The notes under the pieces: generated by a model
Told to the model about the DNA's origin: nothing
Database searches by the model: none
What the model saw: only the letters and a program-made list of their open reading frames with translations
In this document: positions 1 to 39,144 of the stretch, piece by piece
How positions within the stretch are numbered: position 1 is the first letter of the stretch
Layout: each line of letters begins with the position of its first letter
Position numbers and translations under genes: made by a program
Virus record (IMG/VR): IMGVR_UViG_3300036715_002841
Span: 1-39,144 of that record
Direction: 5' to 3' (one strand)
Source of the DNA: a virus
DNA: 39,144 nt

Positions 1-50
1 TCAGCCATCTCCGCCTGATCTGGATGCAGCCTTTGACCTGTACTCTTCAT
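1..50 (-). CDS. 5' end of an unidentified CDS, cut by the window edge
   Basis: An ATG at 50-48 on the minus strand opens a frame of 16 codons beginning MKSTGQRLHPDQ that runs off the left edge. It is preceded by a strong Shine-Dalgarno sequence (AAGGAG at about 63-58, 7-8 nt from the ATG), which is the main reason to believe it. Too little protein is visible to assign a family. It lies in host DNA outside the prophage. Confidence 0.45.
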   Translation of the reverse strand, partial: MKSTGQRLHPDQAEMA

Positions 51-414
51 GGAACACTCCTTTGGTTGGGAAGTGTTGCATCGACGGGTTGAACCCGCCC
101 CTCCTTGATGCCGCTGCGCTGAGTGCCGCAGCGGCCTGATCCGGCTAGCGTGGCGGGCGTGCAAATGCAGCGTGAGCCACGCTTTCCCTGTGTCCGACCT
201 TCGGGTACTGTCCAAAGGCAGAACAAGCACATCAAGAGGGGGAAGCATGACAAAAATCTCGACAAAGTATTTGCGGGGTTTGTCGCTATTTTTATGTGAG
301 CAAACTATCAATATCCAGCATGGCCTGCATGCACGTTTCGTTGGTGAATTCTCCAATATATACCGCAGAATGTTGCGGTCTACATTGGCTGTCAGAAGTC
401 AACACCACCCCGCC

Positions 415-843
415 GTGCTCAAGTACATCGCCGCCATCGCTCTCTGCATGGCAACAACTTGGTCGATTGCCCAAGAAATTCCATCGGACGAGGAAGGCTT
501 CGCGAAGGTTGTGGCGGAGCGCGTGCGGCGCGAGCTTCCCTCGTACGACATCAAGCCAACGATCCGCTTGACGCTTGACCCTTCCTTCAAGCCACGTGCC
601 TACGGCTCGCCGCATAAGTCAAACGTCAGTGTATGCAGCAAAAAAACTGACCCGGTTCCCGCCTCCCCGCAAGTGAACACTTTCACCGCCGATGACGCTG
701 GGGCGCATGGCGGAGGGAAATCAAGGAGGAGGCCGCAGGCCGGGGGACATTCCCGTAGCCATGCGCCCCAGCGTCGTCGGCCACGCCAAGGACGCGGCCA
801 GAATTCCCCTGGCTTCAGGCCGAAGGCAGCTTGTAGTCCTTGA
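415..843 (+). CDS. possible remnant of a small secreted-protein gene
   Basis: From a GTG at 415 the frame gives a convincing signal peptide (VLKYIAAIALCMATTWSIA, cleavage before QEIPS), then about 40 residues of ordinary mature protein (EGFAKVVAERVRRELPSYD). After about position 660 the sequence becomes Arg/Gly/Pro-rich, unlike a folded protein, exactly where a 24-bp inverted repeat (688-781) begins. I see no clear ribosome binding site for the GTG; longer starts in the same frame exist at 373 and 247. The best reading is a gene whose 3' half was replaced or truncated by the inverted-repeat element. The family is not recognised. The end also overlaps the convergent acyl-CoA synthetase gene by 29 bp. 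Confidence 0.25.
   Translation: MLKYIAAIALCMATTWSIAQEIPSDEEGFAKVVAERVRRELPSYDIKPTIRLTLDPSFKPRAYGSPHKSNVSVCSKKTDPVPASPQVNTFTADDAGAHGGGKSRRRPQAGGHSRSHAPQRRRPRQGRGQNSPGFRPKAACSP
688..781. repeat. 24-bp inverted repeat enclosing smaller hairpins
   Basis: Arms 688-711 and 758-781 are complementary at 23 of 24 positions, the exception being a T/G pair. The 46-nt interior contains a GGCC-GCA-GGCC hairpin and a GGGGACATTCCC-like palindrome. There is no T-tract, so it is not a classical terminator. It sits just past the stop of the leftward acyl-CoA synthetase gene and could act as a 3'-end barrier, or be a REP- or MITE-like mobile element. Confidence 0.6.
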
Positions 844-2443
844 ACTGGTCGCGCAGGCGGTTTTTCAGCATCTTGCCGGTGGCCCCTAGCGGAATGGCGT
901 CCACGAACACCACGTCATCCGGCGTCCACCACTTGGCGATCTTGCCATCGAAGAAGGCAATCAGCTCCTCGCGGCTCAGTTCGGCGCCAGGCTTCTTCAT
1001 CACGATCAGCAGCGGGCGTTCGTCCCATTTGGGGTGGAAGGCGGCAATGCAGGCGGCCATGGCTACCTTGGGGTGCGCCATGGCGATGTTTTCCAGGTCT
1101 ATGGAGCCTATCCACTCGCCGCCGGACTTGATCACGTCCTTGCTGCGGTCGGTGATCTGCATGTAGCCATCGGCGTCGATGGTGGCCACGTCGCCGGTGG
1201 GGAACCAGCCGTCCACCAGCGGGTTGCCGCCCTCATTCTTGAAATAGCTGGACACGATCCATGGGCCGCGCACCAGCAGCTCGCCAAAGGCCTTGCCGTC
1301 CCAGGGCAGCTCCTGGCCGTCGTCGCCCACGATCTTCATGTCCACGCCGTACACCGCATGGCCCTGCTTGGCCTGCACCGCCATTTTCTGTTCCATGCTG
1401 AGCTCCGTGTGCTTGGACTTCAGCGTGCCGGTGGTGCCCAGCGGGCTCATCTCGGTCATGCCCCAGCCGTGGATCACCGTCACGTCGTACTGTTCCTGGA
1501 ACATGCGCATCATCGCCGGCGGGCAGGCCGAGCCGCCCACCACCGTGCGCCGCATGGTGGAGAACTTCAGCTTGTTGGTTTCCATGTAGGTCAGCAGGCC
1601 CTGCCACACGGTGGGCACACCGGCGGAGAGGGTCACCTTCTCGGACTCCAGCAGCTCGTGCAGCGACTTGCCGTCCAGCCCCGGCCCCGGGAACACCAGC
1701 TTGGCGCCCACCATGCAGGCCACATACGGCAGGCCCCAGGCGTTGACGTGGAACATGGGCACCACCGGCAGGATCACGTCGCGCGCCGAGCCGCTGAGCG
1801 TGTCGGGCAGGGCGGCGCCATAGGTGTGCAACACCGTGGAGCGGTGGCTGTACAGCACGCCTTTGGGGTTGCCGGTGGTGCCGGAGGTGTAGCACAGCGA
1901 GGAGGCGTGGTTTTCGTCAAATACCGGCCAGGTGTACTGGTCGCTGGCGGCGTCCAGCAGCTCCTCATAGCACTTCAGGCTGGCAATTTTGCTGTCCTTG
2001 GGCATGTGGGCGCGGTCTGTCATGGCGACGAAATGCTTGACGGTCTTCAGCCGCGCGGCCACGGCTTCCACCAGCGGCAGGAAGGTCAGGTCGAAAAACA
2101 GCACCTGGTCTTCGGCGTGGTCGGCGATGTAGATCACCTGGTCCGGCGCCAGGCGCGGGTTCAGCGTGTGCAGCACCGCGCCGGAGCCGGAGGCGCCGTA
2201 GTACAGCTCCATGTGGCGGTAGCCGTTCCAGGCCAGCGTGGCCACGGTCTGGCCGTGCTTCACGCCCAAGGCGGCCAGCGCATTGGCCATTTGGCGCGAG
2301 CGCCGGGCCAGGTCGCGGAAGGTCTGGCGGTGGATGTCGCCTTCCACCCTGCGCGACACGATTTCCTGGTCGCCATGGTGCCGCTCGGCGTGCACCAGCA
2401 ACGAAGAAATCAGCAAAGGGTGGTGCTGCATCAGGCCATTCAT
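815..2443 (-). CDS. AMP-binding acyl-CoA synthetase (medium/long-chain type)
   Basis: This 542-aa adenylate-forming enzyme activates a fatty or aromatic acid to its acyl-CoA through an acyl-AMP intermediate. Visible ANL-family motifs are the P-loop-like YTSGTTGNPKG (185-195), GWGMTE (326-331), the TGD aspartate (416-418), the hinge motif ITDRSKDVIKSGGEW (430-444) and the C-terminal catalytic lysine in PLGATGK (Lys524). Length is normal for the family. The ATG at 2443 gives MNGLMQ, the usual N-terminus of AlkK-like members, and follows an AGAGAG element. The aldehyde dehydrogenase gene lies 64 bp upstream in the same direction, suggesting a two-gene catabolic unit (aldehyde to acid to acyl-CoA). 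The exact chain-length preference cannot be read from sequence. Confidence 0.93.
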   Translation of the reverse strand: MNGLMQHHPLLISSLLVHAERHHGDQEIVSRRVEGDIHRQTFRDLARRSRQMANALAALGVKHGQTVATLAWNGYRHMELYYGASGSGAVLHTLNPRLAPDQVIYIADHAEDQVLFFDLTFLPLVEAVAARLKTVKHFVAMTDRAHMPKDSKIASLKCYEELLDAASDQYTWPVFDENHASSLCYTSGTTGNPKGVLYSHRSTVLHTYGAALPDTLSGSARDVILPVVPMFHVNAWGLPYVACMVGAKLVFPGPGLDGKSLHELLESEKVTLSAGVPTVWQGLLTYMETNKLKFSTMRRTVVGGSACPPAMMRMFQEQYDVTVIHGWGMTEMSPLGTTGTLKSKHTELSMEQKMAVQAKQGHAVYGVDMKIVGDDGQELPWDGKAFGELLVRGPWIVSSYFKNEGGNPLVDGWFPTGDVATIDADGYMQITDRSKDVIKSGGEWIGSIDLENIAMAHPKVAMAACIAAFHPKWDERPLLIVMKKPGAELSREELIAFFDGKIAKWWTPDDVVFVDAIPLGATGKMLKNRLRDQFKDYKLPSA

Positions 2444-2461
2444 GTTCAGTCTCTCTTTTAT

Positions 2462-2490
2462 GGGTAGGGGTAGGGGTAGGGGTAGGGGTA
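2462..2490. repeat. GGGTAG hexamer tandem repeat (4.8 copies)
   Basis: Four perfect GGGTAG units plus GGGTA fill much of the 64-bp gap between the aldehyde dehydrogenase and acyl-CoA synthetase genes. The plus strand has at least four G-runs spaced by TA, so a G-quadruplex is possible on the non-transcribed strand. The leftward mRNA would carry CCCTAC repeats just upstream of the synthetase ribosome binding site. Copy number may be unstable by slippage. Confidence 0.85.
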
Positions 2491-2507
2491 TGGAAGGGGT
2501 GAAGGGG

Positions 2508-4247
2508 CTACCCCAGCAAGGCGTTGAGGAAGATGCGCGGCATCTTCAACAGGCTGGGGCGGTATTGGAAGTTGACCAGCAGCCGGCCCAGCACATGGGC
2601 CTTGCGGTTGGTGATGAACCAGGGCGGCTTGGGCAGCATGCTGAAAGAGCCGCTCAGCAGGTTGCGCGGAAAGGGTTTGAAAGGCGCCTCCACCACGGTG
2701 CGCTGCGGCTTGTCGAACAGCATGCTGTTGTGCACCACGCCTATGCCGCTTTGCACATCCGCCAGTGTGTGGCCCGGGAAGGCGCCCCACGTGGCCTGCG
2801 GCGTCAAAAAGCCCAGGCCGGTCCAGGCGTTGACGGCAATGGTGCCGTAGCGCAGGTCCACCAGCAACGCCTCGAAGCGCTCGCGGCCGATCTGCGCGAT
2901 GGTCTTGGGGTGGATGACGATGTTGGCGCCCAGCGTGCCGTACAACTGCTCGTTGGCGTAGGCGATGGCCGCCTTCAGGTAGGCCTCGGGGTCGGCGCCG
3001 GGCAGCTCGATCACGCTCAGCGCCGGGGCGAACACCTCCACCGAGCGGGCGTAGCTGTCGCTGGCGGCGTCCAGCGGGGCGATCAGCACCGCTTCGCCTC
3101 CGGCGCGCGGCAGTTTCTTGGCCTGCTTGTTGTGCACGGCAAAGCCGGCCAGCCGATCTTGGGTGCCGGGGTAGTACAGGCCGCGCGCTTCGGAGCCGGC
3201 CATCACCCCTTCCAGCCGCTTCACGAAGGCGTCTTTCTGCGCCCAGTCGCGCGGCATCACCAGCACCTGGCAGGCCACGCAATTGAAACCGGAGTTGTGC
3301 AGCTTTTGCGTGGCCACCTGTTCGGCCTGGAAGCCCAGGTCGGCGTCCGACCATGGCCCCGGCACCACGATGGTGGGGCACACCGCGCCCAGTTCGGAGG
3401 TGATGTGGCGGGTATTCCTGGGCGTGCCGGCGGCCTTGTTGGCGCGGCCTTCGTCACCCGGCCCCCAGACGATGGCGTCGTGCGAGGCGCCGGCGCCGGT
3501 GATGTGGATATCTTCCACCAGCGGGTGGTTGCACAGGTACTGGCCGACGTCGGCGCCGCCGCGAACGATGGCCAGCACACCCAGGTCGATCAGGGGCTTG
3601 AGGGCGGGCTGCAGGAACTCGATCAGGTAGTCGTTGACCGGGTTCATCTTCAGCATCACCACCTGGTTCTCGGCAAACAGCTTCTGGAACACATCCAGCG
3701 GCGCGATGGAGGCGATGTTGCCGGCTCCCAACACCAGCGCCAAGCGGCCCTGCTTGTGGCTGGGGCTTTTGGGGTCGTAGACGGCGGCGGTGTTGTCGGC
3801 CAGGTTGGCGCGGGTGACGCCGGGCTGCATCCAGACGTCCACCTTGACGCCGCTGAGCAGCAGCTCGTCCCAGATGGAATGGGGCAGCACCCGCGCCACC
3901 AACTGGCCGTTGCGCAGCTCGCGCAGCGGCAGGCCGTCCAGGTGGTGCTTGCCCTGCACCTTGGCCAACGTGGCCATCATCTGGTTGCAGTAGCCCATCA
4001 CCGTGTAGGGGCCGGAGGTCCACTCTTCACCGGCCAGCGGCGAGCCGTCCGCGATGCCTTTCTTGCGCGCCGCTGTTTCTGCCCAGGCCTGTGACACTGG
4101 CAGCAGGCACTCCTTGATCTGGGCCAGCAGCGCAATGCGCTGGTCCACCGGTGTGTTGGCCCATTTCTCCCGGTTGGCCGCGAGTTGCTCCAGTTGCTGG
4201 TCCAGATCGGTGAAAACGGTTTCGGGAATGCGCACGGCGGTGTTCAT
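2508..4247 (-). CDS. aldehyde dehydrogenase family protein
   Basis: The 579-aa protein is an NAD(P)-dependent aldehyde dehydrogenase that oxidises an aldehyde to the acid via a thiohemiacetal on cysteine. Visible landmarks are the Rossmann turn LGAGNIASIAPLDV (173-186), the cofactor lysine in VMLKMNP (Lys200), ITGAGASHD (249-257), the general-base glutamate in SELGAVCP (Glu285) and the nucleophile in SGFNCVACQ (Cys323). It is longer than the usual 480-500 aa, with extra N-terminal and C-terminal (FPRNLLSGSF to LLG) segments typical of a divergent bacterial subgroup. The ATG at 4247 has AGGAG 7-8 nt upstream. It probably shares a transcript with the acyl-CoA synthetase downstream. Substrate is unknown. 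Confidence 0.92.
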   Translation of the reverse strand: MNTAVRIPETVFTDLDQQLEQLAANREKWANTPVDQRIALLAQIKECLLPVSQAWAETAARKKGIADGSPLAGEEWTSGPYTVMGYCNQMMATLAKVQGKHHLDGLPLRELRNGQLVARVLPHSIWDELLLSGVKVDVWMQPGVTRANLADNTAAVYDPKSPSHKQGRLALVLGAGNIASIAPLDVFQKLFAENQVVMLKMNPVNDYLIEFLQPALKPLIDLGVLAIVRGGADVGQYLCNHPLVEDIHITGAGASHDAIVWGPGDEGRANKAAGTPRNTRHITSELGAVCPTIVVPGPWSDADLGFQAEQVATQKLHNSGFNCVACQVLVMPRDWAQKDAFVKRLEGVMAGSEARGLYYPGTQDRLAGFAVHNKQAKKLPRAGGEAVLIAPLDAASDSYARSVEVFAPALSVIELPGADPEAYLKAAIAYANEQLYGTLGANIVIHPKTIAQIGRERFEALLVDLRYGTIAVNAWTGLGFLTPQATWGAFPGHTLADVQSGIGVVHNSMLFDKPQRTVVEAPFKPFPRNLLSGSFSMLPKPPWFITNRKAHVLGRLLVNFQYRPSLLKMPRIFLNALLG

Positions 4248-4487
4248 GTCCTGGTCTCCTGGTTGTTGTTCGACGCTTGGGGGAATCTACACCGTTGCGA
4301 CTGCCATGTGCGGGCAATCCTGCGGTCTGGAGCAGCCGCGGCTGCCGTGGTCTGACGGCATGCCGCGCGAAACATGGGCCCGGGTCGGGCTGGGGGCGCT
4401 CAGGAATGTCTTGGTGGACGGGGCATAGCGTAGCACATGCGGCGGGCCTTGGGCGGCTGCGATGGCGCCGCCGCGCCCCGGCAGGGA

Positions 4488-4561
4488 TGGAGCGGGTGAA
4501 GGGAATCGAACCCTCGTATGAAGCTTGGGAAGCTGCCGTTCTACCATTGAACTACACCCGC
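4488..4561 (-). tRNA. tRNA-Gly (anticodon CCC)
   Basis: Read on the minus strand, the acceptor GCGGGTG (4561-4555) pairs with CACCCGC (4498-4492), followed by discriminator T and encoded CCA. The D arm is GTTC-AATGGTA-GAAC, the anticodon loop TTCCCAA gives CCC, and the T arm is GAGGG-TTCGATT-CCCTT. The anticodon stem has one C-U mismatch. Total length is 74 nt with CCA. The prophage integrase starts 218 bp upstream of its 5' end, so this tRNA is the obvious attachment-site candidate, although the prophage lies on the 5' side of the tRNA rather than the usual 3' side. Confidence 0.95.
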
Positions 4562-4568
4562 ATCTCGC

Positions 4569-4594
4569 AACCCATTGATTTAAATGGGTTTTTA
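4569..4594 (+). other. AT-rich hairpin between tRNA-Gly and integrase
   Basis: AACCCATT (4569-4576) and AATGGGTT (4583-4590) form an 8-bp stem with a 6-nt loop, followed on the plus strand by T residues. It could be a weak rightward terminator or part of the prophage left attachment region. On the other strand it lies in the promoter zone of the tRNA. The rest of 4562-4778 shows no gene. Confidence 0.35.
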
Positions 4595-4778
4595 TCCGCA
4601 AGTGCCTGATTTCATAGGGCATTCAGCAAAACTGGCGTAACTTCTGCGCTACATTCCAGCATCTATACACCCATATACACCTACACTTGCGGCGTAGGTT
4701 TGGCGTAGGTTTTTCAAACACCCTGCGCCAACCTGCGCAGGCGGCCATGCCGGCCGCCGTGATGGGGAGTATAGCCAA

Positions 4779-6221
4779 TTGTTTTTCGACGCCCGCGCCG
4801 CCAAACTGCTGCAGCCAGGCGCGCATCTGGTGGTGGACGGCTGCCCCGGCCTGCGCCTGGTGGCCACCGCCAGCCGCCGCACCTGGACGTACCGCTACAA
4901 AGATGCCGCGGGCCGCATGAAGCAGCGCGCTCTGGGCCAGTGGCCCGCCATGCCCGTGCAAGTCGCGGTGACCGAGTGGCAGGCGCTGCGCAACGCCAAG
5001 GCCGCCGGAGCCGACCCCGTGCAACAGAAAAAGGCCGACCGCGCCGCCCAGATCGCCGCCAGCGCCCCGCAAGCCACCGTGCGGCACCTGGTGGGCCAGT
5101 ACGTGGCCGAACACCTCTACGCTGCCCGCAAGCCCAAAGGCGCCGCCGCGGCCGAGCGCGCCCTCAACGCCCTGATGGCCGCCCAGCCCGCCTTCGCCGC
5201 CATGGCGCCGGCCGACGTTACCCGCCAGATCGCCTTCGACGTGTTGGCCAGCCGCAAAGACACCCCTACCCAGGCCGCCAAGCTGCGCAGCCTGCTCGGC
5301 GCCGCGTGGGACTATGCGCTCGACGCCGGCCGCCTGGGCGGCAACGTGCCCAACTGGTGGCGCGTGGTCATGAAAGGCCGCCTCAAAAGCAAAGGCCGCC
5401 TGGTGGCCGGCCAGCATGTCGGCCAGCAGCGCCGCGTGCTGCCCGCGCCCGAGGTGGCCGAGCTGCTGCGCTGGCTGCCCAACATGCACCCGCTGGGGCA
5501 AGACGCCACCGTCATGTATCTATGGACGTGCACGCGTGGCGGCGAGTTTCTGGCCATGCGCCCCGAGCACCTGGCCAAAGAGGCCACAGGCTGGTGGTGG
5601 ACCGTGCCCAAGGCCCAAACGAAAAACGCCGACAATCCCCTGGCCGTGGATCTGCGCGTGCCCCTGTTCGGCCGCGCCCTCAAGATGGTGCAGCGCCGCT
5701 TGAAAGCGGTGGGCCCGTCCGGCTGGCTGTTTGAGGACGCCCGGGGCGAGCAATACACCCAGCACGACTTTAGCACCTACATCTACCACCTGCAGCCCTA
5801 CAGCGCCAAAGCCGCCGCCCGCGTGCGCGAAGGCGGCCTGGTGCTGCCTGTCACCAACTGGACCCCACACAACCTGCGCCGCACCGCCCGCACCCTGCTG
5901 GCCAGCCTGGGCTGCAGCAACGAGGTGGGCGAGGCCATCGTCGGCCACATGCCCAAAGACATGGTGGCCACGTACAACGCCTACACCTACGACAAAGAGC
6001 GGCGGGTGTGGCTCAAGCGGCTGGCAGATTATTTGGAGGGATTGGGACGAGCCAAAGGCTCCCATCGAACGCACCCAAAATCCTCGGCTGTGGCCAGGGC
6101 GGCGAAAAACTCCGAACCATCGATCAATGTGAAGCCATTGGACTCGGGGGGTGATTCGGCAAACGCCTGTGATGGCATTTTGCACACCCGGGTATCAAAG
6201 CCGCGCTTCATCGGTTCATAA
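4779..6221 (+). CDS. int: prophage tyrosine recombinase (integrase)
   Basis: This 480-aa site-specific recombinase integrates and, with an excisionase, excises the prophage. It has a P4-type N-terminal arm-binding domain (MFFDARAAKLL to ALGQWP, about 1-55), a core-binding SAM-like domain (about 100-200) and a catalytic domain with the Arg in CTRGGEF (Arg253), HNLRRT (His364, Arg367), VGH (His390) and the likely nucleophile Tyr404 in YDKERR. The start is TTG at 4779 with GGGGAG 9 nt upstream; the ATG at 4747 lies in another frame. The C-terminal 60 residues are low-complexity and overlap a convergent small gene by 193 bp. Full catalytic set, so probably active. Confidence 0.93.
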   Translation: MFFDARAAKLLQPGAHLVVDGCPGLRLVATASRRTWTYRYKDAAGRMKQRALGQWPAMPVQVAVTEWQALRNAKAAGADPVQQKKADRAAQIAASAPQATVRHLVGQYVAEHLYAARKPKGAAAAERALNALMAAQPAFAAMAPADVTRQIAFDVLASRKDTPTQAAKLRSLLGAAWDYALDAGRLGGNVPNWWRVVMKGRLKSKGRLVAGQHVGQQRRVLPAPEVAELLRWLPNMHPLGQDATVMYLWTCTRGGEFLAMRPEHLAKEATGWWWTVPKAQTKNADNPLAVDLRVPLFGRALKMVQRRLKAVGPSGWLFEDARGEQYTQHDFSTYIYHLQPYSAKAAARVREGGLVLPVTNWTPHNLRRTARTLLASLGCSNEVGEAIVGHMPKDMVATYNAYTYDKERRVWLKRLADYLEGLGRAKGSHRTHPKSSAVARAAKNSEPSINVKPLDSGGDSANACDGILHTRVSKPRFIGS

Positions 6222-6319
6222 GTGTCGGGGTCGATGGGGTTGCAAATCTTGGCCTCCCGCCATTCGTCGCCATCATCGGTTGGATTTTTCCAATGGGCAC
6301 AGGTTTTGCAAGTGTTCAT
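6029..6319 (-). CDS. small Cys-containing phage protein
   Basis: A 96-aa protein beginning MNTCKTCAHW, with CKTC near the N-terminus and further Cys at about 27, 47 and 82, suggesting a metal-binding mini-domain of a kind common in temperate-phage early regions. Its ATG overlaps the stop of the upstream HTH gene by 4 nt (ATGA), so it is the last gene of the leftward block that starts near 9724. It overlaps the 3' end of the convergent integrase gene by 193 bp. Function unknown. Confidence 0.7.
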   Translation of the reverse strand: MNTCKTCAHWKNPTDDGDEWREAKICNPIDPDTYEPMKRGFDTRVCKMPSQAFAESPPESNGFTLIDGSEFFAALATAEDFGCVRWEPLARPNPSK

Positions 6320-6588
6320 GGTGCCGCCTCATCCTTCGTCATCTTACCGCGCCCATGCCCGCTGTTCGGCGGCGGCAACAAATCCGACACCGGCCTGGTG
6401 CGCGCCCATTCCTTCAGGTCTTCGACCAGGTAGTTGGCCTTGCCGCTCGACACCTTGCGCGGCTTGGGAAACAGGCCCATGGCGGCCAGCTTCTGCATCA
6501 GGCTGGTGGACATGTCCAGAGCCGCGGCGGCCTTGTCGGCGTCCAGCAGCAGCGGCTCCATGGTGATGAGGGGTTGGGGGTCGGTCAT
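6316..6588 (-). CDS. small HTH protein, probable excisionase/AlpA-type regulator
   Basis: Starting at the ATG at 6588 (AGGAG about 11 nt upstream) the product is 90 aa. Residues about 14-60 (LLLDADKAAAALDMSTSLMQ, then GLFPKPRKV and YLVEDLKEW) match the winged-helix pattern of MerR/AlpA-like DNA-binding proteins that serve as recombination directionality factors. Its position two genes from the integrase supports that role. A longer reading to 6669 has no support. The gene is joined to its downstream neighbour by an ATGA overlap. Confidence 0.7.
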   Translation of the reverse strand: MTDPQPLITMEPLLLDADKAAAALDMSTSLMQKLAAMGLFPKPRKVSSGKANYLVEDLKEWARTRPVSDLLPPPNSGHGRGKMTKDEAAP

Positions 6589-6592
6589 ATCT

Positions 6593-7900
6593 TCAAAACT
6601 CCTGCCCGTCGAACAAGCAACACAAATCCTGCTGCAGCCTGCAGCGCCACAACGCCGTTGCCGACGCACTTGAGGCGTGCGGCTCGGCTATCACCCATGT
6701 CGAAGGCCAGCCCATTAACCATGCTCCGAAAAGCGGGTTCAAGTGCCGGCGCGAGCTCGGGGTTGCGGGCGATGACTGCGCCCCAGCGTGGGTCGGCTGG
6801 ACCAGGGGCGAAAATTCCACAAAGGCCGAAAGCGTCGGCCCGCCAGGATGGTTGTTGTAGTGGTTCACAGTGGCTCCCCCCCCCGTTCGCTCTTGTGGTC
6901 GCGGGCTGCTGGTGTGGGCCACTGCTTCACCGCATAGGCAATCGTGGGGCGTGTGGCCGCACCGGCAGATGCCGACTTGTTGTTGCGCCTGTTCGGGTTG
7001 GTGTCCGGTGTCGGCCACTGTGCCGCCGCACTGGGTAGCATCAGGTCGCCTTTGCTGCCCTGTTGGTTGGGGCCGCCCTTGGTGCCGTCCGATGCCTTTG
7101 GGCTCGGCCAGAACCTCACTTGAGATTCCAGCCCTACAGTCCGCTTCTCGCCCTCCGGCGTCATGCCCTTGGATGCAACTATTTCCCCTGAAACGCTCCG
7201 GCCTCCGTTCGGTACGTTCGGTACGTTCGGTGTGAGCCATTGGCCCGCCTGATCCCGAATGTTCGGCCCCATTTTCCCGTTGCTGTAGGTGCTGGTGTTG
7301 CAATCTGGCATGGCCCAGTCTGCGCCACGCAAAGCAAAACCACCTTGCCCGCCCATGATTGGCGCCCACGTCGGACGCTGAAAGAGTGACCCATTCCGCG
7401 TCCCACCCGCGGTCGGCCAGTTCTCCCACGACGCGGGCGGCCGCGCGTTCTTCGAGCTCGCCTTCGGCCTCGTCCACAACGGAGGCGGTGGCAGTAGCGA
7501 TGGCGCTGACGTTCTCCAGAGAGAGGCACCACGCACCGCAAGCGTCGGCAACGTCGAGGATGTTGAAGAACAGGCCCGAGCGCTTGCCGTCAAGCCCGGC
7601 GCGCTGGCCGGCGATACTGATATCCTGGCACGGGAATCCTGCGCAAATGCAGTCCACCAGGCCGCGAAGTCGGTCTGCTGGCAACTGGGTGAAATCGCCG
7701 CACCATATAGGCGCCGCATCCAGGCTTCCTTCTTCCATGCGGCTTTCCAGTACCGCGCATGGGTGTGCTTCCCGCTCAGCGTAGCAGACGCAGCGGCTGT
7801 CAATGCCCAGGTGTCGAAGTCCGGCTGCAACGCCTTCATCGAGCATGCCGACGCCTGCGCATAGGCTGAGCGTATGGAGGATGGGACGATCCACATTCAT
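6593..7900 (-). CDS. C5-cytosine DNA methyltransferase, probably frameshifted
   Basis: The open frame encodes 435 aa with the N-terminal C5-MTase motifs: SAM loop LSLCAGVGMLDEG (11-23), catalytic GFPCQDIS (Cys91), LENV (128-131) and VGANHGRARWF (178-188). After about residue 195 the open frame no longer looks like one protein. The +1 frame carries WPTP-type repeats typical of phage enzymes (around 7240, 7105, 7010 and 6912), the original frame resumes at LNPLFGAWLMGWP after a C9 tract (6876-6884), and a third frame carries motif X (RLKCVGNGVVALQAA, about 6690-6628) and stops at 6585. That third-frame stop would recreate the 4-nt ATGA overlap seen at the block's other gene junctions. The most likely reading is a decayed or mis-sequenced modification enzyme. 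Confidence 0.8.
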   Translation of the reverse strand: MNVDRPILHTLSLCAGVGMLDEGVAAGLRHLGIDSRCVCYAEREAHPCAVLESRMEEGSLDAAPIWCGDFTQLPADRLRGLVDCICAGFPCQDISIAGQRAGLDGKRSGLFFNILDVADACGAWCLSLENVSAIATATASVVDEAEGELEERAAARVVGELADRGWDAEWVTLSASDVGANHGRARWFCFAWRRLGHARLQHQHLQQRENGAEHSGSGGPMAHTERTERTERRPERFRGNSCIQGHDAGGREADCRAGISSEVLAEPKGIGRHQGRPQPTGQQRRPDATQCGGTVADTGHQPEQAQQQVGICRCGHTPHDCLCGEAVAHTSSPRPQERTGGGATVNHYNNHPGGPTLSAFVEFSPLVQPTHAGAQSSPATPSSRRHLNPLFGAWLMGWPSTWVIAEPHASSASATALWRCRLQQDLCCLFDGQEF

Positions 7901-8511
7901 GCGGCCCTTCGCTGGTAAATCTTGCTCAAATCACCCTTAACCACAAATCCCCGCCCGCGCAGCACCCGCGCCACGCGCGCCCTGTCCGCGTGCCCATGGT
8001 CAGCCTGCCCCATCAGCCCTAGGTAGCTGTTGCCGGCCGCAAACACATCGCTCGCCGGCAGGGTGCGCAGCCGTTGCGTAGCCACGTTCACCGTGCGCCG
8101 GCGCGTGGTTCGCCGCCACGGCTTGCTGACCTGGCCCACAAAGTCAACGCCGCGCGCCACATCGCTGTTGCTGCCCATGGATGCGGCCTTCTCGACGTAG
8201 CTGGACAGCCGCTTGGTCATCATGCGCCGGTCATCCATTTCTGCCAGGTGGGGCCGGAATGTGCCGCCACAGGCATTGCACTTGTACCGCCTGCGAATCA
8301 GCCAGATGGTGACCCGCTTGTGGTGGATTGGCACGTCACGGTAGGACTGGTCTTCCTTGCCGAACTTCACCCAGTTGTCGATGACGCCACAGGCCTCGCA
8401 GCAGCGCGGCTCAGGGGTTTCGACATGGAAGTGGTAGTCGTGGTCCTCTTCCTTGACGCTGACCACCGTCAGTTTCAACGGGTGGAGCAGGTTGGTAGGG
8501 TCCATGGTCAT
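7897..8511 (-). CDS. ISL3-transposase-like zinc-finger/HTH protein
   Basis: The 204-aa product begins MTMDPTNLLHPLKL. It shows two CxxC knuckles (CCEAC at about 37-41 and CNAC at about 77-80) and the YRDVPIHHKRV/RRRYKCNACGGTF block found in the N-terminal zinc-finger of ISL3-family transposases. The catalytic DDE domain is absent. From about residue 130 the sequence (LRTLPASDVFAAGNSYLGLM and RVARVLRGRGF) resembles a separate winged-helix phage module. So it is either a domesticated transposase DNA-binding domain or a fusion. It is coupled by 4-nt overlaps to both neighbours, arguing that it is a true phage gene and not an insertion sequence. Confidence 0.65.
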   Translation of the reverse strand: MTMDPTNLLHPLKLTVVSVKEEDHDYHFHVETPEPRCCEACGVIDNWVKFGKEDQSYRDVPIHHKRVTIWLIRRRYKCNACGGTFRPHLAEMDDRRMMTKRLSSYVEKAASMGSNSDVARGVDFVGQVSKPWRRTTRRRTVNVATQRLRTLPASDVFAAGNSYLGLMGQADHGHADRARVARVLRGRGFVVKGDLSKIYQRRAA

Positions 8512-9218
8512 TGGATTGGGCCTGTGGATAAGTCTTGAGCGAGACGGGTCATGCCCTTGGCGGTGATGCGGGCCTGGGTGTCAATCCACTCGGACCCGTC
8601 GCTCTTCTCGCCTCGGGTGATTTTGTGCTCGACCAGACCCTGCTGGAGCTTGTCCGAGTAGGCCAGATAGCCGGAGCCCATCGGACGCCGGTACAGCCAG
8701 CGGCGTTCGAGCAGGGCCTGCTTGAGGGTCTTCTCCTGCACCTGGAGCGTTTTGGCGGCATCCCGGATGCAGAAGGAGCCATCAGCCAGCGCAAGCCGGT
8801 CCAGGGCCTCAGCCTTGGGAGCCAGCGCCACCACCTTGCTCTCCAGGTGCAGGCGCTGTTCTTCCGAGTCCAAGGCCAGCTTGAGCAGGTCCACCCGAGA
8901 CAGCGCGGCGATGGGGTTGCGGGCCTGCTCTTCAAGCTGCTGCCAGCGGTCCACCAGTCGGGCCGTGAACTCAGGGGAGAGCTGGGCAACGATGACATAG
9001 CTGTCACGCTTGCCGATGCGGTACTCAGTCATGGTCTGTTTCCGGCCATCGGCACCTGCAAATGACGTTTCCACAATTTGTGGAAGCGCTATGACGCCCT
9101 TTTCTGCCAGGGTGTCGATGGTCCGCTTCACGCTGTCGTGGCGTTTCTCGGTCAGGTCGGCCATTTCCTTGCTAGTCATGGTCATGTCTGGGGCTTGGGA
9201 GACGGTAAGGGCGGTCAT
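8508..9218 (-). CDS. phage antirepressor, Rha N-terminal plus KilAC domain
   Basis: A 236-aa protein. Residues about 10-95 (MTSKEMADLTEKRHDSVKR, FAGADGRKQTMTEYRIGKR, PEFTARLVDRWQQLE) match the Rha regulatory domain. Residues about 130-230 (CIRDAAKTLQVQEKTLKQ, WLYRR, GYLAYSDKLQQGL) match the C-terminal KilAC/ANT domain of antirepressors. Such proteins bind and inactivate phage repressors to promote induction. It sits downstream of a C4-type antisense RNA, the known arrangement for controlling antirepressor translation in P1/P7- and P22-like phages. ATGA overlaps join it to both neighbours. A perfect DnaA box (TGTGGATAA, 8523-8531) near its 3' end is probably chance. Confidence 0.88.
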   Translation of the reverse strand: MTALTVSQAPDMTMTSKEMADLTEKRHDSVKRTIDTLAEKGVIALPQIVETSFAGADGRKQTMTEYRIGKRDSYVIVAQLSPEFTARLVDRWQQLEEQARNPIAALSRVDLLKLALDSEEQRLHLESKVVALAPKAEALDRLALADGSFCIRDAAKTLQVQEKTLKQALLERRWLYRRPMGSGYLAYSDKLQQGLVEHKITRGEKSDGSEWIDTQARITAKGMTRLAQDLSTGPIQ

Positions 9219-9724
9219 GCTGATGCTCCTTGGGATTGTTCTGTGGTGCTGGACTTGGCGGGGCGGCCGCGCTTGCGTGGAGCTAGGTCACCCAGCAGAT
9301 GGGTGCGGAAGGCCATGTACTTGTCATCCTGCTTGGCCTTGTAGGCGCGTTCCCAGGTCTTGCTCCACTCACTGGACCGGCCACGCACAAGTTCAGCCAG
9401 CTCACGGGTCTTCTCTTGAATCCTGTAAGTGCTGCAGCCGGTCCCTTTGACGGACATGTCGAGCACCCAGTAGTCGCCGTCTGCCCAGACGCTTTGCGGA
9501 CCTTTGATGCCTTCTGGGCGGCGCCGCTGCATCCAGTATTCGAACTTGCCTGCTTCCCAGCTTTGGCGCGAAGTGCGTTGCGGCCATTTGAAGTCGTTAG
9601 GGATTAGACCCTCGGCAACGAGCTGGGCGCGTGTGCCACGGAAGCGGCAAATCCAGCGGGGGGTGATTTCAATGACGAGGTCAGATGCGAGAAGGGCAGC
9701 GGTGCCCGTAGAGATGTCAGCCAT
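9215..9724 (-). CDS. phage protein of unknown function preceding the antirepressor
   Basis: A 169-aa protein starting MADISTGTAALL at the ATG at 9724, with AGGAGT 5-6 nt upstream. The frame can be read open to 10675, but the ribosome binding site and the C4 RNA in between decide for 9724. Visible segments are ITPRWICRFRGTRAQLVAEGLIP, split by a Trp-rich stretch (KWPQRTSRQSWEAGKFEYW), and a basic C-terminus (PRKRGRPAKS) resembling an AT-hook. It occupies the place of the first gene of a C4-controlled antirepressor operon. Function not recognised. Confidence 0.75.
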   Translation of the reverse strand: MADISTGTAALLASDLVIEITPRWICRFRGTRAQLVAEGLIPNDFKWPQRTSRQSWEAGKFEYWMQRRRPEGIKGPQSVWADGDYWVLDMSVKGTGCSTYRIQEKTRELAELVRGRSSEWSKTWERAYKAKQDDKYMAFRTHLLGDLAPRKRGRPAKSSTTEQSQGASA

Positions 9725-9776
9725 AAATGACTCCTGGTAGGTTTTGAACCTGCCACCCACGCGACCAAGCGAGGGA

Positions 9777-9847
9777 GGCAGACCGTACGGGTTGGTCGAC
9801 CGGACCAGGGACCGGCACCCCCTTGCGGGAGTCCCGCACGGCCTGCC
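9777..9847 (-). ncRNA. C4-type antisense RNA
   Basis: On the minus strand GGCAGGCCGTGCGGG (9847-9833) pairs with CCCGTACGGTCTGCC (9791-9777): 15 bp, two of them G-U wobbles. Inside are a CTCCC-GCAA-GGGGG hairpin with a GNRA loop and a TGGTC-CGGTC-GACCA hairpin. Size (71 nt), three-stem layout and location in front of an antirepressor operon match C4 RNAs of P1/P7-like phages. The C4 segment CGACCAA is complementary to TTGGTCG at about 9766-9759, just downstream and ahead of the 9724 ribosome binding site, as expected for the antisense target. Confidence 0.78.
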
Positions 9848-9871
9848 AAAAATGGAGCCATGCTGTGCAAC

Positions 9872-9906
9872 AAAAAAGCCGCTGACCTGTTGAGGGGCGC
9901 GGCTTT
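9872..9906 (-). terminator. intrinsic terminator ahead of the C4 RNA
   Basis: On the minus strand AAAGCCGC (9906-9899) pairs with GCGGCTTT (9882-9875), followed by a run of T (plus-strand A6 at 9872-9877). It would stop leftward transcription arriving from the avd/brn side before the C4/antirepressor block. Confidence 0.6.
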
Positions 9907-9989
9907 CGTTGCGCCTGGAATCCGGGCGACCAAGCCCGACTTCTTTCGAAGTGAGCGAATCATAAACCCGGAATTTCAGAAATGCAAGC

Positions 9990-10039
9990 GCATCTACAAA
10001 ATACTTTTCTTTGGTTGGTTTTGCATCTACAATTTGCCC
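9990..10039 (+). promoter_or_regulatory. probable brnT promoter and operator repeats
   Basis: The 10-bp sequence GCATCTACAA occurs at 9990-9999 and 10023-10032, 33 bp apart, a plausible binding pair for the BrnA antitoxin that autorepresses such operons. The second copy contains TACAAT (10028-10033), a good -10 box. A start about 7 nt later falls on the brnT ATG at 10040, which has no Shine-Dalgarno sequence, so the transcript may be leaderless. The -35 region is weak. Inference from position only. Confidence 0.4.
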
Positions 10040-10312
10040 ATGGTCACTTACGATGAAGTCAAACGCCAAGCCAACATCAAGAACCACGGCTTGGACTTCC
10101 TTGGAAGCGAGGCGGTGTTTGAAGGCTTCACCATCACCCGTGAAGATGCGCGTGATGCTTACGGTGAACTGCGGCTGCAAACGCTGGGCTTGTGGAATGG
10201 CATTGTGGTGTTTGTGGTGCATACCGCTCGCGGCAATGCAGACCACGTAATTTCGATTAGAAAGGCAGAAAAGCATGAAGAACGCATCTACTGGAAAAAC
10301 TTCCCCGACTGA
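10040..10312 (+). CDS. brnT: BrnT-family ribonuclease toxin
   Basis: A 90-aa protein with the BrnT pattern: an N-terminal MVTYDEVKRQANIKNHGLDF block, a central strand region ending in VVFVVHTARG, and the C-terminal VISIRKAEKHEERIYW helix containing the family's conserved Arg/Lys/Glu residues. BrnT is a RelE-fold ribonuclease that inhibits translation until bound by BrnA. It overlaps brnA by 38 nt, the usual toxin-first order of this type II system. It lies divergently from the C4/antirepressor block and convergently to avd, so it is an independent cassette inside the prophage. Confidence 0.88.
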   Translation: MVTYDEVKRQANIKNHGLDFLGSEAVFEGFTITREDARDAYGELRLQTLGLWNGIVVFVVHTARGNADHVISIRKAEKHEERIYWKNFPD

Positions 10313-10559
10313 AATGGTCAACGACCCAGACAGCCCCAGCACCAGCGTTTCCGACTGGGAAGGTGCCGTTCTCAAGCAAGGCGGCGTCGTGGTTGGGCGT
10401 GCCCGTACACGCGGGCCTAACCGTGGACCACTCAAGGAGCAGGTGGCAGTGCGGTACAGCCCAGACGTGCTGGCAGCATTTCGTTCCACCGGGGCAGGAT
10501 GGCAGACCCGCATGAATGAAGCTTTGCGGGACTGGCTGCGCACCCATTCGCCGGTGTAG
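10275..10559 (+). CDS. brnA: BrnA-family antitoxin
   Basis: A 94-aa protein starting MKNASTGKTSP at 10275. The C-terminal half holds a ribbon-helix-helix-like DNA-binding segment (VAVRYSPDVLAAFRSTG, then WQTRMNEALRDWL) characteristic of BrnA/CopG-type antitoxins; the N-terminal part is expected to wrap BrnT. It probably autoregulates the operon through the GCATCTACAA repeats upstream of brnT. The stop is 43 bp from the convergent avd stop; no terminator is apparent in the gap. Confidence 0.85.
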   Translation: MKNASTGKTSPTEMVNDPDSPSTSVSDWEGAVLKQGGVVVGRARTRGPNRGPLKEQVAVRYSPDVLAAFRSTGAGWQTRMNEALRDWLRTHSPV

Positions 10560-10601
10560 TTCACACACAAATCAACCGAAGAATCCGAAGAAGTTGAAAA
10601 G

Positions 10602-11060
10602 TCAGTAAACATGGCTATCAACCGGATATTCCGAATACCCAGAAAAAGAAAACAAATCACCCGTGCCGCCACCACCTGCGCCTCCGCCAGATCCTGGCCC
10701 GGGCCCGCCGTCCGCCAGCGTGGCCTTGCGCCAGCCGGTGGACTGCTTGCCTACGGCGTCCAGCACCTCAATGGACTGGCCCCACAGGTTTTTGGAAATC
10801 AGCCGGCGCTCAAACGCCACGCGCAGCATCACCGAGGCGGCGCGCAGCAGGCGCAACACGGTGTCAATCTGCTGCACGCGCATTTCGCCCCGGCAGGCAT
10901 TGGCCATGGCAATCGCCTCCAGCATTTCCACGCACATGGCGCTCACCTTCTCGCCCAGGCTGCGCTTGAACTCGCGCTTGATCTGGGTTTGCACCTCCAG
11001 CGCCAGGCCGAGCAGGGCGCAGCCGTCTTTGTAGATTTGCAGTTCTGTGTAAATGGCCAT
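10602..11060 (-). CDS. avd: Avd-like DGR accessory variability protein (four-helix bundle)
   Basis: A 152-aa, mostly helical, basic protein: MAIYTELQIYKDGCALLGLA, the KREFKRSLGEKV region, MLEAIAMANACRGE, IDTVLRLLRAASVMLRVA and LISKNLWGQSIEVLDAVGKQ, ending in GWRK. This is the four-helix-bundle pattern of bAvd, which in Bordetella phage BPP-1 forms a pentamer that binds the DGR reverse transcriptase and template RNA. The last 40 residues (GGPGPGSGGGAGGGG and beyond) are atypical low-complexity sequence. It is the last gene of the leftward operon containing four DUF1566 genes with DGR-like variable regions. No reverse transcriptase follows; brnTA lies there instead. A hairpin with a T-tract precedes it. 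Confidence 0.8.
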   Translation of the reverse strand: MAIYTELQIYKDGCALLGLALEVQTQIKREFKRSLGEKVSAMCVEMLEAIAMANACRGEMRVQQIDTVLRLLRAASVMLRVAFERRLISKNLWGQSIEVLDAVGKQSTGWRKATLADGGPGPGSGGGAGGGGTGDLFSFSGYSEYPVDSHVY

Positions 11061-11078
11061 GATGGTTCTGGTGTGGTC

Positions 11079-11108
11079 AAAAAAAATCGCGCGACCGGCT
11101 GCGCCGGT
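11079..11108 (-). terminator. GC hairpin plus T-tract downstream of VR-D
   Basis: Minus strand ACCGGC-GCA-GCCGGT (11108-11094) is followed by CGCGCGA and T8 (11086-11079). It looks like an intrinsic terminator between VP-D and avd. A near-identical copy follows VP-C at the same distance from its variable region, so it may equally be the DNA hairpin that DGR targets need downstream of the variable repeat. Confidence 0.65.
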
Positions 11109-11138
11109 GGGGTGGGGTTGCGCGGGCTGGTGGTGGGC

Positions 11139-11672
11139 TTAAAGCGTTGAAGTGTTCAAGAGCTCAAGCGGAATCCGGCGGAAGGCACGCACCCGATGCT
11201 CGTAGTCCTTGAAGCCCCAGTGCGAGATGCCGATCTCGAAGCCCTGCACGAAGGCGCTGATGCGAGAGTCCTGCGTGCTGCTCCAGTAATAACCGTCTTT
11301 GCTGAACAGCTCCGGTACGTTGGCGGCGGCCATGTTCAATTCGCCCAGGGCGGGCAGATACCAGTCGCCATGCCCGCCAATGTCGCACTCGCGTGCGCGG
11401 CGCGCGGCTGGGCAGCCGGCGGCCAGCATAGCTTCGGTGTTGGCCAAGCCGTCTGTACGGCTGGCGCAGCCGGGCACGTCTTCACCATACTTGCCCCAGG
11501 CAACGCCAACAGCCTCGTCGCCCGCCTCATCGGCCACCAGCAGGGCGTAGGGCGGGGCCTCAATGCCGTCAACAACGGAGCCGCGCATGATGCCGGCAAA
11601 ATACCCGCCCTGGCCTGGCACAATGACGCCAAAGGCCGGCAGGGTGAGGGTAATGGTTGAGTCAACTTTCAT
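11139..11672 (-). CDS. DUF1566 DGR-type variable protein VP-D
   Basis: A 177-aa protein starting MKVDSTITLTLP at the ATG at 11672 (GGAG 8 nt upstream). It carries VPGQGGYF near the N-terminus, a DWYLPALGELNM block, and the C-terminal DUF1566 (Lcl-type, C-type-lectin-like) fold signature YYWSSTQ to HRVRAFR. The C-terminal 36 codons form a variable region (11178-11285) aligned to those of three sister proteins. Such proteins are ligand-binding scaffolds diversified by DGRs. No signal peptide is obvious. It shares an operon with VP-C and avd; a hairpin/T-tract follows its stop. Confidence 0.85.
   Translation of the reverse strand: MKVDSTITLTLPAFGVIVPGQGGYFAGIMRGSVVDGIEAPPYALLVADEAGDEAVGVAWGKYGEDVPGCASRTDGLANTEAMLAAGCPAARRARECDIGGHGDWYLPALGELNMAAANVPELFSKDGYYWSSTQDSRISAFVQGFEIGISHWGFKDYEHRVRAFRRIPLELLNTSTL
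11178..11285 (-). other. DGR-like variable region VR-D
   Basis: A 108-bp block from TGG (11285) to CGC (11178). Counting TGG as codon 1, codons 6, 9, 10, 15, 18, 20, 22, 24, 25 and 28 are NNC codons that differ among the four paralogues, here GAC, ATC, AGC, GGC, ATC, ATC, CAC, GGC, TTC and TAC. The 3' end (CGGGTGCGTGCCTTCCGC) lacks A, as expected for an initiation-of-mutagenic-homing end. Confidence 0.8.
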
Positions 11673-11707
11673 GATCAAAACTCCTTCAGGTTGCGGGGCA
11701 TGGCCCC

Positions 11708-11738
11708 AAAAAAAATCGGCGCGACCGGCTGCGCCGGT
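11708..11738 (-). terminator. GC hairpin plus T-tract downstream of VR-C
   Basis: Minus strand ACCGGC-GCA-GCCGGT (11738-11724) is followed by CGCGCCGA and T8 (11715-11708). It is almost identical to the element after VP-D and lies 70 bp from the end of VR-C. Terminator-like, but possibly the post-variable-region DGR recognition hairpin. Confidence 0.65.
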
Positions 11739-11787
11739 ATGCGGGGTGTAGCTGGGTTGGCGATTAGGTGCTGAAGCGTTAAAGTGC

Positions 11788-12420
11788 TTAAGCGCTCAAG
11801 GGAATCCAGCGGAAGGCACGCACCCGAGGCTCGTCGTCCTTGCCGTCCCAGTCCGAGCAGCCGTACTCGAAGTCCTGCACGAAGGCGTTGCCGCGAGAGA
11901 CCTGCGTGCTGCTCCAATACCAACCTTCTTTGCTGAACAGTTGCGGCGCGCTCAAATAGGCATACAGCCAGTCCATGCGAGAAGGCAAATAAAAGTCGGT
12001 GTGCCCATCCGCCGTGTAAGCCCTGGCCCACTGCGCGGCGGCAAACTTGGTGCCCAGTGCCACCAGCGCGGCGGTGTTGGCGGGCCCGTCAGTGTGGCTT
12101 TTGGCGTCGGTGTCGTGGTCGTAAATACCCCACTTGGCGGTTGTTTCACCTTCGCCCGTCACCAGGTGGCGCGCTGGCATGCCAAACAGCGCGGGCAGCG
12201 TGCAGAGGTAGAGCCCGCCCTGGCCGGGCCAGTATTCACCCGGCGCCGGCGGCTCCGCCAAGGCATTTTTGGCGGCGAAGCTGGCGGCCCGCAAGCTGCT
12301 CTCGTCCGCCGTGCTCTCGCCGCGCACTGTCAGGCCGGTAAACCCCGGCAGTCCCTGTTCAAGCCCGGCCAGGCTGGCGATGTGAATGGTTGCGTTTTTG
12401 AAGTGGATGTGGGTTTGCAT
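11788..12420 (-). CDS. DUF1566 DGR-type variable protein VP-C
   Basis: A 210-aa protein beginning MQTHIHFKNATIHI at 12420; the open frame runs further upstream but overlaps the preceding gene. Recognisable segments are EYWPGQGGLYLC (about residues 75-86), DFYLPSRMDWLYAYLS, and the C-terminal DUF1566 core WYWSSTQ to PRVRAFR, ending in WIPLSA. The variable region is 11809-11916. The N-terminal half is unrelated to those of VP-A and VP-B, so the same diversified lectin-like domain is displayed on a different carrier. Function of the displayed ligand-binding surface is unknown. Confidence 0.85.
   Translation of the reverse strand: MQTHIHFKNATIHIASLAGLEQGLPGFTGLTVRGESTADESSLRAASFAAKNALAEPPAPGEYWPGQGGLYLCTLPALFGMPARHLVTGEGETTAKWGIYDHDTDAKSHTDGPANTAALVALGTKFAAAQWARAYTADGHTDFYLPSRMDWLYAYLSAPQLFSKEGWYWSSTQVSRGNAFVQDFEYGCSDWDGKDDEPRVRAFRWIPLSA
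11809..11916 (-). other. DGR-like variable region VR-C
   Basis: 108 bp, aligned without gaps to VR-A, VR-B and VR-D. The ten diversified codons read GTC, GGC, AAC, GAC, TAC, TGC, GAC, GAC, GGC and GAC; constant codons between them are identical to the sisters down to the third base. Confidence 0.8.
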
Positions 12421-12455
12421 GGTGTGCCCGATGGGTGGTGGTTGAAAAAAGCGCC

Positions 12456-12836
12456 TCAAGCCGCATCGGCCCGTGGCATGTCGTAAAGCGCCGCCTTCAG
12501 CGCCCATTTCGTCTCTTCGCGCCAGGCGCCTTGGCGAATGTCTTCAAGCGCTTGGGTGATCAATTGGGCCGGCACAGTCACCGTCAATGGCGGCAGCGCC
12601 TGGAGCGCCGGGCCTGCCTTGAAAACAAAGCCAACAGACTGGCGCCGCTCGCGCACCAGCCATTTGGCTTTGCAAGCCCAGCGCAATTGCGCGCTTATGC
12701 GGCTCAAGTCGGTCACGCCAAACAGGTCAGCCATACTGGCGGCGTCCAGCACGGCCATGGGGTACAGCCGCAGGTAGTGCACTACCTTGACGCTGAGGCG
12801 TCCAGCGCGCGGTGCGTAAATGTGCTTGCTGCCCAT
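12456..12836 (-). CDS. phage winged-helix-like protein
   Basis: A 126-aa protein starting MGSKHIYAPRAGRLSVK at 12836. The middle (MADLFGVTDLSRISAQLRWA, then CKAKWLVRERR) has the look of a winged helix-turn-helix with a following basic helix. Its start nearly touches the stop of the upstream membrane-protein gene. It belongs to the leftward early operon. Specific function not recognised. Confidence 0.65.
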   Translation of the reverse strand: MGSKHIYAPRAGRLSVKVVHYLRLYPMAVLDAASMADLFGVTDLSRISAQLRWACKAKWLVRERRQSVGFVFKAGPALQALPPLTVTVPAQLITQALEDIRQGAWREETKWALKAALYDMPRADAA

Positions 12837-12837
12837 G

Positions 12838-13077
12838 TCAGTTGCCCGCCAGCCGCTGCGCGGCCTGGTGAATGCGCGCGTTGAACCATCGGCGAACGCA
12901 GTAGCTGCGCAAAATGCTGCTCACCGTAAAAATGCAGGTAATCTGCAGGTTTTGCCCCAACGTCACCGCGTGCCCGTAGGCCGGCAGCACCACCGCCGTC
13001 AGCCCCAGGCTGACCACAAAGCCAATGGCCACGTTGATGACGGCCTCAATCAGGCTGCTGATGCGGCTCTGGCTCAT
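12838..13077 (-). CDS. small membrane protein of the DUF7220 type
   Basis: A 79-aa protein starting MSQSRISSLIEAV at 13077. It has two predicted membrane helices (VINVAIGFVVSLGLTAVV and about residues 41-58, ITCIFTVSSILRSY) and an aromatic/basic end (RRWFNARIHQ). This pattern is frequent in early regions of temperate phages. The ATG overlaps the upstream stop by 4 nt. Role unknown; inner-membrane location inferred from hydrophobicity. Confidence 0.7.
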   Translation of the reverse strand: MSQSRISSLIEAVINVAIGFVVSLGLTAVVLPAYGHAVTLGQNLQITCIFTVSSILRSYCVRRWFNARIHQAAQRLAGN

Positions 13078-13265
13078 GCCACAGCACCCTGTTGCCTGCA
13101 CTTGGCCTCATACTCCTTGCGCGCGCCCAGAAACGCCGCCTTGAAGGCGTGCGCCGCGTCCGAGCCAAAGGGGTATGGGCAAGCGTCGTTCACGCTGGCA
13201 TAGCGCTTGGCGGCGGCCTGAGCTTCCAGCACAATTTTCATGATGGAGATGACGGGCTCGCTCAC
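13074..13265 (-). CDS. small phage protein, unknown
   Basis: A 63-aa protein from a GTG at 13265 (MSEPVISIMKIVLEAQAAAK). The GTGA overlap with the upstream DUF2303 stop sets the start. Predicted helical, with a central CPYPFGSDAAHAFKAAF motif. No function recognised; its place in a chain of overlapping genes supports that it is expressed. Confidence 0.65.
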   Translation of the reverse strand: MSEPVISIMKIVLEAQAAAKRYASVNDACPYPFGSDAAHAFKAAFLGARKEYEAKCRQQGAVA

Positions 13266-14119
13266 GGCGTTCCAATCAGCACCGTGTATCCGCTGGCTTC
13301 GCGTACGTTGGACACATAGCCTGCAAAAGCATCTTCCACCGACTTTTCAGGGCGGTCCAGCTCATACCAGAATTTCACCGATCCGCCAGATAGCCTATAT
13401 TTCAGCCGCGCCTTCAGCTTGTAGCCGTCGCCGTTCTTGAAGATGCGCAGGCCCAGCGCAAATTCCTTGGGGATCTGCACCGCGCCGCCGGTGCCAGCCT
13501 TGGCGTCGATGTTCTCGACGTAGCTGAGTTGCGTCTGCCCATCCTGCAGCCGCTTGGCGCTGCTGAAGCTGATGCCGCTAGTGGCCTGGATGGTGGTCGC
13601 CACCTCCAGCAGCGCCTGGGCGAATGGCTCAGGTATGTCGGCCATGTTGTCTTCAATGAACTCAGCAAATGCGGTCTGGTCCATTTGCTGGCCATTGGCG
13701 CGCAGCCAGCGGGAAAACTCGGGCGTGTACTCGGCCGTGAATTCGGCGCGGTGGTCGCGCCAGCCGGGGGTGTCCGCCGCGCGCTGGTCGTTGAACACGG
13801 CGGTAATGGTCCGTGTATCGGGGTCGGCGTAGATGTAGCCATTGGCTGCATAAGCCTGGTCTTTGCAATAGGCCAGCAGGCTGGGAATATCTTTCAGCTT
13901 CACGGCGCCGCGCTTGCGGTTGGGGGTGCCTTTAGCCTTTTCAATGGCATCGGTGATTTCACGGTGTGTGAAATTGGGTGGTACCAGCAGGTGCCAGGTG
14001 TCGCCCACCTCTTTGGGTTCGAGCGCGGCAGCGCCCAGGCTGGCCACCAGTTTGGCGGTGTCGCCGTCGCAGCCGGCCACGATGGCTTGCGTGCGCGTGT
14101 TGTTGTCGGGTGTGCCCAT
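13262..14119 (-). CDS. DUF2303 family phage protein (YfdQ-like)
   Basis: A 285-aa protein from the ATG at 14119 (MGTPDNNTRTQAIVAG), where the start overlaps the upstream TAA stop. Recognisable family blocks are HLLVPPNFTHREITDAIEKA, TITAVFNDQRAADTPGW, FAEFIEDNMADIPEPF and VENIDAKAGTGGAVQIPKEF. DUF2303 proteins are common in lambda-like and Mu-like early regions, often near recombination genes, but have no settled activity. It lies mid-operon between small unknown genes. Confidence 0.85.
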   Translation of the reverse strand: MGTPDNNTRTQAIVAGCDGDTAKLVASLGAAALEPKEVGDTWHLLVPPNFTHREITDAIEKAKGTPNRKRGAVKLKDIPSLLAYCKDQAYAANGYIYADPDTRTITAVFNDQRAADTPGWRDHRAEFTAEYTPEFSRWLRANGQQMDQTAFAEFIEDNMADIPEPFAQALLEVATTIQATSGISFSSAKRLQDGQTQLSYVENIDAKAGTGGAVQIPKEFALGLRIFKNGDGYKLKARLKYRLSGGSVKFWYELDRPEKSVEDAFAGYVSNVREASGYTVLIGTP

Positions 14120-14508
14120 TATTTGACTTCCTTCAGCGGTTGGACGACGCCATCGGCGTCTGGTTTGGAAAATGCCGACGCAGCGGGTGCGCCGGTATTG
14201 TGTGCATCGCGCAGGTCCAGCGAATGCTGGCGCGGGTGCTGGCGCGATGTTTCGGCCTCGTCGGTGAGCCAAAAAAAGTCGCTGGGCTGCTCTGGCTTCG
14301 GAAGCTCCAGCTTGCGGTCGGCGTTGACGGTGATCTTGTCCACCTCACTGCCGCCCTTGCTGGCCGGCGCAATCTTGATCTTCAGCGTCATGGAACCAGC
14401 GCGTCCGGTGTTCTTCACCGTTTGCAGCAGTTCGGCCAGGTCAGCCGTCAGGCCGGCGTGTGTTTGACCATCGTTGAGGTCATGGAGAAAAAGGGCGAAG
14501 GCTTTCAC
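14119..14508 (-). CDS. phage early protein, unknown
   Basis: A 129-aa protein from a GTG at 14508 that overlaps the upstream stop (GTGA). The first half (LLQTVKNTGRAGSMTLKIKI, KITVNADRKLELPKP) looks like a beta-rich domain that regularly precedes DUF2303 genes in phages; the C-terminal 40 residues are Ala/Pro/His-rich. No catalytic motif is visible. Probably a partner of the DUF2303 protein, inferred from adjacency only. Confidence 0.65.
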   Translation of the reverse strand: MKAFALFLHDLNDGQTHAGLTADLAELLQTVKNTGRAGSMTLKIKIAPASKGGSEVDKITVNADRKLELPKPEQPSDFFWLTDEAETSRQHPRQHSLDLRDAHNTGAPAASAFSKPDADGVVQPLKEVK

Positions 14509-14864
14509 TTTGAGTTGTGCTCCGTGGTTGATTGGTCATCAATCAATTCATCCTGCGTGCGAGCCACCAGCGGCCCCGGAACGCACTGCGTTTTCCAGTC
14601 AATCGGGTGGCCATCCACGCCCAGCACCACGCGCTTCACGTGCCGCACCGTGCGCGCCTGCGTGGCCTTGAATTCATCGGTGCGGATCTTGCGGGCCAGC
14701 AGCTCAATGGCCAGCCGCGCGCTGGGCTTGGTCATGGCCGCCGTAAAGCTCAGCGCCGCCAACTCGCGGTTGCGCAGTGCCATGCGCTCGTACGCCTCTC
14801 GCTGGTGCGCCTGCGTCACCGGCGGTAGGTCGGCGGGGTTGATGCGCAACGTGCTGGTGGACAT
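14505..14864 (-). CDS. phage early protein, unknown
   Basis: A 119-aa protein starting MSTSTLRINPADLPPV at 14864, with GGGAGG directly upstream. It is mostly helical and basic (REAYERMALRNRELAAL, ARTVRHVKRVVLGVDGH) and ends in an acidic/polar tail (DELIDDQSTTEHNSK). Its stop overlaps the next gene's GTG. No family assigned. Confidence 0.65.
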   Translation of the reverse strand: MSTSTLRINPADLPPVTQAHQREAYERMALRNRELAALSFTAAMTKPSARLAIELLARKIRTDEFKATQARTVRHVKRVVLGVDGHPIDWKTQCVPGPLVARTQDELIDDQSTTEHNSK

Positions 14865-14874
14865 GGCCTCCCGC

Positions 14875-15099
14875 TCAAACAAAGTGCGCCACAGCCGCCC
14901 AGAAGGCGCGCACCAGCGCATCGCCCCAGGCGCCCTTGACCCACATGGCAATACCCAGCGTGGTAGCGATGCTGAGCACGGCCACAGCCAGAAGCGACAG
15001 CAAATACGCCGCGTGCTCCCAGATGCCGCGCTCGTCGTTATCCGCGAACCACACGGGCAGGTCATCATCGTCGTTGTTGTTGTTGTCGATTGCATTCAC
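14875..15099 (-). CDS. small single-pass membrane protein with Asn/Asp-rich N-terminus
   Basis: A 74-aa protein from a GTG at 15099 overlapping the upstream stop. It begins with an NNNN-DDDD stretch encoded by an AAC/GAC/GAT run, then WFADNDERGIWEHAAY and one or two hydrophobic helices (LLSLLAVAVLSIATTLGIAM). The Asn/Asp run could vary in length by slippage. Role unknown, possibly paired with the next membrane protein. Confidence 0.6.
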   Translation of the reverse strand: MNAIDNNNNDDDDLPVWFADNDERGIWEHAAYLLSLLAVAVLSIATTLGIAMWVKGAWGDALVRAFWAAVAHFV

Positions 15100-15479
15100 G
15101 GCCGCACCTCCACCACGCGCTTGCTGCCGCCGTGCTTGTCGGTGCATTGCGCCGTGGTGGGCATCAATATTCGAATGGCCGAATTGGGGCCGCAGGCCGC
15201 GTAGGCCGCCCGCTCCAGATCGCTCTGCTCCAGGGTGCTTTTGAGCGTGGCCTCCAGTTGCGCGGCGCGCGCCCGGTCGCTAGAATGGTCCGGCACGCTG
15301 CATCCGCCCAGCGCAAGCGCCAGGCAACACACTGCCGACAGTAGCATGTAGGCCGCCGGCCAAAACCAACGCGGCCGCCCCAGCGCGACGTACAAGTCCT
15401 CAAACCCATGAGCCGCAGCCGGGCGGGTGCTCGCGCGGGTGTTGGCTCTGGCGCTATTAGGGGTTGGCGCGGCCTTCAT
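15096..15479 (-). CDS. phage membrane protein, unknown
   Basis: A 127-aa protein starting MKAAPTPNSARANTRAS at 15479, overlapping the VP-B stop. It has a membrane segment (about residues 40-59, WPAAYMLLSAVCCLALALGG) followed by CSVPDHSSDRARAAQLEATL, which resembles a lipobox but lies unusually far from the N-terminus. The C-terminal part contains two more Cys. The first residues MKAAP repeat the MKAAI start of VP-B, because a duplicated segment includes both start regions. Confidence 0.6.
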   Translation of the reverse strand: MKAAPTPNSARANTRASTRPAAAHGFEDLYVALGRPRWFWPAAYMLLSAVCCLALALGGCSVPDHSSDRARAAQLEATLKSTLEQSDLERAAYAACGPNSAIRILMPTTAQCTDKHGGSKRVVEVRP

Positions 15480-15627
15480 GCGGCCACCCCGGCAGACGCC
15501 AAAAAATTCGCGCCGGCGCCTTCGGCGCCACCAGGTGCCGCATCTGCATCCGCAACCACCTGAGCAGGCGTTGAAGTGTTGAAGTGTTCAAGTGGCAATC
15601 CACGGAAGGCACGCACCCGACGCTCGT
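15470..15627. repeat. 158-bp direct repeat, copy 1 (3' end of VP-B)
   Basis: Nearly identical to 15958-16115, offset exactly 488 bp. It spans the start of the following gene, the VP C-terminus, the GGCGCC hairpin, a TTGAAGTG-like iteration and the constant 3' end of the variable region. It marks a tandem duplication of a VP gene and is a substrate for homologous recombination. Confidence 0.9.
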
Positions 15628-15967
15628 CGTCCTTGAAGCTCCAGTACGCGCCGCCGCCCTCGAAGCCCTGCACGAAGGCGACGTTGCGAGAGCTCTGCGT
15701 GCCCGTCCAATACCACTGCGGCTCAAACATGATCTTGGCATTGGAAAACGCCAGCGACATTTCGTGCCGCGTGGCCAGCCGCGCCCCGTTGCCCAAGCTG
15801 GCAGCCCATTTCACGCCCTTGGCCCAGGTCATGCTGGGCGTGGGCGGCAATGCATCCAGCATGATGACGTGCCGCGCCGTCCCGCCGTCAGTGTCGGCGG
15901 CTATGCCGATGTAGGTTGCAGCCAACTCGGGGAGATGCTGGCCGGGGGCGGGGATAGCGGCCTTCAT
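15476..15967 (-). CDS. DUF1566 DGR-type variable protein VP-B
   Basis: A 163-aa protein starting MKAAIPAPGQHLPELAA at 15967, overlapping the VP-A stop. HLPELAATYIGI and the MTWAKG/SLGNGARL blocks are shared with VP-A, showing that the two are tandem paralogues. The lectin-like core runs from QWYWTGTQ to RRVRAFR with variable region 15602-15709. The C-terminus (DADAAPGGAEGAGANF) is encoded across the GGCGCC hairpin. No signal peptide. The diversified surface differs from VP-A at nine of ten NNC codons while the carrier is conserved. Confidence 0.85.
   Translation of the reverse strand: MKAAIPAPGQHLPELAATYIGIAADTDGGTARHVIMLDALPPTPSMTWAKGVKWAASLGNGARLATRHEMSLAFSNAKIMFEPQWYWTGTQSSRNVAFVQGFEGGGAYWSFKDDERRVRAFRGLPLEHFNTSTPAQVVADADAAPGGAEGAGANFLASAGVAA
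15501..15529 (-). other. GGCGCC-GAA-GGCGCC hairpin with T-tract after VR-B (inside VP-B)
   Basis: Stem 15529-15524/15520-15515 on the minus strand, T6 at 15506-15501; 72 bp after VR-B. It lies inside the coding sequence, which argues against a simple end-of-gene terminator. Confidence 0.65.
15602..15709 (-). other. DGR-like variable region VR-B
   Basis: 108 bp. The ten diversified NNC codons read AGC, AAC, GTC, GGC, GGC, GGC, TAC, AGC, TTC and GAC. The neighbouring constant codons match the other three regions at all three positions. Confidence 0.8.
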
Positions 15968-16115
15968 GCAGCCACCCCGGCAGAAGCCAAAAAATTCGCG
16001 CCGGCGCCTTCGGCGCCACCAGGTGCCGCATCTGCATCCGCAACCACCTGAGCAGGCGTTGAAGTGTTGAAGTGTTCAAGTGGCAATCCGCGGAAGGCAC
16101 GCACCCGATGCTCGT
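15958..16115. repeat. 158-bp direct repeat, copy 2 (3' end of VP-A)
   Basis: Partner of 15470-15627. Differences are a few scattered substitutions; divergence rises sharply once the diversified codons of the variable region begin. Confidence 0.9.
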
Positions 16116-16488
16116 AGTCCTTGCCGTACCAGGCCGAGATGCCGTACTCGAAGTCCTGCACGAAGGCGCCGAAGCGAGAGAACTGCGTGCTGGTCCAGTA
16201 GTACCCGCTGCCCAGGCAGTCGCCCAGGTTGGCGTGAGCCAGCATGGCTTCTGCCTGCGTAGGCAGTCGCGCGCCATTGCCCAGGCTTTCTGCCCAGGCC
16301 ATGGCTTTAGCCCACGTCATCACGGCGCAAGGCGCTTGCACGTCCAACATCACCAGGTGGCAGGCTGGGCCGCTGGCGCAATCATCGGAGATGCCGATGT
16401 AGGTGGCGGCCAGCTCGGGCAGATGCTGACCGCGTGTGGGTGGGGTGGCGGCCGTTGCTTGGGCGGCCTGGGGGGCGGTTGTTGGCAC
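15964..16488 (-). CDS. DUF1566 DGR-type variable protein VP-A, first gene of the operon
   Basis: A 174-aa protein from a GTG at 16488 (MPTTAPQAAQATAATPP), with GGAG 6-7 nt upstream. After a Thr/Ala-rich leader it shares HLPELAATYIGI, MTWAKAMAWAESLGNGARLP and the lectin-like core YYWTSTQ to HRVRAFR with VP-B. The variable region is 16090-16197. It is the promoter-proximal gene of the leftward operon whose promoter (16561-16532) is overlapped by repressor-type operators, so expression should rise on induction. Function of the displayed domain is unknown; typical DGR variable proteins bind external ligands or receptors. Confidence 0.85.
   Translation of the reverse strand: MPTTAPQAAQATAATPPTRGQHLPELAATYIGISDDCASGPACHLVMLDVQAPCAVMTWAKAMAWAESLGNGARLPTQAEAMLAHANLGDCLGSGYYWTSTQFSRFGAFVQDFEYGISAWYGKDYEHRVRAFRGLPLEHFNTSTPAQVVADADAAPGGAEGAGANFLASAGVAA
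15989..16017 (-). other. GGCGCC-GAA-GGCGCC hairpin with T-tract after VR-A (inside VP-A)
   Basis: Minus strand GGCGCC (16017-16012), GAA loop, GGCGCC (16008-16003), then GGCGCGAA and T6 (15994-15989). It starts 72 bp after the end of VR-A. The C(GAA)G triloop is a very stable DNA mini-hairpin. The same element follows VR-B at 15529-15501. Different stem sequence from the VP-C/VP-D hairpins but the same place. Confidence 0.65.
16090..16197 (-). other. DGR-like variable region VR-A
   Basis: 108 bp. The ten diversified codons read TTC, TTC, GGC, GAC, TAC, ATC, GCC, TAC, GGC and TAC; all keep C at the third position, consistent with AAC or GAC codons in an unseen template repeat. Confidence 0.8.
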
Positions 16489-16531
16489 TTTTCACTCCAT
16501 GCCCACCTGCAATTTGGGTGGGATGGGGTGA

Positions 16532-16561
16532 ATTATTAGCCGTAACTAATTATCGTGTCAA
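16532..16561 (-). promoter_or_regulatory. leftward early promoter of the VP/early operon
   Basis: Minus strand TTGACA (16561-16556), 17-nt spacer, then TAATAAT (16538-16532): a near-consensus sigma70 promoter. The start would be about 16525, with the VP-A ribosome binding site and GTG about 35 nt on. Operator-like sequences cover the spacer/-10 and the region just upstream of the -35. Confidence 0.8.
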
Positions 16562-16574
16562 TAGCCGCAACTAA
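16536..16574. promoter_or_regulatory. two repressor operator-like sites at the leftward promoter
   Basis: TTAGCCGTAACTAA (16536-16549) and ATAGCCGCAACTAA (16561-16574) share the TTAG(N6)CTAA pattern with sites in the cI/cro interval, 25 bp apart. They overlap the -10 and -35 elements, so repressor binding would shut off the VP/DGR operon in the lysogen. Confidence 0.7.
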
Positions 16575-16579
16575 TATTT

Positions 16580-17161
16580 TTAAAGCTTGTCTGCCATTTT
16601 GCGCTTGTCGATCCGGTCTTTTTGCCGTGCGATGGCGGCAGGGGTGTCGATGAAAAGATAGCACTCTGTAATCTTTAAACAGTCGTGCCGTATTGTTAAA
16701 TCCGGGGTGGACCATGTGGCTAAAATTACATTCCATGTTCCACCAGAAGCGTTCCGGGCCTCGCGGGTTTCTCGTCTGGTTGGTGGTCCAAAGCGTGCCG
16801 CCACGGCTTCTATAACTCTTTCTTGACCACTTGGCCCGATGGTGGTTGCGTGAATCGAATCCAATATCCCGTTATCATCAATTTCAATAGTGACGATATC
16901 TTCCATCCAGCTTGGTAATGGAATGAGTGCTCCCGCGACTGGGCGTTTCAATACAAAAGTTCCGATAGAGATCGAGGGATTAACGGGTTTCAGTAGCGAG
17001 CAATAATCCGGAGGCGCCAGGGCCCCTCGGCACTCCAAAATTTCCCGATCCAATTTTTTGCCAAATGGCAGAGCCAATATAGGATCGGTGACTTGGCTAA
17101 TAGCTTCCATGCAAGCCACGGCCGCAATCGCGGCCGTGGTTATTTTTTTCTCAAGGCCCAT
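16580..17161 (-). CDS. putative secreted/periplasmic protein (lysogenic-conversion candidate)
   Basis: A 193-aa protein with a perfect GGAGGA ribosome binding site and ATG at 17161. The N-terminus (MGLEKKITTAAIAAVACMEA) fits a Sec signal peptide or membrane anchor, followed by a mature part with paired Cys (about 44 and 54; about 160 and 167) that could form disulfides. A central VTIEIDDNGILDSIHAT stretch looks beta-rich. Local GC is visibly lower than the flanks. It sits between the leftward promoter and the repressor gene, the usual place for morons expressed from the prophage. No homologous family is recognised, so the function is open. Confidence 0.7.
   Translation of the reverse strand: MGLEKKITTAAIAAVACMEAISQVTDPILALPFGKKLDREILECRGALAPPDYCSLLKPVNPSISIGTFVLKRPVAGALIPLPSWMEDIVTIEIDDNGILDSIHATTIGPSGQERVIEAVAARFGPPTRRETREARNASGGTWNVILATWSTPDLTIRHDCLKITECYLFIDTPAAIARQKDRIDKRKMADKL
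17116..17150 (+). terminator. rightward intrinsic terminator inside the moron 5' end
   Basis: Plus strand CCACGGCCGC (17116-17125), AATC loop, GCGGCCGTGG (17130-17139), then TTATTTTTTTC: a perfect 10-bp stem with a T-tract. It would stop rightward (antisense) transcription before it reaches the repressor region. The same palindrome lies in codons 8-15 of the leftward moron mRNA and could hinder its translation. Confidence 0.6.
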
Positions 17162-17219
17162 GTTTCCTCCGGTGAGTGTGTGTCGAATATCCTTCCACTG
17201 AGATCGTTATTTTGTACAT
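17151..17219 (-). CDS. possible 22-aa leader ORF upstream of the moron
   Basis: ATG at 17219 follows AAGGGAG with ideal spacing and encodes MYKITISVEGY and 11 more residues, stopping inside the first codons of the moron gene. It could couple or attenuate translation of that gene. No homologue is known to me; support is the strong ribosome binding site and position only. Confidence 0.3.
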   Translation of the reverse strand: MYKITISVEGYSTHTHRRKHGP

Positions 17220-17327
17220 TGTTGCTCCCTTATTTTTATGTGATTTCAATGTTCCCAAGCGACTTTCGCCCGGCTGTTTTTGAAGGTCTCAAAACAGTAA
17301 ACAGGCACAAAATTTAACTCCATTTGA

Positions 17328-17762
17328 TCATATGCCTGCAGTGCTTTTCGCGGGCGCTCTGTGGTTTGGTGGGTGGCCTCGGTTCTTCACAGACATCAAT
17401 ATCGTTTTCTCAATGATGCTTTTTTCGTCATCATTCAGCAAGTCCCAGGTTGAAGGTGGAACCATCTTAAATGGCCAGCCATAGGTAGCCGTCGGCTCCG
17501 CCACCCGGTTGGCTGATTCGGAGTTGCTGAATATGCTTACGGGTGCGGGGAATTTCTTGCCAACGCCAGACGAGAGCCATTCGGGTGTGACGCCCAATGC
17601 AGTGGCGGCGCGCAGCAGCGGCTCGCCCTTTATGGCCTTGGTCTTGCCGGAGCCCCAGTTATAGGATGTTGGCGGCTTGACCTTTGCGGCCCGGGCGAGC
17701 TCGACGTTGTTCAGGCCCATGGCCTTCATGCGCTCTTTTATGCGGTCCGCAAGTGTACTCAT
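17328..17762 (-). CDS. cI-like phage repressor (XRE HTH)
   Basis: A 144-aa protein. Residues about 1-65 form an XRE helix-turn-helix domain (LADRIKERMKAMGLNNVELA, then ARAAKVKPPTSYNWGSG and LGVTPEWLSSG). The rest lacks the Ser-Lys LexA-type protease core, so it is unlikely to be RecA-cleaved; inactivation could instead depend on the antirepressor encoded at 8508-9218 (inference). It is divergent to the cro-like gene. The ATG at 17762 coincides with the first base of an operator-like palindrome and lacks a Shine-Dalgarno sequence, hinting at a leaderless, autoregulated transcript. Confidence 0.85.
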   Translation of the reverse strand: MSTLADRIKERMKAMGLNNVELARAAKVKPPTSYNWGSGKTKAIKGEPLLRAATALGVTPEWLSSGVGKKFPAPVSIFSNSESANRVAEPTATYGWPFKMVPPSTWDLLNDDEKSIIEKTILMSVKNRGHPPNHRAPAKSTAGI

Positions 17763-17840
17763 TAGCTTAGGCTAACCATTGTTTGATTAGTTGCGGCTTG
17801 TTTGTGCGCGCATGCTTGCAGAAAAATTAGTTGTCGCTAA
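17762..17840. promoter_or_regulatory. three operator-like palindromes between cI- and cro-like genes
   Basis: TTAGCTTAGGCTAA (17762-17775), TTAGTTGCGGCTTG (17787-17800) and TTAGTTGTCGCTAA (17827-17840). The TTAG(N6)CTAA pattern is shared with two sites at 16536-16574. Three sites between divergent regulators resemble a lambda-type right operator. Confidence 0.7.
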
Positions 17841-17844
17841 TAAT
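17816..17844 (+). promoter_or_regulatory. rightward early promoter (PR-like)
   Basis: TTGCAG (17816-17821), 16-nt spacer, TAATAAT (17838-17844). An operator-like site (17827-17840) fills the spacer and touches the -10. The predicted start (about 17851) is the ATG of the cro-like gene, which has no ribosome binding site, so a leaderless mRNA is likely. The architecture mirrors the leftward promoter. Confidence 0.65.
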
Positions 17845-17850
17845 GCAGCA

Positions 17851-18126
17851 ATGACCGATTCGGAAATCATCGACCTACTTGACGGAACCACTGTCGTGGC
17901 GCGCATGCTGGGAATCAAGCCGCCCAGCGTGCACAAGTGGCGCACCGATGGTATCCCCGAGGGTCGCCTGCGTGAGCTCGCAGCCCAAATCGAAATCAGG
18001 TCCGAAGGCCGCTTTTCGCGCCGCGCGCGCTGGCCCAACAACTATGCCTTTTATTGGCCCGAGCTGGCCCCCACATCCCCGCCGCCGTCTCAACAACCCA
18101 CCCCCCAAGGAATGCAGCATGTCTGA
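17851..18126 (+). CDS. Cro/YdaS-like HTH regulator
   Basis: A 91-aa protein starting MTDSEIIDLLDGTTVVA at 17851. Residues about 10-50 (TTVVARMLGIKPPSVHKWRT, DGIPEGRLRELAAQ) form a helix-turn-helix of the Cro/YdaS class that bends around a repressor operator. The C-terminal 25 residues are Pro-rich and disordered. It is the first gene rightward of the repressor, under the PR-like promoter. Longer starts at 17791 or 17812 would overlap the promoter and are rejected. The next ORF overlaps its end by 8 nt. Confidence 0.8.
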   Translation: MTDSEIIDLLDGTTVVARMLGIKPPSVHKWRTDGIPEGRLRELAAQIEIRSEGRFSRRARWPNNYAFYWPELAPTSPPPSQQPTPQGMQHV

Positions 18127-18316
18127 AAACAACGCGCCCTCAACCACGGTCGCCATTGACCTGAGCAAACTGGAAGCGCTCGCAGATGCGCTGCGTGATT
18201 ATTCCGGCTCACGGCCGGACGAGAGCGCGCCCACTGCGGCTGCAATGAAGGAATTTGCCGAAGGTTGGGCCGAGGCCTTCAATGCCGGCTTGGCCAAACT
18301 CGGCGCAGCTACCTGA
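18119..18316 (+). CDS. small phage early protein, unknown
   Basis: A 65-aa protein starting MSENNAPSTTVAIDLSKLEA at 18119, preceded by CAAGGA. Predicted helical in its second half (AAMKEFAEGWAEAFNAGL). Overlaps the cro-like gene by 8 nt, hence co-transcribed and perhaps translationally coupled. No family recognised. Confidence 0.55.
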   Translation: MSENNAPSTTVAIDLSKLEALADALRDYSGSRPDESAPTAAAMKEFAEGWAEAFNAGLAKLGAAT

Positions 18317-18515
18317 CGTTGGAGTAAATCTTGTCGACCTTGCTGGACATCGCCTTTTGTTCCTTTGCCATCTGCGCCAATTGGTCGGCCAGGGCGGCGG
18401 TGAGGTGCGACAGTCCATCGGCTAGGTCTTTCAATGCCGGCTGGCCATTGGCTCCAGCCTCCGATGCTGCTGCATCGAATGCCTGCTTCGCCTTGCCAAA
18501 CTTCGTACTGTTCAT
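18309..18515 (-). CDS. small helical protein on the opposite strand
   Basis: A 68-aa protein starting MNSTKFGKAKQAFDAAASEA at 18515 with a GGAAGGA ribosome binding site. The sequence (LSHLTAALADQLAQMAKEQK) suggests a coiled coil. It is antisense to the rightward early operon and converges on the 18119 gene with an 8-bp overlap. Its ribosome binding site supports it; function unknown. The interval 18516-18782 holds no further gene that I can support. Confidence 0.5.
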   Translation of the reverse strand: MNSTKFGKAKQAFDAAASEAGANGQPALKDLADGLSHLTAALADQLAQMAKEQKAMSSKVDKIYSNVR

Positions 18516-18782
18516 GGTCAGTCCTTCCGTTGATGGTTGTGTAGGAGCTCCCATCGTAAATCGGAAGGGCCGCCCACCCATTTCCCCGCCGCCGCCCAGT
18601 CGCGGCAACCCACGCGCAGTGAGCAGCCATCGGCCTACCTCCCTGGGCCGTCGCCGGACGCAGGCAAGCAATCGGCGTTTGCGCGTGGGTGCGGCGGGGG
18701 TTTTTATCTGTGGGCATGGCCGCACTGTAGGCGGCCCAGCCCGCGCCGCCAATGGCAACAGCCCTCAAAAAAGGATAGAACA

Positions 18783-19268
18783 ATGAACCTTCTTGACGCA
18801 ACACGCATCACCGCGCGCGCCTACCCCGGCGGCATCGAGGCGCTGGCGCAGCGGCTGGGCAAGTCGCCCGACACGCTGCGCCACGAGCTCTCTGGCCATG
18901 CGCAATTCAAGCTGGGTCTGGAGGATGCATGCGATATCACCCAGCTCGCGCAGCAAACCGCCACCCCCGGCGCGCTGGGTGCGCTCAACGCCTTCGCCGC
19001 CAACTGCGCCTGCATGGTGGTGCCGCTACCCCCCGCGCTGGACCTGGGAAACGACGAATGCCTGCGCGGCGTCGCCATGGCCTCGCAAGAATTCGCGGAG
19101 CTGCTGCAAACCACCATGCACGGTCTGGCCGACGGCCATATCACCGACAACGAGCTCCGCGCCTTCGAGCGCGCCAATGGCGAAATGCTCGCCAGCCTGC
19201 AGGCGCTGGCCCTGTCGCTCGCCGCCCGTAATCGCGCAGGAAAAAAAGGGGAGGGCGGCCATGCATAG
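18783..19268 (+). CDS. phage regulatory CII family protein
   Basis: A 161-aa protein starting MNLLDATRITARAYPGGIEA at 18783, with AAGGAT upstream. The first 60 residues (LAQRLGKSPDTLRHELSGHA, then FKLGLEDACDITQLAQQT) match the phage_CII regulatory family, a lambda-CII-like DNA-binding fold that activates lysogeny promoters. The C-terminal half is helical (ASQEFAELLQTTMHGLADG). It sits between the cro-like gene and the replication gene, as CII does in lambda. The next gene overlaps it by 8 nt. Confidence 0.85.
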   Translation: MNLLDATRITARAYPGGIEALAQRLGKSPDTLRHELSGHAQFKLGLEDACDITQLAQQTATPGALGALNAFAANCACMVVPLPPALDLGNDECLRGVAMASQEFAELLQTTMHGLADGHITDNELRAFERANGEMLASLQALALSLAARNRAGKKGEGGHA

Positions 19269-19455
19269 CGGTTCACGCAGCCAGCGCGGTGCCGCCGACA
19301 GCCCGTTCAACTGGAACACCGGCGCACGCAGCATCATGTGGAACGTGCACCGCCAGCGCGCCGCGCGCCGCCTGTCCGGCCTGCCCACCCGGGAGCGCAA
19401 GCAAACGTCAAAAGCCGAGCTGCTGCGCCGCGATCTGGAGAGCATGCAGGCATGA
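19261..19455 (+). CDS. small basic phage protein
   Basis: A 64-aa, Arg-rich protein starting MHSGSRSQRGAADSPF at 19261, overlapping the CII-like gene by 8 nt and the replication gene by 4 nt (ATGA). The two overlaps argue that it is translated. Segment NVHRQRAARRLSGLPTRERK is strongly basic, possibly nucleic-acid binding. No family recognised. Confidence 0.55.
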   Translation: MHSGSRSQRGAADSPFNWNTGARSIMWNVHRQRAARRLSGLPTRERKQTSKAELLRRDLESMQA

Positions 19456-20216
19456 GCATCAAGTTGATGACACTGGTGTTTGACCGCTACCCCAAAGGCG
19501 GTAATGAACGCGTTCTGGCCCTGGCGCTGGCCGACAACGCAGCGGACGATGGCACGCGCATCTGGCCCAGCGTGGCCACGCTCGCGCACAAGACGCTGCA
19601 GAGCGAGCGCAACGTGCAGCGCCAGCTCAAAGCCATGGTCGCCAGCGGCTGGCTGTTGCTCGTCAGCGCGAAGGCAGGGCGCAGCAACCAATACGCCATC
19701 AACCCGGCATGGATTGCCGGAGACGGTGATTGTCAAGGGGTGACAAATTGTCACCCCCCTAGCCCGCAAAACACCTCTGGAAATGTTGTGCATAACTCAT
19801 ATATTTCTGTGGATAAGTTATCAACAGGGGGTGACACCACGGGCAAGGGGGGTGACATAGCTATGTCACCCGAACATCATGGAACCATCAGTTTAATACC
19901 CCCTATATCCCCCGTTGACACGGGGGATTGTGGAAAACTTTCAAACCCAAAGCCCAAAGCCCGAAGCCAAACCGCCAAACCGCCAAATCCCGAACAGCCG
20001 TCACCAGCACCACGCAGCACGCGGCCACCATGGCGTTGGCGCAACTCGGCGAGCGGTATCAAGGCCACGGCTAGGCATCTTGGTTTTCCGCCGTGGGCTG
20101 AGGCCGCGTTCAACGCGGGCAAGGGCGAGCCATTCTCCGCCTACCGCCAGCGCGTGGAGCTGGCATACGACGCACGCTACCCCAGGCTGCGTGAGCGCGA
20201 AGCGCAGGCGGCATAG
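19452..20216 (+). CDS. lambda-O-like replication initiator with HTH_36 domain
   Basis: A 254-aa protein. Residues about 1-85 (MSIKLMTLVFDRYPKGGNER, then IWPSVATLAHKTLQSERNVQ and WLLLVSAKAGRSNQYAI) form the winged-helix domain of phage replication and helicase-loading proteins. The middle (about 95-190) is a low-complexity linker whose DNA contains GGGGTGACA iterons and DnaA boxes, the same nested-origin design as lambda O. The C-terminus (ATARHLGFPPWAEAAFNAGK) may contact replication partners. The ATG overlaps the upstream stop by 4 nt. No separate helicase loader follows. Confidence 0.75.
   Translation: MSIKLMTLVFDRYPKGGNERVLALALADNAADDGTRIWPSVATLAHKTLQSERNVQRQLKAMVASGWLLLVSAKAGRSNQYAINPAWIAGDGDCQGVTNCHPPSPQNTSGNVVHNSYISVDKLSTGGDTTGKGGDIAMSPEHHGTISLIPPISPVDTGDCGKLSNPKPKARSQTAKPPNPEQPSPAPRSTRPPWRWRNSASGIKATARHLGFPPWAEAAFNAGKGEPFSAYRQRVELAYDARYPRLREREAQAA
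19737..19872. other. putative prophage replication origin inside the O-like gene
   Basis: Five GGGGTGACA-type iterons: 19737-19745 (+), 19749-19757 (-), 19828-19836 (+), 19849-19857 (+) and 19864-19872 (-, TGTCACCCG). Between them are DnaA boxes TGTGCATAA (19787-19795, one mismatch), TGTGGATAA (19808-19816, perfect) and TTATCAACA (19818-19826, one mismatch), beside an AT-rich stretch (about 19791-19806). The first two and last two iterons form inverted pairs. Confidence 0.65.
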
Positions 20217-20218
20217 CC

Positions 20219-20914
20219 ATGGTGCAACTCGCCATCACCGTTGACATCAAGCCGTTGCAAGCCGCGCTGAACGGCAACGCCAAGCAGGCAAGGTTCGCAG
20301 GCGCCCAAGCCCTCAACGATGTCGGCTTCAAATCCCGCGCCAACCTGCAAGCCGAGATGGATGCGAAGTTCGACCGCGTAACGCCCTACATCCGCCGCAG
20401 CCCGCGTGTGACGCCCGCTACGCCCGAAACACTCGAAGCACGCATAGATTTGGCATACCAGGGCGGCAAGGGTGTCGATCCGGACAAGGTGCTGCAGGCC
20501 GAGATATTCGGCGGTTCCCGCCACCTCAAGGGCTCAGAGCGTGCCCTGCAGCGCGTTGGCATCTTGCCGGTGGGCTACAGCGTCGTGCCGGGCGAAGCCT
20601 GCCCACTCGATCAGTACGGCAACATCAAGGGTAGCTTCCTGGTGCAACTCATCAGCTACTTTCAGGCCTTCGGCGAGCAGGGCTACAAAGCCAACATGAC
20701 CGACAAGCGCAAGGCAAAGCTGGCCAAGGCAGGAGTAAATGCCAATGGCTTCAAGACCATCAACGGTGTCGTCTACTTCGTCGCCTATGGCAAGTTGCGC
20801 AGCGGTCCCACCCAGCACCTGGCCCCTGGCATACACCAAGATGATCACCGCCTGCGTGGCCTACTACATCGCCCATCTGCGCCGAAAGCTGGCCCTCTGG
20901 CAGCCCACAGATGA
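20219..20914 (+). CDS. phage minor-tail-like protein, fused or truncated at its 3' end
   Basis: The 231-aa frame begins MVQLAITVDIKPLQAALNGN. Segments FAGAQALNDVGFKSRANLQ, RRSPRVTPATPETLEARID, GNIKGSFLVQLISYFQAFGE and THLAP-like SGPTQHLAPGI resemble a structural-protein family found in phage head/tail regions. After HLAPGI (about 20838) the family sequence stops and terminase sequence begins in another frame, leaving an out-of-frame tail (DDHRLRGLLHR onward). So this gene has lost its C-terminus at a deletion junction with the terminase gene. Confidence 0.6.
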   Translation: MVQLAITVDIKPLQAALNGNAKQARFAGAQALNDVGFKSRANLQAEMDAKFDRVTPYIRRSPRVTPATPETLEARIDLAYQGGKGVDPDKVLQAEIFGGSRHLKGSERALQRVGILPVGYSVVPGEACPLDQYGNIKGSFLVQLISYFQAFGEQGYKANMTDKRKAKLAKAGVNANGFKTINGVVYFVAYGKLRSGPTQHLAPGIHQDDHRLRGLLHRPSAPKAGPLAAHR

Positions 20915-21558
20915 TGACCGCGACAGCTACGTCAAGTCCGAACTCGACCCCGTGCTCGACCCGGAAACCGGCATCGAAGCCGTCCGAAAGGCCCGCAAAC
21001 TCGGCGGCTCTTCCGAAGACACCCTAAAACTCAAGCAATTCCGTGACTGCGTGGCCCACTTCCTCGGCGGCAAGGCCGCGCGCGCCTTTCGCCGCATCAC
21101 CGTCGCCCTGTCCATCCTCGACGAATGGTCCGCCTTCGACCAACTGGTCGAAAAATCCGGCGACCCCGGCGGCCTCGCCAAAGGCCGCCTCGAAGGCGCG
21201 CCATACCCCAAGTTCATAGGCGGAAGTACCCCAAAAATCAAGGGCCTCGACCACGTAGACCGCGCCTGCGAAAACGCCGAAGGCATGGTGCGCTTCCAAA
21301 TCGAGTGCCGCCTGTGCGGCGTCGAACACCCCTTGATGTGGGGCGGCAAAGAACAGGCCTACGGTTTCAAGTGGGACGGCCGCGACCCCAGCACCGTCCG
21401 CCACATCTGCCCCCACTGCCACGGCGCCACCACGCAAGCCGACTACCTGCGCGGCGGCAAGCCGCAGTCCGGCACCTGGGTATGCGAGAAAACCGGCAAG
21501 CGCTACGGGCCAGACCGCACCTGGCGCATCGCCGCAGGCGAGCCCTGCCGCCCCCCCC
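20823..21558 (+). pseudogene. terminase large subunit (GpA-like), 5' fragment
   Basis: In the frame open from 20739, terminase-like sequence begins only at AYTKMITACVAYYIAHLRRK (about 20826): the end of the ATPase A motif region with the first 60-70 residues missing. It continues through WQPTDDDRDSYVKSELDPVL, GGKAARAFRRITVALSILDE (Walker B-like) and KFIGGSTPKIKGLD, then CRLCGVEHPLMWGGKEQ with paired zinc-type cysteines. At the C8 tract (21551-21558) the frame shifts; the continuation lies in the 21571-22617 frame. Seven C would keep the frame. An ATG at 20841 could start a fragment. A DNA-packaging motor split like this is unlikely to work. Confidence 0.8.
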
Positions 21559-21570
21559 GCCACCCTTGGT

Positions 21571-22617
21571 GTGCACATCTGGTCAGCCTACAGCCCGCAG
21601 CGCACCTGGCCCAGCATCATCAAAGAGTTTTTAGAGGCATGCGATGCCCTCGCCAAAGGCGATGCCGGGCCCATGCAACTCTTCGTCAACGAAACCCTCG
21701 GCGAAGTGTGGGAAGTCACTGGCGAACGCACCGAAGAGCACGTCCTCATGCAGCGCGCCGAAGCCTACCCCCTCGGCGTCGTCCCCACCGGCGGCCTGGT
21801 GCTCACTGCCGGCATCGACCTGCAGCGCAACCGCTGGGAAATCACCGTCTGGGCCTGGGGCCGCGGCATGGAAAGCTGGGTCATAGACCATGCCATCATC
21901 GAAGGAAACCCCGCCAGCGATCAAGACTGGGACCAGGTCTACACCTACCTCCAGCGCCGCTACCCCCAGCAGAACCATCCCGGCACCCTCGGCCTCAGCG
22001 CCATCAGCATCGACTCCAGCGACCAAACCCAGGCCGTCTACAACTGGGTGCGCAACAAATCCGCCCACCTGCCCACCCTGCGCGCAATCAAAGGCAGCAG
22101 CGAAGAAAATAAGCCCGTCCTCTGCAGCGCGAGCCCTCAGGTCGTTGACTACCGTGGCCGCAAGTGGCAAAACGGTATCAAGCTGTGGCTAGTCGGCGTG
22201 GACACCGCCAAGGATCTACTCTTGGGCCAGTTGCAAATCAGCAAGCCAGGCCCTGGCTACATCCACTTCAGCGCCGATTTGCAAAAAGAGTGGTTTGATC
22301 AGCTCACCGCCGAGCAACGCATCATCGTCAAAACTGCCGGCCGCGAGTCCTACAAATGGGTCAAACGCCGACCCCGCAACGAAGTGCTCGACTGCCGCAA
22401 CTACGCCCTGCACGCCGCCTACAGCATAGGCCTGCACAGCTACAAAGACGCCCGGTGGACGGCAATCGAGCAAGCCATCCAGCCCGCCAATGGCGACCTG
22501 TTCGCGCTACCGGACGTCCAGCCGTCACCGCCAGCCACCGACATCCCCCAGGCCCAACCAAAACCCTGGACTACCACCCCCAAGTCCGCCCAAGCCCGTG
22601 CCCCTCGCAACTGGTAG
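21571..22617 (+). CDS. terminase large subunit (GpA-like), 3' fragment with nuclease domain
   Basis: A 348-aa frame from GTG at 21571 that continues the terminase: VHIWSAYSPQRTW, NETLGEVWEVTGERTEEHVL, the nuclease-domain block GLVLTAGIDLQRNRWEITVW with the metal-binding Asp, ISIDSSDQTQAVYNWV, and the late block RRPRNEVLDCRNYALHAAYS. In an intact GpA-type protein this is the cos/pac-cleaving endonuclease half joined to the ATPase half. The last 50 residues are Pro/Gln-rich. It probably represents the 3' part of one gene broken at C8 (21551-21558), not an independent gene. Confidence 0.82.
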   Translation: MHIWSAYSPQRTWPSIIKEFLEACDALAKGDAGPMQLFVNETLGEVWEVTGERTEEHVLMQRAEAYPLGVVPTGGLVLTAGIDLQRNRWEITVWAWGRGMESWVIDHAIIEGNPASDQDWDQVYTYLQRRYPQQNHPGTLGLSAISIDSSDQTQAVYNWVRNKSAHLPTLRAIKGSSEENKPVLCSASPQVVDYRGRKWQNGIKLWLVGVDTAKDLLLGQLQISKPGPGYIHFSADLQKEWFDQLTAEQRIIVKTAGRESYKWVKRRPRNEVLDCRNYALHAAYSIGLHSYKDARWTAIEQAIQPANGDLFALPDVQPSPPATDIPQAQPKPWTTTPKSAQARAPRNW

Positions 22618-22622
22618 CCACC

Positions 22623-22955
22623 ATGTCCGCCGCCCATAAACTGAAACCAGCCACCACGCCGCCCGCCATCAAGCCCGACCTGGTGGATCGTGTATTCGAC
22701 TACCTATTTTCCGAATGCCCCGGCTTTCGCCAGGCCGTCACGAGCGAAGCTGACGTAGCCAAGGCCAAACAGCGCTTGCGCGATGAATTCGGCGGCGAAG
22801 AAGCCTGGGTGCGCAGCGGCCACAAAGCCAAGCGCGACGCGCAAACCACCGAAATACTGCGCCTATTCAACGGCCGCAACGCCAGCGAAGTGGCCCGGCG
22901 CATAGGCACCAGCCGTGCCACTGTGTACCGCAAGCTCAAACAGGAAGGCAAATAG
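22623..22955 (+). CDS. Mor/HTH-type DNA-binding protein
   Basis: A 110-aa protein starting MSAAHKLKPATTPPAIKPD at 22623, six bases after the terminase stop. The N-terminal half (VDRVFDYLFSECPGFRQAV) and C-terminal helix-turn-helix (FNGRNASEVARRIGTSRATV, then YRKLKQ) resemble the Mor transcription-activator family. Alternatively it may act as a small terminase-like DNA-binding subunit, since none is seen elsewhere. Position between terminase and gpW fits either a late activator or a packaging role. Confidence 0.65.
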   Translation: MSAAHKLKPATTPPAIKPDLVDRVFDYLFSECPGFRQAVTSEADVAKAKQRLRDEFGGEEAWVRSGHKAKRDAQTTEILRLFNGRNASEVARRIGTSRATVYRKLKQEGK

Positions 22956-22985
22956 ACCATGGATTGTCAAGCGCCAATAAATTCA

Positions 22986-23035
22986 GTCTCAAATCCCCCC
23001 TGTATTTGAGACAGCCAAGCGGGCACCATGCCCGC
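22986..23035 (+). promoter_or_regulatory. double-hairpin leader, copy 1 (before gpW)
   Basis: Hairpin 1 is GTCTCAAAT/ATTTGAGAC (22986-22994/23004-23012). Hairpin 2 is GCGGGCA-CCA-TGCCCGC (23019-23035), ending 3 nt before the gpW ATG (23039). A second copy with compensatory base changes precedes the capsid gene at 29065-29114. No Shine-Dalgarno sequence is seen, so the structure may control initiation. Confidence 0.6.
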
Positions 23036-23038
23036 ACA

Positions 23039-23260
23039 ATGGCACTCTCCCAAGCAGACCTCGACAACCTTGACGCGGCAATCGCCATGTCAGAACTCAA
23101 AGTCGAGTTCGACGGCAAACTTGTCATCTACCGATCCGTTGCCGAGCTAAAAGAGGCTCGCGCCCACGTCGCCACCGTCATCGCCAGCGGCGGCGCTGGC
23201 TCACCCGCTCGGCGCACTGGCGCCTACCGCTTCAGCTTCAGCACGTCGCGCGGCGACTGA
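23039..23260 (+). CDS. gpW-like head-tail joining protein
   Basis: A 73-aa protein starting MALSQADLDNLDAAIAMSEL at 23039. It matches the gpW family of lambda-like phages: a helical N-terminus, the KVEFDGKLVIYRSVAELKEA central block and a flexible Arg-rich C-terminus. gpW plugs the filled head before tail joining. It lies directly upstream of the portal gene, as in lambda (W then B). The ATG lacks a Shine-Dalgarno sequence and follows a hairpin pair; longer upstream starts would run through those hairpins. Confidence 0.82.
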   Translation: MALSQADLDNLDAAIAMSELKVEFDGKLVIYRSVAELKEARAHVATVIASGGAGSPARRTGAYRFSFSTSRGD

Positions 23261-23281
23261 GCACCACCAGGCGCGCCGCAC

Positions 23282-24775
23282 ATGCCCAACATCGTTGACC
23301 GCATTGTCGGTTACATCAACCCCGCCAAAGGCCTGAGCCGCCACTTCGCCCGCCAGCAGCTCGCCCGCGCCTACGAGGCCGCCAGCCCGCGCGACTCATG
23401 GCGCCCCCGCCGCGGCGGCGCCAGCGCCAATGCCGACCACCGCGCCGACGCGCACACCCTGCGCATCAAAGCCCGTGCCCTCAAGCAAAACGTACCCTAC
23501 ATCAACGCAGGCATAGAGGCCCGAGTCTCCTACGTCGTCGGCACCGGCATCATCCCCCGCGCCACCGGCAAAGAGGCCGACAAACTCAACGAACTGCTGA
23601 CCGAGTGGTACAAGGTTTGTGATGCCGACGGCCGGCTGGACTACTTTGGCATGCAAGCCGCCGCCGAACGCGCCCTGGAGGTCGATGGCGAAGTCATCAT
23701 CCGCCTGCGCCCCCGCCTGCTCACCGACAGCCTGCCCATCCCACTGCAACTCCAGTTGCTCGAAATAGATTGGCTCGACACCACGCGCACAGGCACCAAC
23801 GGCAACAACCAAATCATCAACGGTATCGAATACGACGCCCTGGGCGCCGTCTCCGCCTACTGGTTGTGGGACCAGCACCCAGGCGACATGAACGGCCTGG
23901 CCAGCCTCATCACCTTCAAAGGCACCAGCCGCCGAGTCTCCGCCGACTACATCATCCACCTCTTCGCGGCAGACCGGCCGGGGCAGGGTAGAGGCTTCAC
24001 CCGCCTGGCCTCCGTTATCCCCCGTGTGCGCGACCTGCAACTTTACGAGGATGCCGAGCTCGCCCGCAAAAACCTTGAAACCCGCCTCAGCGTACTGGGC
24101 ACCGGCGACCTGAGCCAGATGGCCAACCCGCCCCAAGGCGGAGACTCCGTGGATGGCTCCGCCGCCCGCGACGGCAACCTGGGCGAGCTCAGCAGCGGCA
24201 ACATCATCCAGGTTCCCCCGGGCCTGGATCTGACCGTTGTCGAGCCCAAGCCCGCCGGCGGCTACGTTGAGTACGTCAAGTACCAAATGCACATCATCGC
24301 CGCCGGCATGGGCGTCACCTACGAAATGCTCACCGGCGACATGAGCGAAGTCAACTTCAGCAGCGCCCGCGTGCGCCGAATGGACTTCAAACGCGACATA
24401 GAGCAACAACAATGGTTGCTGCTCATCCCCAAAATGCTCGACCGCATCCATCGCGCCGCGGTTGATGGCGCCGTGCTGGCCGGAAAAATCCGTGCGCGCG
24501 ACTACAGCGTCGAATTTAGCCCGCCCAAGTGGGAATACGTCAACCCCGAGCAAGACGTGGACGCCGACCTCAAAGAAGTTGGCGCAGGCCTATGCAGCAT
24601 CAGCGAAAAGCTGCGCCAACGCGGCTACAACCCCGCCACTGTTTTCAAAGAATTGGCCAGCGATTTCAACGCTCTCAAAGACCTCGGAATCCTCGAAATC
24701 ATGCTCTTCATGCAGCGCGGAAACATGCCGACACAACCCGCCACAGCCTCCAAGACCAAACCCGCCACCCCGTAA
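23282..24775 (+). CDS. lambda-family portal protein
   Basis: A 497-aa protein starting MPNIVDRIVGYINPAKGLSR at 23282. Portal-family features include the N-terminal ARAYEAASPRDSWRPRR and VPYINAGIEARVSYVVGTGI, LQLLEIDWLDTTR, IHLFAADRPGQGRGFTRLA, and the C-terminal YEMLTGDMSEVNFSSARVRR followed by PPKWEYVNPEQDVDADLKEV. It forms the dodecameric ring at the packaging vertex. Length and all blocks look intact, unlike the neighbouring terminase. No ClpP-like protease gene follows directly; that function is in the capsid fusion at 29116. Confidence 0.92.
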   Translation: MPNIVDRIVGYINPAKGLSRHFARQQLARAYEAASPRDSWRPRRGGASANADHRADAHTLRIKARALKQNVPYINAGIEARVSYVVGTGIIPRATGKEADKLNELLTEWYKVCDADGRLDYFGMQAAAERALEVDGEVIIRLRPRLLTDSLPIPLQLQLLEIDWLDTTRTGTNGNNQIINGIEYDALGAVSAYWLWDQHPGDMNGLASLITFKGTSRRVSADYIIHLFAADRPGQGRGFTRLASVIPRVRDLQLYEDAELARKNLETRLSVLGTGDLSQMANPPQGGDSVDGSAARDGNLGELSSGNIIQVPPGLDLTVVEPKPAGGYVEYVKYQMHIIAAGMGVTYEMLTGDMSEVNFSSARVRRMDFKRDIEQQQWLLLIPKMLDRIHRAAVDGAVLAGKIRARDYSVEFSPPKWEYVNPEQDVDADLKEVGAGLCSISEKLRQRGYNPATVFKELASDFNALKDLGILEIMLFMQRGNMPTQPATASKTKPATP

Positions 24776-24804
24776 CCGTTACCACCCACCGGAGATCCAC
24801 CACC

Positions 24805-25413
24805 ATGAAACCATTCACCACCCTGCGCCGGCAAATTTCAGGCATCCTCGCCGCGGCCGCGCTGGCCGTCCTCAGCCTGGCCAGCAGCGTGCCCACCGCC
24901 ATCCAGGCCGTGGCCGTCAGCGCCGCGCCTGTGGTTTCCAGCATCGCGCCTGTGGCCATCCCCGCCGCCATCGGCGCGGTCAGCGTCATCGCCTCCACGC
25001 CGGCGCACGCCACGCTCAGCTACGCCACCACCCTGCGCACAGCGGACATGACCAACGTCATTACCGGCGCGGGCGGCACCGGCGGCAAGCTGCTGTTTTA
25101 CAACGGCTGCACCGTGCCCAGCGGCGTCTCATCCGCCACCGGCTGCACGCTGCTGGCCACGCTCAGCTACCCATCAGGCCCCATAGGCACGGCATCCGGT
25201 GGCGTGTTGACTTTTGACACCAGCCCGACCCAGACCAACACCAGCCACGTTGCCGGCACGCCCACCTTTATCGACGTCACCAACAGCGGCGGCACCGTGC
25301 AGTTGCGCATGACGGTCTGCGGCAGCGCACCCTGCTGGACCTTTCCCAACCCCATCGTCAACGGCCAAAACATCAGCGTTGTTGGCATGACCCTCACCGC
25401 CGGCAACCCCTGA
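24805..25413 (+). CDS. secreted/hydrophobic phage-borne protein, unknown
   Basis: A 202-aa protein starting MKPFTTLRRQISGILAAAAL at 24805 with GGAGA upstream. The first 70 residues are Ala/Val-rich and hydrophobic, ending in TPAHA, which looks like a signal-peptidase site; a repetitive AVAVSAAPVVSSIAPVAIPA stretch lies inside. The mature part is Gly/Thr-rich with four Cys (CTVPSG, GCTLL, VCGSAPCW). It heads a five-gene cassette inserted between portal and capsid genes. A structural or surface protein is likely, but I recognise no family. Confidence 0.6.
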   Translation: MKPFTTLRRQISGILAAAALAVLSLASSVPTAIQAVAVSAAPVVSSIAPVAIPAAIGAVSVIASTPAHATLSYATTLRTADMTNVITGAGGTGGKLLFYNGCTVPSGVSSATGCTLLATLSYPSGPIGTASGGVLTFDTSPTQTNTSHVAGTPTFIDVTNSGGTVQLRMTVCGSAPCWTFPNPIVNGQNISVVGMTLTAGNP

Positions 25414-25437
25414 CCCTCAAGCCAGCGCGGCGCCGCC

Positions 25438-26757
25438 ATGCCCATCGCTCAAAGCACCGCCTATCACGGCCCGGTGTCCATCCACGCCGGGTATTACCCC
25501 GGCGGGCGGGTGGGTGGCGACGCGGTGGAGGGGTCTGATGCGGCCAGCGGCGGCGCCACGCCTGGCTGGGCGGTCACTGTGGGCGGCAATGCGACCGAGG
25601 CCAACGACGCGGCTAGCGGTGGCGCCGATGGGCCCTACATGCCCACCTGGGTAGCCTCCACCACCCGCTTTACCTGGGGCACCATCCCCAACAGCAACCC
25701 CACCGCCTGGTCAGGCGTGGGTTGGGCCGGAACCAGCCCAGGCGGCGCCGGCAACTGGCTGATGAACTTCCAAAAATGGTCGGGCATGGCCATCGCGCTG
25801 CAAGGAATGTACGACTACGCGGGCAACTTCCACCCGGGCACCATCATCGTGTGGCAGGGCGCGGGCCATACCGATTGGTCCGGCAACGACATGTACGGTC
25901 TGGGCAGCCTCAAGACCGATTCGCCCCAGCCTTTCCGCATCATGAACCCGACGATACCGGCGCCGCTCAATGTCGCGCGCGATGGCAACGGCTATGTGGT
26001 GGCCAAGCATACCTACGACACCATGCAGTACCTGGAGACTGCCAACAAGATTATCTTCATGGGCTGCCAAGGCATAGCCAGCGGTGGCGGCAGCTTGGCT
26101 GCAGCCGACATATTCAACTGCGCCACCAACCCTGCCACCGGCAATCCGTGGGCGGCTATTGACACCGGCTTCCCCAGCGCAGGCGTCGGCTACAACGCGC
26201 AAAGCGGCTATGACCCCGTGCGCAAAGCCGCCTACATGGTTACCGCCGGCACCGGCAGCTTTGCCCGGTGGGATGAAGTGGCCGAAACCTGGAGCAGCCA
26301 CGCCTGCAACAACTCCACCTGGGCGAGCAACGGCAAAGCCTCTTTCGACTCGCTCAACAACCTGTTGGTGCAACTGGGCGCAAGCGGCCAGGTGGTGGTG
26401 TTGCAAGGCGGCAATTTGGCCGCTGCGCCTTACGCGCCAACCGTCACCGGCACAGGGCCATCCGGCGGGGGGTACTCGCTCGACTACGACAAGCTGGCCA
26501 AGTGCCACTACGCGTGGGATCGCACCGGCACCAAGCTCTACGTCTTGACGCCGGGCGCCAACCCCGCCGCCGGCGGTGACAACTGGGTGTGGAGCTTCTA
26601 TGCGGGCACAGGTGGAGTTACCCCGCCTGACGACTATTCGCTCACTGATCCGAATGGCGGCATCATCAGCCGCCTGCGCGTCGTGTACGACCCCTATGGC
26701 GTCGTTTTGCATTCTGACTACCGCCAGGCGGCCGTCTTTTTCAGGCTCGCGCCATGA
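25438..26757 (+). CDS. beta-propeller-like structural protein with VGGNATE repeats
   Basis: A 439-aa protein. Residues 25-40 and 48-63 are copies of a 16-residue repeat (VGGNATEANDAASGGA type) also found in the next two genes. The remainder is rich in Trp, Gly and Asp with repeated strand-turn patterns (GGNWLMNFQ-like, WQGAGHTDWSGNDMYGL, YDKLAKCHYAWDRTGTKLY) resembling a Kelch/galactose-oxidase-type propeller. No signal peptide. The stop overlaps the next ATG by 4 nt. Possibly a capsid- or tail-associated sugar-binding spike, inferred from fold and context. Confidence 0.6.
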   Translation: MPIAQSTAYHGPVSIHAGYYPGGRVGGDAVEGSDAASGGATPGWAVTVGGNATEANDAASGGADGPYMPTWVASTTRFTWGTIPNSNPTAWSGVGWAGTSPGGAGNWLMNFQKWSGMAIALQGMYDYAGNFHPGTIIVWQGAGHTDWSGNDMYGLGSLKTDSPQPFRIMNPTIPAPLNVARDGNGYVVAKHTYDTMQYLETANKIIFMGCQGIASGGGSLAAADIFNCATNPATGNPWAAIDTGFPSAGVGYNAQSGYDPVRKAAYMVTAGTGSFARWDEVAETWSSHACNNSTWASNGKASFDSLNNLLVQLGASGQVVVLQGGNLAAAPYAPTVTGTGPSGGGYSLDYDKLAKCHYAWDRTGTKLYVLTPGANPAAGGDNWVWSFYAGTGGVTPPDDYSLTDPNGGIISRLRVVYDPYGVVLHSDYRQAAVFFRLAP

Positions 26758-28145
26758 CCATCACCACCTATGACGTTGGCGCTGCGGGGCGCACCTACAC
26801 CACCGTGCAGCTTGCCTGGGCCGCCATACCCAGCACCATCGCCACCGGCGACACACACATCATCACCCTCAAGGCCGGCCTGTACACGGACGGGCTCGAC
26901 TGCTCATCGTCCAAAACCATCAACGGCACCGGCCAGGTCATCATCAAGCCCGAGGCCGGCGCCGCCTGGTACGAGGCCGCCACGCCCACCGCTGGTTACG
27001 ACAACACCAAGGGCGTAGCCATAGAGGCCGCGCCCTTCACCAAGGCCATCTTCAACTTGCAAGACAAGGTGAGCGTGGAGGGTATCCAGTTCAAGGGCGG
27101 CCACAGCAACAGCCAAGACTACGGCTGCATCAACTTCATCAGCTCCGCGCAAAACTCGCACATCGCGTTTTGCGTGTTCGCCGCCGACAACACCCACCAG
27201 ATGTGGCTCGATTTCCGTTATGTCGGGCTGGGCATCAGCATCTACAACAACCTGTTCGTCACCACCAACACCGCCAATGTGGTGCCCTTCAACATTGAGG
27301 ACTCGGCCTACGCGCCCAAGCTCATTGGCAACACGATGGTGGCCGTCAACGGCAGCACCGGCAATTGGAACACCGGCACCTACAGCGCCCTGCTGCAGGT
27401 CATCGACAACGCCATCTTCGGTTTTGCCGGCACCAACACCGCGCGCATAGACACCGGCAACAGCGGCCACAATTTCACCGACCAGGCCACCTTCCCCGGC
27501 AGCGCCAACGTCACCAGCCTCAGCGCCGCGGCGCAGTTCACCAGCCTCACCGGCACCATCAACCTGCGGCCCGAGGCCGGCAATTCGCTGGTGGCCGGCA
27601 TCACGCATGCGTTGCTGACGCTGGACGCGATGGGCAACACCCGTGCGGCCACGCCTACGGGTGGGGGTATTGAGTATGTGGTGGTGGTCACCAGCGTAGG
27701 AGGCAACGCCACCGAAGCCGACGACACCGCAAGCGGCGGCGCCACCCCCGGCCTGCCCACCACCGTAGGCGGCAACGCCACCGAGGCTGACGACACCGCC
27801 GCCGGCGGCGCCCTGGTCGGTAACGTCACCGTGGGCGGCAACGCGCAAGAGGGCGACGACACCGCAAGCGGCGGCGCCGCGCCTTATGTGGGCACGCTCA
27901 CCATTCCGGCCCTGAAGAACTGGGGAAACGCCAGCCTGCTCACCAGCGAACTCATCAACAACGTCATCGTCACCTGCATCAGCCCGCCGGCGCACATCAC
28001 CATGCTCGCCAACCAAACCACCGATGCCACCACCGCCGACCTGGTGCTGCAAAGCACCGCGTATTTGCAAGGTGTCAGCTACCTGGTGACCGGCTTCAAC
28101 ACCGACGGCAGCAAGCGCTTCAGCCGCATCGTCACCGCAACATGA
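26754..28145 (+). CDS. right-handed beta-helix protein with VGGNATE repeats
   Basis: A 463-aa protein starting MTITTYDVGAAGRTYTTVQL. The first 320 residues show parallel beta-helix features of pectate-lyase-like and tail-spike folds (KAGLYTDGL, INGTGQVIIKPE, VEGIQFKGG, ISIYNNLFVTTNTANVV, PKLIGNTMVAV). It then has three copies of the 16-residue VGGNATEADDTASGGA repeat (DNA about 27,700-27,880) and a C-terminal TIPALKNWGNASLLTSELIN domain resembling phage fibre tails. Coupled by ATGA overlaps on both sides. Probably a receptor- or glycan-recognising virion component; enzymatic residues not identified. Confidence 0.65.
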   Translation: MTITTYDVGAAGRTYTTVQLAWAAIPSTIATGDTHIITLKAGLYTDGLDCSSSKTINGTGQVIIKPEAGAAWYEAATPTAGYDNTKGVAIEAAPFTKAIFNLQDKVSVEGIQFKGGHSNSQDYGCINFISSAQNSHIAFCVFAADNTHQMWLDFRYVGLGISIYNNLFVTTNTANVVPFNIEDSAYAPKLIGNTMVAVNGSTGNWNTGTYSALLQVIDNAIFGFAGTNTARIDTGNSGHNFTDQATFPGSANVTSLSAAAQFTSLTGTINLRPEAGNSLVAGITHALLTLDAMGNTRAATPTGGGIEYVVVVTSVGGNATEADDTASGGATPGLPTTVGGNATEADDTAAGGALVGNVTVGGNAQEGDDTASGGAAPYVGTLTIPALKNWGNASLLTSELINNVIVTCISPPAHITMLANQTTDATTADLVLQSTAYLQGVSYLVTGFNTDGSKRFSRIVTAT

Positions 28146-28690
28146 GCACCGCTTACGGCGCCGGCCCCGACGGCATGACCGGCACGCACTATGGCCTGGG
28201 CACCCTGGGCGTGCGCGGCGACCAGATCCCCACCGACGGCGAAAACGGCCCCAGCTACATGGCCGCCTGGGTGCAACCCGGCGACGAGGCCAAAGAGTTT
28301 CGTGGCCGCGTTATCCGCATGCCCGCCGCCGGCACGCTGGTGGTGCAAGAAAACGGCGCGTTCGATTACACCGGCGCGCCGCTCAACAGCACCAACAGCT
28401 TCGACGTGCAGCCGCAGGTGGATGGTATCGACTTCGGTTCCTTCGTCACCATCCCGCTCACCATCGGCGCCGTGGCGGCCGTGGTGGGGGGCAATGCCAC
28501 CGAAGGGGACGACAGCGCCGGTGGCGGCGCGTCCGGGCCGGTGCCTGTGGTCTCGGTCGGCGGCAATGCCACGGAGGGGGGCGACCAGGCCGCCGGGGGC
28601 GCCAGCGGCAGCTTCATCCCGCTCACCCTCCACCCCAGCCGCACCCGGCGCATCCAAGCAGGCGGCGTCAACCGGACCATCAAGCCATGA
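28142..28690 (+). CDS. phage protein with VGGNATE repeats
   Basis: A 182-aa protein starting MSTAYGAGPDGMTGTHYGLG. The first 110 residues contain GEFR-like and VIRMPAAGTLVVQENGAFDY blocks, suggesting a small beta-sandwich; then come two copies of the 16-residue repeat (about DNA 28,480-28,605) and a basic tail (TLHPSRTRRIQAGGVNRTIK). The ATGA overlaps at both ends show it belongs to the same translational unit as its neighbours. Function unknown. Confidence 0.55.
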   Translation: MSTAYGAGPDGMTGTHYGLGTLGVRGDQIPTDGENGPSYMAAWVQPGDEAKEFRGRVIRMPAAGTLVVQENGAFDYTGAPLNSTNSFDVQPQVDGIDFGSFVTIPLTIGAVAAVVGGNATEGDDSAGGGASGPVPVVSVGGNATEGGDQAAGGASGSFIPLTLHPSRTRRIQAGGVNRTIKP

Positions 28691-29037
28691 CACGCCAAGC
28701 CATCAACATCGACGCTTTCGACATCAACGAAGTTGACGACGTCGTCTTCGACTTTTCCGATAAGTTGCTCCCCGGCGAAACCATCCAAAGCGCCCAGGTG
28801 CTGCTGCGCTGGCTCGATGGCGCAGACGACGCCAGCGCCCAAGCCATGGCCACCGGCAGTTGCCAAATCGGCATTGTGTCAGGCGACACCTTCACGCCAG
28901 ACCCAGCAGGCCAGCAGGTCGTGCAACGCATCACCGCCAATGACGTCGAGGCCAATTACAGCCTCAAGTGCATCGCCAACATCAGCGATGGCCGCGAGCT
29001 GGTGGCCCCCGGTTACATGCCCGTGCGCGACTTCTGA
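28687..29037 (+). CDS. small phage structural protein, unknown
   Basis: A 116-aa acidic protein starting MTRQAINIDAFDINEVDDVV at 28687, overlapping the upstream stop by 4 nt. Pattern LLPGETIQSAQVLLRWLDGA followed by ITANDVEANYSLKCIANISDGREL resembles immunoglobulin-like phage accessory domains. It ends the cassette; the double-hairpin element follows at 29065. No specific family assigned. Confidence 0.6.
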   Translation: MTRQAINIDAFDINEVDDVVFDFSDKLLPGETIQSAQVLLRWLDGADDASAQAMATGSCQIGIVSGDTFTPDPAGQQVVQRITANDVEANYSLKCIANISDGRELVAPGYMPVRDF

Positions 29038-29064
29038 AAACTATTTTGCAGCCCACTGCAAATC

Positions 29065-29114
29065 GTCTCAATTCATCCCTGTATTTGAGACACCACAGCA
29101 GGCAAAGTGCCTGC
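29065..29114 (+). promoter_or_regulatory. double-hairpin leader, copy 2 (before capsid fusion gene)
   Basis: Hairpin 1 is GTCTCAA/TTGAGAC (29065-29071/29085-29091). Hairpin 2 is GCAGGCA-AAG-TGCCTGC (29098-29114), ending one base before the ATG at 29116. Compared with copy 1 (22986-23035) the third stem pair of hairpin 2 changes from G-C to A-T with its partner, a compensatory change that supports a real stem. Confidence 0.6.
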
Positions 29115-29115
29115 C

Positions 29116-31245
29116 ATGCCGCAAGCAAACACGCAAAAAACCCGCGACCTTGAAGCCACGCATGACATGCCGGTTCAAACCCGCGCAGCGTCCATTGCCC
29201 CGGCCAGCTTCAACGCCACCGACAACACCGTAGACGTCGTCTGGACCACCGGCAGCCGCGTGCGTCGCTACGACTACTGGAACGACACCGTCTTTGAGGA
29301 AGAGCTCGTCGTCACCCCCGAAGCCGTAGACATGACCCGCTTCGACGCCGGCGCCGTCCAGGTGCTCGACGGCCACCAGGTCTACGGCGGTGTGGACGCC
29401 ATCCTCGGCATCGCCACCGCCGCCAGCGTAGCCAATGGCGAAGGCCGTGCCAGCCTGCGTCTTTCAACCCGCGAAGAAAAATCCGGCATCGTTGCCGACA
29501 TTGCCGCCGGCATCATCCGCAACATCAGCTTCGGCTACAGCGTCGAGCGGTATGAGATCACCCGCGCGCAAGACCGCACCGACGGCATCAACCTGCCCCT
29601 ATACCTCGCCGTGCGTTGGACCCCGCAGGAAATCAGCTTCGTTACCGTCCCTGCGGACCCCAACGCAGGAACCCGCAGCCAGCCAGGGCAGGGCGCAGAC
29701 GCGCCCGCCCTGCAGCGCCACGCAGCCGCCAACGGCCGCCCCTGCCAATTCGTCACCCGGGCAGCCGCCCCCAACCCCCAGCAACAGGAAACCACCATGC
29801 CTCAAGCAAATGCAGCCACGCAGGGCGGCGCCCAATCCGGCTCCGCTGAAGACCAAACCCGCGCCCAGCCCGATGCTGGCGCCGCCGCAGCCGCTGCCAC
29901 GCAAGCCGCGGCAGCAGCAGCCCAGGCCGGCAGCGATGCCACCATCCGCGCTGCGGCCATCACCGAGCTGTGCACCCGCCACAACGTAGGCCACCTGGCC
30001 GCCGGCTTCATCCGCAACGCCGCCACCACCCTGGAGCAAGCCCAGGCCGCCGTACTCAACGAGCTGGCCGTGCGCGACGCCGCCAGCGGCGGACACCACA
30101 ACACGCAAATCCGCACCGTCACCGACGAGCACGAAACCCGCATGCGCGGCATAGAAGAAGCCCTCACCAACCGCGTTGACAGCAAGGCCGCGCTCACCGA
30201 CAACGGCCGCCAATACCGTGGCATGAGCATGCTCGAAATTGGCCGCGATTTCCTGAGCCGCAGCGGTCAAGACGTGCGCGGCCTCGACCGCATGAGCCTG
30301 GCCACCCGGATGCTCACCTTCCGCTCGGCCGGCATGCTGGGCACCAGCGACTTCACCAACCTGCTGGCCAACATCGCCAACAAACGCCTGCGCCAGGCGT
30401 ATCAGGAAAACAACCCCTCCTACGCCATGTGGGCCCGCCGCGCCACCAACGCGCCCGACTTCAAAGCCATGTCCGTCGTGCAACTCGGCGGCGCGCCCGA
30501 CCTGCTCAAAGTCAACGAGCATGGCGAAGTCAAGTACGGCTCCATGAGCGACGGCGCTGAAACCTACTCGGTCCTCACCTACGCTCGCAAAGTCGCCTTC
30601 ACCCGTCAAAGCATCGTCAACGACGACATGCGCGGCTTCGACCGCCTGGTCGGCGCCTTCGGTGGCGCCAGCCGCCGGCTGGAAAACCGCATCGTCTACG
30701 CGCAGTTGACCGCCAACGCCGCCATGGCCGACACCGGCAACCTGTTCAACGCCACCGCTGTCGCCACCGCGGGCGGCCATGCCAACCTGCTCAGCGGCGC
30801 CGGCTCCGCGCTGCAGTTCAGCTCCCTGGTCACCGGCCGCACCCAAATGCGCGTGCAAAAGGGCTTTCAAAGCGAAGAGCTCAACATCGCGCCCGCCTAC
30901 CTGCTGGTGCCCGCCGCGCTGGAGCAAACCGCCTACCAGCTCACCAGCAACGTCTACACGCCCGCCGTGCAAACCAACATCAACGAATTCCGTCAAGGCG
31001 GGCGCACCGCGCTCACCCCGGTGGTTGAGCCCATCCTGGACGCCAACAGCGCCACCGCCTGGTACCTGGCCGCCGACAGTTCGCAGGTTGACACCGTCGA
31101 ATACTGCTACCTCGACGGCGCCGAAGGCCCCGTCATCGAAAGCGAAGTCAACCTCGACGTCGATGGCGTCGCCTACCGCTGCCGCCTGGACTTCGCCGCC
31201 AAAGCCATCGACTTCCGCGGCCTGATCAAGTCCGCCGGCGCCTGA
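29116..31245 (+). CDS. prohead protease/major capsid protein fusion
   Basis: A 709-aa protein from the ATG at 29116 (MPQANTQKTRDLEATHDMPV). Residues about 15-190 are a prohead-protease domain (LDGHQVYGGVDAILG, RASLRLSTREEKSGIVADIA, GIIRNISFGYSV). Residues about 228-290 form an Ala/Gln-rich scaffold-like linker. Residues about 290-709 are the capsid domain (RQYRGMSMLEIGRDFLSRSG, ARRATNAPDFKAMSVV, YARKVAFTRQSIVNDDMRGF, LLVPAALEQTAYQLTS). Such fusions are known in temperate siphoviruses. An internal ATG (29797) with AGGAAA upstream also begins MPQAN and could yield scaffold-plus-capsid without protease. The start follows a hairpin. Confidence 0.9.
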   Translation: MPQANTQKTRDLEATHDMPVQTRAASIAPASFNATDNTVDVVWTTGSRVRRYDYWNDTVFEEELVVTPEAVDMTRFDAGAVQVLDGHQVYGGVDAILGIATAASVANGEGRASLRLSTREEKSGIVADIAAGIIRNISFGYSVERYEITRAQDRTDGINLPLYLAVRWTPQEISFVTVPADPNAGTRSQPGQGADAPALQRHAAANGRPCQFVTRAAAPNPQQQETTMPQANAATQGGAQSGSAEDQTRAQPDAGAAAAAATQAAAAAAQAGSDATIRAAAITELCTRHNVGHLAAGFIRNAATTLEQAQAAVLNELAVRDAASGGHHNTQIRTVTDEHETRMRGIEEALTNRVDSKAALTDNGRQYRGMSMLEIGRDFLSRSGQDVRGLDRMSLATRMLTFRSAGMLGTSDFTNLLANIANKRLRQAYQENNPSYAMWARRATNAPDFKAMSVVQLGGAPDLLKVNEHGEVKYGSMSDGAETYSVLTYARKVAFTRQSIVNDDMRGFDRLVGAFGGASRRLENRIVYAQLTANAAMADTGNLFNATAVATAGGHANLLSGAGSALQFSSLVTGRTQMRVQKGFQSEELNIAPAYLLVPAALEQTAYQLTSNVYTPAVQTNINEFRQGGRTALTPVVEPILDANSATAWYLAADSSQVDTVEYCYLDGAEGPVIESEVNLDVDGVAYRCRLDFAAKAIDFRGLIKSAGA

Positions 31246-31281
31246 TCCACCGCAACCCATCCCCTTCAAGGACACAGCACC

Positions 31282-31626
31282 ATGAAAAACTTCGTTCAAC
31301 CCGGCGACATCCTCACGCTCACCCCCGCCGCAGACGTGGCCTCCGGCGTGGGCTACCTGTTCGGTGCCGCCCTGTTTGGCGTGGCCACCAACGACGTCAA
31401 GTCCGGCGTCCCCGGTGAATTCCTCACCGAAGGCGTCGTCACCATCGCCAAAACCAGCGCGCTGGCCATCAGCGTGGGCGACCGCCTGTTTTGGGACGCC
31501 ACCAACAAGTGCGTCAACAAAACTCTCACCGCCCAGCAGCAGGTCGGCATTGCTGTAGCCGCCGCGGCCAATCCCTCCGCCACGGTGGACATGTTGCTCG
31601 AATCCTCGCTGCCCGTAGCCACCTGA
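31282..31626 (+). CDS. DUF2190 head decoration-like protein
   Basis: A 114-aa protein starting MKNFVQPGDILTLTPAADVA, with AAGGA upstream. It shows the DUF2190 pattern: VASGVGYLFGAALFGVATND, a central VVTIAKTSALAISVGDRLFW and the C-terminal QQQVGIAVAAAANPSATVDM. These trimeric proteins decorate capsids in lambda-like phages. It directly follows the capsid fusion gene, in the expected order. Confidence 0.85.
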   Translation: MKNFVQPGDILTLTPAADVASGVGYLFGAALFGVATNDVKSGVPGEFLTEGVVTIAKTSALAISVGDRLFWDATNKCVNKTLTAQQQVGIAVAAAANPSATVDMLLESSLPVAT

Positions 31627-31681
31627 GCCGCCGCCAGCCATCCAGCACCCTCCAGCGCAACAGCACAACAGTACGCCGGCC

Positions 31682-32002
31682 ATGTCCTTCGCAGCCGCCA
31701 TCGCACGCGCCAATGCCAGCGTCTTCAAGCGCCTGGCCAACGCGCGCGCCGAGTTCGACGGCCGCACGTTTGACGTGCTGTTCCGCTCCCCCTTCAGCGC
31801 CGCCATGGCCGGCATGGCCGAGAGCAACGCCCCGCAGGCCAAAGCCCTGGCGGCCGACATGCCAACGCTCACCCAGGGCGACACCATCCGCATCCAGGCC
31901 AACCCCCTGGTGGCGGGCATGGTCGGCGCCCAGGTCTATAACGTCCTCAGCGCCGAGCCCGACGGCACCGGCGGCGTCCACATGGTCTTGGCGGTTGCAT
32001 GA
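31682..32002 (+). CDS. head-tail joining protein (gpFII-like)
   Basis: A 106-aa protein starting MSFAAAIARANASVFKRLAN. The layout, an N-terminal helix, FDVLFRSPFSAAMAGMAESN, TLTQGDTIRIQANPLVAGMV and a final strand LVAGMVGAQVYNVLSAEPDG, fits the small beta-barrel connectors that seal the portal. Overlaps the next gene by 4 nt. Assignment by position and pattern. Confidence 0.7.
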   Translation: MSFAAAIARANASVFKRLANARAEFDGRTFDVLFRSPFSAAMAGMAESNAPQAKALAADMPTLTQGDTIRIQANPLVAGMVGAQVYNVLSAEPDGTGGVHMVLAVA

Positions 32003-32427
32003 GCGCTCAGCCACCCAGCAAATTCGAGGTGCTGGCCGAGGCCATCGCGTCCGCTTTGCGTCAAGCGCCCGCCGTAGCCGCCAAGGTTGAGCGCCCCAAG
32101 TTTCGCGCGGTCGCCATTCAAGACGCCTCGGCCATCATCGTCGGCCTGCCGTCAGCGCAGGTAAGTGACCAGCTCATCAGCGGCCAGCCCCTGGCATGGC
32201 AAGTCACCGTTCCGATTGAATGCTTTGCCAAGGCCACCAAAGACCAGGCCGCCTACGAGGTATCAGACGCTCTTGGCCAAGCCGTCATGCAGCGCCTCGC
32301 GGCAGACCCAACAGTCGGCGGCTCCGCCATCGTGCTCGTGCCGCAGGGCTACAGCAACGACATCGACCCCATTGGCGACCAGTCCGCCCTGTGCACCCTC
32401 ATGTTTTTAGCCACCGTTTCGGCCTAG
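31999..32427 (+). CDS. tail terminator/minor tail protein (gpU-like)
   Basis: A 142-aa protein starting MSAQPPSKFEVLAEAIASAL. The pattern of helix, VTVPIECFAKATKDQAAYEV, then ALGQAVMQRLAADPTVGG, is typical of tail-completion proteins that cap the tube before head joining. It lies between the joining protein and the tail tube gene, as expected. Moderate certainty on the exact name. Confidence 0.7.
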   Translation: MSAQPPSKFEVLAEAIASALRQAPAVAAKVERPKFRAVAIQDASAIIVGLPSAQVSDQLISGQPLAWQVTVPIECFAKATKDQAAYEVSDALGQAVMQRLAADPTVGGSAIVLVPQGYSNDIDPIGDQSALCTLMFLATVSA

Positions 32428-32469
32428 CGCGCCAACCACCCCTTACTTGACTTTCAAAGGAGCATTCTC

Positions 32470-33120
32470 ATGGGACAAGCAATCTTCTGGAGCAACGTCG
32501 GTATCGACGTGCAAACCGCCCTGGCCACTGCCATCAGCCTGAGCGCCATCAGCAAGGCCAGCCCGGGCGTGGCCACCTACACCGGCGCCACCAACCCCGC
32601 CAACGGCGACTACATCGTCATGACCAGCAACGGCATGTTCGAGGTCAGCAACCGCATCTTTCGCGTGGCCAACGTCAACACCGGCGGCAAAACCTTCGAG
32701 CTGGAAGGCGAAGACACCACCACCTACAACACCTTCACCAGCGGCAGCTTCCAGCAAATCACCTTCGGCGCCAGCATGACCATCGCGCAAAACATCGCGC
32801 CCAGCGGCGGCGATCTGCAATACGCCGACACCACCACCGTGCACGACAACGTGCAAAAGCGCGCCCCTACCATCGTCAGCCCGCTGTCCCTGGCCATGGA
32901 CGCCATCTTCGACGTCACCGACCCCGCCTACATTGAAATGAACAAGGCCTACAAGTCCAAGACCGTGCGCGCCATCCGCCTGCGCTTCGGCACCGGCTTC
33001 AAGATGCTCATGACCGGCTACTGCGGCGCCCCCGGCGTCCCGTCCGGCCAGAACCAGGGCATCGTGCAAATGAAGCTCAGCGTCGAAGGCCAGAACATCC
33101 CCACGGTCTATTCCACCTGA
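32470..33120 (+). CDS. major tail tube protein
   Basis: A 216-aa protein starting MGQAIFWSNVGIDVQTALAT, with AAAGGAG upstream. Repetitive strand-loop sequence (VATYTGATNPANGDYIVMTS, FEVSNRIFRVANVNTGGKTF, IVQMKLSVEGQNIPTVYST) and its position before the frameshifting chaperones identify the tube subunit that polymerises around the tape measure. The following 112 bp hold no gene. Confidence 0.85.
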   Translation: MGQAIFWSNVGIDVQTALATAISLSAISKASPGVATYTGATNPANGDYIVMTSNGMFEVSNRIFRVANVNTGGKTFELEGEDTTTYNTFTSGSFQQITFGASMTIAQNIAPSGGDLQYADTTTVHDNVQKRAPTIVSPLSLAMDAIFDVTDPAYIEMNKAYKSKTVRAIRLRFGTGFKMLMTGYCGAPGVPSGQNQGIVQMKLSVEGQNIPTVYST

Positions 33121-33232
33121 TCACCGGTTTGCGCACGGCAGGGGCGGCATTGGGCCGCTCCGGCAGTCTTGCCCAAGCTGCCGCGCCGTGCGCTCCTCCC
33201 ATTGGGCCAATTCACCATAGATTGGGCACAAC

Positions 33233-33577
33233 ATGATTCCCTTGCAACTCGAAGACCTGGTCACCATCAAGGTCGCCGGCACCTACACCGACAAGGCTGG
33301 CACCTCCCAGCCGTTCACCTTCTCCGCCACCCTTGACCGCTTGGACATCGACGCCATCCAGTCCGCCGAAAGCGATACCGGCGCCGTCAAAATTTCCGGC
33401 TTCTTCGCCGAACACGTCAAGGGCTGGTCCGGCGTCAAACAGGCCGACGGCAAAACCGATGTCGAGTACTCCGTCGAAGCCTTGCAAACCCTGCTGCGCA
33501 TTCCCGGCCTGCCGCACATGATGTGGCTCGACTACCTGCAACAGGTCGGCGTCAAAGGCGCGCGCGAAAAAAACTAG
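33233..33577 (+). CDS. tail assembly chaperone (gpG-like)
   Basis: A 114-aa protein starting MIPLQLEDLVTIKVAGTYTD. It ends in REKN at a stop directly after an A7 run, the classical site for the -1 frameshift that joins lambda-type G and T proteins. The chaperone coats the tape measure during tail assembly. No functional domain besides SFTFSATLDR-like beta structure is obvious; the assignment depends on the slippery site and on its position between tube and tape measure. Confidence 0.8.
   Translation: MIPLQLEDLVTIKVAGTYTDKAGTSQPFTFSATLDRLDIDAIQSAESDTGAVKISGFFAEHVKGWSGVKQADGKTDVEYSVEALQTLLRIPGLPHMMWLDYLQQVGVKGAREKN
33566..33577 (+). promoter_or_regulatory. programmed -1 ribosomal frameshift site
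   Basis: Zero-frame codons GAA AAA AAC TAG contain the heptamer A-AAA-AAC (33568-33574) immediately before the stop. Slipping back one base enters AAA CTA GCC and continues in the downstream chaperone frame without interruption. Confidence 0.8.
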
Positions 33578-33936
33578 CCAACGCCGTCAAGTTCGAGGCC
33601 CGCAGCCGTGCAACACACCCGCAGCCCGAAAGCCCAGGCCCTGGCGGTCCCGGCTTGCTCGCGCAGCTCACGGCCCGCGTCACCAGCGGCCAAGAGCAGC
33701 AAGGCGAAGTGTTCTACCTGTGGCCCTGCAACCTGCCGGCGTGGAATTTGTTTTGGGACGTTCAAACCCAGTGGCGCCACGGCTTCAACGGCCCCACTGG
33801 GTTGGACTACCAGGGCGTCACCGCGTGGATGCAAGCCAACGCCATCCCAGGCGAGCAATGGGCCGAGCTGCTGTGCGGCGTGCGCGCCTGTGAGCGGGCC
33901 CGGCTCGAAGTCTGGGCCGACATGCGCGCAGACTGA
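33571..33936 (+). CDS. tail assembly chaperone extension (gpT-like, DUF1799), made by frameshift
   Basis: About 121 residues from the slippage point (KLANAVKFEARSRATHPQPE). The block FYLWPCNLPAWNLFWDVQTQ, then GFNGPTGLDYQGVTAWMQAN, matches the DUF1799 family that forms the T part of GT proteins. The frame has an ATG at 33523, but it overlaps the chaperone gene and has no ribosome binding site, so it is expected only as a G-T fusion. The stop lies 21 bp before the tape-measure ATG. Confidence 0.8.
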   Translation, partial: KLANAVKFEARSRATHPQPESPGPGGPGLLAQLTARVTSGQEQQGEVFYLWPCNLPAWNLFWDVQTQWRHGFNGPTGLDYQGVTAWMQANAIPGEQWAELLCGVRACERARLEVWADMRAD

Positions 33937-33956
33937 GCAAAGGGCAGGGGGCCGCC

Positions 33957-36900
33957 ATGGCTGATGTAGGGATCAAAATCACAGCGGTTGACCAAGCCAC
34001 GGGCGTTTTCAGCAAGGTAGCGGCCGAGGCGGTCAGCCTGGGTCAGGCGGTGGCGGCTACAGCCACAAGTTTCAAGGCCCTGGCTGGTGGCGCGGCTGTA
34101 GCCTTTGGCGTTATCAGCTTCGCTGGCAAGGTCAAGGAAGCCATCGACCTGGCCGACAGCTTCAACAAATTGAGCCAGAAAACGGGTATCGCCGTTGATG
34201 AACTCAGCAAGCTCAACTACGCCGCCGGCCTGTCTGATGTTTCCACCGACGCATTATCGGTTGGACTTAAAAAACTCAACGTCAATATCAGCGCGGCGGC
34301 TGGTGGTTCAAAGCAGCAGGCCGAGATTTTCAGGGCCCTGGGTGTCGCAGTCAAAGACTCCACCGGCAACGTGCTGTCCGCCGACAAGGTGTTTGCCCAG
34401 TTGTCCGATAGATTTTCAGACAGCGCCGACGGCGCCAACAAGGCAGCGGTCGGCAATGCCCTATTCGGAAAAACATTTACAGACCTGATTCCTTTGCTCA
34501 ATGGTGGCGGTGCTTCCCTCAAAAGCCTGGGTAAAGAGGCTGAAAAACTCGGCATCGTCCTGGGCGCCGACTTTGCCAAAAACGCCGAAGAGTTCAACGA
34601 TAACCTGCACCGCCTGGACACCGCTGGCAAGGGCCTTTACATCACCTTTGGCGCTGACCTGGTCAAGAACTTTGGCAATGTCGCCAAGGCCATGGCAGAA
34701 ACGGCCATAGAAAGCGGAAAACTTTCTGCCGTCATCACCGGCATCCAGGTATTGCTCACGGGTGACGACCAATACAAGAACGACAAGGCCTTGGTGGAGC
34801 AGACCGACGCGCTGCTTTCAAAGGAAAAAGAGCTCTCACGCCTAAAGGCCGAGGGATTTGCTGACGCCGCGCCGCGCGTGCGCGACCTCAAAAACGAAAT
34901 CGCTCAAACCCAGGCTCTGCTCACCACCACCCAGGACTATCGCAAAACACTGCAGGGCCTGACAGACGACCAGGACAAGGCCGCCAAGGTAACGCCTACC
35001 AAAGACTCCAAGGCCATCACCAACGCCGCCAAAGCCATCGCCACATCCGGCAACACCGATGGAGACTACGAAAATCTCAACAAACAACTGTCCGAGCGCA
35101 TCGCCCTGCAGCAGCAGGAAATCACCGCAGGCCGCGCCCTTTCAGATCAAGAAAAATTTACGGCTAAATTCGATGCAGATTTGGCATTGGCCACAAAAAA
35201 ACGCACGACGGATCTCACGGCGGATAAGATTGCCCTCCTCAAGGTCGAGCGCGACCAGGTTGACGCCCAGGGCAAAGCCGCCGAATTGAAAAAGAAGGTT
35301 GACGACGCATTCATCAAAGATATTGAACGCCAAAAAGATGAACAAAATGAAATTGCCGAAGCAAATGCAAAAGCAGGTGATTCATATCGTCAGCTTGTAG
35401 AGCAATATCAGGCATATGGTGACGCGGTAGATCAAAGTGCAGAAGCAATTCAGTACGAGCAAAGCCTATCGACGCGTTCCGCCTCTGACCGGGCGTTGGC
35501 CATCTCGCAATTTCAGCAAGAGCTAAACCTGCGAAATCAGATACGCCAGATCAACGATAACTCGTCGCTCACGCCCGATCGGCGCGATTATTTAATCAGC
35601 AAAGCCACCGCAAACAATATCAAAGAAATCAGCAACCTGGCATCCCGCCAGATGCTCGACGACTGGCAAAAGTCCGTTGACAAATACGACGACATTTTCA
35701 AAGAGGGCTTCAAAGACGCGCTAGGCGCCGGTTCCGAAAGCTTCAGTGATTGGGGTAAAGGCCTGTGGAAAACCTTCAAGGGCGACTTTCTGGACCAGCT
35801 CTACAAATCCTTCCTCCAGCCCATCGGCCTGCAGCTCTCCGCTACCCTCATCGGCGCCACCGGCCTGGCCGGCACAACGGCGGCCAGCGCCAATGGTTTA
35901 TCCGCGCTCGGCTCTGCGGGCGGCATCGCATCCGGCGCCAATTCGATATTTGGCGCCAGCGGGTCCTTGGCGGGCGCCGGTGCGGCCCTTAGCCAGTTCA
36001 GCACCGCGGCACTGGCCGGCACGCAGGGTCTCCTGGGTTTAACGGGAACCGCCGCCCAGGCGTCCGCCGCGGTAACATCTGGCTTGGCCGCGCAAACCGG
36101 CGCCTCCACGCTGGCCGGAACCTTGGGCGCTGCCGTTCCCTATGTGGCGGCGGCGCTGGCTGTCTATGCCCTCATCAAAAATGCCGGCGGCACGCCCAGC
36201 AGCTCCACCGGCGACAGCAACGCCAACTTCGACAAGTTCGGCAAAGTCACCAGCGCCAACATCTTTGCGCCCCAAGACACCTACGCCAAGCCCAGCGACA
36301 ACTCCGAAGCCGTCATCGCCGCGCTTGAAAAAGCTTACCTCAAAGCCACCACGGGGCTGGGCATCAAGGCCGTGGCCACCAACTTCAGCTACTCCGGCAA
36401 CACCGGCAAAGACGGCAAAGACCCGCAGTTCGGCCTCGGCGGCTCAGCCGGCTCCAGCAGCTTCTACCAGACCGAAACCAAGGCCACAGACTCCGCCATC
36501 AGCCTAGCCACCAGCCGCGCTGTGCTCGCCGCCCTCAAGGGCAGCGACCTGCCTGTCTACCTGGCTGGAATTTTCGACAAAATCACCCCTAGCACCGCAA
36601 CCCAGGCGCAAATCGACGCCGTGCTGGCCGACGCCCAGGCTGTATCCGATTTCCATAAGGCCATAGACGGTCTGGGCAGCGCCGCCGCTGGCCTGAAAGA
36701 CATCACCGTTGACGGCCTCACCGCCCTGGTGTCCTACAGCGGCGGGCTCGACAAATTCACCGCCAACTTCAGCACCTATTACGACAACTTCGCCACCGCC
36801 GAAGAAAAGCGCGCCGCCACCATCACCAACATCACCAACACGCTCAAAGACGCCGGCGCCAACATCAGCGAGAGCGACGTGGCCAAGGCCACGCGCGAGC

Positions 36901-38582
36901 AGTTCAAGGCCGCCGTCACCGCCGCCAGCCAGAACCTGGGCAGCGAAGCCGGCCAGCAGCTCTACGCCGCGCTGCTCGGCGTGGCGGGCGCATTCGCGCA
37001 ACTGGTGCCCGCCGCGCAAGACGCATCCACTGCCGCGGCAGACACCGCCAAATCATTGGCTGACATTGCCCAGGCCCGCCAGACCTGGCAAGACAAGCTC
37101 GACGTGCTGCTCGGAAAAACCACCCAAAGCGCGGTGGACCTGAAAAACGACCTGGCCACCACCGATGCCGCCACGCAGGCCATCATCAAGCAATACTATG
37201 CCCAGCAGGATCTGGCCAAGTCCGCCGACCTGGCAGCCCAGGCTATCGCCACCGCCGCCAAGTCCAGCCAAGACGCCATCGACACGGCCCGCCAGGCGGC
37301 ATCCGATACCCGCGCCAAGGCAGACACCGGCGTCAGCAATGCCTTGGCTGGTGTGGGCCGCGCCATCGACGCGCAAAAGGCCAAGCTGAGCGATGATTTT
37401 TCCAAGAGCGATGCTGCCCTAAGCGCGCAGCAAGACGCCCTCAACACCACTATCGGCGCGCTGCAAAACCTGTCCGGTAGCCTGCATAGCACGCTGGGCT
37501 CTCTCTCCACCCAGTTGGCCGATCCGTCCACCGCGCTGGCCGCCGCGCAGGCGCAAATCCAGCAGGCCATTGCCACCGCCAAGGGTGGCGGCACCGTGCA
37601 ACTAACAGACGCGCTCAGCCAGGCTCTGGGCACCGCCAGCCGCATCGACCCCAAGGGCTTCGCCACCAACGCTGAATACGTGCGCGCCGTGGCGCAAACC
37701 AATGCCGCCGTGCAGCAACTCAGCGACCTCACCGACAGCAGCCTCACCGCCGAGCAGCGCCAGCTCAAGGTGCTGCAAGACACGCGCGACAACAACAAGA
37801 AGCAGCTTGACGACCAACTCAAAAAGCTCGACGACCAATACGCCAGCGCGCAAGAGCAAGTCAACGCCCTGTACGGCATAGACGCCAGCGTCAAAGACGT
37901 GTCCGCCGCCATCGCCGCGCTCAGCGCGGCCATAGGCAATGCCAAGAGCGCGGCGGTGGCCGAGTCCGTCACCACCACCTTCGGCCAGTTTGCCACCACC
38001 AACAGCGGCAAAAATGGCGTCAGCACCTACACCGGCGAATACGTGGCCAGCCTGCCCACCGCCGAGGCCGCCCGCCAAGAACTGGCCGGCATCTACGCCG
38101 CCAGTTTCAATGCCAACGGCAAGTTCTCTGACAACGCCAACCTCGACCCCTCCAAGGTCGCCACCTTCGCCAAAGAGTTGGCCTCGCTGTTCGACTACTA
38201 CGCCACCCTCACGCCCCAGCAAAAAGCCGCGCTGGACTATGGCCAAAAGCAATTTGCTAAGGCCTTTGGCATTCCCGGTTTTTCGGTTGGAACCAACTAC
38301 GTGCCGCAAGACATGCTGGCACAAATCCACCAGGGTGAGCGCATCGTGCCCGCCGCAGACAACGCCGAGCTGATGGACCGCCTGCGCCGTCCCGACGCCA
38401 ACATGGCCGCGCTGCTGGCCGAATTGCGCGCCCTGCGCGCCGAGGTGGCAGTCATGCGGGCAGAAGTAGGGGCCAATACCGGCGCCACCGCCACCAACAC
38501 CAGCCAGACCAACCTCAAGCTGTTTCGCGCCAGCCGTGGCCGTGAAGACGGCTTTTACACCTTCGACGGCGGCGCCCCATGA
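33957..38582 (+). CDS. tail tape measure protein
   Basis: A 1541-aa protein starting MADVGIKITAVDQATGVFSK at 33957. Tape-measure features are the N-terminal Ala-rich helices and SQKTGIAVDELSKLNYAAGL block, long heptad-like stretches (about 300-500 and 1050-1300), a hydrophobic Ala/Gly region (about 625-740) and a C-terminal VSVGTNYVPQDMLAQIHQGE-like domain (FSVGTNYVPQDM). Length sets the tail length; by the usual 0.15 nm per residue this implies a tail above 200 nm. The frame is uninterrupted. Overlaps the next ATG by 4 nt. Confidence 0.93.
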   Translation: MADVGIKITAVDQATGVFSKVAAEAVSLGQAVAATATSFKALAGGAAVAFGVISFAGKVKEAIDLADSFNKLSQKTGIAVDELSKLNYAAGLSDVSTDALSVGLKKLNVNISAAAGGSKQQAEIFRALGVAVKDSTGNVLSADKVFAQLSDRFSDSADGANKAAVGNALFGKTFTDLIPLLNGGGASLKSLGKEAEKLGIVLGADFAKNAEEFNDNLHRLDTAGKGLYITFGADLVKNFGNVAKAMAETAIESGKLSAVITGIQVLLTGDDQYKNDKALVEQTDALLSKEKELSRLKAEGFADAAPRVRDLKNEIAQTQALLTTTQDYRKTLQGLTDDQDKAAKVTPTKDSKAITNAAKAIATSGNTDGDYENLNKQLSERIALQQQEITAGRALSDQEKFTAKFDADLALATKKRTTDLTADKIALLKVERDQVDAQGKAAELKKKVDDAFIKDIERQKDEQNEIAEANAKAGDSYRQLVEQYQAYGDAVDQSAEAIQYEQSLSTRSASDRALAISQFQQELNLRNQIRQINDNSSLTPDRRDYLISKATANNIKEISNLASRQMLDDWQKSVDKYDDIFKEGFKDALGAGSESFSDWGKGLWKTFKGDFLDQLYKSFLQPIGLQLSATLIGATGLAGTTAASANGLSALGSAGGIASGANSIFGASGSLAGAGAALSQFSTAALAGTQGLLGLTGTAAQASAAVTSGLAAQTGASTLAGTLGAAVPYVAAALAVYALIKNAGGTPSSSTGDSNANFDKFGKVTSANIFAPQDTYAKPSDNSEAVIAALEKAYLKATTGLGIKAVATNFSYSGNTGKDGKDPQFGLGGSAGSSSFYQTETKATDSAISLATSRAVLAALKGSDLPVYLAGIFDKITPSTATQAQIDAVLADAQAVSDFHKAIDGLGSAAAGLKDITVDGLTALVSYSGGLDKFTANFSTYYDNFATAEEKRAATITNITNTLKDAGANISESDVAKATREQFKAAVTAASQNLGSEAGQQLYAALLGVAGAFAQLVPAAQDASTAAADTAKSLADIAQARQTWQDKLDVLLGKTTQSAVDLKNDLATTDAATQAIIKQYYAQQDLAKSADLAAQAIATAAKSSQDAIDTARQAASDTRAKADTGVSNALAGVGRAIDAQKAKLSDDFSKSDAALSAQQDALNTTIGALQNLSGSLHSTLGSLSTQLADPSTALAAAQAQIQQAIATAKGGGTVQLTDALSQALGTASRIDPKGFATNAEYVRAVAQTNAAVQQLSDLTDSSLTAEQRQLKVLQDTRDNNKKQLDDQLKKLDDQYASAQEQVNALYGIDASVKDVSAAIAALSAAIGNAKSAAVAESVTTTFGQFATTNSGKNGVSTYTGEYVASLPTAEAARQELAGIYAASFNANGKFSDNANLDPSKVATFAKELASLFDYYATLTPQQKAALDYGQKQFAKAFGIPGFSVGTNYVPQDMLAQIHQGERIVPAADNAELMDRLRRPDANMAALLAELRALRAEVAVMRAEVGANTGATATNTSQTNLKLFRASRGREDGFYTFDGGAP

Positions 38583-39079
38583 AGCTGCTGCGCGCCATCC
38601 CCATCACCGACGCAGTGCTCACCGCCAGCACCATCGCCGCCAGCGACTACGCCGCCTACAACTCCGGCGCCACCTATGCCGCCGGCGACACCGTCAGCGT
38701 CAACGTCACCGGCATCCACAAAAACTATCTGTCGCTGCAAAACGCCAACACCGGCCACGACCCCACGCTCGCCGCCAACTCCTCCTGGTGGAAAGACGTG
38801 GGCGCCACCAACCGCTGGTCCATGTTCGACCAGAGCACCGGCAGCCAAAGCAGCGCCGCCGACACCTTCACCCAAACCTTTGCGCCCAACGCCGTGGCCG
38901 GCACCATGGCGCTGCTCAACGTGGCCGCCGCCAACTTTCGCGTCATCGTCACCGACCCGGTGGACGGCGTGGTGGCCGACCGCACCGTTTATACCGCGCT
39001 GTCTCCCGTGTATGGCGACTCACTCTTGTCCAAAACAGATTATGACGTTGAGTCATCCGAAGGTGTAGTGTATTGGTGA
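38579..39079 (+). CDS. minor tail protein with CBM-like N-terminal segment
   Basis: A 166-aa protein starting MKLLRAIPITDAVLTASTIA. The segment AAYNSGATYAAGDTVSVN to GHDPTLAANSSWWKDVGAT resembles the small carbohydrate-binding module found in phage tail-tip proteins, followed by ATNRWSMFDQSTGSQ and a beta-rich C-terminus. Located directly after the tape measure, so it is probably a distal-tail component. Coupled by a 4-nt overlap. Confidence 0.7.
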   Translation: MKLLRAIPITDAVLTASTIAASDYAAYNSGATYAAGDTVSVNVTGIHKNYLSLQNANTGHDPTLAANSSWWKDVGATNRWSMFDQSTGSQSSAADTFTQTFAPNAVAGTMALLNVAAANFRVIVTDPVDGVVADRTVYTALSPVYGDSLLSKTDYDVESSEGVVYW

Positions 39080-39119
39080 ATCGCCAAACCCACCACTACC
39101 TAACCAAAGGAGACCCAAC

Positions 39120-39144
39120 GTGAAAGCATCATGCAGCATGTTCA
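39120..39144 (+). CDS. start of the next phage CDS, cut by the window edge
   Basis: GTG at 39120 follows AAAGGAG at about 39106-39112 and opens MKASCSMF, then runs off the window. The strong ribosome binding site and spacing after the previous stop (40 nt) support it. Family unknown. Confidence 0.5.

Follow-up and report, generated by a model that had tools for sequence, protein, structure and literature searches.

How can a phage carry an array of variable genes that bears the marks of a diversity-generating retroelement (DGR), when neither a template nor a reverse transcriptase (RT) is at hand to diversify it? This question is raised by IMG/VR record IMGVR_UViG_3300036715_002841, a provirus fragment of 39,144 nt with no wider assembly, which we analysed over its whole length (the window). 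In our reading, the window very probably holds a recently decommissioned phage DGR with a frozen four-gene array.

The left ~4.5 kb of the window is host DNA, with a CoA-ligase gene and an aldehyde-dehydrogenase-like gene, and is followed by a tRNA-Gly gene and then by the phage integrase. The tRNA gene probably serves as the attachment site, and its counterpart at the right end does not lie within the record. The record breaks off just past a large tape-measure-like gene on the right and thus holds an incomplete provirus. The features at the boundary and beside the cassette are the following.

4488-4561: tRNA-Gly (CCC), adjoining the integrase at the host–phage boundary.
4779..6221, plus strand: integrase, 64-66% identical to the integrase of L167 and L168, two relatives whose DGR is complete.
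6593..7900, minus strand: DNA methyltransferase gene (phrog_29583, E=2e-92), which comes after the RT remnant described below.

The array itself consists of four target genes and the accessory gene avd, all on the minus strand.

15964..16488, minus strand: target T1, Lcl_C/DUF1566-like, 174 aa, intact (Pfam Lcl_C E=0.003; phrog_4245 E=2e-5).
15476..15967, minus strand: target T2, 163 aa, intact (phrog_4245 E=6e-5), 68% identical to T1.
11788..12420, minus strand: target T3, 210 aa from the annotated ATG, intact (phrog_4245 E=1e-24).
11139..11672, minus strand: target T4, 177 aa, intact (Lcl_C E=1e-5; phrog_4245 E=7e-28).
10602..11060, minus strand: avd, 152 aa (phrog_3206 'Avd protein of DGR', E=1e-17).

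In none of the four targets does the Lcl_C match reach the Pfam cut-off (E 1e-5 to 0.02); their phrog_4245 matches extend from E 7e-28 to 6e-5, two of them being weak. The T1 and T2 genes share a nearly identical 3' flank of more than 100 bp (window 15476-16089) with diverged upstream parts, and comparison of the two suggests that their 3' ends were recently duplicated or converted. The avd gene stands beside the array with an open reading frame. Its product matches Pfam bAvd slightly under the Pfam cut-off (E=6e-9), and an alignment of eight Avd proteins places the homology in residues 1 to ~113, the remaining glycine-rich tail being non-homologous. An earlier note on this DNA had called the gene Avd-like; the two family matches agree with it and answer against an unrelated four-helix protein.

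That note had also described four gapless 108-bp regions, at 16090-16197, 15602-15709, 11809-11916 and 11178-11285. These coordinates are exact, and all four blocks are in frame on the minus strand. Our recount confirms that the four genes agree fully in 21/36 codons and that ten codons of the block (6, 9, 10, 15, 18, 20, 22, 24, 25 and 28) differ, with C as the third base in every case. The blocks are real, but their extent needs correction: comparison with relatives puts the start of the repeat proper near codon 4, so that the differences at codons 2-3 fall outside it. The variable repeats are thus placed as follows, near the 3' ends of the target genes.

16090..16188, minus strand: variable repeat of T1, codons 4-36 of the block.
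15602..15700, minus strand: variable repeat of T2, with two likely non-adenine changes.
11809..11907, minus strand: variable repeat of T3.
11178..11276, minus strand: variable repeat of T4.

Over codons 4-35, the variable first, second and third positions number 10, 10 and 0 (32 of each; Fisher p = 1.1e-4). Synonymous differences inside the repeats occur at 0-1 of 21-25 shared residues, whereas upstream of the repeats different codons are used at 22/44 residues shared by T1 and T2 and at 18/45 shared by T3 and T4. The constant bases of the window repeats read CGCAG..CTCTCGC..C..CGCCTTCGTGCAG, and some of them (TCT, GTG CAG and GTG CGT) are the window's own.

Such a pattern might also be ascribed to ordinary gene duplication and conversion, together with selection for diversity at binding residues, and the near-identical flank of T1 and T2 indicates that some duplication or conversion did happen. 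Such processes do not account for an invariant wobble base, with positions 1 and 2 alone varying inside a block outside which synonymous changes are many, nor for an avd gene and an RT stump adjoining the array. Homologous cassettes with a demonstrable template already refute this explanation, and we give an origin without a DGR next to no credence.

These cassettes were reached through Avd. A single-protein Avd scan of the viral contigs gave no match; an alignment-based query found 142 relatives in IMG/VR, of which 80 were kept. Among the sampled genomes, Avd searches gave complete cassettes in L105-L108 and L110, and two distant chromosomal DGRs, L088 and L089 (Dechloromonas and Hydrogenophaga), served as RT queries only. 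The nearest relatives, L161-L168, have Avd proteins 63-67% identical to that of the window over the first 114 residues and carry complete cassettes in the order targets–avd–template repeat (TR)–RT, with the template just after avd and mostly two to four variable repeats per available stretch. In L167 the full order is targets, avd, TR, a PAPS-reductase-like gene, RT, a 109-aa gene, an excisionase-like gene and integrase; the PAPS-reductase-like gene (L167:10680-11444) thus lies between the template and the RT of an otherwise complete DGR.

The template of L167, TCGCAGAACTCGCGCAACAACGCCTTCGTCCAGGACTTTGAGAACGGCAACTCGAACTGGAACAACAAGGACAACGGGCATCGGGTTCGTGCCTTCCGC, equals the one that can be inferred for the window, with AAC/GAC at the variable codons, apart from a handful of mostly synonymous differences. 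The 18 repeats counted in L161-L168 (one more L161 row, out of register, was left out) differ from their templates at adenines only, besides the first base at the repeat edge. Judged against these templates, the variation of the window repeats is likewise of the adenine type. Since the relatives' repeats differ from their templates only at adenines, and these templates match the inferred one, we conclude from sequence comparison that a DGR made the window array, as the earlier note had proposed. The constancy of several adenines in the window repeats (in CAG, AAG and GAG) was considered as an objection to adenine mutagenesis and rejected, because live relatives mostly keep these adenines as well.

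No match to RVT_1 was found anywhere in the 39-kb record, and, in agreement with the earlier note, no adenine-rich copy of the repeat either; pattern scans for the repeat across viral contigs and genome contigs returned chance matches only. The earlier statement that no RT is in view holds in functional terms, as a DGR-type RT with catalytic motifs (GxxxSQ, YxDD) is absent from the window. It overlooked, however, a stump of the C-terminal ~86 residues at 7897-8160, outside the interval then considered. The ORF that contains it (7897-8511, on the same strand as avd and between avd and the integrase) is a chimera of an ISL3-family transposase (residues 1 to ~122) and the C-terminus of a DGR RT (the last ~86). 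For the first part, the match is to phrog_5749, an ISL3-type family of transposases (residues 6-127, E=2e-26); for the second, it is to phrog_1423, a family of phage reverse transcriptases (residues 118-184, E=5e-6), within the profile segment corresponding to the C-terminus of the intact L167 RT. The remnant is 51-66% identical to the C-termini of intact DGR RTs (E down to 1e-32). A reading of the ORF as a plain transposase was rejected on account of this tail.

DNA homology to L161, L166, L167 and L168 ends at 10725, near the avd end, and restarts at 8154-8160. The intervening DNA has the following content.

8161..10724: replacement block of ~2.5 kb, in the place of the template repeat and the N-terminal three quarters of the RT.
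10275..10559, plus strand: brnA antitoxin gene (BrnA_antitoxin E=2e-19), within the block.
10046..10312, plus strand: brnT toxin gene (BrnT_toxin E=2e-19), within the block.
9215..9727, minus strand: gene with no family match, within the block.
8508..9218, minus strand: Rha/KilAC-type phage antirepressor gene, within the block (ANT E=1.5e-24; Phage_pRha E=3e-10; phrog_63).
8146..8511, minus strand: N-terminal fragment of an ISL3-family transposase, ~122 of ~445 residues, ending a few codons from the RT junction.
7897..8160, minus strand: RT remnant of ~86 C-terminal residues, joined in frame to the transposase fragment and lacking any catalytic motif.

The brnTA pair, which had been said to occupy the place of template and RT, does lie inside the block, but it is merely one part of the replacement. 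No direct or inverted repeats of at least 11 bp were found flanking the replaced block. Over its residues 1-122 the transposase fragment shares 71% identity with an ISL3 transposase from a plasmid, and the antirepressor gene overlaps the chimeric ORF by 4 bp. On plasmid NZ_CP064404.1, an ISL3 transposase has a 4-bp overlap with an upstream BRO-family gene; the arrangement is similar to that in the window, yet the upstream genes share no detectable similarity, and homologues of the antirepressor or of gene 9215-9727 were not detected beside the two plasmid ISL3 elements examined. It is plausible that the antirepressor was carried by the transposon.

With its template and every RT catalytic motif replaced, the window cassette is unable to work in cis. 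The RT stump is syntenic with the RT of the relatives, lying on the same strand as theirs between avd and the integrase; its presence in the expected place, fused to a transposase fragment, favours the frozen remnant that the earlier note had offered as one option. The junction might instead be a misassembly, the true provirus having an intact RT and template, given that transposases are common misjoin points and that the record is an assembled provirus fragment. We consider this highly improbable: the fusion is in frame and lies inside both the transposase (residue ~122 of ~445) and the RT, and the genes to either side are arranged as in a single phage lineage (integrase 64-66%, DUF2303 65% identical to those of relatives).

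The four target ORFs and avd are still open, which counts against a remnant, and the repeats have hardly drifted, which means a recent loss or some form of continued maintenance. We find about two likely non-adenine changes in the four repeats, both in T2 (codon 21 GCG and codon 36 CGT). Such a small number is expected for recent inactivation. Set against 0 in the 18 live repeats, these 2 changes give p = 0.03, in a comparison that relies on an inferred base of the template, on rounded counts of positions and on four sequences; as a weak hint, they may represent early ordinary drift.

The same near absence of non-adenine changes and the open frames of targets and avd would also fit a live array, served in trans by a template and an RT located elsewhere (in another prophage, in the host chromosome or in the part of the provirus beyond the right end of the record) together with a resident or foreign Avd. 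There is a precedent in Pseudogulbenkiania NH8B, where distant targets beside a mutated RT were proposed to be served by another RT (PMC3521204). Nonetheless, the relatives have their RT between avd and the integrase, where the window has only the stump, and in the assembly of a comparable genome, G164, no such template/RT pair was found. We rate supply in trans as unlikely, because the constant bases specific to the window and shared by its repeats require a matching template, not merely any RT.

To place the window among other cassettes, we surveyed 95 avd loci (80 viral and 15 genomic), two of which end too early to be judged. The RT is intact in 83/93 judged loci and not intact in 10/93, which keep their targets; the loci were counted without dereplication, and misassembly may lie behind some of the cases. 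The damage is independent and takes several forms. L174 has lost the RT core and kept its template. The RT is truncated in L111, in L190 and its near-copy L192, and in L236, and at its C-terminus, near the contig end, in L222. L197 has an RT C-terminal stump directly after avd and no template, in L109 and L194 only the leader region is left, L109 keeping the spacer after avd, and in L147 the catalytic motif is changed.

Several loci show features of their own. The most telling, L109:9772-13165 in genome G164, holds three Lcl_C targets with almost purely adenine-type variation as well as avd, and neither a template nor a DGR RT was found in the whole 3.7-Mb assembly of G164. L147 (genome G477) encodes a full-length DGR RT with the catalytic motif YVDN instead of YVDD, accompanied by a template and by two repeats that vary strongly at adenines. 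Outside the surveyed set, G002 (IMGVR_UViG_2597489885_000003) has three variable repeats and an RT C-terminal stump at ~5938-13312; avd and template were not detected in this 58-kb record, which we regard as another dismantled cassette. In IMG genome 2684622590, the proviruses L004 and L005 carry two variable repeats each, of which one is identical between them and the other differs at adenine-type sites. The L004 and L005 records are without RT, template and avd, and the pair is a candidate case of arrays diversified in trans inside a single cell.

Arrays devoid of template and RT (the window, L109, L197 and G002) could also be maintained 'satellite' DGR targets, mostly with avd, that other phages re-diversify in trans with their own templates and RTs and that are not dying remnants; we hold this to be very unlikely.

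Under the preferred reading of a decommissioned DGR, the ancestor would have had the order targets–avd–template–RT–...–integrase, as in L161-L168. One adenine-rich template diversified the four paralogous Lcl_C genes by mutagenic retrohoming, as the codon pattern and the homologous templates show. The array was presumably diversified by its own DGR until recently, when insertion and deletion put an end to it: comparison with the relatives shows that the ~2.5-kb block replaced the avd end, all of the template and the RT's catalytic region, in one event or several. Left without template and polymerase, the four genes and their proteins would be fixed variants in cis. The four target genes are probably frozen, and T2 may already have started to drift in the ordinary way.

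The puzzle of the missing RT is settled, the RT having once been present and then destroyed, and the window becomes a clear case of a phage retaining several DGR-made variants after loss of the machinery. The ten damaged cassettes among the 93 avd loci form a natural set in which to ask how long frozen variants persist and whether loss of the RT is favoured once a good variant has been found.

Bordetella phage BPP-1 is the prototype of the Avd-type DGRs. The window resembles the complete Avd-type phage DGRs of L161-L168 in its several Lcl_C targets, its avd, their order and strand and, as far as it can be reconstructed, the template sequence, and shares with L167 and L168 the position next to the integrase; it differs from them in that its template is gone and its RT is cut down to the C-terminal ~86 residues. 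Schillinger et al. described in 2012 DGR RTs truncated by transposon insertion, nonsense mutation or frameshift, and took the presence of adenine changes alone as a sign of recent inactivation (PMC3521204). Those inactivated DGRs share with the window the disruption of RT by a mobile element and repeats with (almost) only adenine-type changes, but they keep their template, whereas the window has lost it and retains four targets and an RT–transposase fusion (PMC3521204). In Treponema denticola, Nimkulrat et al. reported target genes left without RT and TR (PMC4891356). There, as in the window, targets outlast RT and TR; these remnants, however, are chromosomal surface-protein genes of a spirochaete, without the context of avd and an RT stump, while the window is a prophage (PMC4891356). 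Pseudogulbenkiania sp. NH8B has distal targets beside a mutated RT and a second RT elsewhere, for which service in trans was proposed (PMC3521204). It is like the window in that targets lie next to a strongly mutated RT, and unlike it in that a second working RT and template are present in the same genome, the window being known from its 39-kb record (PMC3521204). With truncated DGR RTs described since 2012, broken DGRs like that of the window are already known as a kind; the window adds a well-resolved member, new in the detailed make-up of the wreck and in how many targets survive, together with a small survey of other cassettes.
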